Assembly (NCBI GenBank): GCA_913774715.1
Contig: CAJYHS010000109.1
Location: forward strand, 42,639-106,638
DNA length: 64,000 nucleotides
Reading direction: 5' to 3'
DNA from: an uncultured Siphonobacter sp.
GTDB lineage: Bacteria > Bacteroidota > Bacteroidia > Cytophagales > Spirosomataceae
Part shown: one piece after another, positions 1 through 64,000 of the stretch
Layout of the letters: each line of letters begins with the position of its first letter
Position numbering within the stretch: position 1 is the stretch's first letter
Notes under the pieces: model-generated
Seen by the model: the letters and a program-made list of their open reading frames with translations, nothing else
What the model was told of the DNA's origin: nothing
The model's database searches: none
Translations under genes and position numbers: made by a program

Positions 1-1110
1 GTGTGACATTTTCTGAGCAATTTTCTCCAGAGAAATTTTTCCATCTTTATATAACTCCAGCATCATTAACAAAGGGTGCTGCACCAGAGGTAAGCCCGAT
101 GGAGCATTCCAGTAGGACTGCTGTTTTTCTTCCCAGGTATGCGGAGCGTGATCCGTCGCGATTACATCAATGCGGTCATCTAATAAGGCCTGCAATAACC
201 GTTGTTTGTGCCCATCCGCTTTTACCGCGGGGTTACATTTAATCTGGTTACCCAATCGCTCGTAATCGCGGGCGTCAAACCACAGGTGATGCACGCAAAC
301 TTCCGAAGTGATACGTTTCTGATTTTTCAGTTCATTACTCGCGGTATCAGTATACCCGTAATAACCTTTTTCAAAAAGATCGGTTTCTTCGCCTGTAGTA
401 ATATGCAGAATGTGTAAACGCGTATTATACTTTTTGGCTAACTCAACCGCCATTGAGCTCGACTTGTAACATGCCTCTTCATTTCTAATTTCAGGATGTA
501 CCCTAGCCGGAGCGTCATCGCCATATTTCTCCTTATAAGCGGCCACATTCGCCCGAATAGTAGCTTCGTCTTCGCAGTGCGTAGCAATCAGGTAAGGAGC
601 ATTAGCAAACAGTTTTTCCAGAACTGGACGGCTATCCACGAGCATATTACCTGTCGAAGAACCCATGAAAATCTTCAATCCACAAACCTGAGTAGGATCG
701 GTTTTCATGACTTCATCGTAGTTGTCATTAGAAGCTCCCATGAAAAAGGAGTAATTCGCCAGTGACGAAGCTTTCGCGATGTCGTATTTATCGGCTAGTA
801 ACTCCTGTGTCAGTGCATTCGGAACGGTATTGGGCATTTCCATAAAGCTCGTTACCCCGCCCGAAACAGCTGCTCGGGCTTCCGAACGGATGGTGGCTTT
901 ATGCGTTAATCCTGGTTCACGAAAATGCACCTGATCGTCGATCACCCCTGGTAAAAGATATTTACCGTTGGCATCAATCACCTGATCAGCCGCGAGGCCG
1001 GATAAGCCCGTACCAATTTTTTCAATCAAACCGTCTTTAATAAAAACATCCGCTTCCCGGATTTGGCCCTCATTAACGACCTGGGCATTAAGAATTAGAA
1101 TGGAAGACAT
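1..1110 (-). CDS. pyrC: dihydroorotase, C-terminus cut by window edge
   Basis: This gene is absent from the ORF track because its stop lies beyond base 1; I translated it by hand from the ATG at 1110 (MSSILILNAQVVNEGQ), which gives 370 residues in frame to the edge against roughly 440 for the family. It is a cyclic amidohydrolase of the dihydroorotase type, the ring-closing step of pyrimidine synthesis. Visible motifs are DDQVHFREPG (metal site, with Gln where many relatives have the first His of HxH), GLKIFMGSS (position of the bridging carbamylated Lys), ATHCEDE, LHILHITTGEE and IATDHAPH (catalytic Asp). The Gln variant is, from memory, common in Bacteroidota enzymes, but allantoinase-like relatives are not strictly excluded. 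It lies downstream of hemB on the same strand, behind a terminator hairpin. Confidence 0.9.
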   Translation of the reverse strand, partial: MSSILILNAQVVNEGQIREADVFIKDGLIEKIGTGLSGLAADQVIDANGKYLLPGVIDDQVHFREPGLTHKATIRSEARAAVSGGVTSFMEMPNTVPNALTQELLADKYDIAKASSLANYSFFMGASNDNYDEVMKTDPTQVCGLKIFMGSSTGNMLVDSRPVLEKLFANAPYLIATHCEDEATIRANVAAYKEKYGDDAPARVHPEIRNEEACYKSSSMAVELAKKYNTRLHILHITTGEETDLFEKGYYGYTDTASNELKNQKRITSEVCVHHLWFDARDYERLGNQIKCNPAVKADGHKQRLLQALLDDRIDVIATDHAPHTWEEKQQSYWNAPSGLPLVQHPLLMMLELYKDGKISLEKIAQKMSH

Positions 1111-1121
1111 AAGAAGCTATT

Positions 1122-1156
1122 AAAAAGATGCCCTGAATGCAAGCAAACAGGGCATC
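1122..1156 (-). terminator. rho-independent terminator after hemB
   Basis: The arms GATGCCCTG (1127-1135) and CAGGGCATC (1148-1156) form a perfect 9-bp stem. Read on the minus strand it is followed by five T residues (AAAAA at 1122-1126). It lies just past the hemB stop and before the dihydroorotase ATG. Confidence 0.85.
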
Positions 1157-1175
1157 TATACGTAATTTAAAACCA

Positions 1176-2156
1176 TTAACGTTGCTTTTGAAGCTCAGCA
1201 AATTCTTTCGCAAAATACGTTAGAATAATTTTAGCTCCGGCTCTTTTAATGGAAGTAAGCGTTTCCATCATTACCCGGTCGCCATCAATCCAGCCTTTCT
1301 GAGCGGCGGCTTTAATCATGGAGTATTCCCCAGAAATATTGTATGCCGCGATCGGTAAGGCGAAGTTATCATTCAGCATTTTGATGATGTCGAGGTATAA
1401 CATCGCAGGCTTTACCATGAGGTAATCGGCACCTTCCGCAAAATCTAGCTCGGCCTCGATCAGGGCTTCCTTAATGTTGGCCGGATTCATCTGATACGTT
1501 TTCTTATCCCCAAATTTAGGAGCCGATTCCAGTGCATCGCGAAAAGGACTGTACAAAGCTGACGCATATTTAGCCGTGTAGGACATGATTGCTACTTTGG
1601 TAAAGCCAGCGTCATCCAACGTTTCCCGCAGATAACCTACCCGACCATCCATCATATCTGAAGGACCCAGAATATCCGCACCCGCCTGGGCCTGAGCTAC
1701 GCCCATTTTACCCAAGTATTCCAGCGTTTCATCATTCAGGATTTCTCCGTTTTCAACGTAACCATCGTGACCATCGGAACTGTACGGATCCATAGCGACA
1801 TCGGTCATCACTACTACTTCAGGATATTTACTCTTTACAGCGTGAATGGCTTCGAGATACATACTACCTTCCCGCCAGCTTTCACTCGCTGTTTTATCTT
1901 TTTTGGACTCATCCAGACCCGGAAACAAATCAAAAGCTTTGATTCCTAAATCCTGACAACGACCAATTTCATCCAGCAAATTATCCAGCGAGTGACGATA
2001 CACACCCGGCATGGAGGCTACTTCTCTCTTTACGTTTGTTCCTTCAACTACAAAAACGGGAAGAATCAAATCATTTACAGAAACCGTAGTTTCTTCAACC
2101 AAAGCCCGAACGGCGGCACTGGTTCTCAACCGACGGGGGCGACGTAATATATGCAT
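1176..2156 (-). CDS. hemB: delta-aminolevulinic acid dehydratase (porphobilinogen synthase)
   Basis: The enzyme condenses two 5-aminolevulinate molecules to porphobilinogen in tetrapyrrole synthesis. The start is set at the ATG at 2156 (MHILRRPRRLRTS), which matches the usual family N-terminus; the ORF-track start at 2189 is a TTG inside the candidate -7 promoter box. This gives 326 residues, the normal size. The two Schiff-base lysines are in SYTAKYASALYSPFRDA and DYLMVKPAMLYLD. The metal region reads DVAMDPYSSDGHDGY, with Asp and Ser where the zinc-type enzymes carry a Cys triad, so this is the non-zinc, Mg-type form. It is followed by a terminator and then dihydroorotase on the same strand. 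Confidence 0.96.
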   Translation of the reverse strand: MHILRRPRRLRTSAAVRALVEETTVSVNDLILPVFVVEGTNVKREVASMPGVYRHSLDNLLDEIGRCQDLGIKAFDLFPGLDESKKDKTASESWREGSMYLEAIHAVKSKYPEVVVMTDVAMDPYSSDGHDGYVENGEILNDETLEYLGKMGVAQAQAGADILGPSDMMDGRVGYLRETLDDAGFTKVAIMSYTAKYASALYSPFRDALESAPKFGDKKTYQMNPANIKEALIEAELDFAEGADYLMVKPAMLYLDIIKMLNDNFALPIAAYNISGEYSMIKAAAQKGWIDGDRVMMETLTSIKRAGAKIILTYFAKEFAELQKQR

Positions 2157-2186
2157 GGCTATGAAATGTAAGCGTGAAAACTTCCG

Positions 2187-2194
2187 CAAAGGTA
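2187..2194 (-). promoter_or_regulatory. candidate hemB promoter, -7 box TACCTTTG
   Basis: Read on the minus strand this is TACCTTTG, an exact match to the Bacteroidota -7 consensus TAnnTTTG, about 30 bases upstream of the hemB ATG. No clear TTTG -33 box is seen at the right spacing. Confidence 0.5.
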
Positions 2195-2250
2195 CGGCAG
2201 CTTGCCTTTGATCAACGAAGAAAAGTTGAATTCGTTAGCGAGTCCATTCG

Positions 2251-2727
2251 TTAGCTCCAGATACCAGCAATGGCATATCCAATCATGACCAGACAAAGTA
2301 ATACTTTCATGAATATACCCGCCATAAAGCCCAGAAAAGAACCGAAAGCCGCTCGCATAGCCCGACCGGAGGCCATTCCACCAAAAATTTCCCCCACGAA
2401 AGCTCCGACAAAAGCTCCAACGAATATTCCACCGGGAATCGGTAAAACCAAGCCTACCAGTAGACCAATGGTAGTACCCCAGGCTCCACGGGTGGTGCCT
2501 CCAAACTTTTTAACGCCCCAGATCGGCACGAGGTAATCCAGAACGGCTACGATGGCCGTAAAGATGCCTAAAACCACTAAGGTGGTCGTGGAGAATGTAA
2601 CCCGACCGGACCAATGCAACAATAATAAACCCAGATAACTTAGCGGCGGACCGGGTAATGGTAAGACGGCCCCAGCTAGTCCTACTAACAAAGCAATGAC
2701 CCCGAGGATCACTAACAGGATTTCCAT
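2251..2727 (-). CDS. DUF456 family membrane protein
   Basis: This is a 158-residue protein almost entirely made of membrane segments. It opens with the family-typical pattern GLAGAVLPLPGPPLSYLGLLLLHW and has several GxxxG-rich helices (VGLVLPIPGGIFVGAFVGAFVGEIFGG) in which small residues recur as in glycine-zipper packing. The fold and length fit DUF456, an inner-membrane family of unknown function. The ATG at 2727 is immediately preceded by the rnc terminator, so it is probably expressed from its own promoter or by read-through. Nothing in the neighbourhood reveals a role. Confidence 0.85.
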   Translation of the reverse strand: MEILLVILGVIALLVGLAGAVLPLPGPPLSYLGLLLLHWSGRVTFSTTTLVVLGIFTAIVAVLDYLVPIWGVKKFGGTTRGAWGTTIGLLVGLVLPIPGGIFVGAFVGAFVGEIFGGMASGRAMRAAFGSFLGFMAGIFMKVLLCLVMIGYAIAGIWS

Positions 2728-2754
2728 ACGTAAAGAAGTGCTGAGGTTGAATAT

Positions 2755-2781
2755 AAAAAAAGCTGCCCAAATCAGGCAGCT
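2755..2781 (-). terminator. rho-independent terminator after rnc
   Basis: The perfect 7-bp stem AGCTGCC/GGCAGCT with loop CAAATCA is followed on the minus strand by at least six T residues. It lies 20 bases past the rnc stop. Confidence 0.88.
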
Positions 2782-2801
2782 TTCCTAAAAATCAATACCA
2801 A

Positions 2802-3581
2802 TTAACTCACCGGTTTGGTCAGGTTGAGTTTCTCAACCGCTTTCTCGGAAGCCGATTGTTCGGCCTTCTTCTTGTTAAAGCCCGTTCCGGTAGCGAAAAC
2901 TTCATTATCTACCACTAGCTCCGCAATGAATTCCTTATGACGAGCCGATCCTTTTTCAGTCACGTCAAATCGAAGTTCACGGCCTTCGCGTTGAGCCCAT
3001 TCAATAATCTGGGACTTATAATTAATATTGGTTTCAACGACTTTATCCAAATCAAAGTAACTGGACAACAGACGTTTAAGAATAAATTTCTTCGTAAAAG
3101 GAAATCCCTTATCCAGGTAAATCGCTCCAACAAATGCTTCCAGAGCATCTCCGTACATCGAGGTACGGGCCAGTACAGTACGGCGATTGGGATCGTATTC
3201 TACTAAGGTATCCAAGCCTAACTTACGAGCCACCAGATTCAGCGACTCCCGGTTTACGATCCGTGAGCGAATCTCGGTGAGAAAACCTTCGTCTTTGTAA
3301 GGATATTTCTTGAAGAGATATTCGGCTACTACCATGCCCAACACGGCGTCCCCTAAATATTCCAGTCGCTCATTGGATAACCTTAGATCTTTACCAGCCA
3401 CGGCTTTACTAGCCGAAGTATGCATAAAGGCGAGCCGATAGAGCTCTACATTAGACGGTCGGGTTCCGATAAGCGTAGCTACCGCCTGCTTCAGCTTTTT
3501 CTCCTTATCGGATTTAGATCTGAAAAGTTGGGTCAGTGGGTCAAAGACCGTTGAGACAAGCAGCGGTAACGGTAGCAGCAC
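2802..3581 (-). CDS. rnc: ribonuclease III
   Basis: This is a double-stranded-RNA endonuclease used in rRNA and mRNA processing. The catalytic domain carries the signature NERLEYLGDAVLGMVVAEYL with acidic metal ligands and a second acidic site in DALEAFVGAIYLDKGF. The C-terminal part from about residue 185 (NYKSQIIEWAQREG onwards) is the dsRNA-binding domain with the GTGFNKKKAEQSASEKA helix. The frame has no ATG near its start; the track uses a GTG at 3581, giving 259 residues, and the first conserved residues begin around FDPLTQLFRSK. It lies directly behind fabF, with a hairpin in the gap, so the acpP-fabF-rnc order typical of many bacteria is kept. Confidence 0.95.
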   Translation of the reverse strand: MLLPLPLLVSTVFDPLTQLFRSKSDKEKKLKQAVATLIGTRPSNVELYRLAFMHTSASKAVAGKDLRLSNERLEYLGDAVLGMVVAEYLFKKYPYKDEGFLTEIRSRIVNRESLNLVARKLGLDTLVEYDPNRRTVLARTSMYGDALEAFVGAIYLDKGFPFTKKFILKRLLSSYFDLDKVVETNINYKSQIIEWAQREGRELRFDVTEKGSARHKEFIAELVVDNEVFATGTGFNKKKAEQSASEKAVEKLNLTKPVS

Positions 3582-3600
3582 AGGATCAAAATTTATGAGA

Positions 3601-3629
3601 AGAGCCGTACACCAGAAGCCTACGGCTCT
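3601..3629 (-). terminator. hairpin between fabF and rnc
   Basis: The arms AGAGCCGTA and TACGGCTCT make a perfect 9-bp stem with an 11-base loop. The minus-strand flank is TCTCATAAATTTT, without a clean T run, so it is more likely a partial terminator or RNA-stability element than a full stop before rnc. Confidence 0.5.
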
Positions 3630-3634
3630 CCCGA

Positions 3635-4882
3635 CTATATTTTCTTAAATACAACGCAAGTGTTGTGTCCACCAAAGCCAAACGTATTGCTGATCGCTAC
3701 GTCTACTTTACGAGCTTGTGCCTTATTGAACGTCAGGTTCAAGTTAGGATTAATTTCCGGATCATCCTCAAAATGGTTAATCGTCGGAGGAACAATCTGA
3801 TTCTTGATCGCCAAAATAGCAGCTACGGCTTCAATGGCAGCGGCTCCTCCTAACAAGTGACCCGTCATGGATTTAGTCGAGCTAATATTGACTTTAGAAG
3901 CATGCTCGCCAAACAGACGTTCAATGGCTTTTAGTTCCTGAGGGTCACCGATTGGTGTTGAAGTACCGTGCGTATTGATGTAATCTACAGACTCGAGAGG
4001 CAATTCTGCGTCTTCCAGAGCCAGTTTCATACACATATATGCTCCACGTCCGTCGGGATGGGGAGCCGTGATGTGGTAGGCGTCCGAAGACATACCTCCA
4101 CCCATAATTTCGCAATAAATTTTCGCTCCGCGAGCTTTGGCGTGTTCGTACTCTTCCAAAATGAGAGCCGCACCACCTTCACCCAATACGAAACCTTCAC
4201 GACCTTTGTCATACGGACGAGAAGCCGTTTTAGGATCATCATTACGTTCAGAAAGTGCTTTCAGAGCGTTGAAGCCCCCTACACCCGCCTGAGTAACCGC
4301 AGCTTCCGAACCACCCGATACGCAGATATCCATTTTACCTAAACGGATATAATTAAACGCGTCAATCAGGGCATTACCCGAAGAAGCACAGGCTGAAACC
4401 GTAACGTAAGTAGGTCCACGGAAACCGTGACGAATGGAAATCAGACCCGCTGAACTATCAGCGATCATTTTCGGAATAAAGAACGGATTGAAACGGGGGC
4501 TACCATCACCGCCGCCAAAGTTCAGCACTTCTTCTTCAAATGTCTTCAGTCCACCAATACCAGCACCCCAGATAACGCCGATGCGATCCAGGTCTACTTG
4601 CTCTTTATCGAAAGCCGCATCTTTGATGGCTTCATCAGCGGTAACCACTGCATACTGGGTAAACCAGTCCATCTTACGGGCTTCCTGGCGAGGAATGTAC
4701 GCCTGCACGTCAAAGTTTTTAACCTCACAGGCAAACTTTGTACGGAAACGGGTGGCATCGAATCGAGTAATCGTATCGGCACCGCTGACCCCATTAATCA
4801 GGCCATCCCAGTATTCCTCTACCGTATTTCCTATGGGGGTAAGAGCTCCTAGTCCAGTGACAACAACTCGCTTTAATTGCAT
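3635..4882 (-). CDS. fabF: beta-ketoacyl-ACP synthase II
   Basis: This condensing enzyme of fatty-acid elongation uses malonyl-ACP and the ACP encoded just upstream. The 415-residue length is standard. The catalytic triad is visible: Cys in VSACASSGNALIDAF, His in INTHGTSTPIGDPQE and His in KSMTGHLLGGAAAIEA. It ends with the usual SNTFGFGGHNTCVVF. The ATG at 4882 gives the canonical MQLKRVVVTGLGALTPIG N-terminus. It sits between acpP and rnc on the same strand; a terminator separates it from acpP, so part of its transcription must come from read-through or a promoter in the 170-base gap. Confidence 0.97.
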   Translation of the reverse strand: MQLKRVVVTGLGALTPIGNTVEEYWDGLINGVSGADTITRFDATRFRTKFACEVKNFDVQAYIPRQEARKMDWFTQYAVVTADEAIKDAAFDKEQVDLDRIGVIWGAGIGGLKTFEEEVLNFGGGDGSPRFNPFFIPKMIADSSAGLISIRHGFRGPTYVTVSACASSGNALIDAFNYIRLGKMDICVSGGSEAAVTQAGVGGFNALKALSERNDDPKTASRPYDKGREGFVLGEGGAALILEEYEHAKARGAKIYCEIMGGGMSSDAYHITAPHPDGRGAYMCMKLALEDAELPLESVDYINTHGTSTPIGDPQELKAIERLFGEHASKVNISSTKSMTGHLLGGAAAIEAVAAILAIKNQIVPPTINHFEDDPEINPNLNLTFNKAQARKVDVAISNTFGFGGHNTCVVFKKI

Positions 4883-4980
4883 AGTTTAAAAATTTTGGTA
4901 ATCAGGTCAGGATGTTTTTTGCCTGTTTTTGATGATACATAGAACCTACAAGTAAACAAGAAAAAACCTGAGCCACAAAA

Positions 4981-5038
4981 TCAAAAAAATGTGCTAATCC
5001 GAAAAGGGACATAAATATGCCCTTTTTCAAATTAGCAC
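4981..5038 (-). terminator. terminator after acpP
   Basis: The paired arms GTGCTAAT (4991-) and ATTAGCAC (-5038) enclose a second pair AAAAGGG/CCCTTTT, making a long two-part stem. On the minus strand it is followed by a run of seven T residues (4983-4989). The element lies 16 bases past the acpP stop. Confidence 0.85.
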
Positions 5039-5054
5039 CGCTGATAGATGTTAC

Positions 5055-5291
5055 TTACTTGGCGTGTTCTTCCAGATAGGCAACAGCCTGACCGACCGTT
5101 GTGATCGTTTCAGCCTGATCATCGGGAATAGACACATTGAATTCTTTTTCAAATTCCATGATGAGTTCCACGGTATCGAGCGAGTCAGCTCCAAGATCGT
5201 TCGTGAAGCTAGCCTCTGGAGTAACTTCAGATTCTTCTACGCCCAATTTGTCAACGATAATCTGCTTGACTTTAGCTGCGATTTCTGACAT
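5055..5291 (-). CDS. acpP: acyl carrier protein
   Basis: This 78-residue acidic protein carries growing acyl chains in fatty-acid synthesis. The phosphopantetheine attachment serine is in [15 protein letters not shown], the hallmark DSL motif, followed by the acidic recognition helix. It is preceded by a well-formed promoter and followed by a strong terminator, then fabF, so a short abundant acpP transcript is likely. Confidence 0.97.
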
Positions 5292-5323
5292 TGTGTTTGA
5301 GTGATTTGGTTCAAAAAACGTCG

Positions 5324-5355
5324 CAAAGAAACTTACTTGATGTCAGATTGTCAAA
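5324..5355 (-). promoter_or_regulatory. candidate acpP promoter
   Basis: On the minus strand a TTTG at 5355-5352 is followed after 20 bases by TTTCTTTG (5331-5324), which matches the -7 consensus TAnnTTTG at all but its second base. The acpP ATG is 33 bases further on. Confidence 0.5.
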
Positions 5356-5524
5356 CATAATTTTTTCTACAAAGCTTAATTTGAGAATGTTTCATGGATA
5401 AAAGCATCATTTAAATCACTTTTAAAAGGCTTATTTACCTCATTTTTAATGATAATCTAATTCTTTTACCTACTCAAACTTTGGTTTCAGACGACTTTGA
5501 TAATATTGTTTAAATTTTTAAAAA

Positions 5525-6226
5525 TTATTCGTTTCTCACTGAACTAGCTCCTGATGTATTGGCATTTACGGAAGGATTGCCCCGATAACGAACGCGGCTG
5601 GCTCCACTGGCATCGGCTGATAATTTTTCCTTCACATACAGATGAGCGTTACTTGCACCAGACACATTTACATCCGCCAGAGTCACTTCGAGGCCTTCGG
5701 CTTTAAAAGAAGAAGCTCCTGAAATTTTTCCCTGAAATTTTTGAGCATTACCCGTTAGAGTGACATTCGATGCTCCGGAAACGTCCACATCCAGAGCTTT
5801 GGCTTTTGCTTCTACCGTTGCCTGCGAGGCTCCCGAAATATCAATGACCATCTGGTTTTCGGCTCCAAAACCAGTCACGTTCGACCGCGACGCTCCACTG
5901 AAATGAATGCCTTTCAGGGAAGGCATCGTGATATGAACCTGTACCCGCTTGCGGTTCATGTTACGGCCGGATACTGCATAACGAATTTTCAGTGATCCAT
6001 TCGTCACTTTTGCTTCCAGATCATCAATATCACTTTCCTGCCCTTCTACTTCTACCTTGAATTTTCCGGGATGCACGTCAATGATAAAAGCCGATCCTAA
6101 TTCTAACTGATCGAAATTACTAACGTTAAAAGTCTTGCTTGACTGAGCCAGAGCTGAGCCCGCGAAGGTAAGACCACCGAAGAGCAGCAGTCCGGTTAAC
6201 AGGTTATTTTTCATTGTCTGATGCAT
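5525..6226 (-). CDS. secreted GIN-domain (DUF2807) protein with SGAS repeats
   Basis: The track starts at 6346, but the leader before MHQTMKNNLLTGLLLFGG has no signal-peptide character, so the start is put at the ATG at 6226 (or 6214). The mature part begins after the signal peptide ending ALAQ. The body is a putative auto-transporter-adhesin head GIN domain: a right-handed beta helix built from repeated strands. The tetrapeptide SGAS recurs seven times at about 17-25-residue spacing (for example DISGASQATV, DVSGASNVTL, NVSGASNAHL). Such proteins are common and of unknown function in Bacteroidota; some lie next to anti-sigma or PspC proteins, but here the neighbours are acpP and rplS. Envelope location is inferred from the signal peptide. 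Confidence 0.85.
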   Translation of the reverse strand: MHQTMKNNLLTGLLLFGGLTFAGSALAQSSKTFNVSNFDQLELGSAFIIDVHPGKFKVEVEGQESDIDDLEAKVTNGSLKIRYAVSGRNMNRKRVQVHITMPSLKGIHFSGASRSNVTGFGAENQMVIDISGASQATVEAKAKALDVDVSGASNVTLTGNAQKFQGKISGASSFKAEGLEVTLADVNVSGASNAHLYVKEKLSADASGASRVRYRGNPSVNANTSGASSVRNE

Positions 6227-6306
6227 TTTAACAAATAAAATCATTGATAAGGGAAGGATGTCCGTTTGGAAAAAACTGTTGCACAGGGGATTAAATAAAG
6301 TGAAAC

Positions 6307-6338
6307 TTTTGCAGTACCAGAAAATTAGCGTATTTTTG
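6307..6338 (+). promoter_or_regulatory. rplS promoter, TTTG-N19-TATTTTTG
   Basis: TTTTG at 6307-6311 is followed by exactly 19 bases and then TATTTTTG at 6331-6338, a full match to the Bacteroidota -33/-7 consensus. It is the best promoter in the window. Transcription should begin near 6344, leaving a leader of about 87 bases before the rplS ATG. The GTG used by the ORF track overlaps the last base of the -7 box. Confidence 0.8.
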
Positions 6339-6348
6339 TGGCTCATTT

Positions 6349-6384
6349 CGGCAACCGCTCGACCTGTGGGATTCGATGTTGCCG
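6349..6384 (+). promoter_or_regulatory. hairpin in rplS 5' leader
   Basis: The arms CGGCAAC (6349-6355) and GTTGCCG (6378-6384) are perfect complements separated by 22 bases and sit at the very 5' end of the predicted rplS mRNA. Position and size are compatible with an autoregulatory ribosomal-protein leader, but this is inference. Confidence 0.4.
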
Positions 6385-6430
6385 ATCTATCAATGAGTTA
6401 GACCATTTTAACAAAACTCTTACAGAGGTC

Positions 6431-6787
6431 ATGAGTGATCTGATCAAACTGGTTGAAGCTGACAATTCAGCTCGCCGGAACGACATCCCCGATTTCAAAT
6501 CTGGTGATACCCTTAATGTTCACGTGAAAATTCGTGAAGGTAACAAAGAGCGTATTCAGGTTTTCACCGGCACGGTGATCCAACGCAAAAACGCAGGTAC
6601 AAACGGTGAAACGTTTACGGTTCGCAAAGTATCTAACAGCGTTGGTGTAGAGCGGATTTTCCCTATTCTTTCTCCTAACATCGATAAAATCGAAGTAGTA
6701 CGTCACGGTTTAGTTCGTCGTGCTCGTATTTACTATCTGCGTGGCAAACAAGGTAAAGCTGCGAAGATCAAGGAAAAGAAGAAATAA
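6431..6787 (+). CDS. rplS: 50S ribosomal protein L19
   Basis: This is a structural protein of the large ribosomal subunit at the subunit interface. The start is moved from the track's GTG at 6338 to the ATG at 6431, giving [20 protein letters not shown] and 118 residues, the family size; the extra N-terminal stretch would be promoter and leader. Family landmarks are the [26 protein letters not shown] core, the [19 protein letters not shown] segment and a basic tail rich in Lys and Arg. It is a single-gene unit with its own promoter, leader hairpin and terminator. Confidence 0.97.
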
Positions 6788-6809
6788 GAACCTTCTTACG
6801 GGTTTTCTT

Positions 6810-6845
6810 AAAGGCCGTCTCGAAAGAGATGGCCTTTGTTTTTTC
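6810..6845 (+). terminator. rplS terminator
   Basis: The stem AAAGGCCGTCTC/GAGATGGCCTTT (one G-T pair) closes on a GAAA tetraloop and runs into a T-rich tract (GTTTTTTC). It lies 23 bases after the rplS stop. Confidence 0.9.
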
Positions 6846-6920
6846 TAGTTTTTTCATTTTTGATTGTACTTTTACATTAAATCTTATTGATTTACCCCAC
6901 TATTCAGCTAATTTCTACGG

Positions 6921-7748
6921 ATGAAAATTGATTCGCATCAGCATTTCTGGGTGTTTGATCCTGTACGCGACGCCTGGATTACTTCCGATATGGAAGCCAT
7001 TCGTCGGGATTTTTTACCGAATGATTTAGGTCCTGTTCTTCAACAAAATAGCATCGATGGATGCGTGGCTGTGCAAGCGAGCCAGTCTGAAATTGAGACG
7101 GAATTTTTAATCCAGCACGCCGAGCAAAATGACTTTATTAAAGGAGTCGTGGGCTGGGTAGATCTCCGTTCAGAACTCATTAACGAACGACTGGAGTATT
7201 TCAAACAATTTCCCAAGCTAAAAGGCTTTCGTCACATTGTTCAGGGAGAGCCGGATGATTTATTTTTGCTCCGTACCGAATTTATGGACGGAATCAGAGC
7301 TTTGGAAACGTATGGGTATACCTACGACATTCTCATCTATCCCAAGCATCTACCCACCGCTCGTGAGTTTGTTACTCGCTTACCCCATCAGCTTTTTGTG
7401 GTAGACCATTTAGCAAAACCTTATATCAAAGCTGGTGAAATTGAAAAATGGGCAACCGACATCCAGAGCCTGGCTAAACGTGAAAACGTTTGTTGCAAGG
7501 TATCCGGCATGGTCACAGAAGCCGACTGGGAACACTGGACCCCTGAACAGCTACGCCCCTACCTGGATGTAGTCTTTGAAGCCTTTGGTCCTGAACGGGT
7601 TATGTTTGGTTCGGATTGGCCCGTTTGTCTGGTGGCCTCCTCTTACGAACGCTGGGTTCAGTTACTACAGGAATACACCGGTTCTTTGTCCAGTTACGAA
7701 CAGGAGAAATTCTGGGGTGGCAATGCTAAAGATTTTTATAGTTTATAA
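6921..7748 (+). CDS. amidohydrolase, probable L-fuconolactone hydrolase
   Basis: This 275-residue metal-dependent hydrolase of the amidohydrolase_2 group has the N-terminal metal site KIDSHQHFW, a central RHIVQ strand, VVDHLAKP and the C-terminal FGSDWPVC with the catalytic Asp. That combination is typical of L-fuconolactonase and related sugar lactonases. It opens a same-strand cluster with an L-fucose-dehydrogenase-like SDR and a FucP-type permease, which strongly supports the lactonase role: opening of L-fucono-lactone produced by fucose oxidation. L-rhamnono- or galactono-lactonase remains possible from sequence alone. No convincing promoter box was found in the 75 bases after the rplS terminator. 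Confidence 0.85.
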   Translation: MKIDSHQHFWVFDPVRDAWITSDMEAIRRDFLPNDLGPVLQQNSIDGCVAVQASQSEIETEFLIQHAEQNDFIKGVVGWVDLRSELINERLEYFKQFPKLKGFRHIVQGEPDDLFLLRTEFMDGIRALETYGYTYDILIYPKHLPTAREFVTRLPHQLFVVDHLAKPYIKAGEIEKWATDIQSLAKRENVCCKVSGMVTEADWEHWTPEQLRPYLDVVFEAFGPERVMFGSDWPVCLVASSYERWVQLLQEYTGSLSSYEQEKFWGGNAKDFYSL

Positions 7749-7760
7749 GGTTATCATTCT

Positions 7761-7849
7761 ATGCTTTTGGTCTTTTATAGGAAAGAATCGAGGTTTAATG
7801 AAATGTTGACCGCAGATTTGACGTACTTAACTAGTAAGATCAAAAGCAT
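7761..7849 (+). repeat. spaced inverted repeat upstream of the SDR gene
   Basis: ATGCTTTTGGTCTT at 7761-7774 and AAGATCAAAAGCAT at 7836-7849 are complementary at 13 of 14 positions and flank 61 bases. It may be a pair of operator half-sites or a long-range RNA stem just upstream of the SDR ATG at 7856. Confidence 0.4.
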
Positions 7850-7855
7850 TCCATA

Positions 7856-8644
7856 ATGAATCTAAACCTTAGCAATAAAATCATTATCGTTACGGGCGGT
7901 GCCAAAGGTATTGGCGAAGGGATCAGTAAAGTATTAGCTTCGGAAGGAGCCATTCCGGTAATTGTTGGCCGCAGTGAGACTGATAACCTCAAAACCGTGG
8001 CAGAGATCGAAGCCGCTGGTGGCCAGGCTTTTCAGGTACCAGCAGAGTTAACTCAGCCCTCCGAATGTGAAAAAGCTGTTCAGCAAACGATGGATAAGTT
8101 CGGAAGAATCGACGGTTTAGTTAATAATGCTGGAGTGAATGATGGCGTAGGTTTGGAAAATGGTACATATGAGGGATTTGTAGCTTCCTTACATAAAAAC
8201 GTTATCCATTATTACCTGATGGCTAAATATGCTCTTCCGGCTTTGAAAGAATCCAGAGGAGCTATTGTTAACATTGGCTCTAAAACCGCTGAAACAGGTC
8301 AGGGTGGCACCTCAGCCTACGCCGCTGCCAATGGTGGCCGCAATGCCTTAACCCGTGAATGGGCCGTTGAATTATTGAAGTACGATATTCGGGTGAATGC
8401 CGTGATTGTAGCGGAAAGCTGGACACCGCTTTACGAACGCTGGATTAACGGCTTACCCAATCCTGAAGAAAAACTAAAAGAAATTACCCGGAATATTCCG
8501 CTAGAGCAACGCATGACGACTACTGAAGAATTAGGTAATACCGTTGCGTTTTTGCTTTCGGATAAATCCAGTCATACTACAGGGCAACTTATCCACGTCG
8601 ATGGTGGATATGTCCACCTGGACCGGGCACTTGCCAATGCCTAA
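7856..8644 (+). CDS. SDR oxidoreductase, L-fucose-dehydrogenase-like, with YxxxN
   Basis: This 262-residue classical short-chain dehydrogenase has the cofactor motif TGGAKGIGEG near residue 14, the NNAGVNDG strand motif and the NIGSKTA serine. The catalytic tetrad is atypical: the usual YxxxK reads YAAANGGRN, with Asn (codon AAT) where the catalytic Lys normally is. The C-terminal part (TTGQLIHVDGGYVHLDRAL) resembles proteins annotated as L-fucose dehydrogenase. Its place between a fuconolactonase-like gene and fucP supports oxidation of L-fucose to the lactone. The Lys-to-Asn change leaves catalytic competence open, although it may be general in this subfamily. It is followed by a hairpin terminator. 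Confidence 0.8.
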   Translation: MNLNLSNKIIIVTGGAKGIGEGISKVLASEGAIPVIVGRSETDNLKTVAEIEAAGGQAFQVPAELTQPSECEKAVQQTMDKFGRIDGLVNNAGVNDGVGLENGTYEGFVASLHKNVIHYYLMAKYALPALKESRGAIVNIGSKTAETGQGGTSAYAAANGGRNALTREWAVELLKYDIRVNAVIVAESWTPLYERWINGLPNPEEKLKEITRNIPLEQRMTTTEELGNTVAFLLSDKSSHTTGQLIHVDGGYVHLDRALANA

Positions 8645-8653
8645 TTTCCTGTT

Positions 8654-8690
8654 ATGAACCGAATCAATTAACTTGATTCGGTTCATTTAT
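8654..8690 (+). terminator. hairpin between SDR gene and fucP
   Basis: The perfect 13-bp stem ATGAACCGAATCA/TGATTCGGTTCAT with a 7-base loop is followed by TTATTTCT. It may attenuate transcription between the SDR gene and fucP. Confidence 0.7.
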
Positions 8691-8726
8691 TTCTAACGTT
8701 ATCCGTTTCCTCTAATCTCCGTTTTC

Positions 8727-10082
8727 ATGGCACTTGGCCCGTCGTCCGAGAAAGTAACCATTAAAAATGGTTCCGATTCCGGCAGTTACTTAATTCCTCT
8801 GGCTCTCGTCACGAGCTTGTTTTTCTTATGGGGTTTAGCTAATTCCCTGAATGGTTCGCTGATTAAACAATTTCAGATCGCTCTCGATTTAAGCCGTTTT
8901 CAGGCGGGTATTGTTGATTTTGCCTTTTACCTTGGGTACTTTTTCATGGCTCTTCCCGCTGGTTATGTCATGCGAAAGTTTGGTTATAAAAAAGGAATTC
9001 TGTTTGGCTTGATTCTGTACGCAGCCGGAGCTTTCCTCTTTTATCCCGCTGCCAGTGCCCGGGTTTACGGATTTTTCCTATTTGCCCTGTTCATGATTGC
9101 CAGTGGTATCGCTTTTCTGGAAACAGCGGCTAACCTTTATGTAACGGTTCTGGGTGATCCCAAAACTTCGGAATGGCGACTTAACTTTTCACAGTCGTTT
9201 AATGGGATTAGTCTTATTCTGGGACCCATCATTGGTGCCCTTTTTATCTTTTCCCAAACTGAATACACTCCCGAAATGCTAGCTACCTTGCCCGCAGCAG
9301 AAGTAGAAGCCATTCGGGTACAGGAAGCTCTTTCGGTACAGGGTCCTTATCTGGCTATTGGCTCTATTGTAGCTTTCGTTGCGATTATTTTTGCCGTGGT
9401 GAAGATGCCGGAAGTCGGAGCTGAAGAGGAGAAATCAGCCGGAAAGATATCTATTACGCATTTATTCCGTCACAAACACCTGGTTTACGGCATTATTGCC
9501 CAGTTTGCCAACGTGGGAGCTCAGTCGATTTTATGGGGCTATTTTGTAGACTTCAAGTTAGATTTCTCACGCGAGCAGCACTGGGTACTTGCCGAAGGCT
9601 GGATGAAAGTCATCAGTAGCATCAGTGGTCTTGACGCCTCTTCGCTTTCAAATACCCAGATTGCTGGTTTCCACGCCTCCTTTGCTCTGGTATTATTCAT
9701 GCTGGGTCGCTTTGTAGGAACTTCACTCATGACCCGTATGCCAGCCCAACGCGTTCTGGCTATTTACTCCGCCGCCGCGGTAATTTTCGTGGCTATTGCT
9801 GCCATCTCTGGTGGATTAACAGCAGTTATTTGCCTGAGCTTTACGTATTTCTGTCAGTCCATTATGTTCCCCACCATTTTTGCATTAGCTACCAAGAATT
9901 TAGGGGTGGAAGCAAAAATGGCTTCTTCATTAATCATTATGAGCATAGTAGGCGGTGCGGTATTGCCTTTGGTGGCTGGATTACTCTTTCCTTCAGGAGC
10001 AGCTATCGCCTTGTTAGTGCCCTTGGCTTGTTTTTCATACGTAGTCTTTTTCGCAGTAAAAGGTTACCGTGCCGATTATTAA
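8727..10082 (+). CDS. fucP: L-fucose permease (MFS, FHS family)
   Basis: This 451-residue major-facilitator protein has about twelve hydrophobic segments. The N-terminal helix SLFFLWGLANSLNGSLIKQF and the segment FYLGYFFMALPAGYVMRKFGYKKG are characteristic of the FHS sugar:proton symporters that include FucP. ETAANLYVTVLG and RLNFSQSFNGI are further family motifs, and the second half contains the MLGRFVGTSLM loop. Location is the inner membrane; the substrate is inferred to be L-fucose from the preceding lactonase and dehydrogenase genes and from a GH95 fucosidase 32 kb away. Glucose/galactose transporters (GluP) are the closest alternative. Confidence 0.88.
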   Translation: MALGPSSEKVTIKNGSDSGSYLIPLALVTSLFFLWGLANSLNGSLIKQFQIALDLSRFQAGIVDFAFYLGYFFMALPAGYVMRKFGYKKGILFGLILYAAGAFLFYPAASARVYGFFLFALFMIASGIAFLETAANLYVTVLGDPKTSEWRLNFSQSFNGISLILGPIIGALFIFSQTEYTPEMLATLPAAEVEAIRVQEALSVQGPYLAIGSIVAFVAIIFAVVKMPEVGAEEEKSAGKISITHLFRHKHLVYGIIAQFANVGAQSILWGYFVDFKLDFSREQHWVLAEGWMKVISSISGLDASSLSNTQIAGFHASFALVLFMLGRFVGTSLMTRMPAQRVLAIYSAAAVIFVAIAAISGGLTAVICLSFTYFCQSIMFPTIFALATKNLGVEAKMASSLIIMSIVGGAVLPLVAGLLFPSGAAIALLVPLACFSYVVFFAVKGYRADY

Positions 10083-10103
10083 CGCATGGTTTACTCGCTA
10101 AGC

Positions 10104-10140
10104 CAAAGAAGCCAGACTAATCCTCTGGCTTCTTTGCTTT
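10104..10140 (+). terminator. terminator after fucP
   Basis: The 13-bp stem CAAAGAAGCCAGA/TCTGGCTTCTTTG is perfect and followed by CTTTAATAAG, a weak T tract. It lies about 20 bases past the fucP stop. Confidence 0.75.
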
Positions 10141-10189
10141 AATAAGCTTCCTTATCTCTAAATTTTTCTTAAAGACAATCCTTTCCGCC

Positions 10190-10197
10190 TATCTTTG
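10190..10197 (+). promoter_or_regulatory. candidate rseP promoter, -7 box TATCTTTG
   Basis: TATCTTTG matches the -7 consensus, with TCTT at the -33 position 19 bases upstream (poor match). It would give a leader of roughly 150 bases containing AT-rich sequence with repeated GTTTAC/CAGTTTAC words. Confidence 0.45.
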
Positions 10198-10350
10198 TGT
10201 TATCTCAATAGTTTACTGTTTTCAATGTACAGTTTACAATTATTTAGATTAATATACAGTTACTGTTCGTTGTGAAGACATGATTCCTTTGGGCATCATC
10301 GAAACCGAAAAACCGTAAGCTGGTAACTCAAAAAACGCAAAACAAATCGA

Positions 10351-11745
10351 ATGAGTGGATGGATTATGGCAGGGCAGTTGCTGCTTGGCCTTTCAATACT
10401 GGTAGGATTACACGAGTTTGGACACTTCTTCTTTGCCAAACTCTTTAAGATCAGAGTTAATAAATTTTACATCTTCTTTGACTTCCTTTTCCCACTTCCC
10501 AACGTTGCCAACTTTGCTCTTTGGAAGAAGAAAATTGGCGATACGGAATATGGTATCGGCTGGTTTCCATTAGGTGGTTACGTACAGATTGAAGGGATGG
10601 TGGACGAAACGCAGGATACTACTCAGCTTTCTTCGGAACCTCAGCCCTGGGAATTTCGGGCTAAACCCGCCTGGCAGCGTTTATTAGTAATGCTGGGTGG
10701 TATTATCGTGAACATCATTACGGGGATTATCATCTTCTCGGCTCTATCGTATCAGAATGGCTATAACTACATTCCCGTTTCGGAAGTAAACAAAAATGGG
10801 ATTGTAGCGGGTGAATTAGCTCGCGAGATCGGCCTTCGCACGGGTGATAAAATCCTGAAAGTGAACGGTCAGCCTGTGAAAGATTTCCGTCAGGATGTGG
10901 TAGGTCAGGTATTACTCGAATCTAACAGCACCTATACAATCGACCGGAATGGTCAGGAGTTAACGATCCCCGTTCGCAATGATCTGGCGGGATTACTTGC
11001 CCGCGATAACAACCCTGAGCGTTTTATTAGCACGTTTGCTACGCTTGGTGAGGTTGCCCGCGTAGCTGAACCCGAAAAACCAGGTCTGTTTGCGAAAGTT
11101 CTGGGTAAAAAAGAACAAAGTTTCCCTGCCTTTGAAGCGGGCTTTAAGGAAGGCGATAAAGTCCTTACCATTAACGGTACGCCCATCACGTATTACCACG
11201 AATTTTCAGATGTCTTAGCTGCAAATAAAGGCAAAGTGGTAGACGTTGTTATTAATCGTAAAGGCAAGACTCAAACATTAAAGCCTAAAGTTACGCCCGA
11301 AGGTAAACTACTCTTATACCTGAATCGTACTCCCTTGCAGAAACCTGCTCATGAAGACTATAACTTCGGACAGTCGGTAGCCGCGGGAACATATGATGCC
11401 TTTGATGTAGTAGCCAAGAACGTAAAAGGCTTCGGTAAAATTTTTAAAGGTGAAGTAGCCGCCAGTGACGCCATTAGCGGTCCAGTGGGTATCAGTAAAC
11501 TTTACGGAGAAATCTGGGACTGGAATCACTTCTGGACGGTAACGGGTCTATTATCCATGGCTCTGGCTTTCATGAATGCATTACCCATTCCAGCTCTTGA
11601 CGGTGGTCACGTCATCTTTCTGTTATATGAAATGATTTTCCGCCGGGCTCCCTCCGAGAAGTTCCTTGAGCGTGCTCAACAAATTGGTACGATCCTTCTA
11701 CTAGGATTAATGGTTTTTGCCATTGGAAATGACCTGTTTAAGTAA
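10351..11745 (+). CDS. rseP: RIP site-2 metalloprotease RseP
   Basis: This is a membrane-embedded zinc protease (M50) that cleaves anti-sigma factors and signal-peptide remnants. The first helix carries the active site LVGLHEFGHFFFAK (HExxH), and the third ligand is in LPIPALDGGHVIFLLYE near the C-terminus. Between them are two periplasmic PDZ-like segments (around KNGIVAGELAREIGLRTGDKIL and FEAGFKEGDKVLTINGTPI). The length of 464 residues is normal. The start at 10351 gives MSGWIMAGQLLLGL; the internal Met at MAGQ is also possible. It overlaps the next gene by one base. The usual dxr neighbour is not present upstream. Confidence 0.95.
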   Translation: MSGWIMAGQLLLGLSILVGLHEFGHFFFAKLFKIRVNKFYIFFDFLFPLPNVANFALWKKKIGDTEYGIGWFPLGGYVQIEGMVDETQDTTQLSSEPQPWEFRAKPAWQRLLVMLGGIIVNIITGIIIFSALSYQNGYNYIPVSEVNKNGIVAGELAREIGLRTGDKILKVNGQPVKDFRQDVVGQVLLESNSTYTIDRNGQELTIPVRNDLAGLLARDNNPERFISTFATLGEVARVAEPEKPGLFAKVLGKKEQSFPAFEAGFKEGDKVLTINGTPITYYHEFSDVLAANKGKVVDVVINRKGKTQTLKPKVTPEGKLLLYLNRTPLQKPAHEDYNFGQSVAAGTYDAFDVVAKNVKGFGKIFKGEVAASDAISGPVGISKLYGEIWDWNHFWTVTGLLSMALAFMNALPIPALDGGHVIFLLYEMIFRRAPSEKFLERAQQIGTILLLGLMVFAIGNDLFK

Positions 11746-12266
11746 TGATGAGTAGAACAAAGCTGAATGGCTGGCTGATTTATTCACTGCTAATCGTTAG
11801 CCTTCCGGTTATTACTGCGTTTGACTCAGGCAAACATGATTTTCATAACAGCCTGACTGAAATGCGTTATAACCCAAAGAGTAAGGCTTTTGAGGTAGAA
11901 ATCAAGCTATTTACCGACGATCTGGAAACGGCATTAAATCGAGGTGGTAAAGGCCCTAAAATCCGCGTTATTGACAAGGATGCTAATGATAAGTTGATTG
12001 AGGCTTACGTTCGCAAGCATTACAGGTTTACTACCGCAACGGGAACCGTTAAACCTTATCAATACGTTGGCAAGCAAAATGAGATGGATGCTACCTGGAT
12101 TTTTCTCGAAATGCCTTTCAGCGACCCGATCAAAGGATGTAAGCTCCAGCAATCAGCATTAACCGATGTCTTCGATGATCAGCAAAACATTGTCAATCTG
12201 AATTTCAACGGTGATAAAAAGTATTTTCTGTTTAATGAAAAAGTGCCCGTTCGGGTAATTGAGTAA
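11745..12266 (+). CDS. DUF6702 family secreted protein
   Basis: This 173-residue protein has an N-terminal hydrophobic signal (WLIYSLLIVSLPVITAF) and the recognisable opening of the mature part KHDFHNSLTEMRYNPKSKAF, typical of the DUF6702 family that often follows rseP or M1 peptidases in Bacteroidota. The start overlaps the rseP stop (TAATG), and a second ATG follows immediately, so translation is probably coupled to rseP. It is predicted to act in the periplasm or outer envelope; its function is unknown. A strong terminator follows. Confidence 0.82.
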   Translation: MMSRTKLNGWLIYSLLIVSLPVITAFDSGKHDFHNSLTEMRYNPKSKAFEVEIKLFTDDLETALNRGGKGPKIRVIDKDANDKLIEAYVRKHYRFTTATGTVKPYQYVGKQNEMDATWIFLEMPFSDPIKGCKLQQSALTDVFDDQQNIVNLNFNGDKKYFLFNEKVPVRVIE

Positions 12267-12280
12267 AATACAGATCAAAT

Positions 12281-12324
12281 AAAAAAACTCCCTCTAATGT
12301 TAGCTCATTGAAGGGAGTTTTTTT
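12281..12324 (+). terminator. bidirectional-type terminator after DUF6702
   Basis: AAAAAAACTCCCT and AGGGAGTTTTTTT are perfect 13-base complements around an 18-base loop. The T run follows the stem on the plus strand and the A run precedes it, so it could act in either direction. Confidence 0.88.
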
Positions 12325-12395
12325 ATTTAATTTAGCGTCCGCTTATCAGTTACTACTTTACAGCTTTCTGATATTCAGTTAAAAATTTTTACGAT

Positions 12396-13310
12396 ATGCA
12401 ATCGATTTTAAAGATTATCATTCTATATCTAAGTATTATAACGCTAGCCTTTGCATTAAGTGAGTGCAAAAATAAGGAAGATGTTTTCGTTGATCAGACT
12501 ATTTTAACGCCAACTTTATCTCTAGGCTCAGGACTAGTTCCCTATAAAACTACTGTACATTTTCAGTCCAATCAAACGAATGCCATTCTAGAATATTCAT
12601 TAGATAATGGAAAAAGCTGGCAAGCGGGGGATAGTGTGCAATTATTGAGTTCCGTGAATATTCAGGTACGTAATAGAATTGATAAAAATGTATCTACTAC
12701 AGCTACCAATAGTTATACACTCAAGTTTGAAAAAGTACTCATCATTGGTAATAGCATTACTCGCCACAACCCAGCTCCGGAGATAGGCTGGAAAGGCGAT
12801 TGGGGAATGGCTGCTTCTGCGGCTGATAAAGATTATGTTTCTTTAGTAAAAAAGTATCTGTCCAGTAGAAATTCAACTACACAGTTTTTAGTAACGAATA
12901 AAGGAAGTTCTTTCGAAGTTAATTATGGTGATAATTTTGATTGGAGTTCATTTAATAATGAATTAGCTTTCAAACCTGATTTAATAATTATAAGGATTGG
13001 CGATAACGTCGAAGATAAAAAAGTAAATGAACGGCAATTTGAGATTCATTTCGAGAAGTTAATAGCTTACCTGACCAATTTTGATTTCCGGGGAAAGGTA
13101 ATTTGCACAGGAAGTTTTTGGGAACGATGGGAAGCAAGCTTCGCCATAGAAAGGGTTTGCAAGCGGAAAGGTTACTCCTACATAGAGCTAACTTCCTTAA
13201 ACACCCAGAAAAATACGGCCTATAATCAATTTATAAACCAAGCCGTTTCTTCTCATCCTTCAGATCGAGGCATGGAAGAAATTTACAAACGATTAACTCC
13301 CTACTTTTAA
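12396..13310 (+). CDS. SGNH/GDSL-type hydrolase, exported
   Basis: This is a 304-residue protein. Residues 1-24 form a signal-like helix ending SEC, a poor lipobox because Glu precedes Cys. Residues about 35-110 look like a chitobiase-C-terminal-type beta domain (AILEYSLDNGKSWQAG). From residue 112 an SGNH-hydrolase pattern appears: VLIIGNSITRHNPAPEIGW (nucleophile Ser), an IIIRIGDNVED block III-like segment and SHPSDRGMEEI with the Asp and His near the end. It probably removes or transfers an acyl group on a surface glycan. It lies 4 bases before an acyltransferase-3 gene, a pairing that resembles split AT3-SGNH acyl-transfer systems. Base composition is clearly AT-richer than the flanks. 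Confidence 0.75.
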   Translation: MQSILKIIILYLSIITLAFALSECKNKEDVFVDQTILTPTLSLGSGLVPYKTTVHFQSNQTNAILEYSLDNGKSWQAGDSVQLLSSVNIQVRNRIDKNVSTTATNSYTLKFEKVLIIGNSITRHNPAPEIGWKGDWGMAASAADKDYVSLVKKYLSSRNSTTQFLVTNKGSSFEVNYGDNFDWSSFNNELAFKPDLIIIRIGDNVEDKKVNERQFEIHFEKLIAYLTNFDFRGKVICTGSFWERWEASFAIERVCKRKGYSYIELTSLNTQKNTAYNQFINQAVSSHPSDRGMEEIYKRLTPYF

Positions 13311-13314
13311 CCGT

Positions 13315-14406
13315 ATGAATCAAACCTATACCTTCAAAAAAACTCAAAATAACTTCGATTTTATTCGATTTATCGCGGCGATAGGCGTACTCTTTTCTCA
13401 TAGCTATGACTTACAGGAAAAAGATTCTCTTGAACCTTTACGAAATCTAACTGCTAGCCATCTATCCTTTAGCTTTTATGGCGTACGGGTTTTCTTTATC
13501 ATCAGCGGATTCCTGATCCTAAAAAGTGCTCTCAACAGCAACTCATTTGGCAGTTATCTCACTAAAAGATTCTTAAGGATCTTCCCCGGATTATGTATAG
13601 CTCTTCTTGTTTCTGTTTTCATTTTTGGTTTATCCGTAACGCGACTACCTATTTTAGATTATCTTACTCATCCACAAACCTATAAGTATCTACTAAATCT
13701 TTCATTGTATTATTCCCAACAGGGATTACCCGGAGTTTTTGATATAGTTAATACTACTTCAATTGTCAATGGATCGCTCTGGACGTTAGTATATGAATTT
13801 ACCTTTTATTTAGTATTATACTTTGCCTTGCGTTTAAAACTACTTAGAACCTCTCTCGTTTTACTTATTACTTTTTGTATATTGATAGTACTTGATCTAA
13901 AACTTAAGAATACAGATATAATTAATAATTACTATCCTAGCCTAAATATGTCTCCCGGTCCTTTTATAGAATTTTCTATATATTTTATGGCGGGTATGCT
14001 ATTTCAATATTATCAGAATAGTTTTCCTATAACAAAAAATCTCGGTTATACTGCTGTAGCTTTATTTATAGCTAGCAACCTTTTTTTAGACTTTCCTTAT
14101 AGCCGAGTAATAAATTATTTATTACTTCCTTATGTAGTTTTTTATCTGTCCTTCATCAAGGGATCTCTGAATAATTTCGGCAAACACGGAGACTTCTCTT
14201 ACGGCATTTATATTTATTCCTTTCCTCTACAGCAAATCTTATTACAATTATTACCAGAAATCTCAGTTGCCTTATTTGCTCTTTTATCTATAATAGTGGT
14301 TAGTCCTTTTGCCTATTTATCCTGGTTTATGGTTGAAAAACCCATGATTAAGTTAAAAAGTAGACAAACTATTACATACGACAATCCTATTTCTTTACCA
14401 GTGTAG
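13315..14406 (+). CDS. acyltransferase 3 family membrane protein
   Basis: This 363-residue polytopic protein has about ten hydrophobic helices. The N-terminus NNFDFIRFIAAIGVLFSHSYDL contains the conserved Arg and the catalytic-type His of the acyltransferase-3 (OafA/NodX) family, and FYGVRVFFIISGFLI is the second hallmark; SLWTLVYEFTFYL carries the conserved WxxxxE. It would move an acyl group, usually acetyl, across the inner membrane onto a polysaccharide. It is translated right behind the SGNH hydrolase gene and shares its AT-rich composition (one 60-base stretch counted by hand has 17 G or C), unlike the GC-richer S41 gene it meets tail to tail. The last 20 bases overlap that convergent gene. 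Confidence 0.9.
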   Translation: MNQTYTFKKTQNNFDFIRFIAAIGVLFSHSYDLQEKDSLEPLRNLTASHLSFSFYGVRVFFIISGFLILKSALNSNSFGSYLTKRFLRIFPGLCIALLVSVFIFGLSVTRLPILDYLTHPQTYKYLLNLSLYYSQQGLPGVFDIVNTTSIVNGSLWTLVYEFTFYLVLYFALRLKLLRTSLVLLITFCILIVLDLKLKNTDIINNYYPSLNMSPGPFIEFSIYFMAGMLFQYYQNSFPITKNLGYTAVALFIASNLFLDFPYSRVINYLLLPYVVFYLSFIKGSLNNFGKHGDFSYGIYIYSFPLQQILLQLLPEISVALFALLSIIVVSPFAYLSWFMVEKPMIKLKSRQTITYDNPISLPV

Positions 14407-15883
14407 TCTTCTGGATCAACTCATACACCTTCTCCATATCAGGATCAAGATTACCCATGAAATCCATGGAAGTAAAATCAACCGGATGATCGGGCATGAC
14501 ACCCCGGCCCTGATTGGGATCAGTAACTGCCGTCAGGGCTTTAAAAAGAGGAAAACGAATACGGACCTGGCTTTCGGGTAAAGTCATGTAAGGAATGGCC
14601 CAGGCCGTACAGCCATTGCGACCGCCTCCCGTTTCGCGTCCAATAACCACGGCTCTTTTCCAGAATTGAAGATTAGCTGCTGTAATCGAAGAGGCCGAGA
14701 ATGAACCTCCATTGGTAAGAATGTAGAGATCTCCCTGGAACCCATGCTTTTTCTTGGGCTTTTGCACTCTCGTCGCACTACGAATGACGTGCCGGCCATC
14801 GTCCATTTTTCTGGAAATCACTTTCATCATCACCAGTCGAGCCATTCGTTCATTGGTGTAACGATTGTATTCTTTCTTGGATGGTAAGCTTTCTACGGAT
14901 TGATAGGCCTGAAATGGTTCATTCATCAAATACCGCATCAGGAGGTTACTGGCGGCCACCTTTCCCCCACCGTTATTACGTAAATCCAGTACCAGATGCT
15001 GAATATGATTGCGTTCAATCTGCCGGAATAACTTCCGATAAAGTTTCCGGTAATTACCCATACTGAATGTATTCAGATCCAGCAGTGCCAGACTGGAATC
15101 CCGGGAAGAGATAGAAAGGCTGGCACTTCGGCTATCATAAATTTTAGTCATCACTGGCTCAGCGGGTCGTATCTGTCCGGTTACGGGTGCCGCTGACTTC
15201 ACAGGCATAGCTACGGCGTTCAGCTTTTTTTCTTCCTTTTTTCGCTGTACAGTATAGTTCTTTTCCTGTTGGAGTGAATCCAGTACCGTTACTTCATAGG
15301 TATCTTTTTCGCCGTACCAATAGCGATAATACATCGGAAAATTATTCAGGATAGTAGTATTCTTAAAGGTCTGGTTATAGCCGTCAGAAATTACAATTTT
15401 TCGCAAAGACTGATACGCATCCAAGGCCGGACGACCCTCAATTTTCACAATTTCCTTGCCCTTGTAAAGTTCAGGCTGGTTACTCAGATTAGACGATACA
15501 AAAATTCGGTTATCTACCTCAAATACGCTCAAAGGGAAATCTTTAGGCGTATGATGTTTTCGCCAGCGTTCAAACCCTCGGGAGCCTCTGACATTGGTAT
15601 GCCCGCAGTGCACCATTTCAATCAGTGGATCCAGTAACCGGCGAAATTCTACCTCCGTCATGGGTTTATTAATAGCTTGGGCAGTTGCTTCGAAAGCAGA
15701 ATCCAGCTGAGCTTTAGGGGTGTACCAATACAAACCCGGATGTCCCGATTCAAGTCCTTTCCGCATAATTTTCAAGTCTTTTTGAAGTCGACTTACTTCA
15801 AAAGTTCGTTGCGGATTGTAGGCTTGCCGGGAACAAGCTGAAATGGTGAGCAGAATAAGAGATAGCCAGAAAATAGTTCTCAT
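14387..15883 (-). CDS. S41 family peptidase, lipoprotein
   Basis: This 498-residue protein has a lipoprotein signal (FWLSLILLTISAC). The tail-specific protease core shows LVLDLRNNGGGKVAASNLL, the strand before the active site, then LYILTNGGSFSASSITAANL with the nucleophilic serine, and VVIGRETGGGRNGC. The N-terminal 200 residues are the helical tricorn-like cap seen in Bacteroidota S41 proteins; no clear PDZ domain is visible. It is predicted to face the periplasm or cell surface. The basic partner of the Ser is not certain by eye. It is monocistronic and overlaps the acyltransferase gene by 20 bases at the 3' end. Confidence 0.88.
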   Translation of the reverse strand: MRTIFWLSLILLTISACSRQAYNPQRTFEVSRLQKDLKIMRKGLESGHPGLYWYTPKAQLDSAFEATAQAINKPMTEVEFRRLLDPLIEMVHCGHTNVRGSRGFERWRKHHTPKDFPLSVFEVDNRIFVSSNLSNQPELYKGKEIVKIEGRPALDAYQSLRKIVISDGYNQTFKNTTILNNFPMYYRYWYGEKDTYEVTVLDSLQQEKNYTVQRKKEEKKLNAVAMPVKSAAPVTGQIRPAEPVMTKIYDSRSASLSISSRDSSLALLDLNTFSMGNYRKLYRKLFRQIERNHIQHLVLDLRNNGGGKVAASNLLMRYLMNEPFQAYQSVESLPSKKEYNRYTNERMARLVMMKVISRKMDDGRHVIRSATRVQKPKKKHGFQGDLYILTNGGSFSASSITAANLQFWKRAVVIGRETGGGRNGCTAWAIPYMTLPESQVRIRFPLFKALTAVTDPNQGRGVMPDHPVDFTSMDFMGNLDPDMEKVYELIQKTTLVKK

Positions 15884-16090
15884 AGATTCCAGTAAAGCTT
15901 AGGAAAATCGAGGGTACGTGCACAATAACGATTCCCGCTTATAATATTGTATTCTCCTGATAGACAAGGTAACAGGAACTCCTGAATAAAGAGCAGATTC
16001 TCTTGAAAATATAAAAAGTAACAGATTTCCAGCAGTATAATTCCTGTTTTTCGTTAATTTTAATAAAGTCACCTCTTCCAAACATACGTT

Positions 16091-16552
16091 ATGGCAACAG
16101 CATCACTTCCTTTACTGACGGCACTTCGTCGCACTGCTCATAAACTGCAACAGGGTACTCCTTATATGTGGGGACACATGGGATGCTGTAACTGCGGTAA
16201 TCTGGCTCAGGAATTAACGAAGTTAACGAAAGCCGATATTCACGCATATGCCCTGCAAGGCCGGGGTGACTGGCGGGAACAGGTCGAGGAATACTGCCCT
16301 ACCAGCGGATTACCCATGGACTTACTAATTTCGGATATGCTGAATCACGGATTGACGACTACGGATTTGCAGCATCTGGAGCGGCTTTCTGACCCTAAGA
16401 TCAAAAACCAAATTCCACTGGATCGGCGAAATCAGATGAAGCACAATGTCCGGGAAGATGTCGTTTTGTATTTAAAAACCTGGGCAGATGTCCTGGAAGA
16501 GGAATTACTGGCAAACGTTCAGCTTCCTAACCTGTCATTTGAGTTAGCTTAG
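16091..16552 (+). CDS. conserved hypothetical protein with Cys cluster
   Basis: This 153-residue soluble protein has no signal peptide. I recognise it only as a conserved Bacteroidota protein of unknown function. The notable feature is the sequence YMWGHMGCCNCGNLAQ near residue 26, with three Cys and a His close together, and a further Cys in VEEYCPTSG. These could bind a metal or form a thiol site. The rest is helical and acidic (LKTWADVLEEELLANVQ). It stands alone between a divergent S41 gene and a convergent DUF4876 gene, so context gives no function. Confidence 0.75.
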   Translation: MATASLPLLTALRRTAHKLQQGTPYMWGHMGCCNCGNLAQELTKLTKADIHAYALQGRGDWREQVEEYCPTSGLPMDLLISDMLNHGLTTTDLQHLERLSDPKIKNQIPLDRRNQMKHNVREDVVLYLKTWADVLEEELLANVQLPNLSFELA

Positions 16553-16563
16553 GTTTGATAGTT

Positions 16564-16600
16564 CTGAAGGGCTGAAAGTAGTATCCTATCTACCCTTCAG
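16564..16600. terminator. weak hairpin between convergent genes
   Basis: CTGAAGGG and CCCTTCAG can pair over 8 bp with a 21-base loop between the convergent stops at 16552 and 16612. There is no T run on either side. Confidence 0.3.
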
Positions 16601-16611
16601 GCGACTCTACT

Positions 16612-17937
16612 CTACTGAAAACCCTTCGGTTGAGCTCTTTCAAAAGTCCCGAAATCAACCTCAGAACTAAAGGTACGAGTTAATACCCGGCGGGTATTAA
16701 TTGATTTCGACGTTTTACGAATGATTGACTGAGACGAATACGCTCCGCCGGGAACGTATTTGTATGTAGCGTCAAGACGAGCCGGTATTTTTTTAGGATA
16801 GGTATTCGTAGCTGATGGTTGAAGATCAATCCCATCCAGCAAATAATAATTGGGAATTTGAAGGTAATAAGCTGTATTACCCGCAATTGTCTGTACACCA
16901 GGCAGCGGCACCTTAGGCCACTTTATGACATTTTGGGCAGCTTTAAACAGGACTATTCCATCCAGCCCTTGCGGAGCTAATTCCAAATCAGCACTATTGG
17001 AATAGATGGTGATAAGATTAGGCACGGCAGCATTATCTACATCCGAGATACGGATTCCCTGGTAGTTCTCAAAATCTGCATTACTTAGGTCGACGGTCAG
17101 GCTGGCCGTTTTTGTGGAAATCCGCTTACCATCCCGGCCTGTATACCCCACTTTATGATTTTGAGCATTCTGAGCAATGACAATGCTTTCTCCTGGTTTC
17201 ACGCCATATTGACGACCGTTTCCTGGAATCATGTAGAGAGCATGAGCATATACGTAATCCGTATTAGCTGTACTTTTAGATTCTGCGGGAATAGTCAAAG
17301 ACTTGCTCCAGTCGTACTGACCCGTTTCAGGAAGCAGGTATTCCACGGATACATTTCTACTCCGAACGCCTTGTAAAAGACCTATGCACAGGCTATCGGC
17401 GAATAATTCTACGTTTGAATTGTTATAGATTTCAATAAACTGATCTCTGATTCCTGCTCCATTCAGGGTATCAGACCCGGCGTAATAAACTTGTTTAATC
17501 AGCCAGTTACCTGTGGGGTTTACTTTTAAGATAAGATTTGTTGGACTCTGATTTTCAATTGTAAAATTCCGGTTCACTAGTGAATCCATCAGTACTACGT
17601 CCGCATCAACGGGAATGCCGGTATAACTGGAATATTCCTGCATTTGAACAAGCCGACGGGCGATAACTGTATATACACCTCCTACTACATTTGAGAACGT
17701 AACCCTTCCTGCTCCGTCCGTCGTACCCTGCCACTGCCGTCCTGCATTCCGATCCTGAAGCAAGACTTCGGTATTACCCGGCGAAATTCCGGCTTCTTTC
17801 AAACTTTCTTCCAGTTCAATCTGAATTTGAACATCCGTCGAACTCAAAGCAGGGTCTAACTCCAGTTTACAAGAAGTTACGAAGGTGATCAGACCAACCA
17901 TCAGCACTCCAAAAAATGCGTAATTTCTAATTTTCAT
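16612..17937 (-). CDS. DUF4876 domain lipoprotein
   Basis: This 441-residue surface or periplasmic lipoprotein has the signal VLMVGLITFVTSC with a good lipobox. Residues about 35-125 form a carboxypeptidase-regulatory-like beta domain (TTDGAGRVTFSNVVGGVYTV). The remainder matches the DUF4876 pattern, including LIKQVYYAGSDTLNGAG and the DQFIEIYNNSN motif that recalls LTD folds. In other Bacteroidota these proteins sit next to TonB-dependent receptors, but none is present here. The ATG at 17937 is preceded by a -7-like box. Function unknown; binding of a surface ligand is a guess. Confidence 0.82.
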   Translation of the reverse strand: MKIRNYAFFGVLMVGLITFVTSCKLELDPALSSTDVQIQIELEESLKEAGISPGNTEVLLQDRNAGRQWQGTTDGAGRVTFSNVVGGVYTVIARRLVQMQEYSSYTGIPVDADVVLMDSLVNRNFTIENQSPTNLILKVNPTGNWLIKQVYYAGSDTLNGAGIRDQFIEIYNNSNVELFADSLCIGLLQGVRSRNVSVEYLLPETGQYDWSKSLTIPAESKSTANTDYVYAHALYMIPGNGRQYGVKPGESIVIAQNAQNHKVGYTGRDGKRISTKTASLTVDLSNADFENYQGIRISDVDNAAVPNLITIYSNSADLELAPQGLDGIVLFKAAQNVIKWPKVPLPGVQTIAGNTAYYLQIPNYYLLDGIDLQPSATNTYPKKIPARLDATYKYVPGGAYSSQSIIRKTSKSINTRRVLTRTFSSEVDFGTFERAQPKGFQ

Positions 17938-17966
17938 GAAGGGAATTTAATACTTTCTGCTACGCT

Positions 17967-17974
17967 CAAAAGTA
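17967..17974 (-). promoter_or_regulatory. candidate promoter for DUF4876 gene, -7 box TACTTTTG
   Basis: On the minus strand TACTTTTG matches TAnnTTTG, 30 bases upstream of the ATG at 17937. The -33 region is A/T-rich without an exact TTTG. Confidence 0.4.
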
Positions 17975-18004
17975 AGCACAAAAGGTCGGAATGAAAATTT
18001 ACCC

Positions 18005-18012
18005 TACCTTTG
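18005..18012 (+). promoter_or_regulatory. candidate promoter for FKBP gene, -7 box TACCTTTG
   Basis: TACCTTTG matches the -7 consensus, 147 bases upstream of the FKBP ATG. No -33 match is seen. It is divergent from, and 31 bases away from, the DUF4876 -7 box. Confidence 0.4.
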
Positions 18013-18158
18013 CGGCTATTCCCATTTCGGTTTCTTCTGAAAATTATCACTTCTGGAAAGCGTTTTTTAAGGAAATGAGCAATCTTCACTGGCTTGAAAT
18101 GCGTACAAACGTGCTCATCTTCGGCTGATTTTTTATACAAACCCTAATTATTAGTCTC

Positions 18159-18587
18159 ATGGCAGCTCAATCTGGCGACAAGGTTCGCGTTCACTACACA
18201 GGCAAACTCACCAGCGGTGTTGTTTTCGATTCTTCTGAAGGTCGCGAACCCCTTGAATTCACGCTGGGTAGCGGTATGGTTATTGCCGGTTTTGATTCAG
18301 GAATCACTGGAATGGAGATAGGCGAAAAGAAAACCGTTCACATTCCCGTGACTGAAGCCTATGGTCCTTCAGACGAAAACCTGGTTTTTGAATTTAACCG
18401 CAGCGATCTTCCTAAAGACATTCCGTTCGAAGTAGGTATGCAATTAAATATGCACGCTGATGGCGAAGGACAGGTAGTTCCCGTAACGGTAACTAGCGTT
18501 GCTGAAGATAAAATTTCAGTAGACGCGAACCATCCCCTGGCCGGTCAGGATCTGGTTTTTGAAATCGAATTAATCGGTGTTAATTAA
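18159..18587 (+). CDS. FKBP-type peptidyl-prolyl isomerase, SlyD-like
   Basis: This is a 142-residue cytoplasmic protein. The FKBP half domains VRVHYTGKLTSGVVFDSSEG and LGSGMVIAGFDSGITGMEIGEKK flank an inserted-flap region (DLPKDIPFEVGMQLNMHADGEGQ) that is typical of SlyD proteins. The end reads VDANHPLAGQDLVFEIELIGV, also SlyD-like. The His/Cys-rich metal tail of E. coli SlyD is absent, so nickel handling is not suggested. It would speed proline isomerisation and act as a folding helper. A terminator follows directly. Confidence 0.92.
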   Translation: MAAQSGDKVRVHYTGKLTSGVVFDSSEGREPLEFTLGSGMVIAGFDSGITGMEIGEKKTVHIPVTEAYGPSDENLVFEFNRSDLPKDIPFEVGMQLNMHADGEGQVVPVTVTSVAEDKISVDANHPLAGQDLVFEIELIGVN

Positions 18588-18616
18588 TTCGAGGCTTTTC
18601 AGACTCATTTGACAAT

Positions 18617-18653
18617 AAAAAAAGCGGGGAGATTCAACTCCTCGCTTTTTTTT
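18617..18653 (+). terminator. terminator after FKBP gene
   Basis: The stem AAAAAAGCGGGGAG/CTCCTCGCTTTTTT (one G-T pair, loop ATTCAA) runs into eight T residues. It lies inside the track's extended N-terminus of the next gene, which argues for the later start used there. Confidence 0.9.
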
Positions 18654-18725
18654 GCTTCCTTTTTCAACTTAAGATTAATCGTTTTTCGTAAATTAGTAAG
18701 CATTTTTTTGCCCCCTGCATATTAT

Positions 18726-19112
18726 ATGAAACAACGAGTATTTTTAGCGGACGACGACGAAGACGATCGTTTTTTTGCGGCCCAAGGCCTAAATCCCCAT
18801 GCTGATTGTGAGATTACCTTTTTTACTAATGGCGAAGATTTAATCTATCACCTTGAAAAAGTAACTACTCATGAACATCCAACGCTAATTTTACTGGATC
18901 TGAATATGCCTCGCATGAATGGCTTCGAAACGCTCATTGCCATTAAGCAACACTGGAAACGGCTTCCCGTCATTATTCTGACTACATCCGATAACCAAAG
19001 GGATCGGGAAAAAGCCATGCAGCTTGGAGCCAATGATTTTCTGACTAAACCTGGTGATTTTAACCGACTTAATGAAGTTTTAGCTTCTATCAGTTCTTGC
19101 TGGAAGGCCTAA
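18726..19112 (+). CDS. single-domain response regulator
   Basis: The track starts at 18609, but that stretch holds the previous terminator; the ATG at 18726 gives MKQRVFLADDDEDD and a clean 128-residue CheY-like receiver domain. The acidic pocket is ADDDEDD, the phospho-acceptor Asp is in LILLDLNMPRMNG, the switch Thr in VIILTTSDN and the conserved Lys in FLTKPGDF. There is no output domain, so it acts by protein contact, as in the Rcp1-type regulators that pair with hybrid or bacteriophytochrome kinases. No kinase gene is adjacent. Confidence 0.93.
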   Translation: MKQRVFLADDDEDDRFFAAQGLNPHADCEITFFTNGEDLIYHLEKVTTHEHPTLILLDLNMPRMNGFETLIAIKQHWKRLPVIILTTSDNQRDREKAMQLGANDFLTKPGDFNRLNEVLASISSCWKA

Positions 19113-19127
19113 ATACGATTCTCCGAT

Positions 19128-19835
19128 TTACAATAAATCCGGTTTACGCACGTCCTTGTTAATCAAATCGCTCTCGATAACCCCGTCACGCAATCGGATG
19201 ATGCGGTGTGAATACAAAGCGATGTCTTCTTCGTGGGTAACCATTACGATGGTATTTCCTTTGGAATACAACTGATCAAATAAATCCATGATTTCGTAAC
19301 TGGTTTTAGTGTCGAGGTTACCCGTAGGTTCATCGGCCAGTAAAATCGAAGGATCATTGACCAAAGCCCGAGCCACGGCCACCCGTTGCCGCTGTCCCCC
19401 CGAAAGCTCGTTAGGACGGTGGTGAGCCCGGTTTTCCAACCCTACTCCTTTCAGGGTTAACATGGCCTTTTCAATCCGGTCGGCTTTAGAGTAGCCTGCA
19501 TAGATGAGCGGTAAGGCCACGTTTTCGAGAGCCGTTTGTCGAGGTAACAAATTGAACGTCTGGAAGACGAAGCCAATTTCCTTATTGCGGATTTCGGCCA
19601 GCTGATTTTCTCCCATCCGACTTACATCGTGACCATTCAACACGTAAGAACCCGACGTAGGTGTATCCAGACAACCTACAATGTTCATCAGCGTACTTTT
19701 TCCAGAACCTGACGGGCCCATGAAGGCCACGTATTCCCCTTTCTGAATGGCAATAGTAATATCCTTCAACGCCTCGACCACTTCGGTGCCCATGACGTAG
19801 CGTTTCTGTATGTGTGTGGTTTCAATGATGTTCAT
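19128..19835 (-). CDS. ABC transporter ATP-binding protein, MacB/LolD type
   Basis: This 235-residue nucleotide-binding subunit has an intact Walker A ([10 protein letters not shown]), Q-loop region ([18 protein letters not shown]), signature ([17 protein letters not shown]), Walker B with catalytic Glu ([13 protein letters not shown]) and H-loop (VMVTHEED). The spacing and the QTFNLLP motif place it with the MacB/LolD/FtsE-like class that works with FtsX-fold permeases on lipoprotein release or drug export. No permease gene is adjacent, so its partner must be elsewhere. It lies 48 bases downstream of the TPR membrane-protein gene on the same strand and may be co-transcribed with it. Confidence 0.92.
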
Positions 19836-19883
19836 AAACCCAAGTCCAGTTATCGGGCCATCCGATTTTATAAACTTACTGAC

Positions 19884-22325
19884 TCATTGAAAGTCTTGCT
19901 GGCGTTTTTCGATCAAAGCTCGTTTTTGCTGATAGACGGGCAGGAAGCGTTCGTAGTGTTCCGGGAAATCGCTTTGCAGGATTTTCAGCTTGTCTTCCGC
20001 ATAATTCGTCAGGCTCATTTCCAGACTTTGCAGGATATACAATTGCAGGATTTCTGGTGAGTCCTGCCGGTAAGTCAAGGCATTATATAGAGCATTATAC
20101 GCTTTCTGCGGCTCCTTTCGCTGATTTGCTTCGGCAGTATACCGTTCTAACACTTTAATATTAAGCGGATTACGCATTAATTCCTCCGAACCATCGCCCG
20201 TCCAACTCGTAGGGGGAGCCTGCTCATTTGCAATTTCCCGATTTAAGAACGCAGCCAGCGGTTTTCGCCAGCGGTCACCCGAAGCAGCTGTATCAGCCAT
20301 CGTTCGGGCAGAAAGAATTTCCAGCCCTTCCAGTTTATCGCCATCATAATACGAAACCAGTGCATTCAGGTACTGTAAATCGTCGAAGTAGGACGCATTT
20401 CCTTCTTTTTGTGTTAACGTTCGCAAGGCTTTTCCCGAGACGGGAGGCGTTTTACCCGTTTTAAGGTCCGCCAGGGTAGCATTCGAAATCAAGGCGAACT
20501 GAGCCAGCGTTAATACCGAATCTGCTCCAATGGTAAGACTGGTTTCCGATGATTTACCATTTAGTAATTCAACCGCCTTCCGATTTACTTGCAGGGAAAC
20601 ATAATCCGAAGACTGTTCGCTGGCTAGCTTTTCAGCAGCCTGCGTATCCCCTTTGCGTAAATACAAAGCCATAAGATTCGTAGCTGGCACTCCCGATTGT
20701 CGGGTTAAGTTAATGGACTTTCCGTAGTAGTACTGAGCAGAATCCAGCCCATTGGCCTTGGCGTGTAGATAGGCTAGATTGGACATAAGCTCGCCACTAT
20801 CAGGAAAACGACGCTGCCCTTCCCTTGCCGTAAAGAAGGCATCAAAAGCTAGTTCCTCATTAGTTAAGCTCCGGGATAAACCCGCATAGGCATAGGCGGA
20901 TGGGTTTTTAGCTAAAGCCTGGCGAAAAAAGCCTGCTGCTGAAGCGAAATCCCCCTGAATCCAGGCTAAAGAGGCTAATCCATAATTGGATTTATGGTTC
21001 TGGAAATCAAAACCCGCTCCCTGCTGATAGAAAGTTTCGGCCAGCCGATAATCCTGCCGGGACGCGGCTAAATCGCCCTGAACATTATAATACCCCGCTA
21101 CTCCTTGCTGAAAAACGTAATAGTTACTGTAATACATTAAGACCACGCAGAGGATTACAGAAAGTCCACGAGCATGAAAACTGGCAATGTAGGCGGGCTT
21201 GAATAACACCATATGCACGGGTTTTCCCTGACGCATCTGTGGACCAAAGTTGAGCAGTACGTAAAAGAAAAACAGAACGCCCCCGGTTAGGTGAGCGTAA
21301 TTAATTCCCTGCGATAAGGATTCAATGGCGGAGTCGTTAGCCGTACTGTTTACATATGAAAGAACCGCCAGAGCAATCGCTACCAAACCCAGGTACAAAC
21401 TGGCCCCCTGTGGCTGAAAAGGCCAATGACTGGCCCCCTGAGTATCTCTTTTGTGTTGTCCCCACAAACCTAAAATAATGGAAATCGTAAAAACGACGAA
21501 CGGATTCAGGTACAATAGATCCCAGTCGATGCGACGGCTCGTATGCAGGTCTGTTAAGAATAAATTACCGAGATAAAACAGGCTCAAAGCGGCAAAGCTG
21601 GGTAGGCTGTTGCGGCCCGTTTGGTTGGTTGCCAACCAGGTTAATCCGATCATGATTTCAAAAGAAACCCAGAAAGCCACCAGTATCACTAACACCATTC
21701 CGGCGGGGTAACCGTACGCCAGCAAATCGGCAGGAGTAACCTTCCCAAAAATATACAGTAAAGCGACGCTGGTTACAATTAATACTTTGAAAACGATAAA
21801 CCGCAGTAATAAACCCGCATCCCTTTTGAACGCCTGAAAGAAAAAACTGACGCCTACAAAAACAGTGACCAGAACAATCGTCGCCAGTCGATCCGTACGG
21901 CCCAAAATGCTATCAATTTGCAAAGAACTAGTTAACAAGATAAAAGCCGTCATGGCTCCGAAATACCACAATCGGGGCAAAGCTGACGTTGCCATCAAGG
22001 TAATAGCCACGCCGATTAAAGCCAGAATGAGACAAAACCAATCCGTGATGGGATGCGTTACGGACATGGGTGAGGCTACGAACTGCTCGGTCAGAGCGTA
22101 AGCCGTTGCCTGAACCTGAAATTTTGAACCATTGGCTTCAAACTGATCCAGTCCGAAAGGCATTTCGCCTAGTTCGCTCAATACATCCCAATGGAGAATG
22201 GAGTCAACGCCCTGATAGACAAAAAAGCCCCAACCTATGAACCCCGCGAAAATTCCGAATAAGCCAACGAAAAAAAGCCTCTGATACGCCCGAGGCCAGG
22301 AACTCCAAAAAATAGCTGCCTGCAT
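19884..22325 (-). CDS. large polytopic membrane protein with C-terminal TPR repeats
   Basis: This 813-residue protein has roughly twelve hydrophobic segments in residues 1-400 (for example RLFFVGLFGIFAGFIGWGFF and LRFIVFKVLIVTSVALLYIF). The soluble second half has tetratricopeptide-like helices: YYNVQGDLAASRQDYRLAETF, YGLASLAWIQGDFASAAGFF, LAYLHAKANGLDSAQYYYG. I recognise it only as a conserved Cytophagales-type membrane/TPR protein; no catalytic motif was found. The TPR part probably faces the periplasm as a protein-binding platform. It precedes the ABC ATPase gene on the same strand, which may be functional or merely positional. Confidence 0.75.
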   Translation of the reverse strand: MQAAIFWSSWPRAYQRLFFVGLFGIFAGFIGWGFFVYQGVDSILHWDVLSELGEMPFGLDQFEANGSKFQVQATAYALTEQFVASPMSVTHPITDWFCLILALIGVAITLMATSALPRLWYFGAMTAFILLTSSLQIDSILGRTDRLATIVLVTVFVGVSFFFQAFKRDAGLLLRFIVFKVLIVTSVALLYIFGKVTPADLLAYGYPAGMVLVILVAFWVSFEIMIGLTWLATNQTGRNSLPSFAALSLFYLGNLFLTDLHTSRRIDWDLLYLNPFVVFTISIILGLWGQHKRDTQGASHWPFQPQGASLYLGLVAIALAVLSYVNSTANDSAIESLSQGINYAHLTGGVLFFFYVLLNFGPQMRQGKPVHMVLFKPAYIASFHARGLSVILCVVLMYYSNYYVFQQGVAGYYNVQGDLAASRQDYRLAETFYQQGAGFDFQNHKSNYGLASLAWIQGDFASAAGFFRQALAKNPSAYAYAGLSRSLTNEELAFDAFFTAREGQRRFPDSGELMSNLAYLHAKANGLDSAQYYYGKSINLTRQSGVPATNLMALYLRKGDTQAAEKLASEQSSDYVSLQVNRKAVELLNGKSSETSLTIGADSVLTLAQFALISNATLADLKTGKTPPVSGKALRTLTQKEGNASYFDDLQYLNALVSYYDGDKLEGLEILSARTMADTAASGDRWRKPLAAFLNREIANEQAPPTSWTGDGSEELMRNPLNIKVLERYTAEANQRKEPQKAYNALYNALTYRQDSPEILQLYILQSLEMSLTNYAEDKLKILQSDFPEHYERFLPVYQQKRALIEKRQQDFQ

Positions 22326-22456
22326 GCAAGTATGGGTAGCCGTTTCCGGCTGTAATTAAAATTTATCCGTACCTTAAACGACACAAAGAACGTTCCTATT
22401 GACTATAGCCCCTTCAGTTGACGTACTTTGTTTTTATAATTTCCTCCCATTGAGTC

Positions 22457-23035
22457 ATGTTTTTAACTAAATCATTACCTCGCCTGTTCAGTTCCAGTGG
22501 CTTTTTGCTGGTTATCCTGTGCTTCTTTTTCAACTTTATGACCATCAGCTGTAATCACGAACCCGTAGCAACCATTACGGGCTGGAGTCTGGTGAAGGGT
22601 GGAAAACCACAAGCGGTTGTACCTAAATGGGCTGAAGGATTGAGTAATGAGGATATTAAGGAATTTGGCCAAAACGGCAATGCGGCCCTCACCCAATCCC
22701 GCCGGATTCCGATGCAACCCTCCGCAGCTGTGGTAGTATTATTGTGTGTATTGGGTATCGGCATGAGCTGGGCTCCCGCAAAAATCAGCTTGTATGGGAA
22801 CAGTATTGCTTCCGGTTTAAGCATCATTCTTTTACTGATGCTACGTCATTTTCTGTCCGATTTTGATACCATCATTAGCACGGCTACGGTAGACCTTAAT
22901 CCCCTGTCGAAAGAAGATTTGCAGTTCATTCGCCTCTTTTCCATTAGCTGGAACTGGCCTTACTGGCTGGCCTTAAGTATTCTTATTGCGATTTTTGGGA
23001 ATACAGGTTACCAGCTTTTAAGAAAACGCATCTAG
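22457..23035 (+). CDS. hypothetical membrane protein
   Basis: This 192-residue protein has an N-terminal hydrophobic segment (SGFLLVILCFFFNFMTISC), a polar extracytoplasmic stretch of about 60 residues and three further hydrophobic helices (AAVVVLLCVLGIGMSWA, IASGLSIILLLMLRHFL, PYWLALSILIAIFGNTGY). The Cys at the end of the first segment is not in a classical lipobox. I do not recognise a named family. It opens a same-strand run with DUF1599 and PAP2 genes at short spacing, so a shared transcript is likely. Confidence 0.65.
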   Translation: MFLTKSLPRLFSSSGFLLVILCFFFNFMTISCNHEPVATITGWSLVKGGKPQAVVPKWAEGLSNEDIKEFGQNGNAALTQSRRIPMQPSAAVVVLLCVLGIGMSWAPAKISLYGNSIASGLSIILLLMLRHFLSDFDTIISTATVDLNPLSKEDLQFIRLFSISWNWPYWLALSILIAIFGNTGYQLLRKRI

Positions 23036-23082
23036 TTTTGTCAGAAATTGGTTGATTCTTTATACCTGTTCAGCCTTATTAA

Positions 23083-23649
23083 ATGGATTTTGAAACTATG
23101 TCACACACTGAAGTAGAATATCGTCACATCGTAGCAAACTGTAAAGATCTTTTCCTAAAGAAAAACCGGGATTATGGCACAGCCTGGCGGATCTTACGCC
23201 TGCCCAGCCTGACGGATCAGATTTATATCAAAGCCCAGCGAATCCGGCAATTGCAGGAAACGGGCGTTTCCCGCGTGGGCGAAGGCATTACGCCCGAATT
23301 TATCGGTATTATCAATTACTGCGTTATGGCCCTGATTCAGCTTCAGCTGGCCGATGATGCTCGTATGGAAATCCCTACGGATGAGCTTTCCGCTTTATAT
23401 GATCAGGAAATTAATGAAACCATCCATTTACTTCTGAACAAGAATCACGATTATGGCGAAGCCTGGCGGGCAATGCGAGTGAGTTCGATGACAGATATTA
23501 TCCTTATGAAACTCCTTCGTACGAAGCAAATTGAAGACCTCGGTGGACAAACGCTGGTATCAGAAGGCGTGGACGCTAATTACCGGGATATGATTAACTA
23601 TTCCGTCTTCTGCCTGATTCTGATGGCTCAGCAGCAAGCCGAGCAGTAA
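23083..23649 (+). CDS. DUF1599 protein with internal duplication
   Basis: This 188-residue protein contains two copies of one domain: first KKNRDYGTAWRILRLPSLTD, then NKNHDYGEAWRAMRVSSMTD about 95 residues later, each followed by an IINY/MINY helix. DUF1599 proteins of this two-domain type are widespread in Bacteroidota; the family has been linked to nucleotide-modification systems in other contexts, but a housekeeping role is likely here. In many Bacteroidota it lies with folP and a BT_3928-type DoxX gene; here those relatives are 9 and 35 kb away. The start may be the Met at 23098 instead. Confidence 0.85.
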   Translation: MDFETMSHTEVEYRHIVANCKDLFLKKNRDYGTAWRILRLPSLTDQIYIKAQRIRQLQETGVSRVGEGITPEFIGIINYCVMALIQLQLADDARMEIPTDELSALYDQEINETIHLLLNKNHDYGEAWRAMRVSSMTDIILMKLLRTKQIEDLGGQTLVSEGVDANYRDMINYSVFCLILMAQQQAEQ

Positions 23650-23667
23650 CCTTTTAACCGCCTCTGC

Positions 23668-24378
23668 ATGCTTCGTTTTTTACTTTCCTGCTGGCTTATT
23701 CTGTTTTTTGGGGGCAGTTCGCTGGGACAGGTTGATTCCACTCGTCGAAAGCCCGTCTGGGAAGCATTTATCGCTCCAACCAGCATAATGACGGCGGGTT
23801 TACTAACCCAGGGAAGTATCAGTCGGGATATTCGCCGGGGCGTTCGGCAAGAGTTCCCAAATTTCCAGACAAAAGCCGATAACTATCTGGAATTTGTTCC
23901 ATCCCTTGTTCCTTTAACTCTGGGGGCACTGGGCGTAAAAGGAAAACATCGCCTTAAAGATCAGCTAGTGTTAATGGTCTTATCGCAGGGCGTAGCCAAT
24001 TCTCTTTCCTATGGATTAAAACGCGTGGTTCAATACCCTAGACCGAATGGTGATGATAACCTTTCGTTTCCATCCGGTCATACATCGGTAGCCTTTACGG
24101 GAGCGGCGGTGTTATCGAAGGAGTATGGCCAGCAAAGCGTCTGGTACAGCATTGCGGGGTATGGCATTGCCACGAGTGTCGCCGGGATGCGGGTACTTAA
24201 TGATAAACACTGGGTAGCCGATGTATTATTCAGTGCAGGTTTGGGTATTGCTTCCACTGAAGCCGTGTATGCCGTTTACCCCTGGATTCAGCGGAAAATA
24301 TTCAAACCAAGTAAACTGGCCGTCATGCCTTTCTACTCTGGACAGGCGTATGGACTAGCTATGGTAGCTCCGCTGTAA
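23668..24378 (+). CDS. PAP2-family phosphatase
   Basis: This is a 236-residue exported or membrane protein with the signal-like start MLRFLLSCWLILFFGGSSLGQ. The three acid-phosphatase motifs are present in order: KRVVQYPRP (KxxxxxxRP), SFPSGHTSVAF (PSGH) and RVLNDKHWVADV (RxxxxxHxxxD). Lipid-phosphate or undecaprenyl-pyrophosphate phosphatases carry this set. The substrate is unknown. The gene follows DUF1599 by 18 bases and ends at a strong two-way terminator shared with tamL. Confidence 0.9.
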   Translation: MLRFLLSCWLILFFGGSSLGQVDSTRRKPVWEAFIAPTSIMTAGLLTQGSISRDIRRGVRQEFPNFQTKADNYLEFVPSLVPLTLGALGVKGKHRLKDQLVLMVLSQGVANSLSYGLKRVVQYPRPNGDDNLSFPSGHTSVAFTGAAVLSKEYGQQSVWYSIAGYGIATSVAGMRVLNDKHWVADVLFSAGLGIASTEAVYAVYPWIQRKIFKPSKLAVMPFYSGQAYGLAMVAPL

Positions 24379-24458
24379 CTGCTTTCATTCAGCCCTTTAC
24401 TTAGTAGAGACGTCGATATTTAGACTAATAGAGATTTATAATCAGGCTACTTATAAAA

Positions 24459-24496
24459 GAAAAGGCCCGAAACTATTCGAGTTTCGGTCCTTTTTG
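24459..24496. terminator. bidirectional terminator between PAP2 gene and tamL
   Basis: AAAGGCCCGAAACT and AGTTTCGGTCCTTT pair with one mismatch around the loop ATTCG, with A-rich and T-rich flanks, between the convergent stops at 24378 and 24508. Confidence 0.85.
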
Positions 24497-24507
24497 AATC
24501 TTAGTTG

Positions 24508-26841
24508 CTAGAAAGGATAGCCAACGGCAATGTTCAGAATCAGATTATCTCGCCGCCAGTCGCGATCGCGGAAGTTAATTTTATTTAATACCCAGCGATT
24601 TTCTTCGGCTAAAGTCGGATTACGTAATGGCGTTGCTAAATCAAAGCGAAGCACGAAATAGGTAACGTCAATCCGTAAACCGACACCGGCACCTACGGCC
24701 ACTTCCTTCATAAAATCCTTAGAAAATACAGCCGCTTCAGTATATAAGGTCGGATCTTTGTACATCCAGACGTTACCCGCATCGACAAATAAGGCTCCCT
24801 GTAAAAATTTATTGAACTGAGTACGTAATTCAGTGCTAGCCTCCATTTTAATATCGCCTCCACCATCTTGTAGAAGTACCCGTGTACCATCAGGACGTAC
24901 ATAAGCCCCCGGGCCGATGCCACGCGGACGGAAGGCACGAATACTGGTGCTACCCCCAACGAAGTATTGTTTCACAAAAGGAAGACTAGTAGAATTTCCA
25001 TAAGGAATACCTGCTCCCGCAAACACTTTAGAAGCCCAGGTTGAACTTCGTGAAATTTTCAAATAATGTCGACTATCTACGTCCGCTCGTACGTACTGTG
25101 AAAAGGCTACATTAAATAACTCTTTTTGCCCATTACCATTTCCATCCCTGAAAAGTAATCCTGCCAAATTTCCGGCTGGTTCAAAATTAAAGATGAACTG
25201 TTGTGAGTATCTACTCTGATTTTTCAGGGATGAGTTAAAGTGAAGAGAGTATAAGCTACTGGGTATTAACTGAATGCCTTGAACAATGGCATTATACTGA
25301 GCAGCCAGAGCTGGATCCGTTAAAGCCTCATAGTACCGATCCCCTAAACTACTGGTGGGAACGTAGACATACGTCAGACTCAAGGGAATAATGGTGTGTT
25401 CAACCTTTTGATTACCCCGGAAAGAATATCCAAATGTTCCTGTAAACGAATTTAATCGGTATAGCTGAGTACGGGAAATAGCCTGATAACCTAACGTAAC
25501 TTCCGTTTTAGGTAATACCTGTCGGCGATCATAATCAATCCGAATGGGACTAACTAACCGTGGAAATGTAATAGATGCATTTAAACCGTAACTAATGTTG
25601 GTTAAACCCTGCCCGGCCGCATTAAACTGAGATTCAATCCCACCCGTAGCGTTGATTGTTAATAACTCGGCTCGCTTGAAGATATTCCGATTTCTCCAGC
25701 TGATGGTAGCCTGTGAACCCGTTAAACTGTTGGATTTAGAAGTTCCGGCAATTTCCAGTCGTAAAGACTTTTTGGGATAAGGAGTTAAATAATAATGAAC
25801 ATCCAGCACAGTAGAATCACCCTGAACAGCCGGAGCAAATCGGTTTCGGACAAATTTGAAGGTGCCTAAGTTAATTAGACGCGAAAGGGTAATATCCTGC
25901 ACGCGGCTATTATAACGGCGACCTGGCTTGAAACCAATTACATCCTGAAAAAGTCGATCATCATAAGTATGATCTGGATCGACTACCTGAAAGCCGGAAA
26001 TCGTTCGAAAAGCTTCATTTCTATTCGTATCCTGAGCAGCCGTATTCAACGTAAAATTAGGGTAAATGTACACGTTCCGGATATGATACTGCTGTCCGGC
26101 GGCCGCTGGCATTTCCGGCTTCAGAGCTAAATACAGTTTGGCCTTATAGTTATTTCTGGAGGTGTCTCCCAGAATGGCTACATAATCAGGGATAAAGTAG
26201 TAATACCCTTTTCGTTTCATCTCCTGACTGATTCGCTCCCGTTCCAGTTTCAGGTTTTCCAGTCGATACGGAACGGGTGGTTTCAGTAAAGTCTGTTTCT
26301 GAGATAACTTAAAGTCTTTTCCAACATTGGCCGTATCCGTAATAAACTGAACGGAATCCAGCGTATAGCGGCGGTGTACAGTTACTTGATACACACCTTT
26401 GGCTTTATATCCTTTTTTATCCTCTTCAATTTTTCCGGCTACTTCCGAATGAAAATACCCTTCATTTTCCAGAAAAGACTTCCACACATTCGCGTTCGTT
26501 ACGATGGAGCGGGAACTGGCAAAGACGGGCTCCCGGCCGAGTTTCCGGCGAAGTGTAGCCTTAAAGCTGGAATCTTTTTTAGGTTCTCCGATGACGTAAT
26601 ACAACCAGACCCGGTACGGAAAGCCGAAGATTGTACTATTAGGTTTGGGACGAGCCAGACCTTCCAACTCACTTTTAAGAGCTTTCCGGTCACTACTACT
26701 TACGCCATCGAAAGGTAACATTTCAATTTCCGTTCCGCTGTAAAGCCGTTCGTTGGCGGGCAGATGCTTCGCTACGTTACAGCCTGATACCAGAGCGGCA
26801 AAGCTGACTAAAATCAGATATATTTTAACAGAATATTTCAA
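24508..26841 (-). CDS. tamL: TamL: TamA/BamA-like outer-membrane lipoprotein
   Basis: This 777-residue protein is a lipoprotein (LILVSFAALVSGC) in place of the plain signal peptide of proteobacterial TamA, which defines TamL of Bacteroidota. POTRA-like domains occupy about residues 100-400 (YTLDSVQFITDTANVGKDF), followed by an Omp85 barrel; the conserved barrel region includes FVKQYFVGGSTSIRAFRPRG (the VRGY/F-like motif). It starts with TTG: the only in-frame start between an upstream TAA and the signal peptide. It is 36 bases downstream of tamB. The two proteins should form a trans-envelope assembly or lipid-transfer module. Confidence 0.92.
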   Translation of the reverse strand: MKYSVKIYLILVSFAALVSGCNVAKHLPANERLYSGTEIEMLPFDGVSSSDRKALKSELEGLARPKPNSTIFGFPYRVWLYYVIGEPKKDSSFKATLRRKLGREPVFASSRSIVTNANVWKSFLENEGYFHSEVAGKIEEDKKGYKAKGVYQVTVHRRYTLDSVQFITDTANVGKDFKLSQKQTLLKPPVPYRLENLKLERERISQEMKRKGYYYFIPDYVAILGDTSRNNYKAKLYLALKPEMPAAAGQQYHIRNVYIYPNFTLNTAAQDTNRNEAFRTISGFQVVDPDHTYDDRLFQDVIGFKPGRRYNSRVQDITLSRLINLGTFKFVRNRFAPAVQGDSTVLDVHYYLTPYPKKSLRLEIAGTSKSNSLTGSQATISWRNRNIFKRAELLTINATGGIESQFNAAGQGLTNISYGLNASITFPRLVSPIRIDYDRRQVLPKTEVTLGYQAISRTQLYRLNSFTGTFGYSFRGNQKVEHTIIPLSLTYVYVPTSSLGDRYYEALTDPALAAQYNAIVQGIQLIPSSLYSLHFNSSLKNQSRYSQQFIFNFEPAGNLAGLLFRDGNGNGQKELFNVAFSQYVRADVDSRHYLKISRSSTWASKVFAGAGIPYGNSTSLPFVKQYFVGGSTSIRAFRPRGIGPGAYVRPDGTRVLLQDGGGDIKMEASTELRTQFNKFLQGALFVDAGNVWMYKDPTLYTEAAVFSKDFMKEVAVGAGVGLRIDVTYFVLRFDLATPLRNPTLAEENRWVLNKINFRDRDWRRDNLILNIAVGYPF

Positions 26842-26877
26842 TGGATGAAATGGTTAAACGATTTAATCAAAATGCCT

Positions 26878-29800
26878 TTATTCCACTTTCTTTTTACCAA
26901 AGATTTGATTGAAGGTGTTATAATCTAGGTTAATTACAAAGCCCAAACCTGTTTCAATCACATAGCCTTCCAGAATATTTTCCAGCTCATTCATCCGGTA
27001 CGCTCGCACCATGTAACGACCATCGCGGGTAATACTGTAATTAACCGAAATGTTGTCGAATACCTGAGCGTTGTTCCGCTGTACGCCTGTATTATCTTCC
27101 AGAACAAAGTTTTTGCCTACACTTACCGAGAGACGGCCATTAAAGAAGCTTTTTGACAAACCAATATTTAAATCCGTCTTAGTAGCAGTTGAGCCTTCTG
27201 CCGCTCCTTCTTTATTGTTAGCGTAATCACTAGAAGAATTCAATCCTACATTTAGATCTACCCCCTTGATTACATTAGAAGCCAGACGATCCAATTGCTG
27301 TGAAAGGATTTTACTAACACTAGTACGGGCTAAATTTTCAGCATTAAGACCTCCGCCACCACTACCAGAGAAGAAATCATAAGAATTTTCTGGCAGGAAA
27401 CTTCCTAATACTAATAGAGCAAATACTTGTTTGTTAATCTCAGAAGGATCTTTTCTAAACTGTACCAGCTTCGCTTCTACTGATTCTTTGATTTCTGGAG
27501 AAGGAGCTTTTGCATCATCAGGTAGCAATACATCAAAGCTTAATTCAGGTGCAGCTAGATTCCCTTCCATTTTAAGAGCTACATCGAACGGCAATTTATT
27601 AGCATATAAATTCCGTCCATCTTTCACTTCTTCATTAGTCTGACTCGCTATTAACTCCGAAACCCGGGCCTGAATGCGGTAGAGTGCTGTAATATCAAGT
27701 GTAGCACTCAAAGGATCTCCTGCAAAGACAATACTGCTTCCCTTCTCAATTTCGAAGTTTCTTTTCAAGACTTCATAAGTCAACGCATAAGCTCCTTCCG
27801 TTACATCATACCGGCCGAACAGACCAATGTTGCCCGCCGCATCCATCGTTACGTTTAGCCGGGCATTTCCTTTGGCCCGGAGGTTATCTCCACTTTGTTC
27901 ATCAACAATGACATTGAATTCCGTAGCATCGTTAATCTCTACATCAATGGCAATGTTGGAATTAGCCAGCTGATCGAAAGTAATTTTTGTATTAAGCGTA
28001 TCGACTTTAGGCTTGCGGAGATACTTCGCCAAGGCTGTAGTATCATTAGGCTGAATGAAGGTAATAATGCCTTCGGATTCTTCAGCTGATGGACCCGAGT
28101 CAGGAATAACCATCGTGATTTTACTGCCGTCATCCACTTTTAGATTTCCCGTAACAGAGGGTGTTGACCCATTCCCCCGAATCCTTAGATTGGTGGTTAA
28201 GGAAGCCGTCCCATAGACCAGCTCATTATCCCGACGTGAGGCATTCAGAACATTAAATCGATCGGCAGAAACCTGTAAGTTGTATCCTACATCGGGCAAA
28301 TTAGCAATACTTACCGTTCCATCCGTTGTAAACGTATGTCCTTCGCGATCTCGGATAGCGAACTTGTTCAGACGAATGGTTTGATTGTCGAAAACGATAG
28401 CCTGCTTGTCAATGGCATATGATTCATTGATGAAGGCAACGTTGAACCCTACCTCCTGGAAGTTGATCTGGCCATTCAAGCGGGGTTTATCCACGGCTCC
28501 TTTTACCGTCATTTCCCCCTGTAATTGTCCCTCTGCCTGCCGTAATTGACCAAAGCTAAAGGCTTCAATGGTTCGGGTATCCAGCCGGCGTAACTCTACT
28601 TTTAAATCCAGAGCCTGATCGGTAGAACTTGGGTTATAGAAACCACCCACGTGGAGATCATTGGTTTCGCCAATTAGGTTCACATCTGCCTGAATACGGT
28701 CATCTGTCATGTTAGCAAATTTCGCCTGGAGGTTACCCAGATTCTTTTGCATGACGTTCAAACTGTCCACTTTCAGATCGCCCGTGAAGCTCAGCTTCTT
28801 AGTAGTGCCTTCAGTACCAAGGTAATCTTTTACAACCACATCGCCGTTCAGTACACCATTAGCCATCGTACTATCCTGATTAGCTAACTTTAACAGATCA
28901 GAGATGACCAGATTTTTTAGTTCTACGTGTAAAGGAGCATTCGGCGTTGGTTCGGTACTGTTTACAATCAAAGCCTGATTATTAGTCTCCAGCCGGAATT
29001 TTTCTGCCACTACGCCTTCCTTGCTGTAACGGATGTAACCCGTGGTATCTGAAGTCCAGTATTGATAGTTCGTTAATAAAGCCTGACGATCCAGATGCAA
29101 CTCATACACATCGCCCTGAATACCGACCCGACCTGCAATTCCAAACCGATCGTTATTCACGGAATCTTTATTCATTACCTTGAACTGCAACTGATTCTGG
29201 GCAGCCGACGCGGTAATGTTCGTTGGGTATAAATGGAGAGACTGCTTACGAACTTCGCCTACCTGTCCCTGTAATACCAGTTTTCCATCGGTAGAAGCCA
29301 GCTTCAGATTAGCTCCCGAAACTACCATGGTGTCATATTCAATCGGTCCGGCCGTAACGGAGATATTCAGGGTAGAATCAGCTCGTTTACTGTCCAGCGT
29401 TGCCTCAATCTTAACGGGTTCCAGACGGGTTAAGCCCGGCACGAAAGCGAGTAATAGAGGGTGCTGACGAACCCGCATTTTCAACGTAAAATCAGTTGGA
29501 GCTTTGGGAGCTTCCACCTGCATATCAGGAATTGTCACGTATTTATTAATCTCCGTGATTGCCGCCGCCGCCAGATCCGCATACTGGAAGTTACCACCCA
29601 GATCAATTTCTGCGAAAGGTGTGCGGGCAATAATAGTTTTGCTGGTTCCTTCGGCATTAGCAACCAGGTATAAGGAGTCTACGGGGTAATTTTCTCCCTT
29701 CAGATTAATATTCAGGTTTTCCGTTCGTAACGTTCCAATTAGCTTTTCAGGATTTGTGGAAGCAAAATCCATTTGGATGTTACCCTTTACCTGGAAAGGT

Positions 29801-31953
29801 TCGGCATACAATTTCAACGCGTGTAAATCCAGCTGTTCGATGGCCACGGTTCCCTTTACCGTCGGAAACTCATCTTTCATGTTGGCATTTGCCACCAGAT
29901 TTAACCGGGCGTTGGGATCATTGATACCGCCTTTGACATCCAGTAAGCCTTGATTTAAACTTCCTTTCGCCGCAAACTGACGATAGGTATAGCCTTGCAA
30001 AGTCGCTTCCGGTACGTTCAAGTCGAAGGTCGTACTCATGGTTTTGGGATCAATACCTTTACCATTGACGGTTGCCGTAGCCGTAATTGCCCCAAATTGC
30101 TGAGGTTGCATGAGCCATTTTCCTAAATCCAGTTGTTCGATGTTAGCCGTCCCGGCATAAGCCTGATTTTTACCCGTAACAAAATTTTTAAGTCGTCCGT
30201 CGAATGCCAGGTTTCCGTAGGAAGAATTCATGGCAATATCCAGATCAATATCATTCAACCGGCCTTTGGCCGTTCCCGCCAATTTCAGCTGAGCCGGAAT
30301 GCTGATGGAATCAGGCAGTGAACCTTTAGGTGCCAGTTTCTTTACATCGGCGGAGCTGGTCGTTGCGTTCTCCAATACGATGTTCAGCCCCATTTTTTCA
30401 GGATCAGTAGGATACGATACTTTTCCGTGAGCTTTCAGTTTTGTAGAAGACAGTATGGAGAATTCAACCAGGGGTAAATTCAAATCCGCCAGCGAGCCTT
30501 TGGCCTGAATCGAAGCGTTGACCACAGCCTTTTCATTGCCTTTGATCGGAGTAGTTTGGGCTAAACTCGGCACCAGGGTGATGATATCCGCAAACGAGAT
30601 TTTATTCTGCGTCATGTTCACATCTACCAGCACGCGTTTGGCTTCAGCCGCTCGCGTAAGCTGGCCCAATGAATCAAACTTAATGACAAGCTTATCTTTC
30701 AGGAGTGTTCCTGGCGTTTGAAGAATAAAGTTCGTCAACCCAATTTGTTGCGGACTGTAAAAAACGTCAGCATTGAAGCGTTGAAGATTTACGCCACTTT
30801 TTTCCCGGAATTTACCTTCGCGAAGCTTTCCCGAAATCAGATTAGGCTGATAAACCAATTCATTACCGTTCAACGTAAAACCTTTAATGTCGATGTGGCT
30901 ATAATCCAGCCCTTTGGGTTGACGGGGGTTATTATCGTTGTCAAACTTAATATCGTTATTGGCAAAGCGAACCCGGCCAATAGAAGCTTTCCAGCCGGCA
31001 TTAGGGTCCTGAGGTTTTTCTTTATTATTGGGAGCCGGAGGAGCTTCCGGTTGCGGAGCCGTTTTGCTCAGTGTCGCCGTAATCTGTGAATTCATTAATT
31101 CCAAGGAACGAATAATGGCCTGCTGCCCTTCAAGGTACAACTGATCACCCGCCAGATTAAGCTGACCTACTTTACCCGTACTACTAAATCCCGCTTCTTC
31201 GGCTTTGATATTCCAGGCCGTGCGGCTTAGTTGCCAGTCACCCATGCGTAAATCCATGGTATCCCCTGGTACTGTAGCGGCATCATTCACTTTTCCGGGA
31301 ATGTCAATTCCTTTGTAAATCCGGGCCTGAGCAATCAGACCGTTGGAGGTAATTTCCGCGATATGATAACGAGACTCGGCGGGGTTAATTTCATCAAATT
31401 TCCCTTTTAGCGTATCAACGGCAAAATGAATATCGGCTCCGGCAATGTCATCGACATAATGGATTCGAACGTCATTCATTCCTACTCCTGACAAACTTAA
31501 CGCCAATGGAGCCGAAGAGGTATCCGCTGGATCAGCAGGAGCTCCCGAAGAAAAAGCGTCAACCAGGAAATTGAAGTTAAAGGCTGTATCCGGTAAAGTT
31601 CGGGTTACGTTCAGTCTGATCTTATCCAGCTCAATCTGATTCAATGCTATCCGACCCTGAATCAGGCCCAGCATATCAATATCTACCCGAAGTCGTCCAC
31701 CGCTTAGAAGTGTATCGCCTTTGGGCGTTTGAAAGTATACGTCTTCGAGTTGAATCCAGTCGGGAATCTGATAACTGATTTTACCAATATGGAAAGGAGT
31801 ATCCAGCTTACTTGCGAGATAACGATTGGCCTGTTTAGTAACGAAATTCTGGCCCCACGGGGTTAGGCCCAATACCAGCAGAAAGACAATTACCAAAAGT
31901 AAAAGCCCACCAATGGAAGCCAGCGAAATTTTAAGTATTTTTTTTACAGTCAT
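26878..31953 (-). CDS. tamB: TamB: translocation/assembly module protein
   Basis: This is a very long AsmA-like protein of 1691 residues from the ATG at 31953 (MTVKKILKISLASIGG); the track's GTG at 31986 adds 11 residues before the anchor. A single N-terminal membrane helix (IGGLLLLVIVFLLVLGL) is followed by a periplasmic beta-taco rod of repeating strands and then the C-terminal DUF490 domain (from about LGRYDVTEGAYALTYE onwards). TamB-type proteins span the periplasm as hydrophobic grooves and carry lipids or assist barrel assembly. The partner tamL follows directly. No -7 box was found in the upstream intergenic region on this strand. Confidence 0.95.
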   Translation of the reverse strand: MTVKKILKISLASIGGLLLLVIVFLLVLGLTPWGQNFVTKQANRYLASKLDTPFHIGKISYQIPDWIQLEDVYFQTPKGDTLLSGGRLRVDIDMLGLIQGRIALNQIELDKIRLNVTRTLPDTAFNFNFLVDAFSSGAPADPADTSSAPLALSLSGVGMNDVRIHYVDDIAGADIHFAVDTLKGKFDEINPAESRYHIAEITSNGLIAQARIYKGIDIPGKVNDAATVPGDTMDLRMGDWQLSRTAWNIKAEEAGFSSTGKVGQLNLAGDQLYLEGQQAIIRSLELMNSQITATLSKTAPQPEAPPAPNNKEKPQDPNAGWKASIGRVRFANNDIKFDNDNNPRQPKGLDYSHIDIKGFTLNGNELVYQPNLISGKLREGKFREKSGVNLQRFNADVFYSPQQIGLTNFILQTPGTLLKDKLVIKFDSLGQLTRAAEAKRVLVDVNMTQNKISFADIITLVPSLAQTTPIKGNEKAVVNASIQAKGSLADLNLPLVEFSILSSTKLKAHGKVSYPTDPEKMGLNIVLENATTSSADVKKLAPKGSLPDSISIPAQLKLAGTAKGRLNDIDLDIAMNSSYGNLAFDGRLKNFVTGKNQAYAGTANIEQLDLGKWLMQPQQFGAITATATVNGKGIDPKTMSTTFDLNVPEATLQGYTYRQFAAKGSLNQGLLDVKGGINDPNARLNLVANANMKDEFPTVKGTVAIEQLDLHALKLYAEPFQVKGNIQMDFASTNPEKLIGTLRTENLNINLKGENYPVDSLYLVANAEGTSKTIIARTPFAEIDLGGNFQYADLAAAAITEINKYVTIPDMQVEAPKAPTDFTLKMRVRQHPLLLAFVPGLTRLEPVKIEATLDSKRADSTLNISVTAGPIEYDTMVVSGANLKLASTDGKLVLQGQVGEVRKQSLHLYPTNITASAAQNQLQFKVMNKDSVNNDRFGIAGRVGIQGDVYELHLDRQALLTNYQYWTSDTTGYIRYSKEGVVAEKFRLETNNQALIVNSTEPTPNAPLHVELKNLVISDLLKLANQDSTMANGVLNGDVVVKDYLGTEGTTKKLSFTGDLKVDSLNVMQKNLGNLQAKFANMTDDRIQADVNLIGETNDLHVGGFYNPSSTDQALDLKVELRRLDTRTIEAFSFGQLRQAEGQLQGEMTVKGAVDKPRLNGQINFQEVGFNVAFINESYAIDKQAIVFDNQTIRLNKFAIRDREGHTFTTDGTVSIANLPDVGYNLQVSADRFNVLNASRRDNELVYGTASLTTNLRIRGNGSTPSVTGNLKVDDGSKITMVIPDSGPSAEESEGIITFIQPNDTTALAKYLRKPKVDTLNTKITFDQLANSNIAIDVEINDATEFNVIVDEQSGDNLRAKGNARLNVTMDAAGNIGLFGRYDVTEGAYALTYEVLKRNFEIEKGSSIVFAGDPLSATLDITALYRIQARVSELIASQTNEEVKDGRNLYANKLPFDVALKMEGNLAAPELSFDVLLPDDAKAPSPEIKESVEAKLVQFRKDPSEINKQVFALLVLGSFLPENSYDFFSGSGGGGLNAENLARTSVSKILSQQLDRLASNVIKGVDLNVGLNSSSDYANNKEGAAEGSTATKTDLNIGLSKSFFNGRLSVSVGKNFVLEDNTGVQRNNAQVFDNISVNYSITRDGRYMVRAYRMNELENILEGYVIETGLGFVINLDYNTFNQIFGKKKVE

Positions 31954-32307
31954 ACGTATGAACACGACAGCGGGAAGCCGAAACACTATTTACTCTCTAA
32001 AGGGGTAATCCATTCCTAAAATCAAGGCAAAACTGGGGAAATGACTAGATACAATTGATACCTTTGCCTCAAGTTGTGGAATAATTTACACTATTTCCTT
32101 TATATTCTTTACATATAGCTCTTGCAATCATTAACACCCTTGCTGTTTACCCAATGATCAGAATTAGGGATTGAAGTGGTTCTTCTCCCCTTTTTCCTTT
32201 CTTTCTAAACGCTTCGCGGTTACCTTTGTTCTCTTCTATTTGGGAAGCATGGATTCCGTTGACGAATCAGAAAGCAGCTTCGCCTCCAAAGTTGCATTTG
32301 AAAACCT
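31954..32307. other. intergenic region between tamB and DoxX-like gene
   Basis: These 354 bases separate divergent genes. I see two plus-strand TACCTTTG boxes (32059-32066 and 32221-32228) and a 20-codon ORF at the downstream end; nothing else is recognisable. Confidence 0.6.
32198..32228 (+). promoter_or_regulatory. candidate promoter for DoxX-like gene
   Basis: TTTC at 32198-32201 lies 19 bases before TACCTTTG at 32221-32228, a full -7 match with three of four bases at -33. Transcription would start near 32235. Confidence 0.55.
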
Positions 32308-32311
32308 ATGA
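32249..32311 (+). CDS. possible 20-residue leader ORF coupled to the DoxX-like gene
   Basis: The ATG at 32249 opens MDSVDESESSFASKVAFENL and stops at a TGA that overlaps the next ATG (ATGA), the classic translational-coupling arrangement. It lies just downstream of the predicted transcription start. It is too short for the ORF track and may be chance. Confidence 0.25.
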   Translation: MDSVDESESSFASKVAFENL

Positions 32312-33405
32312 AAATCTTTGCCCACTTTTGCCGTTTACTGGTTGGTGTTATCTTCATTTTTTCGGGATTAATCAAGCTTAACGATCCCGTAGGTACCCAA
32401 ATAAAGCTGGAAGAATACTTCGAAGTTTTTGCTCAGGATTTTTCGGGCATGGCTGCATTCTGGGAAGCCCTCGTTCCCTACGCTCTTTACTTTTCAATTC
32501 TGCTTTGTTCACTCGAAATACTGGCTGGGGTTGCCTTGTTGGTTCAGTGGAAATTACGGCGAACAGCCTGGTTTCTGGTATTACTCTGTACCTTCTTTGC
32601 CTTTCTTACGTTCTATTCAGCTTACTTTAATAAGGTTACCGATTGCGGCTGTTTCGGAGAGATGATTAAGCTTCAGCCCTGGACTTCTTTCTGGAAAGAC
32701 ATTATTCTCCTCGTCTTATTACTGGTAGTGCTTTGGCAACGTAACCTCTTTCGCGACGCCCGTACCACCGGAGTGATGGTTTTGGCGGCCTTGTTCTGCC
32801 TGGGTCTGGCTTTCTACGCCGTTCGGTATCTTCCACCTTATGATGGACTAGCTTATGCCGTGGGTGAAAACATTCCCGCAAATATGAAAAACCGGGAACC
32901 CTTCCGTTTTAAATATTTGATGATAAAAGATGGGAAAGAGACTGAATTCGATCAGTATCCCAGCGATACGACGTATCAGTTCAAGGAAATGATTGGTCCG
33001 TTGAACCCAGACGCGGGGCCTCGCATTACCGATTACCGCTTATGGAATGGCGATACGGATTTCACGCAAGATTCCTTTCAGGGCAATCACTTATTCCTCA
33101 TTATTCAGGACGTTAAAAAAGTGAATCTAAGTACTATTGATAATATCAGAGCCTTATTGAAAAGTCTGGAAGGATCTTCGGTTAAACCCGCCATTCTTAC
33201 GTCTTCACCGGAAGATGACTTCAATGCTTTTCGTCATGAATATCAATTAGCTGTTCCCTATTATTTTGCTGATTTCAAGGTTCTGAAAACCATCGTTCGT
33301 AGTAACCCAGGTTTATGGTTACTCTCTAATGGTACGGTTCGGGGGAAATGGAGTTATGCCAGCGTTCCTTCGAAAGAAACGATCCTTGAAAAAACTAACC
33401 CATGA
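32308..33405 (+). CDS. DoxX/MauE-like membrane protein (BT_3928-type)
   Basis: This is a 365-residue protein. The N-terminal 170 residues form a DoxX-like bundle of about four helices opening FCRLLVGVIFIFSGLIKLNDPVG. Between helices it has TDCGCFGEMIKL, the CxCFG motif of MauE-type proteins associated with thiol or quinone redox chemistry. A soluble domain of about 180 residues follows that looks thioredoxin-like in layout (NHLFLIIQDVKKVN, LTSSPEDDFNAF) but lacks a CxxC. It fits the BT_3928 family, of unknown function. It overlaps the next gene by ATGA. Confidence 0.85.
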   Translation: MKIFAHFCRLLVGVIFIFSGLIKLNDPVGTQIKLEEYFEVFAQDFSGMAAFWEALVPYALYFSILLCSLEILAGVALLVQWKLRRTAWFLVLLCTFFAFLTFYSAYFNKVTDCGCFGEMIKLQPWTSFWKDIILLVLLLVVLWQRNLFRDARTTGVMVLAALFCLGLAFYAVRYLPPYDGLAYAVGENIPANMKNREPFRFKYLMIKDGKETEFDQYPSDTTYQFKEMIGPLNPDAGPRITDYRLWNGDTDFTQDSFQGNHLFLIIQDVKKVNLSTIDNIRALLKSLEGSSVKPAILTSSPEDDFNAFRHEYQLAVPYYFADFKVLKTIVRSNPGLWLLSNGTVRGKWSYASVPSKETILEKTNP

Positions 33406-35009
33406 GGCCTATTTCTTTATTTCGTTACCCTTGGCCTGCTCTTCTTCTATTCCTGATTCCCGTACTCACCTACGGCTGGCTTTTGAATGAATTTGCAGTA
33501 AACCTTCCCTGGGCGGATGACTCGTCCTTTATGCTCTATGCGTATCATCGGTTATTACCAACGGATAGCTGGGCAGCATTCTGGGCAGATACCTTCCGAC
33601 AACATATCGACCATCGCATTGCTACGCCACGTCTGCTGATTTGGGTAACGTCTTTACTACAGGGAGAATTAAATTTTCGAACGGCCATTATCATCGGAAA
33701 CCTGAGTTTAGGAGCTTCGGTGTGGTTACTCTATCGCTCTTTTCGTCGGAACGGACATGCGTTCTGGTTATTCGTACCCGTCACATTCTTCATTTTTCAA
33801 CCCGTCCATTACCTAGATTCCCTTTGGACTATCTGCGTGTACCAGCATAATTTCCTCATTTTTTGGGTATTATTAACGCTGGAATGTTTGCAGTCTTCAC
33901 GACCCTGGACTTTTATCGTTGCTCTTTTTTCTGCCTTGGCAGCCACCTATACCGGCGGCAATGGCATGTTCATCTGGCTCCCAGGTTTACTACTTTTACT
34001 CTTTCAGAAAAAGTATCGTCTGGCAGGGATTTGGGCCCTTGTTATCGGATTAGCTGGCGGACTTTATTTCGTTGGATTAGAGGCGGGACAAGAAACGCAC
34101 ATTCATGAAAGCCTTTCAAAACCCTGGGAAGTACTTAAATACGTTGCCGTATTTCTCGGAGGAATGACCGCTGCGTTCAGTCCTTCCATTGCTCCTGCTA
34201 TTGGGTTGGGTTTCAGTATTAGCTTTATTCTATTATTATCCGGTGTATTCATCACCCGAAAAAAGATCTCCTTATCGACGCTGGGACTTTTGCTTTTTCT
34301 AGCCTTATCAGCAGGGGCAGTAGGAGTTTCGCGTTCCTGGAGTGGTGTTGCTATTACCGACCGTTACCAGATTTACGCGGCTTTTGCACTGGCCGCCGCG
34401 TATGTACTGGTCATTGATCTGCTACGCCCTGCTTTCCAGAAAATCGCTGGGGTGCTGACGATCTTTGCCGCGATTATCTTCTGGATTTCAGCGTGGTATA
34501 CCAAGTACCCGCTTTTGACCAAATACCGGGATTTATTATTAACCGAAAGTTATAACTGGCAGAAAAATGGTAAGTTCCTGGATGTCTTGCCCTTTCACAA
34601 TCAAGCCTTTCAATACGCTTATCCGCCTATCATTGCCAGTCAAACGTATCGACTTCCCAAAGTCATTCTGGAGCCTGATTTTTCAAAAGCTTTACCTGTT
34701 CAGGATACGTCGACTATTGAATGGAATTTATCCGTTCCGGGTAAGCCTGTCAGTATCAAATCTGATCAGATTGATTTAAATTCAGGCCCGGTTTATCTGG
34801 TTTTAAAGTCCGATAAAAGTCACTGGCTTGCTTCATTCTTACCAAAACCTAATGCAAAAGCCCAGTTTTTAAAAACGGGAAAACCATTATATAAAGGAGG
34901 AATAGCCCAATTTGTGACCGAATCATTACCGAACGGAACCTATCAGTTAGGACTTTATCGGAGAAATCAGGTGTATTGGTTGAATCAGCATTTTACCAGA
35001 GCCGACTAA
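33402..35009 (+). CDS. polytopic membrane protein, GT-C-like
   Basis: This 535-residue protein has ten or more hydrophobic helices in residues 1-370 and a soluble C-terminal part. The first external loop contains NLPWADDSSFML, an acidic pair in the place where GT-C glycosyltransferases carry a catalytic Asp, followed by QHIDHR. No closer family can be named. Start and stop codons overlap the DoxX-like gene (ATGA), so the two are translated together. A role in glycosylation from a polyprenyl-linked sugar is an inference from the topology only. Confidence 0.65.
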   Translation: MRPISLFRYPWPALLLFLIPVLTYGWLLNEFAVNLPWADDSSFMLYAYHRLLPTDSWAAFWADTFRQHIDHRIATPRLLIWVTSLLQGELNFRTAIIIGNLSLGASVWLLYRSFRRNGHAFWLFVPVTFFIFQPVHYLDSLWTICVYQHNFLIFWVLLTLECLQSSRPWTFIVALFSALAATYTGGNGMFIWLPGLLLLLFQKKYRLAGIWALVIGLAGGLYFVGLEAGQETHIHESLSKPWEVLKYVAVFLGGMTAAFSPSIAPAIGLGFSISFILLLSGVFITRKKISLSTLGLLLFLALSAGAVGVSRSWSGVAITDRYQIYAAFALAAAYVLVIDLLRPAFQKIAGVLTIFAAIIFWISAWYTKYPLLTKYRDLLLTESYNWQKNGKFLDVLPFHNQAFQYAYPPIIASQTYRLPKVILEPDFSKALPVQDTSTIEWNLSVPGKPVSIKSDQIDLNSGPVYLVLKSDKSHWLASFLPKPNAKAQFLKTGKPLYKGGIAQFVTESLPNGTYQLGLYRRNQVYWLNQHFTRAD

Positions 35010-35046
35010 CTTTTAAACCTATCCTCTACATCATAAAAGGCATTAC

Positions 35047-35568
35047 ATGAAAAACATTTTTTTACTCGGCATGCCCTCTTCCGGCAAGAGTACGCTGGGA
35101 AGAAGTTTAGCCCGTGAGATTGGGTATGAATTTGTGGATATGGATAAGCGAATTGAAATTCGTGAGCTATTAACCATTGCCGAAATTTTCAGTTTAAAGG
35201 GCGAACCTTACTTTAGAAATGTAGAAAGTGACATGCTCAAAAGTTTTTCGGCCGATTCTGGTTTAGTGATTTCAACCGGTGGTGGGGTTCCCTGTTTTCA
35301 TGATAATATGAAATTCATTAAGGAAAATGGAGTTAGTCTATTTCTCGATGTACCCCCAAAAATTCTGGCAGATCGTATTCTTCATACCAAGAAAAATGAC
35401 CGTCCGCTGTTAGTTACTGAAGACCCGGCGGAATTATTAACTGCTTTGGAAACCAAAATTGCCAATCGTCGAAGTTATTACGAACAGGCTGACGTAACTA
35501 TCGCAGGAGAAACAGACGTACAAACCATGCTGGAGATCTTAAGGCATCTTCAGGTGATTGAATCATAA
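35047..35568 (+). CDS. aroK: shikimate kinase
   Basis: This 173-residue P-loop kinase phosphorylates shikimate in aromatic amino-acid synthesis. It has Walker A (GMPSSGKSTLGR), the substrate-binding Asp in FVDMDKRIE, the EPYFRNVES helix with the conserved Arg and Glu, the glycine-rich STGGGVP loop and a lid segment with NDRPLL. The length is standard. It follows the GT-C-like gene by 37 bases and ends at a perfect terminator. Confidence 0.95.
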   Translation: MKNIFLLGMPSSGKSTLGRSLAREIGYEFVDMDKRIEIRELLTIAEIFSLKGEPYFRNVESDMLKSFSADSGLVISTGGGVPCFHDNMKFIKENGVSLFLDVPPKILADRILHTKKNDRPLLVTEDPAELLTALETKIANRRSYYEQADVTIAGETDVQTMLEILRHLQVIES

Positions 35569-35570
35569 GT

Positions 35571-35605
35571 AAAAAAGGACGCTGCATAATTGCAGCGTCC
35601 TTTTT
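35571..35605. terminator. bidirectional terminator after aroK
   Basis: AAAAAAGGACGCTGCA and TGCAGCGTCCTTTTT pair perfectly around a TAAT loop, with T runs available in both directions between convergent stops at 35568 and 35626. Confidence 0.92.
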
Positions 35606-35625
35606 AGTAGAAAAGAGATTATGAC

Positions 35626-37272
35626 TTAGAAATACGTTCCAATCGTCAGAACGGCATTCGTTACTTTCGTTTTGATACTTGCCGAAGCATAGGTGTTGGC
35701 ATCAGCCAGAATATATGGAGTATACGCTGAGTTTTGCTGACTGTGCAATACCGTGCCGTCAATGTAGAAGTTACTGGTTTTGTAACCAATTCCGCCTGAA
35801 TACACAAAACGGCTCCGATCCAGATTATTATACTGAGCTATCTGCTGGTAAGGATCCTGGTAATAACTTACCCCTGCCCGCAAGCTTACTTTATCAATCC
35901 GATATTCACCGCCTACTTTCAGATTGACGACGTTTCGATAGGTATTTTTGATGATACCCGTGTAATACCCGTCACGTAACCCTCCATCAGCATTATCATC
36001 GTTTGAAGATAGTTTCATTCCTGAATAACCTACATACTCCGCATCCGCAGAAATAAAGCCTGATTTACCGAAGAAGATTCCTACGCCACCGCTCAGTTTC
36101 ATCGGTGTACGTAGTCTATAACGAGAATCAAAAGGTAAAATAGATAAAGTCGGTACGCTGGTAATAGCTGATGAACCACTCTGATTGCTTATACCATAAC
36201 CCGCTGCCCGAAGATATCCGGGTAAGTTAGAGTCATACTCTGGGTTCGTATCTTCGTTAACCAGAAATGGACGAGCTAATTGCGTTTGCAGCCCCTGCCC
36301 CGCTGATTCGCTAATGGTATACCAGGTTGGACTAGCGACAGAAACGCCTAGCCGAAGGACATCATTAGGCCGGTAAATCACCCCTCCCGATAGACTTATT
36401 CCGTTGCCGGAAGTATTTAAGTCATTCGTGTAGGAGAACCCACTAATAGCCGCTGCATTTTCAAAGCTTTCGGTCATCGTTTTGGTATTGGTATAATTCA
36501 TTCGTGCCAATGATACACCAAAACCTACATAGAGCTTATTTCGGTAGTTAGCCCCGTAAGAAGCACTCCAGTTACTGGTAAAACCGGTGCTAGTGGAAAG
36601 AAAAGATTGATTCGCAGCATTTCCCTGCTCTGTTCCTACGTAAGGATAGCCATCCCTACTGGTCGGATCAATTAACAATCCATAATAGAACATGGAAGTT
36701 GGGAAATCAAAAACACTTCCATTATTTCTTAGATCAGATTTGAAATCATCCACAATAACGCCCTGTGCGGAACTTGTAGCTTCCTGATTGGCTAATTCAG
36801 CAAAGTAATCAGCCATAGAGCTTTGGTTGTTACGGCCGCCAAAGCGAATGGAATTTTTGAAAATATTCTGTCGTGAATAACTGATCCCAAATGCTCCCCC
36901 TTGCCAGCCACCGGAACGAACCGGATTACGGTTTTTTCCCGCGAAAACAGCGGCTAGATTTCCTACGGAAAACTGATTAGCACTAGCATTCTGGGTAGTA
37001 TTAATGTACTGTGACGAATTATTAATCTGACTGAACATTGGTGAAATGCTCAATTCTGATCGTGTATAAAAACCTAAACCCGCCGGGTTACCAGTGATGT
37101 TACTAACATCAGCACCGATAGCGGAGTGACTGCCACCCATCGCCTGCATACGTGCCGACCCCTGAGGATTAGTCTGAGAAAAAAGACGGGACAACGATTC
37201 ATAACTATTGTCCTGTGCCATTGCTGCTTTTGATAGTACTAACAAAGCAGTGACATAGAGAAGACGTTTCAT
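35626..37272 (-). CDS. OmpP1/FadL-type outer-membrane protein
   Basis: The track begins at a TTG at 37278; the ATG at 37272 gives MKRLLYVTALLVLSKAAMAQ, a clear signal peptide, and 548 residues. The mature N-terminus contains RMQAMGGSHSAIGADVSNITGNPAGL, the N/P-G-L motif of the FadL/TodX transport-barrel group. The rest is a series of amphipathic aromatic-ended strands, with the C-terminal TNAVLTIGTYF ending in Phe as in outer-membrane barrels. Substrate unknown; hydrophobic compounds are typical for the family. It is transcribed convergently to aroK. Confidence 0.85.
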   Translation of the reverse strand: MKRLLYVTALLVLSKAAMAQDNSYESLSRLFSQTNPQGSARMQAMGGSHSAIGADVSNITGNPAGLGFYTRSELSISPMFSQINNSSQYINTTQNASANQFSVGNLAAVFAGKNRNPVRSGGWQGGAFGISYSRQNIFKNSIRFGGRNNQSSMADYFAELANQEATSSAQGVIVDDFKSDLRNNGSVFDFPTSMFYYGLLIDPTSRDGYPYVGTEQGNAANQSFLSTSTGFTSNWSASYGANYRNKLYVGFGVSLARMNYTNTKTMTESFENAAAISGFSYTNDLNTSGNGISLSGGVIYRPNDVLRLGVSVASPTWYTISESAGQGLQTQLARPFLVNEDTNPEYDSNLPGYLRAAGYGISNQSGSSAITSVPTLSILPFDSRYRLRTPMKLSGGVGIFFGKSGFISADAEYVGYSGMKLSSNDDNADGGLRDGYYTGIIKNTYRNVVNLKVGGEYRIDKVSLRAGVSYYQDPYQQIAQYNNLDRSRFVYSGGIGYKTSNFYIDGTVLHSQQNSAYTPYILADANTYASASIKTKVTNAVLTIGTYF

Positions 37273-37362
37273 GGTCAATGTATGGACTCGATCAAGATAT
37301 AAAATAGCTACAGAAAAAGCAGTGCCAGATGCAGCTCTGACAAACTACGCTATTAAATAACG

Positions 37363-37398
37363 AAAACCCCGCCAATTCTGTTGAATCGACGGGGTTTA
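37363..37398 (-). terminator. terminator after the Gly/Tyr-rich lipoprotein gene
   Basis: AAAACCCCG and CGGGGTTT pair around an 18-base loop, with a TTTT on the minus-strand exit side, 27 bases past the stop at 37425. Confidence 0.75.
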
Positions 37399-37424
37399 AT
37401 AAGCGTTAAAGTTTGTTAAGCTTC

Positions 37425-38540
37425 TTATCTCGGTCCACGTGAACGAGCTCCGCCACCTCCGCCGCCACCACTATTCATGGAAGGAGCAGGAGCTGAGTAA
37501 CTCCGGGCAGGAGCTGAATACGTATTCGAGTTATTACTATTCCAGCTATTCGAACGCATATTGCTGTTGTTATCATTATTCCAGCTACGTGAATAGGTAT
37601 TGTTCTGGCGATCTACAGTTCCGTTACCGCTTCGGTAAGTGTTCGAATTAGTGGTATTGGAATAGCTTTGCGTTTCACGACGAGGGCGAGAATAATAGCT
37701 GTTGTTATCCGATGAGCCATTGTAAGCACTCCGGCCACCCCGGGCATTATTCGTTCCTACGCTTGCTGAGTTACGGTTAAAATCACCGTTATAGGCCGAC
37801 TGTGAGCGGCCATAATTAGCATTTCTTGGGCGAGTATATGAGCTGTTACCATTATCAACTGGCTTCGTCACTACAGCTCCACCGCCGTAATAACCACCAT
37901 AATAAGGATAGCCTAATCCTCCGTAACCCCAGCCACCGCCGTAATAAGGGTAACCGAAGCCGCCGTAGCCAAAGCCGTAGGGGTTATAAGCCCAGCTACT
38001 GCCGTACCAAGGATCGTACATACCCATACCACCCCAGTATCCGCCTCCCATTCCCCACATGCTCCAGGGACGGTAGAAGCTGCTACCAATGCCTAAACCA
38101 ATGGAAAGACCGGGACCGAAGCCACCAAATCCATTGTATATACCGCCGTAGTAAGGCGAGCCAAACATGCTATAGCTGTTCCAGGAATTATATCCGTAAG
38201 GATTCCAGTTGCCGTAGCCAGAGTTATAGGCGTAGTTATTATTGTAATTATTGTAGCCGTACAGATTGTCGTAAACACCATTTCCGGCGTAATGACGGTT
38301 GTTGTATTTATCGGCTAGTGTCTGGTTGTAATATTCGTTCTCCGCGAGGTTCTCCCCTTTGGTCTGATCTTCTACAACGTCGTTCTGCTTGTTACTGTAG
38401 GCCATAGCCCGGACATCCGAAGAAGAAGAATAAAGGTCGTCATACACGTAGGAACGCTGAGTAGCCATTTTCGGGCTACATCCCCAAACACCCGCCAGAA
38501 GAGCTACCGCCAGGTATTTCGAAACATTCCTCATTTTCAT
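37425..38540 (-). CDS. Gly/Tyr/Asn-rich low-complexity lipoprotein
   Basis: From the ATG at 38540 (38534 is also possible; the track's TTG at 38576 is ignored) the product has 371 residues with a lipoprotein signal (YLAVALLAGVWGC). Residues about 40-90 are polar, then comes a long tract of aromatic and glycine residues such as GYGNWNPYGYNSWNSYSMFG and YYGGGWGYGGLGYPYYGG, then an Asn/Ser/Arg-rich tail ending with a run of Gly and GGARSRGPR. There is no enzymatic domain. The composition suggests a disordered or self-associating surface protein. It is read divergently from proS with overlapping promoters. Confidence 0.75.
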   Translation of the reverse strand: MKMRNVSKYLAVALLAGVWGCSPKMATQRSYVYDDLYSSSSDVRAMAYSNKQNDVVEDQTKGENLAENEYYNQTLADKYNNRHYAGNGVYDNLYGYNNYNNNYAYNSGYGNWNPYGYNSWNSYSMFGSPYYGGIYNGFGGFGPGLSIGLGIGSSFYRPWSMWGMGGGYWGGMGMYDPWYGSSWAYNPYGFGYGGFGYPYYGGGWGYGGLGYPYYGGYYGGGAVVTKPVDNGNSSYTRPRNANYGRSQSAYNGDFNRNSASVGTNNARGGRSAYNGSSDNNSYYSRPRRETQSYSNTTNSNTYRSGNGTVDRQNNTYSRSWNNDNNSNMRSNSWNSNNSNTYSAPARSYSAPAPSMNSGGGGGGGARSRGPR

Positions 38541-38602
38541 GATTTTATGGGTTTTGAAGTTAAATTTTACCTTCAATGTGACAGTATTCGTTGCGACTGT
38601 TA

Positions 38603-38633
38603 CAAACTTAATGCTAAAACGTATCTTTGCAAT
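38603..38633 (-). promoter_or_regulatory. candidate promoter of the Gly/Tyr-rich lipoprotein gene
   Basis: On the minus strand ATTG (38633-38630) is followed after 19 bases by TAAGTTTG (38610-38603), a full -7 match with three of four -33 bases. It overlaps the proS promoter on the opposite strand. Confidence 0.55.
38622..38629 (+). promoter_or_regulatory. candidate proS promoter, -7 box TATCTTTG
   Basis: TATCTTTG matches the -7 consensus and lies within the spacer of the divergent promoter. It predicts a leader of about 135 bases before the proS ATG. Confidence 0.5.
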
Positions 38634-38769
38634 CCTCTAAAAAGACTTTAACTTTTATTAACGACAATTTTAACATTTGATTTCGTTAGCATTGATTTCA
38701 CTTAGTTACCGATTGACAATCAATCTACTAAGTTTAATTAACTAACAGTCAATTTCTCGAAAAAATTCC

Positions 38770-40242
<1,473 letters not shown>

Positions 40243-40271
40243 TTTTCCGTTGCTTTGAGAACTTTCATTTC

Positions 40272-40305
40272 AATAGCCTCTGTACCTTGCAGAGGCTATT
40301 TTTTG
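40272..40305 (+). terminator. proS terminator
   Basis: AATAGCCTCTG/CAGAGGCTATT is a perfect 11-bp stem with a TACCTTG loop, followed by TTTTG. It lies inside the track's extended N-terminus for the next gene. Confidence 0.9.
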
Positions 40306-40332
40306 TTTCAGACCTTTAAATCTATTCTTTAT

Positions 40333-41847
40333 ATGAAATGGGCCTTCCTGCCTTCGTTACTACTTTGTCCATTTTTGCTTTCTGCTACCGTCATACCCAA
40401 TAGCTTGTTCAGCGATCATGTGGTGTTACAACGCGGCATTACCGTGCCCATTTGGGGAACAGCTACTTCTGATGAATCGGTTACAGTAACATTTGCAGGC
40501 CAAAGTGTTCAGACCCAGGCAAAAGACGGCAAGTGGATGGTAAAACTCAAACCTTTACCTGTTGGTGGCCCTTATACTCTGACCATTCAGGGCTCTAATC
40601 TGGTTACCATTTCAGACGTACTCGTAGGTGACGTATGGATTGCCAGTGGACAGTCCAACATGGAACGGCAATTAGGCCCGCGTGAAGGCCAGAAACTCAT
40701 TGATAACTGGGAAAAAGAACGCGATGCCGCACATTATCCACAGATTCGTCAGTATGCCTTGACTAAGAATTACGCTCCGGCTCCGGTTCAGGATACGTAT
40801 CACGAATGGGTCGTTTGTTCACCCGAAACCGTACCCGATTTCACCGCCGTGGGTTACTTCTTCGCCCGCGATTTATACGAAAACTACAAAGTCCCCATTG
40901 GTATCATTCTGACGGCTTACGGTGGTTCGCCCGCTCAAAACTGGATGAGTCGGGAAGCTTTGGAAGCTACACCCGAACTGAAAAAACTGGTGGAAGATTA
41001 CGATAAATCGCTGCAATACGAACCCAACACGGTCAGCTCTTTACAGAAAAAAATGGAGCCGCTCTGGGCTAAATACCGGGCGGATTCCTTGCAGGCAGTA
41101 CAAGAGCAAAAACCCTTACCCAAACGCCCCGTCCAGCCTTACCATATGCAGCAAGGTTATTACGTCAGTGGACTATACAATGGCATGCTGAAACCGCTGA
41201 TTCCGTTTGCGATCAAAGGAGTAATCTGGTATCAGGGTGAAAATAATGCTCATCAAGCCAAGTTATATCAGACGATGTTTCCAGCTCTGATTGCCCAATG
41301 GCGGTCGGAATGGCAACAGGGTGACTTTCCTTTTCTGTTTGTACAAATTGCTCCCTTTGGCATGATGCCGCCCGAAATTCGGGAAGCTCAATTAATTAGC
41401 TTAAAAAAGACGAAAAATACAGCCATGGTCGTAACGACCGATTGCGGCGATGCAAAAGATATTCATCCCACCAATAAAAAGCCCGTTGGTGAGCGATTAA
41501 GCCGGGCAGCGAAGGCATTGGCCTACGGCGAAAAGCTGGAATATTCCGGTCCGATTTATGAATCCATGCAGGTCAAAGGCGATCAAATTGTTCTCAAGTT
41601 TAGTCATACGGGTAAAGGATTAGCTAGTCCTGATCAGCCATTGAAAGGATTTACCATCGCCGGAGCTGATCAGCAATTCGTCCCCGCCCAGGCCCGCATT
41701 AAAGGAAAAACGGTGATTGTTTCCAGTGACAAAGTGCCAAATCCCGTTTCTATTCGCTACGGCTGGACACAGGTACCGGACGTTAATCTGTATAATAAAG
41801 AAGGATTACCAGCTTCTCCTTTCCGTACGGATATGATGGATTACTGA
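40333..41847 (+). CDS. sialate O-acetylesterase-like SGNH esterase
   Basis: The ATG at 40333 (MKWAFLPSLLLCPFLLSAT) gives a signal peptide; the track start at 40255 would run through the proS terminator. The 504-residue exported enzyme begins with a jelly-roll-like domain (LFSDHVVLQRGITVPIWGTA) followed by the SASA domain with nucleophile WIASGQSNME, WYQGENNA and the DIHPTNKKPVGERL segment holding the catalytic Asp/His pair. Such enzymes remove acetyl esters from sialic acids or plant glycans. The next gene is a GH95 fucosidase 109 bases downstream, which suggests joint action on acetylated fucose-containing glycans. Confidence 0.9.
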   Translation: MKWAFLPSLLLCPFLLSATVIPNSLFSDHVVLQRGITVPIWGTATSDESVTVTFAGQSVQTQAKDGKWMVKLKPLPVGGPYTLTIQGSNLVTISDVLVGDVWIASGQSNMERQLGPREGQKLIDNWEKERDAAHYPQIRQYALTKNYAPAPVQDTYHEWVVCSPETVPDFTAVGYFFARDLYENYKVPIGIILTAYGGSPAQNWMSREALEATPELKKLVEDYDKSLQYEPNTVSSLQKKMEPLWAKYRADSLQAVQEQKPLPKRPVQPYHMQQGYYVSGLYNGMLKPLIPFAIKGVIWYQGENNAHQAKLYQTMFPALIAQWRSEWQQGDFPFLFVQIAPFGMMPPEIREAQLISLKKTKNTAMVVTTDCGDAKDIHPTNKKPVGERLSRAAKALAYGEKLEYSGPIYESMQVKGDQIVLKFSHTGKGLASPDQPLKGFTIAGADQQFVPAQARIKGKTVIVSSDKVPNPVSIRYGWTQVPDVNLYNKEGLPASPFRTDMMDY

Positions 41848-41956
41848 AATGATCTCTAATAGAAGAGTATATGATACCTAATCTTGTCTTTAATAGCTAA
41901 CTATAGTTCAGTATGCTGAGTCACAAAACCAAATCTCTACCTCTTTAAAACTCTCT

Positions 41957-44416
41957 ATGCTTCAAAAGTTAGTAACGCTGTCTTTTCTGGTTATGAGTTC
42001 ATGGGCGAGTTATGCCCAATCCGAAAAGCTCTGGTATAAAGCCCCCGCCGAAGTCTGGACGGAAGCCTTACCCGTAGGTAATGGACGCATTGGCGGTATG
42101 ATTTTCGGTCGCCCCGAACAGGAACTTATTCAATTAAACGAGTCTACACTTTGGTCCGGTGGACCTGTCCAGCCCGGTGTCAATCCCCAGGCAGCTTCGT
42201 ATTTACCGCAGGTTCGGGAAGCACTGGCGGCCGAAGATTACCCTAAAGCCGTGGCTCTGCTCAAGAAAATGCAGGGGCATTATACCCAGAGCTACATGCC
42301 GATGGGTGATCTGAAAATCCTCCAGTCTGTGTCATCCCCCCAGGATTACTACCGAGATCTGGATATTGCTCAGGCTGTGGCTACCACCCGATTTACGAGC
42401 AACGGAGTTACTTACACCCGGGAGGTCTTCTCCTCTGCCCCCGATCAGGTCATGGTAATTCGACTGAAATCCAGCAAACCTGGTGCTCTTTCTTTTGATG
42501 TAAAAGGTAGCAGCCCTTTGCATTTCAGCAAAAGCGTAAAAGGCAGTAATGAACTGGTTATTAATGGAAAAGCTCCTGCTCAGGTAGATCCTAACTATTA
42601 CAACTCTCCTTCCCGTAAACCTATTGTTTACGAAGATGCTTCGGGTTGTAAAGGCATGCGTTTTCAGTTCCAGGTCCGGGCCATCAGCAAAACTGGTCAG
42701 ATACAAACCGATACGGCTGGCATTCACGTCAAGAATGCCAGTGAAGTGGTATTGTTATTATCCACTGCAACGAGTTTCAACGGATTTGACAAATGCCCCG
42801 ACAGCAACGGTAAAGACGAGAAAAAGTTAGCAGATACGTATCTGAGTCAGGCCGCTTCCAAATCTTACGAAACGTTACTTTCCCGGCATATCGCTGATTA
42901 TCAGAAGTATTACAAACGGGTTACTTTTCAGCTCAACGATACGAACAAACCTTCTACCTTAGCTTCTAACGAGCGACTGGATGCCTATTCTCAGGGAGCG
43001 AAAGATCCTTCCCTGGAAACGCTTTACTTCAATTACGGTCGGTACCTGCTCATTTCCAGTTCTCGTCCGGGTGGTGCGGCGGCTAATTTGCAGGGCATCT
43101 GGAATCATCACATGCGGGCTCCCTTGAGTTCAAATTATACGATCAACATTAATACCCAGATGAACTACTGGCCGGCCGAGGTTACCAACCTTTCCGAGCT
43201 GCATCAGCCTTTATTTGAGTTGACGAAAGACATTTCCAAAACGGGAGTTCAGACGGCCAAAGAATACTATAACCTGCCCGGCTGGGTAGCTCACCACAAT
43301 TCCGACATCTGGGCAGCTTCTAACGCCGTGGGCGATGTAGGCGATGGCGATCCCATGTGGGCCAACTGGAACGAAGCCGCTGGCTGGCTCTCGCAACATT
43401 TGTGGGAGCATTACGCATTTACCCGCGACAAAACGTTCCTGCGGGAAACGGCCTATCCCATTATGAAAGGGGCCGCCACTTTTTTACTGGGTTACCTGAT
43501 TGAAGATAAAGATGGCTACCTGATTACTTCGCCTTCTACTTCTCCCGAAAATTCGTTTATTAATTCAGCCGGAAAACGGGCTTACGTCACCGTCGGTTCG
43601 ACGATGGATATGTCCATTATCTGGGACTTATTTACGAATCTGATTGAAGCTTCGGAAACACTGGGTAATGACGCCGAGTTCCGGAAACTATTAATCGAGA
43701 AGAAGAAGAAATTACTACCGCTGCACATTGGTCATAAGGGTAACCTGCAAGAATGGTATAAAGACTGGGAAGACGAAGATCCCCATCATCGTCACGTGTC
43801 GCATTTGTTTGGCTTACACCCCGGTCGGCAGATTTCACCGCTGGCTACTCCCGATTTTGCCAAGGCCGCTCGCACCTCGCTCGAACTTCGCGGCGACGAA
43901 GGAACGGGCTGGAGTAAAGCCTGGAAGATTAATTTCTGGGCTCGACTGCTCGACGGTGACCATGCTTATTCACTCATTCGTCAGTTATTGCATTATACCC
44001 GGGAAAACGGAACTCAATACCAACGTGGTGGCGGTACGTACCCCAACTTCTTCGATGCTCACCCCCCCTTCCAGATCGATGGTAACTTCGGCGGTACCGC
44101 TGGTATGACCGAAATGTTATTGCAAAGTCATTTGCACGAACTGCATTTATTAGCTGCGTTACCCAAAGCCTGGGCCGAAGGTCGGGTCACGGGCCTGAGA
44201 GCTCGCGGTGGTTTTGAAGTAGATATGCAGTGGAAAGATGGTCAGCTACAGTCGGGCCGGATTCTTTCACTCCAGGGAGAACCCTGTAAACTAAGAACCA
44301 GTCATCCGATTCAGATAAAAGGGGTTTCTGTTAAGCCGCAACAGGAAAACGGTTACTATTTATTGACCTTTCCAACTCAGAAAGGCAAGCGTTATGAAAT
44401 TAGTAATTTGAAATAA
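41957..44416 (+). CDS. GH95 alpha-L-fucosidase, exported
   Basis: This 819-residue protein has a signal peptide ([17 protein letters not shown]). It shows the GH95 order: N-terminal beta domain ([26 protein letters not shown]), then an (alpha/alpha)6 barrel. The asparagine pair that activates water is in [18 protein letters not shown], the general acid Glu in [10 protein letters not shown] and the Asp region in [18 protein letters not shown]95 enzymes cleave alpha-1,2-linked L-fucose, or L-galactose in some plant glycans. With FucP and the oxidative genes at 6.9-10 kb it can supply fucose. No susC/susD genes are linked. Confidence 0.93.
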
Positions 44417-44470
44417 TCTGAGTCTATCTAACGACATCAGATAGACTTCAGAATCGTTTGATTTTAATTA

Positions 44471-44518
44471 GAAGGGGTTTGAAAGTTGGGAGCTTCCCTC
44501 CCACTTTCAAACCCCTTC
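44471..44518. repeat. long imperfect palindrome (21-bp stem)
   Basis: The left arm starts GAAGGGGTTTGAAAGT and the right arm ends ACTTTCAAACCCCTTC; together they pair over 21 bp with a single bulged T and a 5-base loop. There is no T tract on either side, so it is not a standard terminator for the GH95 gene. Confidence 0.75.
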
Positions 44519-44672
44519 ATACGTTCTGCCTAACTCCATCCTTTTCAAACCAGTATCTAACTTCTTTCTGGCGGTATCGCTAACTCACAAACTCGCATTT
44601 TCCGGGTATATTTTTTTACATAAAAACAGTAGTTAGAAATACTCCGAAAATTATTAGAAGTTGATGAGAATC

Positions 44673-44703
44673 TTTTCTTTAGGAACCGTCAGATTTAGTT
44701 TTG
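44673..44703 (+). promoter_or_regulatory. candidate promoter of the ABC-HlyD-TolC operon
   Basis: TTTT at 44673-44676 lies 19 bases before TAGTTTTG at 44696-44703, a full -7 match with three of four -33 bases. The first ATG follows after about 110 bases. Confidence 0.55.
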
Positions 44704-44813
44704 TCGTTATAATAAATGGCAAAGAATTCTAGTACGCCATCTCCGAGCCATTGAAGTTACATTTTCCCATGTTTACAATACAACCACTACCCTCGCATTG
44801 ATTTTTTAAAATT

Positions 44814-46940
44814 ATGACGATTCATGTATTAAATCATACGGTTCGGAAGCTGGCCGAGCTGTTTTTCCCAGATAAACTAACTCATTCCTCAACTAAACAT
44901 CTCATTGAATCGGCCAAGATTTCCAAGGCTGAATCGCTGGAGGCTTTCATAGCGGAGTTAACAGAAAAAGCTTTCACTGTGGATCTGGCCCTGGTGAAGC
45001 ACGAAAAAAACGAAGACGATTTCTGGAAATGGAAAGAGGAAAGTGAGCACCCCTTTGTCTATTTTGAAAAAACCGGAGACGGTTATCGTCCCATCATTGC
45101 GGGTAAGGACCTAAAAAAGGGAAAACCTTATCACTTTGCCATTGAAGAATCGGGCGAACAAACGATTACCGGAGAAGGAATTACGCCAGTCAAAAATAAG
45201 AATGGCAAGGTAGTTTTTCTTACGGCTTTTCCCATGCACCCGCTTACGAAAGAAGGCGGCAATAACGAAGAAGCCGAACCTACTAATCCCTGGAGACGTA
45301 CGTTACAGCTCTTCAAAAACGAACGTCGCGACATCTATTACCTCTATCTCTACGCCATCGTTTCGGGCTTAATTGCCCTGAGCTTACCCTTGGGAAGTCA
45401 GGCCATTGTCGGGTTAATTCAAGGAGGGCTGGTCTTTTCTTCGGTGTATTTGTTGGCAGGTCTGGTTATTCTCGGCACATTGATTACGGGTATTTTACAA
45501 ATCGTTCAGGTATCCATTGTCGAGGTTTTGCAACAACGAATTTTCGCTAAAGCGGCTTTTGAATACGTCTATCGCATTCCTCGGATCAAGGTTGAATCGC
45601 TGAGCAAATATTATGCTCCGGAATTGATGAACCGCTTTTTTGATATTCTTACGATTCAGAAAGCCTTGCCTAAAGTGCTGATTGATATTACAGGGGCTTT
45701 AATCCAGATTTCATTTGGCTTGTTACTGCTCTTTGCGTATCACCCCATGTTCATTGTTTTTGGATTGTTAACCATCATTCTGATCTTCTTTGTCTTTCGG
45801 GTTAATGCCGCAAAAGGTTTGGAAACCAGCCTTAACGAATCCAAATACAAGTATAAAGTAGCCCAGTGGCTGGAAGATATTGCCCGGACGCTGAACAGCT
45901 TTAAAGTAGTTGGTAAAACCAATCTTCCTTTACAGAAAATGGATGATCTGGTGAGCCGTTACCTGCTATATCGGGAGAAGCACTTCAAAATTCTGCTCCG
46001 CATTTTCTATTACATGGTTGCCTTTAAAACGCTGGTTATCGCGGCTCTGCTGGTTTTAGGTATCTTCCTGGTTGTAGATCGTCAGATTACCTTAGGACAA
46101 TTCGTAGCCTCTGACATCATTATCGTTCTTATTGTGAGTTCGGTAGAAAAGCTAATTACCAGCATCGATACGATTTTTGATCTGGTAACAGCAACCGAGA
46201 AAATGGGAGCCGTTACGGACTTACCCCTGGAAAGAGACGGCGGTATTAACGTGCCCATTCGCGATCAGGAATTTTCGATGCAGACGCACAACCTTTCCTA
46301 CCGTTACCCAGATGGTAAAAGACCTGTTCTCCAGGGACTTAACTTGTCTATTAAGGCAGGTGAACGCATTGTGGTTACGGGTACAAATGGCGGTGGTAAG
46401 AATACCCTACTTCGAGTATTAAGCGGCATTCTGAGTGATTATGAAGGCAGTATTTCAGTGAATGGTTTCTCGTTGCGGGATATTCACCTGAGCGACTTCC
46501 GTAATGCCGTGGCGAAAAATGTTTCGCCCGAAGAGATTTTTGACGGTACTATTCTGGAAAACATCACCATGGGCCGGACGAATATTACCATTGAAGATGT
46601 TCGCTGGGTGATCGAAAGCCTGAATCTGACGGATAAAATCAGTCAGTTACCTAACGGTCTGGATACGCAGATGTTGTCGTCAGGACAACGGTTCTCGGAA
46701 AGTTTCAATGCCAAAATTACCGCAGCCCGCTGCATCGTCGAGCGACCTAAGTTGCTGATTTTCTCCGATTTTTACGGTTTGCTGGATCGGGAAGAAAAGC
46801 TACAACTCATCAAGTTTGTGTGTGATCATTCGCACCCCTGGACATTCATTACCATTTCCCACGATCCCGAAATCCTGGCGGCCTGCGACCGGGTTTTAAT
46901 TCTGGAAAATGGCAAAATTGTTAGTGACGGACCTTATTGA
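44814..46940 (+). CDS. type I secretion-like ABC protein with degenerate ATPase
   Basis: This is a 708-residue half transporter. Residues 1-160 are a soluble N-terminal domain without Cys-protease motifs. Residues about 165-450 hold an exporter-type membrane domain (LYAIVSGLIALSLPLGSQAI to IIVLIVSSVEKLI). The nucleotide-binding domain (about 475-708) has lost key residues: Walker A reads GTNGGGKNT, with Asn in place of the Mg-binding Ser/Thr; Walker B reads LLIFSDFYG, with Phe replacing the catalytic Glu; the signature is LSSGQ. The H-loop His (ITISHD) and the A-loop Tyr (YRYPDG) remain. It heads an operon with HlyD and TolC genes, so an export role is expected, with little or no ATP hydrolysis by this subunit alone. 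Confidence 0.88.
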   Translation: MTIHVLNHTVRKLAELFFPDKLTHSSTKHLIESAKISKAESLEAFIAELTEKAFTVDLALVKHEKNEDDFWKWKEESEHPFVYFEKTGDGYRPIIAGKDLKKGKPYHFAIEESGEQTITGEGITPVKNKNGKVVFLTAFPMHPLTKEGGNNEEAEPTNPWRRTLQLFKNERRDIYYLYLYAIVSGLIALSLPLGSQAIVGLIQGGLVFSSVYLLAGLVILGTLITGILQIVQVSIVEVLQQRIFAKAAFEYVYRIPRIKVESLSKYYAPELMNRFFDILTIQKALPKVLIDITGALIQISFGLLLLFAYHPMFIVFGLLTIILIFFVFRVNAAKGLETSLNESKYKYKVAQWLEDIARTLNSFKVVGKTNLPLQKMDDLVSRYLLYREKHFKILLRIFYYMVAFKTLVIAALLVLGIFLVVDRQITLGQFVASDIIIVLIVSSVEKLITSIDTIFDLVTATEKMGAVTDLPLERDGGINVPIRDQEFSMQTHNLSYRYPDGKRPVLQGLNLSIKAGERIVVTGTNGGGKNTLLRVLSGILSDYEGSISVNGFSLRDIHLSDFRNAVAKNVSPEEIFDGTILENITMGRTNITIEDVRWVIESLNLTDKISQLPNGLDTQMLSSGQRFSESFNAKITAARCIVERPKLLIFSDFYGLLDREEKLQLIKFVCDHSHPWTFITISHDPEILAACDRVLILENGKIVSDGPY

Positions 46941-47009
46941 TTTCCTAGCTCTCGTGTAGTTTAAAACCTGTTTTTACAGAAACTACCTACAGTCAATCAT
47001 TCTATAAAG

Positions 47010-48377
47010 ATGCTGAATATATCTCCCAAGCGAGTCGATCCGGATATGTCTGAGATCGAAATTAATTCACTAAAAACGCTTTCGACCCACCGAACGGGCC
47101 GTAAACTGGCCCGCTGGATTATTGGGATTCTGCTCATCTTGTTTATTGTTCTGTTCATGCCCTGGCAACAGAACATTAACGGTACGGGTACGGTAACGGC
47201 CCTTACCCCGCAGGATCGCCCCCAAACGGTACAGAATATCATTGCCGGAAGAATTGAAAGATGGCACGTCCGGGAAGGTCAGGCCGTTCAGAAAGGCGAT
47301 ACCATTCTGACGCTTTCCGAGGTTAAGGATGAATACTTTGACCCGAATCTGCCCGAGCGTTTAATTGAACAGGTTGGTGCTAAAGAAACCTCAGTGGAAG
47401 GCTATGAAACCAAAATCAGTGCGGTTGACAATCAGTTAACGGCACTGAGAAATGCCCTGCGTTTAAGTCTGGATAAGGCTCGAAATAAAGTATTGCAGTC
47501 TCAGGCAAAAGTACAATCGGACAGCGTGGACGTAATCAATGAGCAGATTCAGTTTCGCATTGCCGAAGTTCGTTTTGAGCGTTTCCAGCAGGGGTATAAT
47601 CAGGGATTATTTTCGAAAACAGAACTCGAAACCCGCGAATTAAGCTTTCAGGGGGCTCGGGCGAAACTGGTAGCCACGCAAAATAAACTGGCTATTTCAC
47701 GTCAGGATCTGATTAACTCCCGTATCGAGCTAAACTCGATTGAGGCTGAATACCAGAAAGAAATTGCCAAGTCATTCTCGGATCGTAGCTCAGCAGTATC
47801 TTCCCTGGGGGATGGTCGTAAAGAACTCTCGGAGTTACGAAATAAAGTAGCAAACGTCGGAGTTCGCCGCAATCAGTATGTCCTGAGAGCTCCTCAGAAT
47901 GGAATTGTGGTTAAAACGCTGAAAGCAGGGGTTGGTGAAACCATCAAGGAAGGCGAGCCTATTTGTACTTTACAACCGCTGAATCCTCAGATGGCCGTTG
48001 AATTATACGTGAAGGCCATGGACGTTCCTCTGATTCAGAAAAACCGGGAAGTACGGATTCGTTTTGACGGCTGGCCTGCTCTGCAATTCTCGGGTTGGCC
48101 TTCTGTCAGCGTGGGTACGTTTGGCGGTCGCGTCGTGGTTATTGACCAGGTTAACTCGCCCAATGGTGAATACCGTCTTCTGGTAACACCTAAGCTGGAA
48201 GAACGCCGGGATCACCCCTGGCCTAAGCAGTTACGTTTAGGCTCGGGTGTATACGGCTGGGTAATGCTGGATAGCGTTCCGGTATGGTATGAAATCTGGC
48301 GTCAGTTGAACGGCTTCCCACCTAGCCTTAAGGAAGAACCGAAAGGAGATTACGAAGGGAAGGGAGGTAAGAAATGA
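47010..48377 (+). CDS. HlyD-family membrane fusion protein
   Basis: This 455-residue adaptor links the inner-membrane ABC protein to TolC. A single N-terminal helix (WIIGILLILFIVLFMPW) is followed by half a lipoyl domain (IIAGRIERWHVREGQAVQKGD), a long coiled-coil hairpin from about residue 120 to 290 (VEGYETKISAVDNQLTALRN; KLAISRQDLINSRIELNSIE), the second lipoyl half (YVLRAPQNGIVVKTLKAGVG) and a beta-barrel domain. It starts 69 bases after the ABC gene and overlaps tolC by ATGA, so the three are one unit. Confidence 0.93.
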   Translation: MLNISPKRVDPDMSEIEINSLKTLSTHRTGRKLARWIIGILLILFIVLFMPWQQNINGTGTVTALTPQDRPQTVQNIIAGRIERWHVREGQAVQKGDTILTLSEVKDEYFDPNLPERLIEQVGAKETSVEGYETKISAVDNQLTALRNALRLSLDKARNKVLQSQAKVQSDSVDVINEQIQFRIAEVRFERFQQGYNQGLFSKTELETRELSFQGARAKLVATQNKLAISRQDLINSRIELNSIEAEYQKEIAKSFSDRSSAVSSLGDGRKELSELRNKVANVGVRRNQYVLRAPQNGIVVKTLKAGVGETIKEGEPICTLQPLNPQMAVELYVKAMDVPLIQKNREVRIRFDGWPALQFSGWPSVSVGTFGGRVVVIDQVNSPNGEYRLLVTPKLEERRDHPWPKQLRLGSGVYGWVMLDSVPVWYEIWRQLNGFPPSLKEEPKGDYEGKGGKK

Positions 48378-49828
48378 TGAATTCAGTCTTCCGTTTTCGG
48401 TTTTCAGTTTTCAGTTCTTGGAAGTTTTCCCGAAAGCTCCTTTTCCTTTTTATTCTGACGGGAAGTTACCATTTTGCTTTGGCTCAGGATTCGGTTCGGA
48501 TTTTTACCTTTTCTGATTACGCGGATCTGATCATCAAAAATCATCCCGTTATTAAACAATCCGAGCTTATTCCGGCAGATGCCCGTACAGAATTGATGCA
48601 GGCCCGGGGAATGTTTGACCCTAAACTGGCTTCGGATTTTAGTCGAAAAGAGTACAAAGACCGGGAATACTACAACCATTGGGAAAACTCACTGAAGATC
48701 CCCACTTGGCCTGGTATTGATCTGAAGGCCGGTTTTGACCGGAATACGGGTCCGTACATTAACCCTCAGTATCGCACACCGGATGCGGGTTTAGTGTACG
48801 CGGGACTGAGCGTTCCGCTGGCTCAAGGCTTACTGATTGATGCCCGCCGTTCTACCCTCCGACAGGCCCGGTTATTACAGGACATTGCCGAAGCTGATCG
48901 CCGGAAATTGGTTATTAAAATCATGTACGACGCTGCCAAGACCTATTGGGACTGGTATTTTGCCTATCAGCAATTTCGGTTTACTTCAGAAGGCTTAGAA
49001 CTGGCTCAGGTTCGTTTTACGGCGGTGAAGCAACGCGTAGAAATTGGCGATTTGGCTCCGATTGATTCCGTACAGGCTAAAATTACGGTTCAGGAACGGC
49101 AGGCGTCCTATCAGGAAGCTTTAATGGAATTTCAGAATACACGGCTGGGCATTTCCAATAATCTATGGACGACAGATGACGAACCCGCCGAGTTACCCGA
49201 GAACGCGATTCCGGGCGGCGTTACCCTACCCGAACCGACGCAGGAACAGCTAGATAATTTACTGGCCCGGGCTACTCAACAGCACCCGGAGCTGATTAAG
49301 TTTAATTTCAAGTTACAGCAGCTGGACATCGAACGGCGGTTTCGGCAAAATCAGTTATTGCCCGTCGTCAATGTGAGTTATAACTTCATCCGTGAACCGG
49401 TCAATATGGGTTCGTACGATGCAGGCTGGTGGATGACCAACAATTACAAAGTTGGGGCCGAAGTTAGTTTCCCTCTGTTTCTGAGAAAAGAACGCGGGAA
49501 ACTTCAGCAGGTTCGTATCAAACAACAGGACCTTCGCTTTGATCAGCAACAAACCCAGCGAACCATTGCTACTACGGTACGTCAGGTTTTTAATCAGGCC
49601 CGATCTTATCAGCAACAGGCTGAATTTCAGCGTTTGGCTACGGAAAACCAGGCAGTTTTGGTACGTGCGGAACAGCAAAAGTTCAATATTGGAGAAAGTA
49701 CGCTATTCCTGGTAAATACGCAGGAAACGAAATTGATCGACATGCTAATCAAGACGGAATCGTTGAGAACTAAATACGCCAAAGCTTGGGCCAACAGCTT
49801 GTACGCTGCCGGGAGTAACCCACAATAA
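48374..49828 (+). CDS. TolC-family outer-membrane efflux protein
   Basis: This 484-residue protein has the signal peptide KLLFLFILTGSYHFALAQ. The helical barrel repeats of the family are visible as two similar halves: long helices rich in Gln/Glu (RRSTLRQARLLQDIAEADRR; RVEIGDLAPIDSVQAKITVQERQ) and again near the end (QFNIGESTLFLVNTQETKLID-like). The first 16 residues (NSVFRFRFSVFSS) precede the signal peptide and are encoded by a copy of the TTTTCAGT-type repeat found elsewhere in the window. The ATG overlaps the HlyD stop. Confidence 0.93.
   Translation: MMNSVFRFRFSVFSSWKFSRKLLFLFILTGSYHFALAQDSVRIFTFSDYADLIIKNHPVIKQSELIPADARTELMQARGMFDPKLASDFSRKEYKDREYYNHWENSLKIPTWPGIDLKAGFDRNTGPYINPQYRTPDAGLVYAGLSVPLAQGLLIDARRSTLRQARLLQDIAEADRRKLVIKIMYDAAKTYWDWYFAYQQFRFTSEGLELAQVRFTAVKQRVEIGDLAPIDSVQAKITVQERQASYQEALMEFQNTRLGISNNLWTTDDEPAELPENAIPGGVTLPEPTQEQLDNLLARATQQHPELIKFNFKLQQLDIERRFRQNQLLPVVNVSYNFIREPVNMGSYDAGWWMTNNYKVGAEVSFPLFLRKERGKLQQVRIKQQDLRFDQQQTQRTIATTVRQVFNQARSYQQQAEFQRLATENQAVLVRAEQQKFNIGESTLFLVNTQETKLIDMLIKTESLRTKYAKAWANSLYAAGSNPQ
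48388..48422 (+). repeat. TTTTC(A/G)GT low-complexity repeat inside tolC start
   Basis: The tract CCGTTTTCGGTTTTCAG continuing with TTTTCAGTTC has 7-8-base units. Related tracts occur at 10208-10260 and 56606-56695, both intergenic; here it is translated as the start of TolC. Confidence 0.55.
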
Positions 49829-49896
49829 GTCCAGTTTCAGGAAGGATAGAACATTAACATCTCCTTAAAACTGAAAGCTTTTGAAACTAATTTGCT

Positions 49897-49904
49897 TATT
49901 TTTG
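49897..49904 (+). promoter_or_regulatory. candidate tatA promoter, -7 box TATTTTTG
   Basis: TATTTTTG matches the -7 consensus 88 bases upstream of the tatA ATG. A TTTG at 49880-49883 is too close to be a standard -33 box. Confidence 0.45.
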
Positions 49905-49992
49905 GTATTTAATTTCGACGAACACTAAACAACCAAAGGTTTTAGTGTCTAATTTTATAACTAGAACTTATTCACTAAAAACGACCATCATT

Positions 49993-50163
49993 ATGTTTGG
50001 AATGGGAGGACCCGAAGTTGCACTTATTGCTGTAGCCTTCGTACTGTTATTTGGAGCCAAGAAAATTCCTGAACTGGCTCGGGGACTAGGAAAAGGAATC
50101 CGTGAATTCAAGGATGCCTCAAAAGAAATCAGAGAGAACATCGAAAATCCAGGAAAAGAGTAA
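49993..50163 (+). CDS. tatA: Sec-independent translocase subunit TatA/E
   Basis: The track start at 49945 adds 16 residues; the ATG at 49993 gives [27 protein letters not shown], the classical TatA opening. The product has 56 residues: one short membrane helix, the [17 protein letters not shown] hinge and amphipathic helix, and a charged tail. It forms the pore component of the twin-arginine pathway for folded proteins. No tatC is in the window. The N-terminus differs from TatB by lacking a conserved Glu near residue 8 in a polar context, so TatA is preferred. Confidence 0.93.
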
Positions 50164-50182
50164 TTGCTCTTTTAGCCATATG

Positions 50183-50216
50183 AAAAGTCAGCTTCAATCA
50201 TGAAGCTGACTTTTTT
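50183..50216 (+). terminator. tatA terminator
   Basis: AAAAGTCAGCTTCA/TGAAGCTGACTTTT is a perfect 14-bp stem with an ATCA loop, followed by a T run. Confidence 0.92.
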
Positions 50217-50241
50217 GGTTTTGGTGAATAGCAAATCCATA

Positions 50242-50282
50242 ACAAATGCTCTTTCGGATTGCAAATCCGAAAGAGCATTTGT
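50242..50282. repeat. palindrome family A, copy 1 (19-bp stem)
   Basis: ACAAATGCTCTTTCGGATT and AATCCGAAAGAGCATTTGT are perfect complements around GCA. The core GCTCTTTCGGATT recurs at 50365. No T tract follows, and a terminator for tatA lies just before it. Confidence 0.85.
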
Positions 50283-50290
50283 AGTAATTC

Positions 50291-50336
50291 ATGTAGAGAC
50301 GCGACTTCATCGCGTCTGGGTAAGAGGCAGTTTTGT
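50291..50336 (+). repeat. palindrome family B, copy 1
   Basis: GTAGAGACGCGA-CTTCA-TCGCGTCT is followed by GGGTAAGAGGCAGTTTTGT. The hairpin AGACGCGA/TCGCGTCT and the tail are both repeated at 54827. Confidence 0.85.
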
Positions 50337-50364
50337 CACTATTCAAGGGGTTTTCATTATTAAC

Positions 50365-50393
50365 GCTCTTTCGGATTGTAAATCCGAAAGAGC
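50365..50393. repeat. palindrome family A, copy 2 (13-bp stem)
   Basis: GCTCTTTCGGATT and AATCCGAAAGAGC pair perfectly around GTA, the same core as copy 1 with one loop base changed. Confidence 0.85.
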
Positions 50394-50457
50394 ATCTTTC
50401 CTTCCAGACAGAGTCCTTCCAGGCTTGCGATTCGTTTATTGGGGCTTCTATAACTCA

Positions 50458-50488
50458 CGTAGAGACGCGACTTCATCGCGTCTCTACG
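50458..50488. repeat. palindrome family B, copy 2 (13-bp stem)
   Basis: CGTAGAGACGCGA and TCGCGTCTCTACG pair perfectly around CTTCA. This is the most symmetrical copy of the family. Confidence 0.88.
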
Positions 50489-50595
50489 CAGAAGGTCTTG
50501 AATTATGGCGACCTGCCGTGAATTGGCAAGCCAACATTATCTCACGCCAGCCAAACCTTTTTCGCTCATAAAGCACCACAGTTTGCGGTATCTCC

Positions 50596-50603
50596 TATTT
50601 TTG
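50596..50603 (+). promoter_or_regulatory. candidate promoter of YfhO-like gene, -7 box TATTTTTG
   Basis: TATTTTTG matches the -7 consensus 20 bases before the ATG at 50624. The track's GTG start begins at its last base. Confidence 0.5.
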
Positions 50604-50623
50604 TGCTTTCTATCTCTGTACGC

Positions 50624-53101
50624 ATGAAATCCACGCTTAGCAAGTTACTCCCTCATTTACTCGCCGTTCTGGTCCTGTTTGTACTGGCTGCTCTCTATGC
50701 CTCGCCTAGCTTGCAGGGCAAAGTGCTGGGTATGCACGATATTCAGCAGGCTCAGGCCGGAGCCCAAGAACTCAACGAATTCTACAAAGCCACGGGCCGC
50801 TGGGCTCTCTGGACCAACTCTATGTTTAGCGGAATGCCTGCCTATATGGTTGCGGGCGATTATCCTTATACGTTCGTCGGTAAAACCGTTTCCATTGCGT
50901 TGTCCGTCATTCCTGAAGCCATCCGGATCATTTTCCTGATGATGCTGGGCATGTACATCTTACTGACCACGATGGGCGTTCGTCGATGGCTGGCAGTGGT
51001 GGGAGCTTTAGCTTTTGCCTTCGGTTCATACAATATGATCTTTATCAAAGCCGGTCACGTCTCTAAAATGTATGCACTGGCGTATATGCCGGGTATTCTG
51101 GCCGGGGTGATGCTGGCCCTTCGCGGGCGTTACTGGATCGGCGGAGCCGTTACTGCTCTGTTTGTCTGTCTCGAACTGGCCGCTAACCACTTGCAAATCA
51201 CCTATTACTTCGCTCTGGCTCTGGTTCCTTACATCATCATGGAAACCATTGTTCAGATTAAGGAAGGTCGTCTGAAAAATCTCATCACAGCGGGTGTGGT
51301 TCTGGCCATTGCTGCCGCCGTGGGCGTAGGCAGTTATGGCGGCCGTTTAATGGTTACGCTGGACTATACGAAGGAAACCACCCGGGGTACCTCCGAGCTT
51401 TCGCTGCCCAAACCCGCCACTCCCGGAGCCGCCGCTGCCGCAAATACTCAAAATGGGCTGGATTACAACTATGCTTTTGAATACAGCTATGGCATTGGTG
51501 AAACGTTAACACTGCTAATCCCCCGCGTTTACGGTGGTGCCTCAGCGGAGCCACTTACCACAAATTCCGAGATTTACAAGATCATGACCCAACGCGGTAT
51601 GGATCCCGCTCAGGCCAAGCAAATTGTAGAGAATGGATTTTACACCTATTGGGGTGGCTTACCCATCAACGGTGGCCCGGCCTACGCTGGAGCTGTAGTG
51701 CTTTTCCTCTTTGTATTAGGTCTGTTCATCGTTAATACCCGCGTTAAATGGTGGATTGCCGGAGCTACGCTACTCATGCTCTTCATTGCCTGGGGAAGCA
51801 ATTTTTCCGCTTTTGGTAATTTCATGTTCGATCACTTCCCGTTGTATAATAAATTCCGGGCGGTTACCATGACGTTAAGTATTGTTCAGTTTCTAGTAGC
51901 CTTACTCGCCGTTTTAGCAGTACAAAACCTGATTGACCGTAAACCTACCTTTGCTGAACTTCGCCCAGCATTGCTTGCCAGCGTCGCTTTCACAGGCGGT
52001 TTAGCCTTATTAATCTGGTTGCTGGGTCCTTCGATCCTGGAGTTACGCAAACCCAATGAAAGCGTGCAGTTGGGCCAGATGTTTGGAGATCCGGCTTTTG
52101 GCACGGAAGTACTACGTGCCCTCATCGAAGATCGTGGTTCTTTACTGCGTTCCGATTCGTTGCGTACCCTGATTTTTGTATTGATTGCCGCCGCTCTGGT
52201 TTGGTTATATGTAACTAATAAAATCAAGGAGACAATCCTGATTGTCGGCCTCGGAGCAGTCGCTTTCTTCGATTTATTCTTCGTGGATAAACGTTACTTC
52301 AATAACAAAGATTTCTCCAGCAAAAGCGAAGCTCAGGCCCGTATTAGTCCAACGCCGGTAGATGAGCAAATTCTTCAGGATAAAGGCCTGAGTTACCGGG
52401 TACTCGATAACCGAGGTTACTTCATGAGCGATGCGAGTGTATCCTATTTCCATAAATCACTTGGAGGTTACCACGCCGCCAAGCTGAAACGTTATTCGGA
52501 ATTAATGGAATATGCTCTGCCGAAAAACTTCATGGGTGTGATTAACATGCTGAATGCCAAATATGTGATTCAACGCGATCCGCAAACGAATCAGGATGTG
52601 GTTCAGCAAAACCCGGAAGCCTTGGGGAATGCCTGGTTCGTTCAGAATTACCGACTCGTGCCCAATGCTAACGAAGAAATGAAGGCGATGGAAACGCTCA
52701 ATCCTAAGCAAACGGCGGTAATTGATCAACGTTACGCAAACGACCTGAAAGGATTAACATCCATCCAGTCGGACTCAACGAATTCAATCAAACTGGTTGC
52801 TTACGAACCTGATCGGATGAAATACGAGAGCAAGGCAGGCAGTGAACAATTGGCCGTTTTCTCGGAGATTTTCTACAAAGGCAATAACGACTGGAAATCG
52901 TTTATCGACGGTAACGAAGTACCTCACATTCGGGTTGATTACCTGCTGCGGGGTTTACGCGTTCCGGCGGGTACCCACACGATTGAATTTAAATTCGATC
53001 CTCCCGTCTGGAAAAAAGGAATGACTATCGACCTGATTTCCAATATTGCCCTGATTTTGCTAGTTATTGCGGGCGTGGTTATCGAAGTTCGTAAACGATA
53101 A
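50624..53101 (+). CDS. YfhO-family polytopic membrane protein
   Basis: From the ATG at 50624 the product has 825 residues. A helix-rich first half (LLAVLVLFVLAALYASPSL; IRIIFLMMLGMYILL) with more than ten membrane segments contains the first-loop motif GMHDIQQAQAGAQE. The soluble C-terminal portion has the family ending FSEIFYKGNNDWKSFIDG and LRVPAGTHTIEFKFDPP. YfhO proteins are GT-C-type and have been connected to glycosylation of cell-wall polymers in Firmicutes; in Bacteroidota the role is unknown. It is followed by a hairpin and then another large membrane-protein gene. Confidence 0.9.
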   Translation: MKSTLSKLLPHLLAVLVLFVLAALYASPSLQGKVLGMHDIQQAQAGAQELNEFYKATGRWALWTNSMFSGMPAYMVAGDYPYTFVGKTVSIALSVIPEAIRIIFLMMLGMYILLTTMGVRRWLAVVGALAFAFGSYNMIFIKAGHVSKMYALAYMPGILAGVMLALRGRYWIGGAVTALFVCLELAANHLQITYYFALALVPYIIMETIVQIKEGRLKNLITAGVVLAIAAAVGVGSYGGRLMVTLDYTKETTRGTSELSLPKPATPGAAAAANTQNGLDYNYAFEYSYGIGETLTLLIPRVYGGASAEPLTTNSEIYKIMTQRGMDPAQAKQIVENGFYTYWGGLPINGGPAYAGAVVLFLFVLGLFIVNTRVKWWIAGATLLMLFIAWGSNFSAFGNFMFDHFPLYNKFRAVTMTLSIVQFLVALLAVLAVQNLIDRKPTFAELRPALLASVAFTGGLALLIWLLGPSILELRKPNESVQLGQMFGDPAFGTEVLRALIEDRGSLLRSDSLRTLIFVLIAAALVWLYVTNKIKETILIVGLGAVAFFDLFFVDKRYFNNKDFSSKSEAQARISPTPVDEQILQDKGLSYRVLDNRGYFMSDASVSYFHKSLGGYHAAKLKRYSELMEYALPKNFMGVINMLNAKYVIQRDPQTNQDVVQQNPEALGNAWFVQNYRLVPNANEEMKAMETLNPKQTAVIDQRYANDLKGLTSIQSDSTNSIKLVAYEPDRMKYESKAGSEQLAVFSEIFYKGNNDWKSFIDGNEVPHIRVDYLLRGLRVPAGTHTIEFKFDPPVWKKGMTIDLISNIALILLVIAGVVIEVRKR

Positions 53102-53121
53102 ACTTAATCCAATGACCGTTT

Positions 53122-53154
53122 GAAAATGGCTGGTGCGTGCATCAGCCATTTTCC
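53122..53154 (+). terminator. hairpin after YfhO-like gene
   Basis: GAAAATGGCTG/CAGCCATTTTC is a perfect 11-bp stem with a 10-base loop, 20 bases past the stop; the T tract after it is short. Confidence 0.6.
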
Positions 53155-53169
53155 ATTTAGTTGACTGGT

Positions 53170-54822
53170 ATGCTCATTACCCTGCTTCTCTGGCTTTATA
53201 TCTCTGTCCTCTGCCTAGCAGCTGGCGACCTGATTTGGCTGGGTTTCCAACGTCTGGGGCTTTCTTCTTCGAACCTCCCGATACCTGCCTTAGCTTTTAT
53301 CGGTTGGGCCGGGTTAACCAATGCCTTAGGTTATCTCTGGCTATTTAGTGCGATTGGAAGGGACGTTCACCTAGGGGTTTTAGCCGGATTGATCAGCTGG
53401 CTTATCTATCGACGTTCATATTGGTTTACCCGGATTCAGGCCATTACCTTTCCAAGGTCACTCTATTTCTGGGCAGCATTTCTGCTGGGATTTCTGGTTA
53501 TCCTTACCCGTACGACCCATCTACCCAGACTAGCTGATACGGGTGGTTATCACGCCCCAATGATTCGCTGGATTTCAGAATATGCCGTTGTCCCCGGACT
53601 GGCCAACGTGAATTACCGCTTTGGTTTTAATAATGCTTCTTTTCTCACAGAAGCTTTTTTCAGTCTTCGTTTTATAACGGGCGAGTCTTACCATGTGCTG
53701 AATGGCTGGATGATGTTCATACTTTGGGGCTGGGGACTAATCTCTTTGCTGAAGAAGCCACAGCAGACTAGTGAATGGTTAATCGTAGGTATGAGCGTTC
53801 TTTTCCTCTGGCATGCTCACTGGCGGCTGGCTTCCCCCACGCCCGATCATCCGGCCCAGCTTCTCGTCGGACTCGTCTTTTATTTGATGACCCGGCAGGT
53901 AGAAGGCTCCGGCTCCTCTTCCGAACGCTTGTTGATTGTCTGGTTAACCCTGCTGGCCTTTACCATCAAGATGAGCACGCTTGTGGCATTACTAATACCT
54001 CTGGTCTTATTTATTGATTCCATTCGAAAAAAGAACTACCGCAAAGCGGGGCTGCTGGTAAGCGTTGGTCTGCTTCCCCTGGTCTGGTGGCTGGCCGCTA
54101 ACCTGATTATGACGGGCTATATTCTTTACCCCACTACTTCGCCTTTGTTAGACTGGTTTTCTTTTGACTGGAAAGTTCCTACTGCCGTTATTGAGCAGGG
54201 CTTACTTAATCTTTCTGGCGGAACCAAATTGAGTCCAGTCAATGGTTTATTTGATTTTAGCTGGATACCTCACTGGTTCGCTTCTCAGTTAATCCCAGAT
54301 CAGGTATTGCTGATTTTCCTCTGCGGCTGGCCGCTGGCGGCGATGACGCAGTGGAAGCGAACGGTGCAGTTTCTTATACAATATCCCAACTGGTTCTGGT
54401 TATTACTGATGAGTTTTGCGGGAGTAGTCTTCTGGTTTATTACGGCTCCAGAATTCCGTTTCGGAATGGGTTTTATCGTCGCCGCTCTATTGATTGGATA
54501 CGCTCCTTTTCGCAGATCGGTTCCCTCGACGTTTAGTTTTGGAATGGTGAGCTTGCTCAGTATTGCCTTAGCTTATGCTTCCTTTAAACGGCAGCCTGCC
54601 CCTTTACTAACTCCTGATTCTTACCCGCAAGCTTCAGTGGCGGTTTACTCTCTGCCTCCGCTTCAGCTATACGTAGCCAACGACGACCCCCGGGTAGTTC
54701 ACGGCATCAAAGGGTATTGGAGTAACTGTCAGGATGCAGATTTACCCTGTAGTCCTTACTATAATCCGGCGTTGAGATTGAGGGGATCAACTCTTCAGGA
54801 TGGATTTAAAATTCAACCCTAA
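53170..54822 (+). CDS. polytopic membrane protein, LIC_10190-like
   Basis: The ATG at 53170 is chosen over the track's TTG at 53161; the product has 550 residues with about twelve hydrophobic helices. The most telling stretch is LADTGGYHAPMIRWISEYAVV followed by NYRFGFNNASFL, which resembles the LIC_10190 family of putative GT-C-like proteins. No soluble catalytic domain is visible and no function is known. The gene ends five bases before two palindromic repeats of family B, and no T-rich terminator is present. Confidence 0.7.
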   Translation: MLITLLLWLYISVLCLAAGDLIWLGFQRLGLSSSNLPIPALAFIGWAGLTNALGYLWLFSAIGRDVHLGVLAGLISWLIYRRSYWFTRIQAITFPRSLYFWAAFLLGFLVILTRTTHLPRLADTGGYHAPMIRWISEYAVVPGLANVNYRFGFNNASFLTEAFFSLRFITGESYHVLNGWMMFILWGWGLISLLKKPQQTSEWLIVGMSVLFLWHAHWRLASPTPDHPAQLLVGLVFYLMTRQVEGSGSSSERLLIVWLTLLAFTIKMSTLVALLIPLVLFIDSIRKKNYRKAGLLVSVGLLPLVWWLAANLIMTGYILYPTTSPLLDWFSFDWKVPTAVIEQGLLNLSGGTKLSPVNGLFDFSWIPHWFASQLIPDQVLLIFLCGWPLAAMTQWKRTVQFLIQYPNWFWLLLMSFAGVVFWFITAPEFRFGMGFIVAALLIGYAPFRRSVPSTFSFGMVSLLSIALAYASFKRQPAPLLTPDSYPQASVAVYSLPPLQLYVANDDPRVVHGIKGYWSNCQDADLPCSPYYNPALRLRGSTLQDGFKIQP

Positions 54823-54826
54823 GGCA

Positions 54827-54870
54827 GTAGAGACGCGACTTTATCGCGTCTGGGTAGAGGCGGTTTTGTT
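54827..54870 (+). repeat. palindrome family B, copy 3
   Basis: GTAGAGACGCGA-CTTTA-TCGCGTCT is followed by GGGTAGAGGCGGTTTTGTT. The tail matches that of copy 1 with only a few changes, so the repeat unit is longer than the hairpin, at least 42 bases. Confidence 0.85.
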
Positions 54871-54894
54871 CTCTCTATATTACTTAGCATCTCC

Positions 54895-54927
54895 CGGCCA
54901 GACGCGATGAAGTCGCGTCTCTACATG
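54895..54927 (-). repeat. palindrome family B, copy 4 (inverted)
   Basis: CCAGACGCGA-TGAAG-TCGCGTCTCTACAT is the reverse complement of copy 1 over its first 28 bases (ATGTAGAGACGCGACTTCAT on the minus strand). With copy 3 it frames a 97-base inverted-repeat unit. Confidence 0.85.
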
Positions 54928-54928
54928 A

Positions 54929-54964
54929 CAAGAAGAGGCTGATGCGAACACCAGCCTCTTCTTG
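54929..54964. terminator. hairpin between convergent genes
   Basis: CAAGAAGAGGCTG/CAGCCTCTTCTTG is a perfect 13-bp stem with a 10-base loop, 8 bases past the OmpA-like gene stop. It lacks a T tract in either direction. Confidence 0.6.
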
Positions 54965-54972
54965 CTATTACT

Positions 54973-56217
54973 TTACTTCTTAGTTACAATCAACTCTACC
55001 CGACGATTTTGTCTTCGCTGTTGATCATTGGTTGAATTTACCAGCGGTTTTGTATCACCAAAGCCCTGCGTTTCGATACGACTGGCGTCGATACCCTTAT
55101 TTACCAAATACTGCTTTACAGTTGTAACCCGATCAATGGACAGCTTCATGTTTGCCTGAGAATCTCCAATCGCATCCGTGTGCCCTTCCAGCCGAATCTC
55201 TACCGTTGGGTTTGCTTTCAGCCATTCCACTACCTGCGTTAACCCTTCAATGGATTCGGGTAACAGGTCCGCTTTTCCCGTTTCAAAAAGAATATTTTTC
55301 AGTTCAACTTTTGCCCCTACCTCAGCCTTCAATTCTTCCGTCGGAGCTTCTTTAGGCGTAGGCTCAACGGGCGGTGAAGTAACCTCAGCCGCAACGGGTT
55401 TAGCCCCGGTGGATCTTAGGTAAAAATCCTTCTCAACCGCATTTTCCTTGACAGTTACTGTCGCCGTAGCAGACTCATAACCCGGAGCAATAACGGTTAC
55501 CTGATACGTAGCGGGCTTCACATTTTTGCGATACACCCCTGTACTACTGATGGTTTTCAAGGTGTCGTTTTTAGCTCCTGATTTTTGAAGGACGATTTGT
55601 CCGTCAATAACTTCTTTGGTCGTGGCATCATAAATCTGTCCACTCATCAAGACCGTTAAAGGAGGAATGGTTGATTCCGCGTCTTTTTTTGCCACTACCG
55701 GAGCAGGCGTTTTCGTTGACTTTTTCTTCAGAGCGGGGTTTTTTATGTGAATATGATAGAAATTCCAGCAATGCCAGTTATCCATTCCGTCGCGGCATTC
55801 GAAGAAGTTAAAATCTTCCAGCCCCGGATCGAGTCGTTCAAAATAGACAACAAATGAAACCACGTCCCCGGGACGAACATTACGCTGAGCGGGCCTTACC
55901 GGAATCCCTTCAGCCTTAATAAACTTAAACGAATAAAGCTTGCCCTTACTATTGACTCGTAAATCACTTTCAGGATCAATAGCAATGTTAGCCATCGAGG
56001 TCATGGGCATTCTCCGCAACATACTCCGCTCCTTAATACTTGGAACTGGATCTTCGTACCGCAGGGAGATAATTGTATACTGAGCCGTTAATTCTACCTT
56101 GGTAATGGTTACATCTTCGGAGGTTCGGCCCTCTACCCTTGGGTTTACCGTTACCTGAGCCTGAGCGATAGCTGCGAAAAAGAGACTGAATAGAGCGATG
56201 AATACTTGTTTTTTCAT
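54973..56217 (-). CDS. OmpA-family protein with carboxypeptidase-regulatory-like domain
   Basis: The start is at the ATG at 56217 (MKKQVFIALFSLFFAAIAQAQ, signal peptide); the track's TTG lies 15 bases upstream. The 414 residues show an N-terminal beta domain, a central carboxypeptidase-regulatory-like domain (MSGQIYDATTKEVIDGQIVL), and a C-terminal OmpA peptidoglycan-binding domain: LFETGKADLLPESIEGL, EGHTDAIGDSQANMKLS and TQGFGDTKPLVNSTNDQQRR, including the conserved Asp and Arg that hold diaminopimelate. It should tether the outer membrane or a surface complex to peptidoglycan. Confidence 0.92.
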   Translation of the reverse strand: MKKQVFIALFSLFFAAIAQAQVTVNPRVEGRTSEDVTITKVELTAQYTIISLRYEDPVPSIKERSMLRRMPMTSMANIAIDPESDLRVNSKGKLYSFKFIKAEGIPVRPAQRNVRPGDVVSFVVYFERLDPGLEDFNFFECRDGMDNWHCWNFYHIHIKNPALKKKSTKTPAPVVAKKDAESTIPPLTVLMSGQIYDATTKEVIDGQIVLQKSGAKNDTLKTISSTGVYRKNVKPATYQVTVIAPGYESATATVTVKENAVEKDFYLRSTGAKPVAAEVTSPPVEPTPKEAPTEELKAEVGAKVELKNILFETGKADLLPESIEGLTQVVEWLKANPTVEIRLEGHTDAIGDSQANMKLSIDRVTTVKQYLVNKGIDASRIETQGFGDTKPLVNSTNDQQRRQNRRVELIVTKK

Positions 56218-56296
56218 GGTTAAATCAGACAACTACGTACTGGTATTAACGTAAATTCAGGTTGAATATTTTTGGGTTAAATGTACTCAGGAATGG

Positions 56297-56340
56297 GCAA
56301 AAAAGAAGTCCCGCAGGTAAAGCTTACCTACGGGACTCGT
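56297..56340 (-). terminator. terminator after atpC
   Basis: AGTCCCG and CGGGACT enclose AGGTAA/TTACCT, a nested two-part stem; on the minus strand a run of T residues (56299-56304) follows. It lies about 20 bases past the atpC stop. Confidence 0.8.
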
Positions 56341-56356
56341 CTTTTTTTCTTAATCG

Positions 56357-56599
56357 TTACAGAATAGCTTCTGCCAGTACGAGGATCTTATTATTCAATA
56401 CCTCTACGACACCGCCATCTACTGTATACGTCTTCTGTCCGTCTTTCGTTTCGACAACCACGGGACCTTTACCGATCGTACTCACTAAAGGAGCGTGGTT
56501 ATTCAAAATCTGGAACGAACCCTGGGTGCCCGGAAAAGAAGCCGAAACCGCTTCACCTGCAAACACCTTTTTATCGGGAGTAATAATTTCGATGAACAT
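56357..56599 (-). CDS. atpC: ATP synthase F1 epsilon subunit, short form
   Basis: This 80-residue protein corresponds to the N-terminal beta-sandwich only: MFIEIITPDKKVFAGEAVSASFPGTQGSFQILNNHAPLVS and VDGGVVEVLNNKILVLAEAIL. The C-terminal helical hairpin of the E. coli protein, which brakes ATP hydrolysis, is absent, as is usual for Bacteroidota. It follows atpD on the same strand, separated by a repeat-rich 96 bases. The remaining F1Fo genes are not in the window. Confidence 0.95.
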   Translation of the reverse strand: MFIEIITPDKKVFAGEAVSASFPGTQGSFQILNNHAPLVSTIGKGPVVVETKDGQKTYTVDGGVVEVLNNKILVLAEAIL

Positions 56600-56605
56600 G
56601 GTCAG

Positions 56606-56695
56606 TCTTCTGTTTATAGTTTTCCGTTTTCAGTTGGCTGTTTTCAGTTTACAATGCTAATCAAGAACTGTAAACTAAAAACCGAAAACTGTAAA
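56606..56695. repeat. TTTTCAGT/AACTGTAAAC repeat tract between atpD and atpC
   Basis: The words GTTTTCCGTTTTCAGTT and, after the centre, CTAAAAACCGAAAACTGTAAACT form an imperfect inverted repeat. The same 7-8-base words occur at 10208-10260 and 48388-48422. Confidence 0.6.
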
Positions 56696-58285
<1,590 letters not shown>

Positions 58286-58374
58286 TCAATATTGGATATT
58301 TCCGCGAAAAAAACTGAATAACTATAATAAGGTACGTAGAATTGTATTCAAAGTGAGTTCAAGGGCCTTTCTGA

Positions 58375-59253
58375 ATGTACTTTTACCCCATGCAAGAACC
58401 CGTTTTTTCTTCTTTTGTTCCAACAACCCTGAACTGCCGGGGCCGATTGGTTTCGATTCAGACACCCATAGTCATGGGTATTATCAATATCACACCCGAT
58501 TCTTTTCACGCTGGTAACCGTTTTGGCGACCCCGAAGGTATCCGGCAACGGGCCGAAAAAATGCTTTCCGATGGAGCAACCTTTCTGGACATTGGGGGAT
58601 ATTCCACCCGACCCGGAGCGGATGATGTCCCGGAAGCCGAAGAACTCCGACGGGTTTTACTGGCCGTGGAAACCATCCTCAAACACTTCCCGGATGCCTT
58701 ACTTTCCATCGATACCTTTCGGTCGAACGTGGCCCGTCAGGCTATTGACGCTGGAGCAGTCCTGGTTAATGACGTTTCTGGCGGATTGCTTGACGAAGCT
58801 ATGTTTAAGACGGTTGCCGAGCTGCAAGTCCCTTACGTACTGATGCACATGCGGGGCACTCCTCAGAATATGGCTAGCCTGAATCAGTACGAAAATCTGG
58901 TAACGGAAGTAATTGATGAGCTCTTAAGCCGGGTAACGCTGGCCCGGGAAGCAGGTATTAAAGATATCATTCTGGATCCTGGTTTTGGTTTCGCCAAAAA
59001 CGCCGATCAGAATTACGAGTTACTGGCCCAGGCCGAGGCCTTCGGCATTTTTGGATTACCGCTGTTAATTGGATTATCCCGAAAAAGTATGGTCTGGAAA
59101 AAACTGGGTATTCCTCCTTCCGAAGCTCTCAACGGAACGACAGTGTTGAATACCATCGCTCTCCAAAAGGGAGCGAGTATCTTGCGGGTACACGATGTAC
59201 GGGAGGCCATGGAAACCATTCAGATCATGCAGTGGCTAAATCGGTATAAATAA
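58375..59253 (+). CDS. folP: dihydropteroate synthase
   Basis: This 292-residue TIM-barrel enzyme joins p-aminobenzoate to the pterin pyrophosphate in folate synthesis. Signature 1 is VMGIINITPDSFHAGNRF, signature 2 is LDIGGYSTRPGADDV, and further conserved residues are in LLSIDTFRSNVARQA, VNDVSGG, VLMHMRGTPQNM, DIILDPGFGFAKN and LLIGLSRKSM. The Met at 58390 is an alternative start. It is read divergently from atpD. The class IV aminotransferase gene 109 bases downstream may be functionally linked through folate. Confidence 0.96.
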   Translation: MYFYPMQEPVFSSFVPTTLNCRGRLVSIQTPIVMGIINITPDSFHAGNRFGDPEGIRQRAEKMLSDGATFLDIGGYSTRPGADDVPEAEELRRVLLAVETILKHFPDALLSIDTFRSNVARQAIDAGAVLVNDVSGGLLDEAMFKTVAELQVPYVLMHMRGTPQNMASLNQYENLVTEVIDELLSRVTLAREAGIKDIILDPGFGFAKNADQNYELLAQAEAFGIFGLPLLIGLSRKSMVWKKLGIPPSEALNGTTVLNTIALQKGASILRVHDVREAMETIQIMQWLNRYK

Positions 59254-59362
59254 TTCAGGTGTTTAGCGAATGAATCTCTCCTAACTGAAGGGAGTCTTTT
59301 AGACCAGTATTCCAAAGAGTCACGCAAAGAATTATCTTTAGCCCCAATTACTTTCTCCTTTC

Positions 59363-60184
59363 ATGGCAGCTACTTTTTTTCTCAACGGTGCATTTGTTCC
59401 CGAAGAACAAGCTCAAGTCAATATCACAGATTTAGGTCTGCTACGGGCCTATGGAATTTTTGATTTTTTCCGCTGTATTGACGGTAAACCCATTTTTCAG
59501 GAAGACCACCTCGACCGCTTTGCTCGTTCAGCGGAACTGATGGGTTTAACTATTCCAGCCAGCCGAGAGCAACTTCGGGAAATCATTGCCGAACTCATTC
59601 GCCTCAATCCTCATTCCTTATTAGGCTTGAAACTGGTGCTAACGGGTGGTTATTCTCCCGATGGTTTTGCTCCCGCCGAACAGTCGAATTTCTTCGTTAT
59701 TGCCAAGCCTTTCGAGTTTAAGGATCCCGAAAAAGGCCTGCACTTCATGAGCGTGGAACACCAGCGGCAACTCGCCGAAGTGAAGTCACTCGATTACCTG
59801 CTTCCCATTTATTTATTGAGGAAGCAACGCGAAATGGGAGCCGATGACGTATTATATTATGAAAACGGCCTGATCACCGAATCCTCGCGGTCGAATGTTT
59901 TCGTGGTAAAAGGTGACACGTTGATCACGCCCGCCGAAGGAATGCTACGCGGCATTACCCGGAAGCACATTCTAAGTTTTGCCCAGAAGGAACTGAAAGT
60001 GGAGGAACGCGAGGTGACCCTTGAGGAGACTTTACAGGCGGACGAATTATTTACAACCGGGTCAACCAAACGCATTGTTCCGGTTACAAAAATTGATAAT
60101 CGCCCGATTGGTTCAGGCCAGCCTGGCCCCATCACCCGTCAATTGTACGAGCGATTTTTAACGTACGAAAAAGAAACGAATTGA
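59363..60184 (+). CDS. class IV PLP aminotransferase (possible aminodeoxychorismate lyase)
   Basis: This 273-residue fold-type IV PLP enzyme opens with FFLNGAFVPEEQAQVNITDLGLLRAYGIFDFFR, the family N-terminus. The PLP lysine is in EVKSLDYLLPIYLLR, and LITESSRSNVFVVKGD and FTTGSTKRIVPVTKI hold the Glu and phosphate-binding residues. Members are branched-chain or D-amino-acid aminotransferases and 4-amino-4-deoxychorismate lyase (PabC). The nearby folP favours the folate option but does not prove it. The stop overlaps the TTG start of the following gene. Confidence 0.88.
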   Translation: MAATFFLNGAFVPEEQAQVNITDLGLLRAYGIFDFFRCIDGKPIFQEDHLDRFARSAELMGLTIPASREQLREIIAELIRLNPHSLLGLKLVLTGGYSPDGFAPAEQSNFFVIAKPFEFKDPEKGLHFMSVEHQRQLAEVKSLDYLLPIYLLRKQREMGADDVLYYENGLITESSRSNVFVVKGDTLITPAEGMLRGITRKHILSFAQKELKVEEREVTLEETLQADELFTTGSTKRIVPVTKIDNRPIGSGQPGPITRQLYERFLTYEKETN

Positions 60185-61230
60185 AGCGATTTATTGGCCT
60201 TTATCTGATTTGGGGAGCTATTTTCCAAGCCTGTGGGCAAGCTCCCCAATCTTTACCTGCCTGGCAGGCAAGCATTTGTGATAGTACTCGGCAAGTCACT
60301 AGTTTAAGCTTATACGATCTCATCAGTCCGGTTTATAAAACGGATAGCATACGCGAGCAAACCGTAGGCGTGAACCGCGTGCTGGCTTTTGTGAAAGACG
60401 AGCAGGGTACACACCATTTCCTGGGCTCTCATCGATCTGGCTCGCTCACCGACTCACTCCCTGCTCCTACCTCCCGGTTGGATAGTATGCAGCGACACGC
60501 CTATTTCACAGCCATTACGGAAGATCCCCTGTATTTATACAATCGCTGGGCCTGGCTCCTGGACACGACCCGGCAGAATTTCATTACCCGCCGCGATTCA
60601 CTGGTAGATTCTTTGCGTCGGCAGTTACCCACGTATGAAATACGGGTTATTTCTGATTTACGCAGTGCTGACTTACAAACCCGCTTACTGGGCCGGGGCC
60701 GGAGCATGGCTCCTATTTCCTTTCATCAGTTAGGCCTGGCCGCTGACTTAGGTTTTTTTCGTCGGGGCAGATTGGTGCGTAACGCCGGGCCTTATGAAGT
60801 CATTGGTGAGTTAACGCCACATTATCAGCTGATCTGGGGTGGGAATTTTGTGGGATTCATTGACCCTCCTCATTTTCAACCGTACCGAAACGCGGCTGAT
60901 TTTCTTAAGGATTTTCCATTGTTACGCTTTGAATTTGAGCCATTTTACGACCGATACCTGCAACGCGTTCAACAAAAAATTACGGCTAGTAAAGAGTTTG
61001 AAGTCGAAGACACGAAAGAGTTATTATCCATATTGAATCAATACCGAAGTCAGTTTGCCTGCCCCTGTCAGGCCATTCAGGTTCAGGATACCGCTCTTTA
61101 CAAACTTCCTCCGATTCCTGCATTATCTACTAGCGATCTAGTGATTGTAGGTGATTTGCAGACCCAGCGGTTAGGCATCTGGCGGGGAAATGAGTTACTG
61201 ATTGCCTATCGCCTTGGAATCTGGCGATAA
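60181..61230 (+). CDS. M15-family peptidase, lipoprotein
   Basis: This 349-residue lipoprotein starts with TTG at 60181 overlapping the previous TGA (TTGA); the signal sequence KRFIGLYLIWGAIFQAC begins directly after it, so TTG is very likely the true start. The M15 (D-Ala-D-Ala carboxypeptidase/endopeptidase) zinc site is visible: PISFHQLGLAADLGF (SxHxxGxAxD) and IDPPHFQPY with the second His. A C-terminal extension of about 100 residues has no recognised domain. It probably trims peptidoglycan peptides in the periplasm. Confidence 0.88.
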   Translation: MKRFIGLYLIWGAIFQACGQAPQSLPAWQASICDSTRQVTSLSLYDLISPVYKTDSIREQTVGVNRVLAFVKDEQGTHHFLGSHRSGSLTDSLPAPTSRLDSMQRHAYFTAITEDPLYLYNRWAWLLDTTRQNFITRRDSLVDSLRRQLPTYEIRVISDLRSADLQTRLLGRGRSMAPISFHQLGLAADLGFFRRGRLVRNAGPYEVIGELTPHYQLIWGGNFVGFIDPPHFQPYRNAADFLKDFPLLRFEFEPFYDRYLQRVQQKITASKEFEVEDTKELLSILNQYRSQFACPCQAIQVQDTALYKLPPIPALSTSDLVIVGDLQTQRLGIWRGNELLIAYRLGIWR

Positions 61231-61343
61231 TTTAAGGCAATAATTAAGAAAAAGTACTTATATTTCTGCCGAACCCAGGGCTGGAATAATCTTTTCAGTG
61301 ATGGTACTTCACATTTCTGTTTTCAACCTTAATTATTCGTATC

Positions 61344-61823
61344 ATGGGATTAATCTCATTCATGAAGGGCGTTGGTGAAAACCTCTTCGGCAGCAAAGAA
61401 GAAGAAACGAAAGTAGCACAGGCCAAACCCGAAGAAGTGGAACCTCTGCGGGCTGGAGCCTTGTTACAAAAGGTAAAAAGTATGGGCTTGACCTACAAAA
61501 ACTTAACCATCAAAACGGCCGGATCAACGGTAGTGCTGGAAGGGGAAGTTGATAAGCAGGAAGATGCCGAAAAAATTGCTCTGACTGTAGGTAATGTCAC
61601 TGGCGTAGAACAGGTCGACAACCGCATTCGGGTAACGGCTCCCAAGCCTGAAGCACAGTATCACACCGTCGAAAAAGGCGACTCCTTATCGAAAATTGCG
61701 GGTAAATTCTACGGCGATGTCATGAAATACCCCGTCATTTTCGAAGCAAACAAACCAATGCTAAAGGATCCCGATCTGATTTATCCCGGTCAGGTTTTAC
61801 GGATTCCTCCGCTGGAAAGCTAG
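61344..61823 (+). CDS. BON-LysM protein, Kbp/YgaU-like
   Basis: This 159-residue protein has the same two-domain order as E. coli Kbp (YgaU): a BON domain (LTYKNLTIKTAGSTVVLEGEV; VTGVEQVDNRIRV) and then a LysM domain (YHTVEKGDSLSKIAGKFYGD; FEANKPMLKDPDLIYPGQVLRIPP). There is no signal peptide, so it is cytoplasmic like Kbp, which binds potassium. Length and ends match that family. A strong terminator follows. Confidence 0.93.
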   Translation: MGLISFMKGVGENLFGSKEEETKVAQAKPEEVEPLRAGALLQKVKSMGLTYKNLTIKTAGSTVVLEGEVDKQEDAEKIALTVGNVTGVEQVDNRIRVTAPKPEAQYHTVEKGDSLSKIAGKFYGDVMKYPVIFEANKPMLKDPDLIYPGQVLRIPPLES

Positions 61824-61842
61824 GATTATAAGTCACTTATTT

Positions 61843-61878
61843 AAACGTCCCGTTTCTTTCGAACGGGACGTTTTTGTT
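61843..61878 (+). terminator. terminator after Kbp-like gene
   Basis: AAACGTCCCGTT/AACGGGACGTTT is a perfect 12-bp stem with a 7-base loop and a T run after it. Confidence 0.92.
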
Positions 61879-61938
61879 TTTAAACATCTTAACGCATTTT
61901 GAGCTTTATCATGAATATCCATTTAACCTCAAAGGCCC

Positions 61939-63105
61939 GTGCGTTCAACCAAGCAATACGTTAATCTAGGTCATAATAAAGTAGAAAATCACCTCAAAAC
62001 GCTGCAAAACGAGTTTGAGGAAGAAGTAACGCCCACCGATACCGTCACCTATAAACTCCGGCAGTTTTTCTGGTCGAACTTCTTCGGCTTTGTCTATCAT
62101 TACTTCAAAAGTCGTTTTGGTAAACGGTATCCTTATCAGTCCTACCCTAAAGATGGCGATTCGGGAGTATATCAAATCCCGGAACATACCACGCTCGCTC
62201 TGCTTTCCGACTGGGCAACGGATACTATCGAATCGGATTTAGTGGGGCGGCTGGTAGCTCGTTATCAGGCGGATTACACGCTGCATTTAGGTGATGTCTA
62301 TTTCGTAGGAGCTCCCAAAGAAATTCGGGCCAATTTCCTGAACCCCGATGCTTCCTGGCCCTGGGGAAAGAACGGAAGTCTGGCTCTGTCAGGTAACCAT
62401 GAAATGTACTCCAATGGACGGGGTTTTTTCGAAGAATTATTACCCCGTATGGGCGTGGATCAGGCGGGCGTTCGCATGAGTCAGAAGGCTGGTTTTTTCT
62501 GTCTGGAAAACGAACACTGGCGGATTATTGGACTGGATACGGGTTATACTTCGGTCAGGAATCCGATCATGGAAATCATCAATCCGCCCGATTGCCGACT
62601 GAAAGACGTACAGATTCAATGGCTGAAAGATCAGGTAAAACTCGGCGACCCGAACGATACCCGCGGGATTATTTTCCTGAGTCATCATCCCGTCTTTTCC
62701 GTGTTCAGAAATGCCTTCCCCAAACCCGGCGAACAGCTTCGGAAAATACTGGGCGATGGCAACCGCCCGGTAGCCTGGATTTATGGACACGAACACCGCA
62801 TGGTGATTTATCACACGCAAAACTTACCGAACAGTCTCACCGTTCACGGTCGCTGCATTGGTCACGGGGGTATGCCCGTGGAACTCAAAGCCCCCGAAAC
62901 CCACGAGCCCATTCACTTCATGGATGACCGCATCCGCGAACGCCTCCGCCGCCGGAATGTCAGCTATAACGGCTTCGCCTATCTGGAGTTACAGGGCCCC
63001 AAAGCTATCATGAAATACATTGACATGGAGGATACCATGATCTTTCAGGAAAGCTGGCGGGTGGAAGATGGAAAGGTGATTGTTGAAAAGGCGGATGCTC
63101 AATAA
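61939..63105 (+). CDS. metallophosphoesterase
   Basis: This is a 388-residue cytoplasmic calcineurin-like phosphoesterase. The motif set is LALLSDWATDT, YTLHLGDVYFVG (GD), LALSGNHEMYS (GNHE), IFLSHHPVFS (H) and WIYGHEHRMVIY (GHxH); the first motif has DWA where DxH is usual, as in purple-acid-type enzymes. The start is a GTG at 61939 with AAAGG five bases before it. A nearby ATG at 61911 in another frame encodes a 17-residue peptide overlapping this start (see findings). The substrate is unknown. Confidence 0.85.
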   Translation: MRSTKQYVNLGHNKVENHLKTLQNEFEEEVTPTDTVTYKLRQFFWSNFFGFVYHYFKSRFGKRYPYQSYPKDGDSGVYQIPEHTTLALLSDWATDTIESDLVGRLVARYQADYTLHLGDVYFVGAPKEIRANFLNPDASWPWGKNGSLALSGNHEMYSNGRGFFEELLPRMGVDQAGVRMSQKAGFFCLENEHWRIIGLDTGYTSVRNPIMEIINPPDCRLKDVQIQWLKDQVKLGDPNDTRGIIFLSHHPVFSVFRNAFPKPGEQLRKILGDGNRPVAWIYGHEHRMVIYHTQNLPNSLTVHGRCIGHGGMPVELKAPETHEPIHFMDDRIRERLRRRNVSYNGFAYLELQGPKAIMKYIDMEDTMIFQESWRVEDGKVIVEKADAQ

Positions 63106-63485
63106 AGCTTTAATAAATTTCACTACCTCCTTTTCTAGCTGGCGATCAGGCACTAGTCATTACTTACTCTATAATCTTTTACATAATCAACCTTTGTTAG
63201 TGATGTTTGCTAAACGCTAAAAATGGCAGAGAAACGCAATAAACTGAATATAGTTTCTTTTCATTTCCTGACTAGGAGCCGAAATAATACTAGTTACTAT
63301 TTTTTTCATTTTCCTTAGCAGCATTTTAATTACTTTATTTTGATTATGATTTACTAAAGATCAATAACTACTAAAGCAATAAATTATTTTTATTTTTCAA
63401 AATATTATCCAAATATTACAATATTCAATAAATTGCATAGTCTTGTTAATCTGTATCTATAACCATTAGATATTTTTTAATCTTC
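63106..63485. other. AT-rich intergenic region before GT51 gene
   Basis: These 380 bases are visibly AT-richer than the preceding gene. I see no terminator, no consensus promoter and no gene; a 31-codon ATG frame at 63223 has no support. Confidence 0.5.
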
Positions 63486-64000
63486 ATGAATCACGAACTT
63501 GAAGGGTATGTTATATACTCTAACTCAATAAAGAAAAGCTTACCTTTCGCTGTGGTAAACAATACATCTGAATGTATAGCCACATCTAACAATTTTGATA
63601 ACTCAATTAAAGATTTTTTGGTTTTAATTGAAGATAAAAGATTTTATAGCCATTCAGGAATAGATTATATTGGCATATGTAGAGCCATCGTTCAGAATGT
63701 TAAACATTTAAAAATATCACAAGGCGGCAGCTCATTAACTCAACAGTTAGCTAGAAATATATTAAGAAATAATAGCAAAACGATATCAAGGAAAATGCAA
63801 GAGAGTTTTCTAGCTATAAAGCTAGAAAATAAATATTCCAAAGATGAGATATTAATTCATTATCTAAACAATGTGTATTTTGGAAAAAATATTAGAGGCA
63901 TAAGAGCTGCTGCACTACACTATTTCTCAAAAGAATTAAGTAAATTAAGTCAATCAGAAGTTTTAATATTAATAACTTTACTAAGAGGCCCTAATCTATA
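63486..64000 (+). CDS. stand-alone GT51 peptidoglycan transglycosylase, cut by window edge
   Basis: This gene was not in the ORF track because it runs off the end. Hand translation from the ATG at 63486 gives MNHELEGYVIYSNSIKKSLP and about 171 residues with all main GT51 motifs: LIEDKRFYSHSGID (catalytic Glu), GGSSLTQQLARNI, RKMQESFLAIKLE, DEILIHYLNNVYFG and AAALHYFSKELSKLSQSE. It polymerises lipid II. Unlike MtgA or class A PBPs, no membrane helix precedes the domain within the visible sequence. Base composition is extremely AT-rich (14 G or C in 60 bases counted at 63841-63900), unlike the rest of the window, suggesting acquired DNA. Confidence 0.85.
   Translation, partial: MNHELEGYVIYSNSIKKSLPFAVVNNTSECIATSNNFDNSIKDFLVLIEDKRFYSHSGIDYIGICRAIVQNVKHLKISQGGSSLTQQLARNILRNNSKTISRKMQESFLAIKLENKYSKDEILIHYLNNVYFGKNIRGIRAAALHYFSKELSKLSQSEVLILITLLRGPNL

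Follow-up and report, generated by a model that had tools for sequence, protein, structure and literature searches.

ATP is regarded as the energy source of ABC exporters and of type I secretion systems, and the reviewed tripartite systems draw their energy from ABC, RND or MFS pumps (PMC8277102). The cargo of type I systems is often an RTX-repeat protein encoded nearby. The transmembrane domain (TMD) of an ABC exporter can also be driven by protons, as in SbmA (PMC13316013). SbmA and BacA (SLiPTs) have this TMD without a nucleotide-binding domain (NBD); SLiPTs lack coupling helices, import peptides and couple this to the proton gradient by means of a glutamate ladder, and no HlyD or TolC partner was described for them in the literature searched. 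In the heterodimers TM287/288 and TmrAB, degenerate catalytic residues have been retained over evolution beside one active site (PMC7756269).

The operon and its products

The window, the whole stretch of DNA analysed, is 64,000 nucleotides of contig CAJYHS010000109.1 from an uncultured Siphonobacter sp. (Bacteroidota). An open reading frame check found three intact frames in the order ABC, HlyD, TolC, with the ATGA at 48374 forming a 4-base overlap between the HlyD end and the TolC start. This confirmed the three-gene operon, its overlap and its coordinates as given in an earlier note made without database searches.

44814..46940, + strand: ABC-exporter-fold protein with a pseudo-NBD, 708 aa (ORF, Pfam and alignments)
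44814..45284, + strand: N-terminal domain, residues 1-157, probably degenerate and C39-like (whole-chain predicted fold)
45285..46241, + strand: six-helix TMD, residues 158-476, which forms the family's conserved core (conservation and predicted fold)
45885..45905, + strand: coupling helix 2 region, residues 358-364, RTLNSFK (predicted fold and conservation)
46242..46937, + strand: pseudo-NBD, residues 477-708 (Pfam, ABCB1 and homologue alignments, dN/dS)
46380..46406, + strand: degenerate Walker A GTNGGGKNT, residues 523-531 (alignment)
46692..46706, + strand: ABC signature position, reading FSESF, residues 627-631 (ABCB1 and homologue alignments)
46752..46787, + strand: degenerate Walker B and D-loop region LLIFSDFYGLLD, residues 647-658 (alignment)
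47010..48377, + strand: HlyD-family periplasmic adaptor, 455 aa (Pfam HlyD_3/Biotin_lipoyl_2)
48374..49828, + strand: TolC-family outer membrane factor, 484 aa (Pfam, 2x OEP)

The gene order and part list are those of type I secretion (HlyB-HlyD-TolC; TIGR03375 LssB, TIGR01846 HlyB), and the 708-aa protein carries the Pfam domains ABC_membrane and ABC_tran. Its predicted whole-chain fold best matched HlyB of the HlyB/D complex (8dck) over 716 alignment columns. LssB was the best NCBIfam profile (190.6 bits), followed by PrtD (145.2) and HlyB (134.4), and all three scores fell below their cut-offs of 693, 510 and 726 bits, respectively. The family departs from type I secretion in having a pseudo-NBD, without functional ATPase motifs in the window protein, or no NBD, and in the TetR-type regulator found near about half of the loci (75/158 and 11/17). 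Inspection of neighbouring genes, which was not a systematic search, recognised no cargo gene beside the homologues.

The window genes around the operon are unrelated enzymes, no TetR-type regulator adjoins it, and promoter-like sites around it were no more numerous than in shuffled sequence. PADLOC gave only weak ATPase-domain matches, and a role in anti-phage defence was rejected on that basis.

The HlyB-like fold suggests that the N-terminal region is C39-like, which we consider likely as a model prediction. There was no Pfam match to a C39 domain, and an N-terminal profile searched against PDB sequences returned only unrelated weak matches; only the predicted fold, not the sequence, resembles HlyB and PCAT1. 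The description of this domain as unclassified thus needed qualifying. The PCAT1, ComA and NHLP bacteriocin exporters resemble the family in profile and in overall layout, C39-like N-terminal region included, but the family has no detectable C39 peptidase and its NBD is degenerate or missing. The N-terminal domain itself is absent from many homologues, including all those without an NBD.

Degeneracy of the nucleotide-binding domain

Motif positions were taken from alignments with ABCB1 and with about 175 homologues. In Walker A, K529 is retained and Ser/Thr530 is replaced by Asn; the Q-loop Gln is Ser571, the Walker B Asp is Ser651 and the catalytic Glu is Asp652. H-loop His683 and the A-loop Tyr are kept. 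The LSSGQ at 621-625 is a loop preceding the signature, and the residues that align with LSGGQ are FSESF. Five catalytic elements (Walker A, Q-loop, signature, Walker B and catalytic Glu) are therefore altered together. The alignments upheld what the earlier note said of the Walker A Ser/Thr, the catalytic Glu, the A-loop Tyr and the H-loop His. Its placement of the signature at LSSGQ failed, the true position being more degenerate than claimed, and its motif list had missed the Q-loop Gln. Its main reading, of an ATPase that looks dead with both homodimer sites defective in a possibly undescribed system, was supported on a sequence basis.

The catalytic degeneracy of this NBD is shown by the sequence, while a loss of ATPase activity is only inferred from it. 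Within the window's genus the pseudo-NBD has a dN/dS of 0.033, indicating strong purifying selection. A lone decayed copy or pseudogene was rejected, as dN/dS is low and the degeneracy is family-wide. The Walker A Lys is retained in 159/164 NBDs, and the pseudo-NBDs may for that reason still bind ATP or hydrolyse it very slowly.

The homologue family

Homologues are spread across Bacteroidota, and outside one distant clade nearly all lack several catalytic residues. The catalytic-position Glu was retained in only 27 of the 164 NBD-bearing rows, signature residues were missing in most, and none of the Bacteroidia homologues examined had a canonical NBD. HlyD is the next gene after the ABC gene at 101/108 NBD-bearing loci and all 23 NBD-less loci, and TolC then follows at 96/101 and 23/23, respectively. 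The check proposed beforehand, whether the defects are conserved with HlyD and TolC adjacent, was thus positive. No conserved ATPase gene and no second pump gene adjoined the operon at homologue loci.

Identity within the family was 52% for the TMD and 38% for the NBD, whereas a canonical ABC protein taken from related genomes as a control gave 50.5% and 69.5%; the usual pattern of conservation is reversed. The TMD residues E237, K283, K287, D291, E434 (TM6) and E445/K446 are charged and conserved in the family, but not in seven canonical exporters. The family is large and apparently undescribed, no description of it having been found in the open-licence PMC literature searched.

A clade without the NBD

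In one clade the NBD is wholly absent: the proteins are about 335 aa long, and the membrane domain, HlyD and TolC are retained. They form a single clade (SH-aLRT 100) nested within the family tree, with dN/dS values of 0.02-0.05. The distance from TMD stop to HlyD start was -25 to +67 bp. An assembly or frameshift artefact was rejected given 23 such operons, these tight junctions and the absence of any NBD remnant. A detached NBD gene serving these proteins was also rejected, since no detached family NBD was found in 13 NBD-less genomes; the best matches (E 1e-22 to 1e-28) were at the level of ordinary ABC ATPases in NBD-bearing genomes.

We compared 63 membrane-domain positions conserved at ≥93% with the NBD-less proteins. 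Only R358, F363 and K364 were retained in under half of them. All three are conserved in NBD-bearing members, F363 being near-invariant, and all lie where the NBD docks, in coupling helix 2. In the NBD-less proteins, coupling helix 1 and most of ICL1/ICL2, including E270, R274 and D277 of ICL1, are still conserved. Coupling helices were predicted in both the window model and the NBD-less model, the latter of low confidence (pLDDT 65).

The NBD-less clade meets the proposed analogy with SbmA/BacA, an ABC-exporter TMD without an NBD; the window protein does not. Its members match only ABC_membrane in Pfam and have no SbmA/BacA match. Unlike SLiPTs, the family is linked with HlyD and TolC and is still predicted to have coupling helices, and the two groups originate from different ABC branches.

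The DE-intact clade and the order of loss

The earlier note held that homologues in the same operon context with normal Walker A and DE motifs would refute its reading. Only the distant clade (L164-L173, L176-L178, L180) fits that description: it retains Walker A, DE, mostly the H-loop His and partly the signature. The family is consequently likely to have had an ATPase ancestor, and as this clade looks ancestral, the window protein is not a lone decayed copy. The clade also carries the charged TMD residues, which therefore did not arise with ATPase loss; these may possibly serve structure only.

When rooted with the outgroup, whose branches are very long, the tree nested the DE-intact clade within the degenerate grade. 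Constraining that clade to a position next to the outgroup improved the score by 25 log units (p-AU 0.896). For these two reasons an order starting from an ATPase is favoured, though not proven.

Proposed mechanism

Our preferred reading, held with moderate confidence and inferred without experiment, is a tripartite exporter of type I secretion ABC descent that is independent of ATP hydrolysis, which would be unexpected among such machines. An ABC-exporter-fold inner-membrane protein, a HlyD adaptor and a TolC duct would make up an envelope exporter whose ancestor was an ABC transporter of type I secretion powered by ATP, the dependence on hydrolysis having been lost later. By analogy with SbmA, the TMD alone would transport, most likely with an ion gradient driving alternating access. 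Ion-gradient driving was not among the options of the earlier note; SbmA is the precedent. The family-specific charged residues listed above may provide the coupling, but are candidates only, and no glutamate ladder has been mapped on a structure. Where present, the pseudo-NBD would dock through coupling helix 2 and serve in dimerisation, structure or regulation. The TetR-type regulators suggest induced efflux, putatively of small or hydrophobic compounds and not dedicated protein secretion; substrate and direction are both inferred.

Alternative explanations

A separate general ATPase acting in trans (another ABC protein, a heterodimer partner or a shared NBD) could power the TMD. Some importers use shared ATPases, the genomes encode many other ABC ATPases, and the ICL1 residues E270, R274 and D277 persist without an NBD. 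Against this, no ATPase gene is conserved beside the system, NBD-less genomes hold no detached family NBD, and the residues lost in NBD-less members are those of coupling helix 2. The family protein is also single copy in most genomes, and no near paralogue exists in the window genome, where the next best match scored 104 bits. TM287/288 and TmrAB keep one active site, whereas no active-site partner is known for this family and one clade has no NBDs at all. The option that a separate ATPase is needed was weakened by the NBD-less clade, and we consider it unlikely. An ordinary ATPase whose NBD still hydrolyses ATP despite its motif changes is less likely still. Some ABC proteins tolerate non-canonical sites and the DE-intact clade keeps much of the machinery, but the five altered elements in the window and the related clade without an NBD make this explanation very doubtful.

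ATP binding without hydrolysis might instead gate a passive channel, giving a CFTR-like regulated conduit. The retained Walker A Lys, the A-loop Tyr of the window protein, the purifying selection on the pseudo-NBD and the near-invariant F363 at the docking helix speak for it. The nested clade that lost the NBD has retained everything else, however, so nucleotide gating is not essential to the family. The earlier options of binding without hydrolysis and of a regulated channel are therefore excluded as the core mechanism, and the CFTR-like conduit is improbable; nucleotide binding may possibly regulate NBD-bearing members. Also improbable is that the protein does not pump but acts as a scaffold or sensor in the membrane, bringing HlyD and TolC together for a periplasmic substrate or another pump. 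TMD, HlyD and TolC are tightly coupled, and the protein can do without its N-terminal domain and its NBD, as this would allow; but the whole TMD, cytoplasmic loops included, is conserved beyond the needs of an anchor, and no second pump gene was found alongside.

Significance

A bolder form of the hydrolysis-independent exporter, which we hold to be as open to doubt as to belief, is that an ABC-descended tripartite exporter family has come to work as a secondary transporter driven by an ion gradient, and that the intermediates survive in members with an ATPase-like NBD, a pseudo-NBD or no NBD, all in the same HlyD-TolC operon. If true, ABC pumps would have given rise to secondary transporters along a second path, independent of that of SbmA, and this would be the first ABC-derived secondary transporter in a tripartite export assembly. 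Automatic labels of these genes as ATP-driven exporters are probably wrong for hundreds of genomes. An ATPase disabled and then deleted, with the TMD and HlyD-TolC kept, would reveal which components of an ABC transporter can be separated from one another. The family would show a path from a primary pump to a secondary one and, because the intermediates live in related genera, would make the origin of SbmA-type transporters from ABC pumps directly testable.

Operon organization and NBD motifs

The operon consists of three genes, found at the same coordinates as in an earlier note made without database searches, whose ATGA overlap between the HlyD and TolC ORFs also held.

Genes of the operon in the window
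44814-46940, same strand as the other two: ABC gene, 708 aa, Pfam ABC_membrane and ABC_tran
47010-48377, same strand as the other two: HlyD gene, 455 aa, Pfam HlyD-type domains
48374-49828, same strand as the other two: TolC gene, 484 aa, two OEP repeats (Pfam)

The motifs of the window nucleotide-binding domain (NBD) were placed by alignment to solved ABCB1 and to homologues.

Motifs of the window NBD
Walker A: GTNGGGKNT; K529 retained, Ser/Thr replaced by N530
Q-loop: S571 instead of Gln
Signature position: FSESF (627-631)
Walker B Asp and catalytic Glu (DE): replaced by S651-D652
H-loop: H683 present
A-loop: Tyr present

The earlier note had taken LSSGQ (621-625) as the signature; this failed, as the alignment puts it upstream of the signature position. 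The window NBD cannot be canonical, and inference from sequence alone indicates that, in a homodimer, neither composite site would have the signature, catalytic Glu, Walker B Asp or Q-loop Gln.

Strong inverted repeats (50182-50215 and 50365-50393; 15 and 13 pairs) lie between TolC and the next gene, where a spurious ORF repeats NALSDCKSERA, which resembles an interspersed palindromic repeat. In Siphonobacter sp. BAB-5405 (genome G004; L048:6670-8782, the same place as L054:6001-8113), a frameshift or sequencing error divides the ABC gene closely related to the window copy into two ORFs that overlap (244 and 473 aa), with intact HlyD and TolC genes 3' of it.

Distribution of the family

A homologue was found in 51 of 59 related genomes, in 164 of 182 from the same taxonomic family (30/30 genera) and in 76 of 297 sampled across the phylum. 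A GTDB genome scan confirmed at least 590 relatives; the 80 retrieved belonged almost entirely to Bacteroidota (among them Cytophagales, Saprospiria and Flavobacteriia), with one further member in a MAG titled Gemmatimonadetes. The member in that MAG (L129:2686-4799) has Glu for the Walker A Lys (GADGSGEST), and mis-binning or horizontal transfer could account for its presence there.

Among 164 tabulated NBD-bearing rows, including one canonical neighbour, the Walker A Lys was retained in 159 and a catalytic-position Glu in 27, while the Q-loop Gln and signature Gln were rare. The neighbour, an MsbA-like exporter with LSGGQ (L090:3922-5754), lies directly upstream of a degenerate member and offers an in-locus contrast. 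That the window gene is a lone decayed copy was rejected, since homologues are widespread and NBD defects are common to the family.

Neither Pfam nor NCBIfam has a model that names the family (best NCBIfam scores were far below cut-off), and no description of it was found in the open-access literature searched. According to a large review, tripartite systems are energised by ABC, RND or MFS pumps (PMC8277102); the passages found in it give no NBD-less ABC case.

Members without an NBD

Eleven of the retrieved proteins are 332-369 aa long and stop at the linker between the transmembrane domain (TMD) and NBD; 12 later loci brought this set to 23, and HlyD and TolC follow in all 23. A family-level search gave matches of this size in at least 52 genomes (counted by eye). 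In the tree, the NBD-less rows group as a single clade (SH-aLRT 100), which is nested within the degenerate proteins and close to the window protein. Searching 13 NBD-less genomes with the window NBD revealed no detached family NBD, only background ordinary ABC ATPases; the best matches (E 1e-22 to 1e-28) were at the level of second-best matches in NBD-bearing genomes. The sequences show that the NBD is dispensable to the family. Genome G036 carries both an NBD-less and an NBD-bearing copy (L041 and L042), with separate HlyD and TolC genes for each, and G054 also has two copies of the system.

Selection and conservation

Within the window's genus, at dS ~1 or less, the NBD had a dN/dS of 0.033, the TMD 0.018-0.025 and HlyD 0.030-0.033; the NBD, where present in this genus, is under selection at the sequence level. 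NBD-less proteins gave 0.02-0.05. Across the family (162 rows), mean identity to the window genome's copy was 52% (TMD) and 38% (NBD); for the relatives (39 rows) the values were 59% and 45%. A control, a canonical ABC exporter from related genomes (29 rows), gave 50.5% and 69.5%; TMD/NBD conservation is therefore inverted in the family compared to the control.

TMD residues and predicted structure

We compared 63 TMD positions conserved at ≥93% in degenerate NBD-bearing members with the 23 NBD-less proteins. Three were retained in fewer than half: R358 (11/23), F363 (4/23) and K364 (0/23; Arg in all 23). W352 (17/23) and E445 (16/23) dropped slightly. The three lie in or next to a predicted helix (360-366), coupling helix 2. 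In ABC exporters this helix touches the NBD. Because these residues changed in NBD-less proteins, the pseudo-NBD may still be docked where present, with nothing docking at coupling helix 2 where it is gone. This possibility is inferred from sequence alone; K364R is a conservative change, and all NBD-less sequences descend from a single ancestor, making this a pattern rather than a statistic.

The charged residues E237, K283, K287, D291, K346, R387, E434, E445 and K446 hardly vary across the family, which is not so in seven canonical exporters; position 434, within predicted TM6, is E or D in 174/174 family rows. Most of a distant clade with an intact DE pair also has these charged residues, which are therefore older than the ATPase loss.

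The window protein model (pLDDT 83.5) best matched HlyB in the HlyB/D complex (E 2.7e-30, TM 0.74, 716 columns), then PCAT1. On this basis the model predicts a probably C39-like N-terminal domain; no sequence method used detected C39 there. An NBD-less model was weak (pLDDT 65), with HlyB again the first match.

Favoured order of loss and proposed mechanism

The DE-intact clade (L164-L173, L176-L178 and L180, from other classes of the phylum) retains the Walker A Lys-Ser/Thr and DE pair, with the H-loop His in most members and near-canonical signatures such as LSTGQ in a few; the Q-loop Gln is missing. Many members (L164-L172 and similar loci) are extended at the N-terminus, giving proteins of 700-830 aa. 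A free quick tree placed this clade on long branches inside the degenerate grade, and a tree constraining it beside the canonical outgroup had better likelihood (p-AU 0.896). Because of the latter, we favour as likely the order ATPase, pseudo-ATPase, no ATPase.

The family would probably transport without ATP hydrolysis. Coupling to an ion gradient, inferred by analogy with SbmA, is about as likely as not. SbmA is proton-driven and is proposed to have arisen from a YddA-like ABC transporter through loss of the NBDs (PMC13316013). It is a peptide importer; the family described here goes with HlyD and TolC. A profile built from four seeds, three matching TetR_N in Pfam, found TetR-type genes upstream in 75/158 NBD-bearing and 11/17 NBD-less loci; none adjoins the window operon. 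Because such genes precede many loci, induced efflux is suggested as a possible role for the family.
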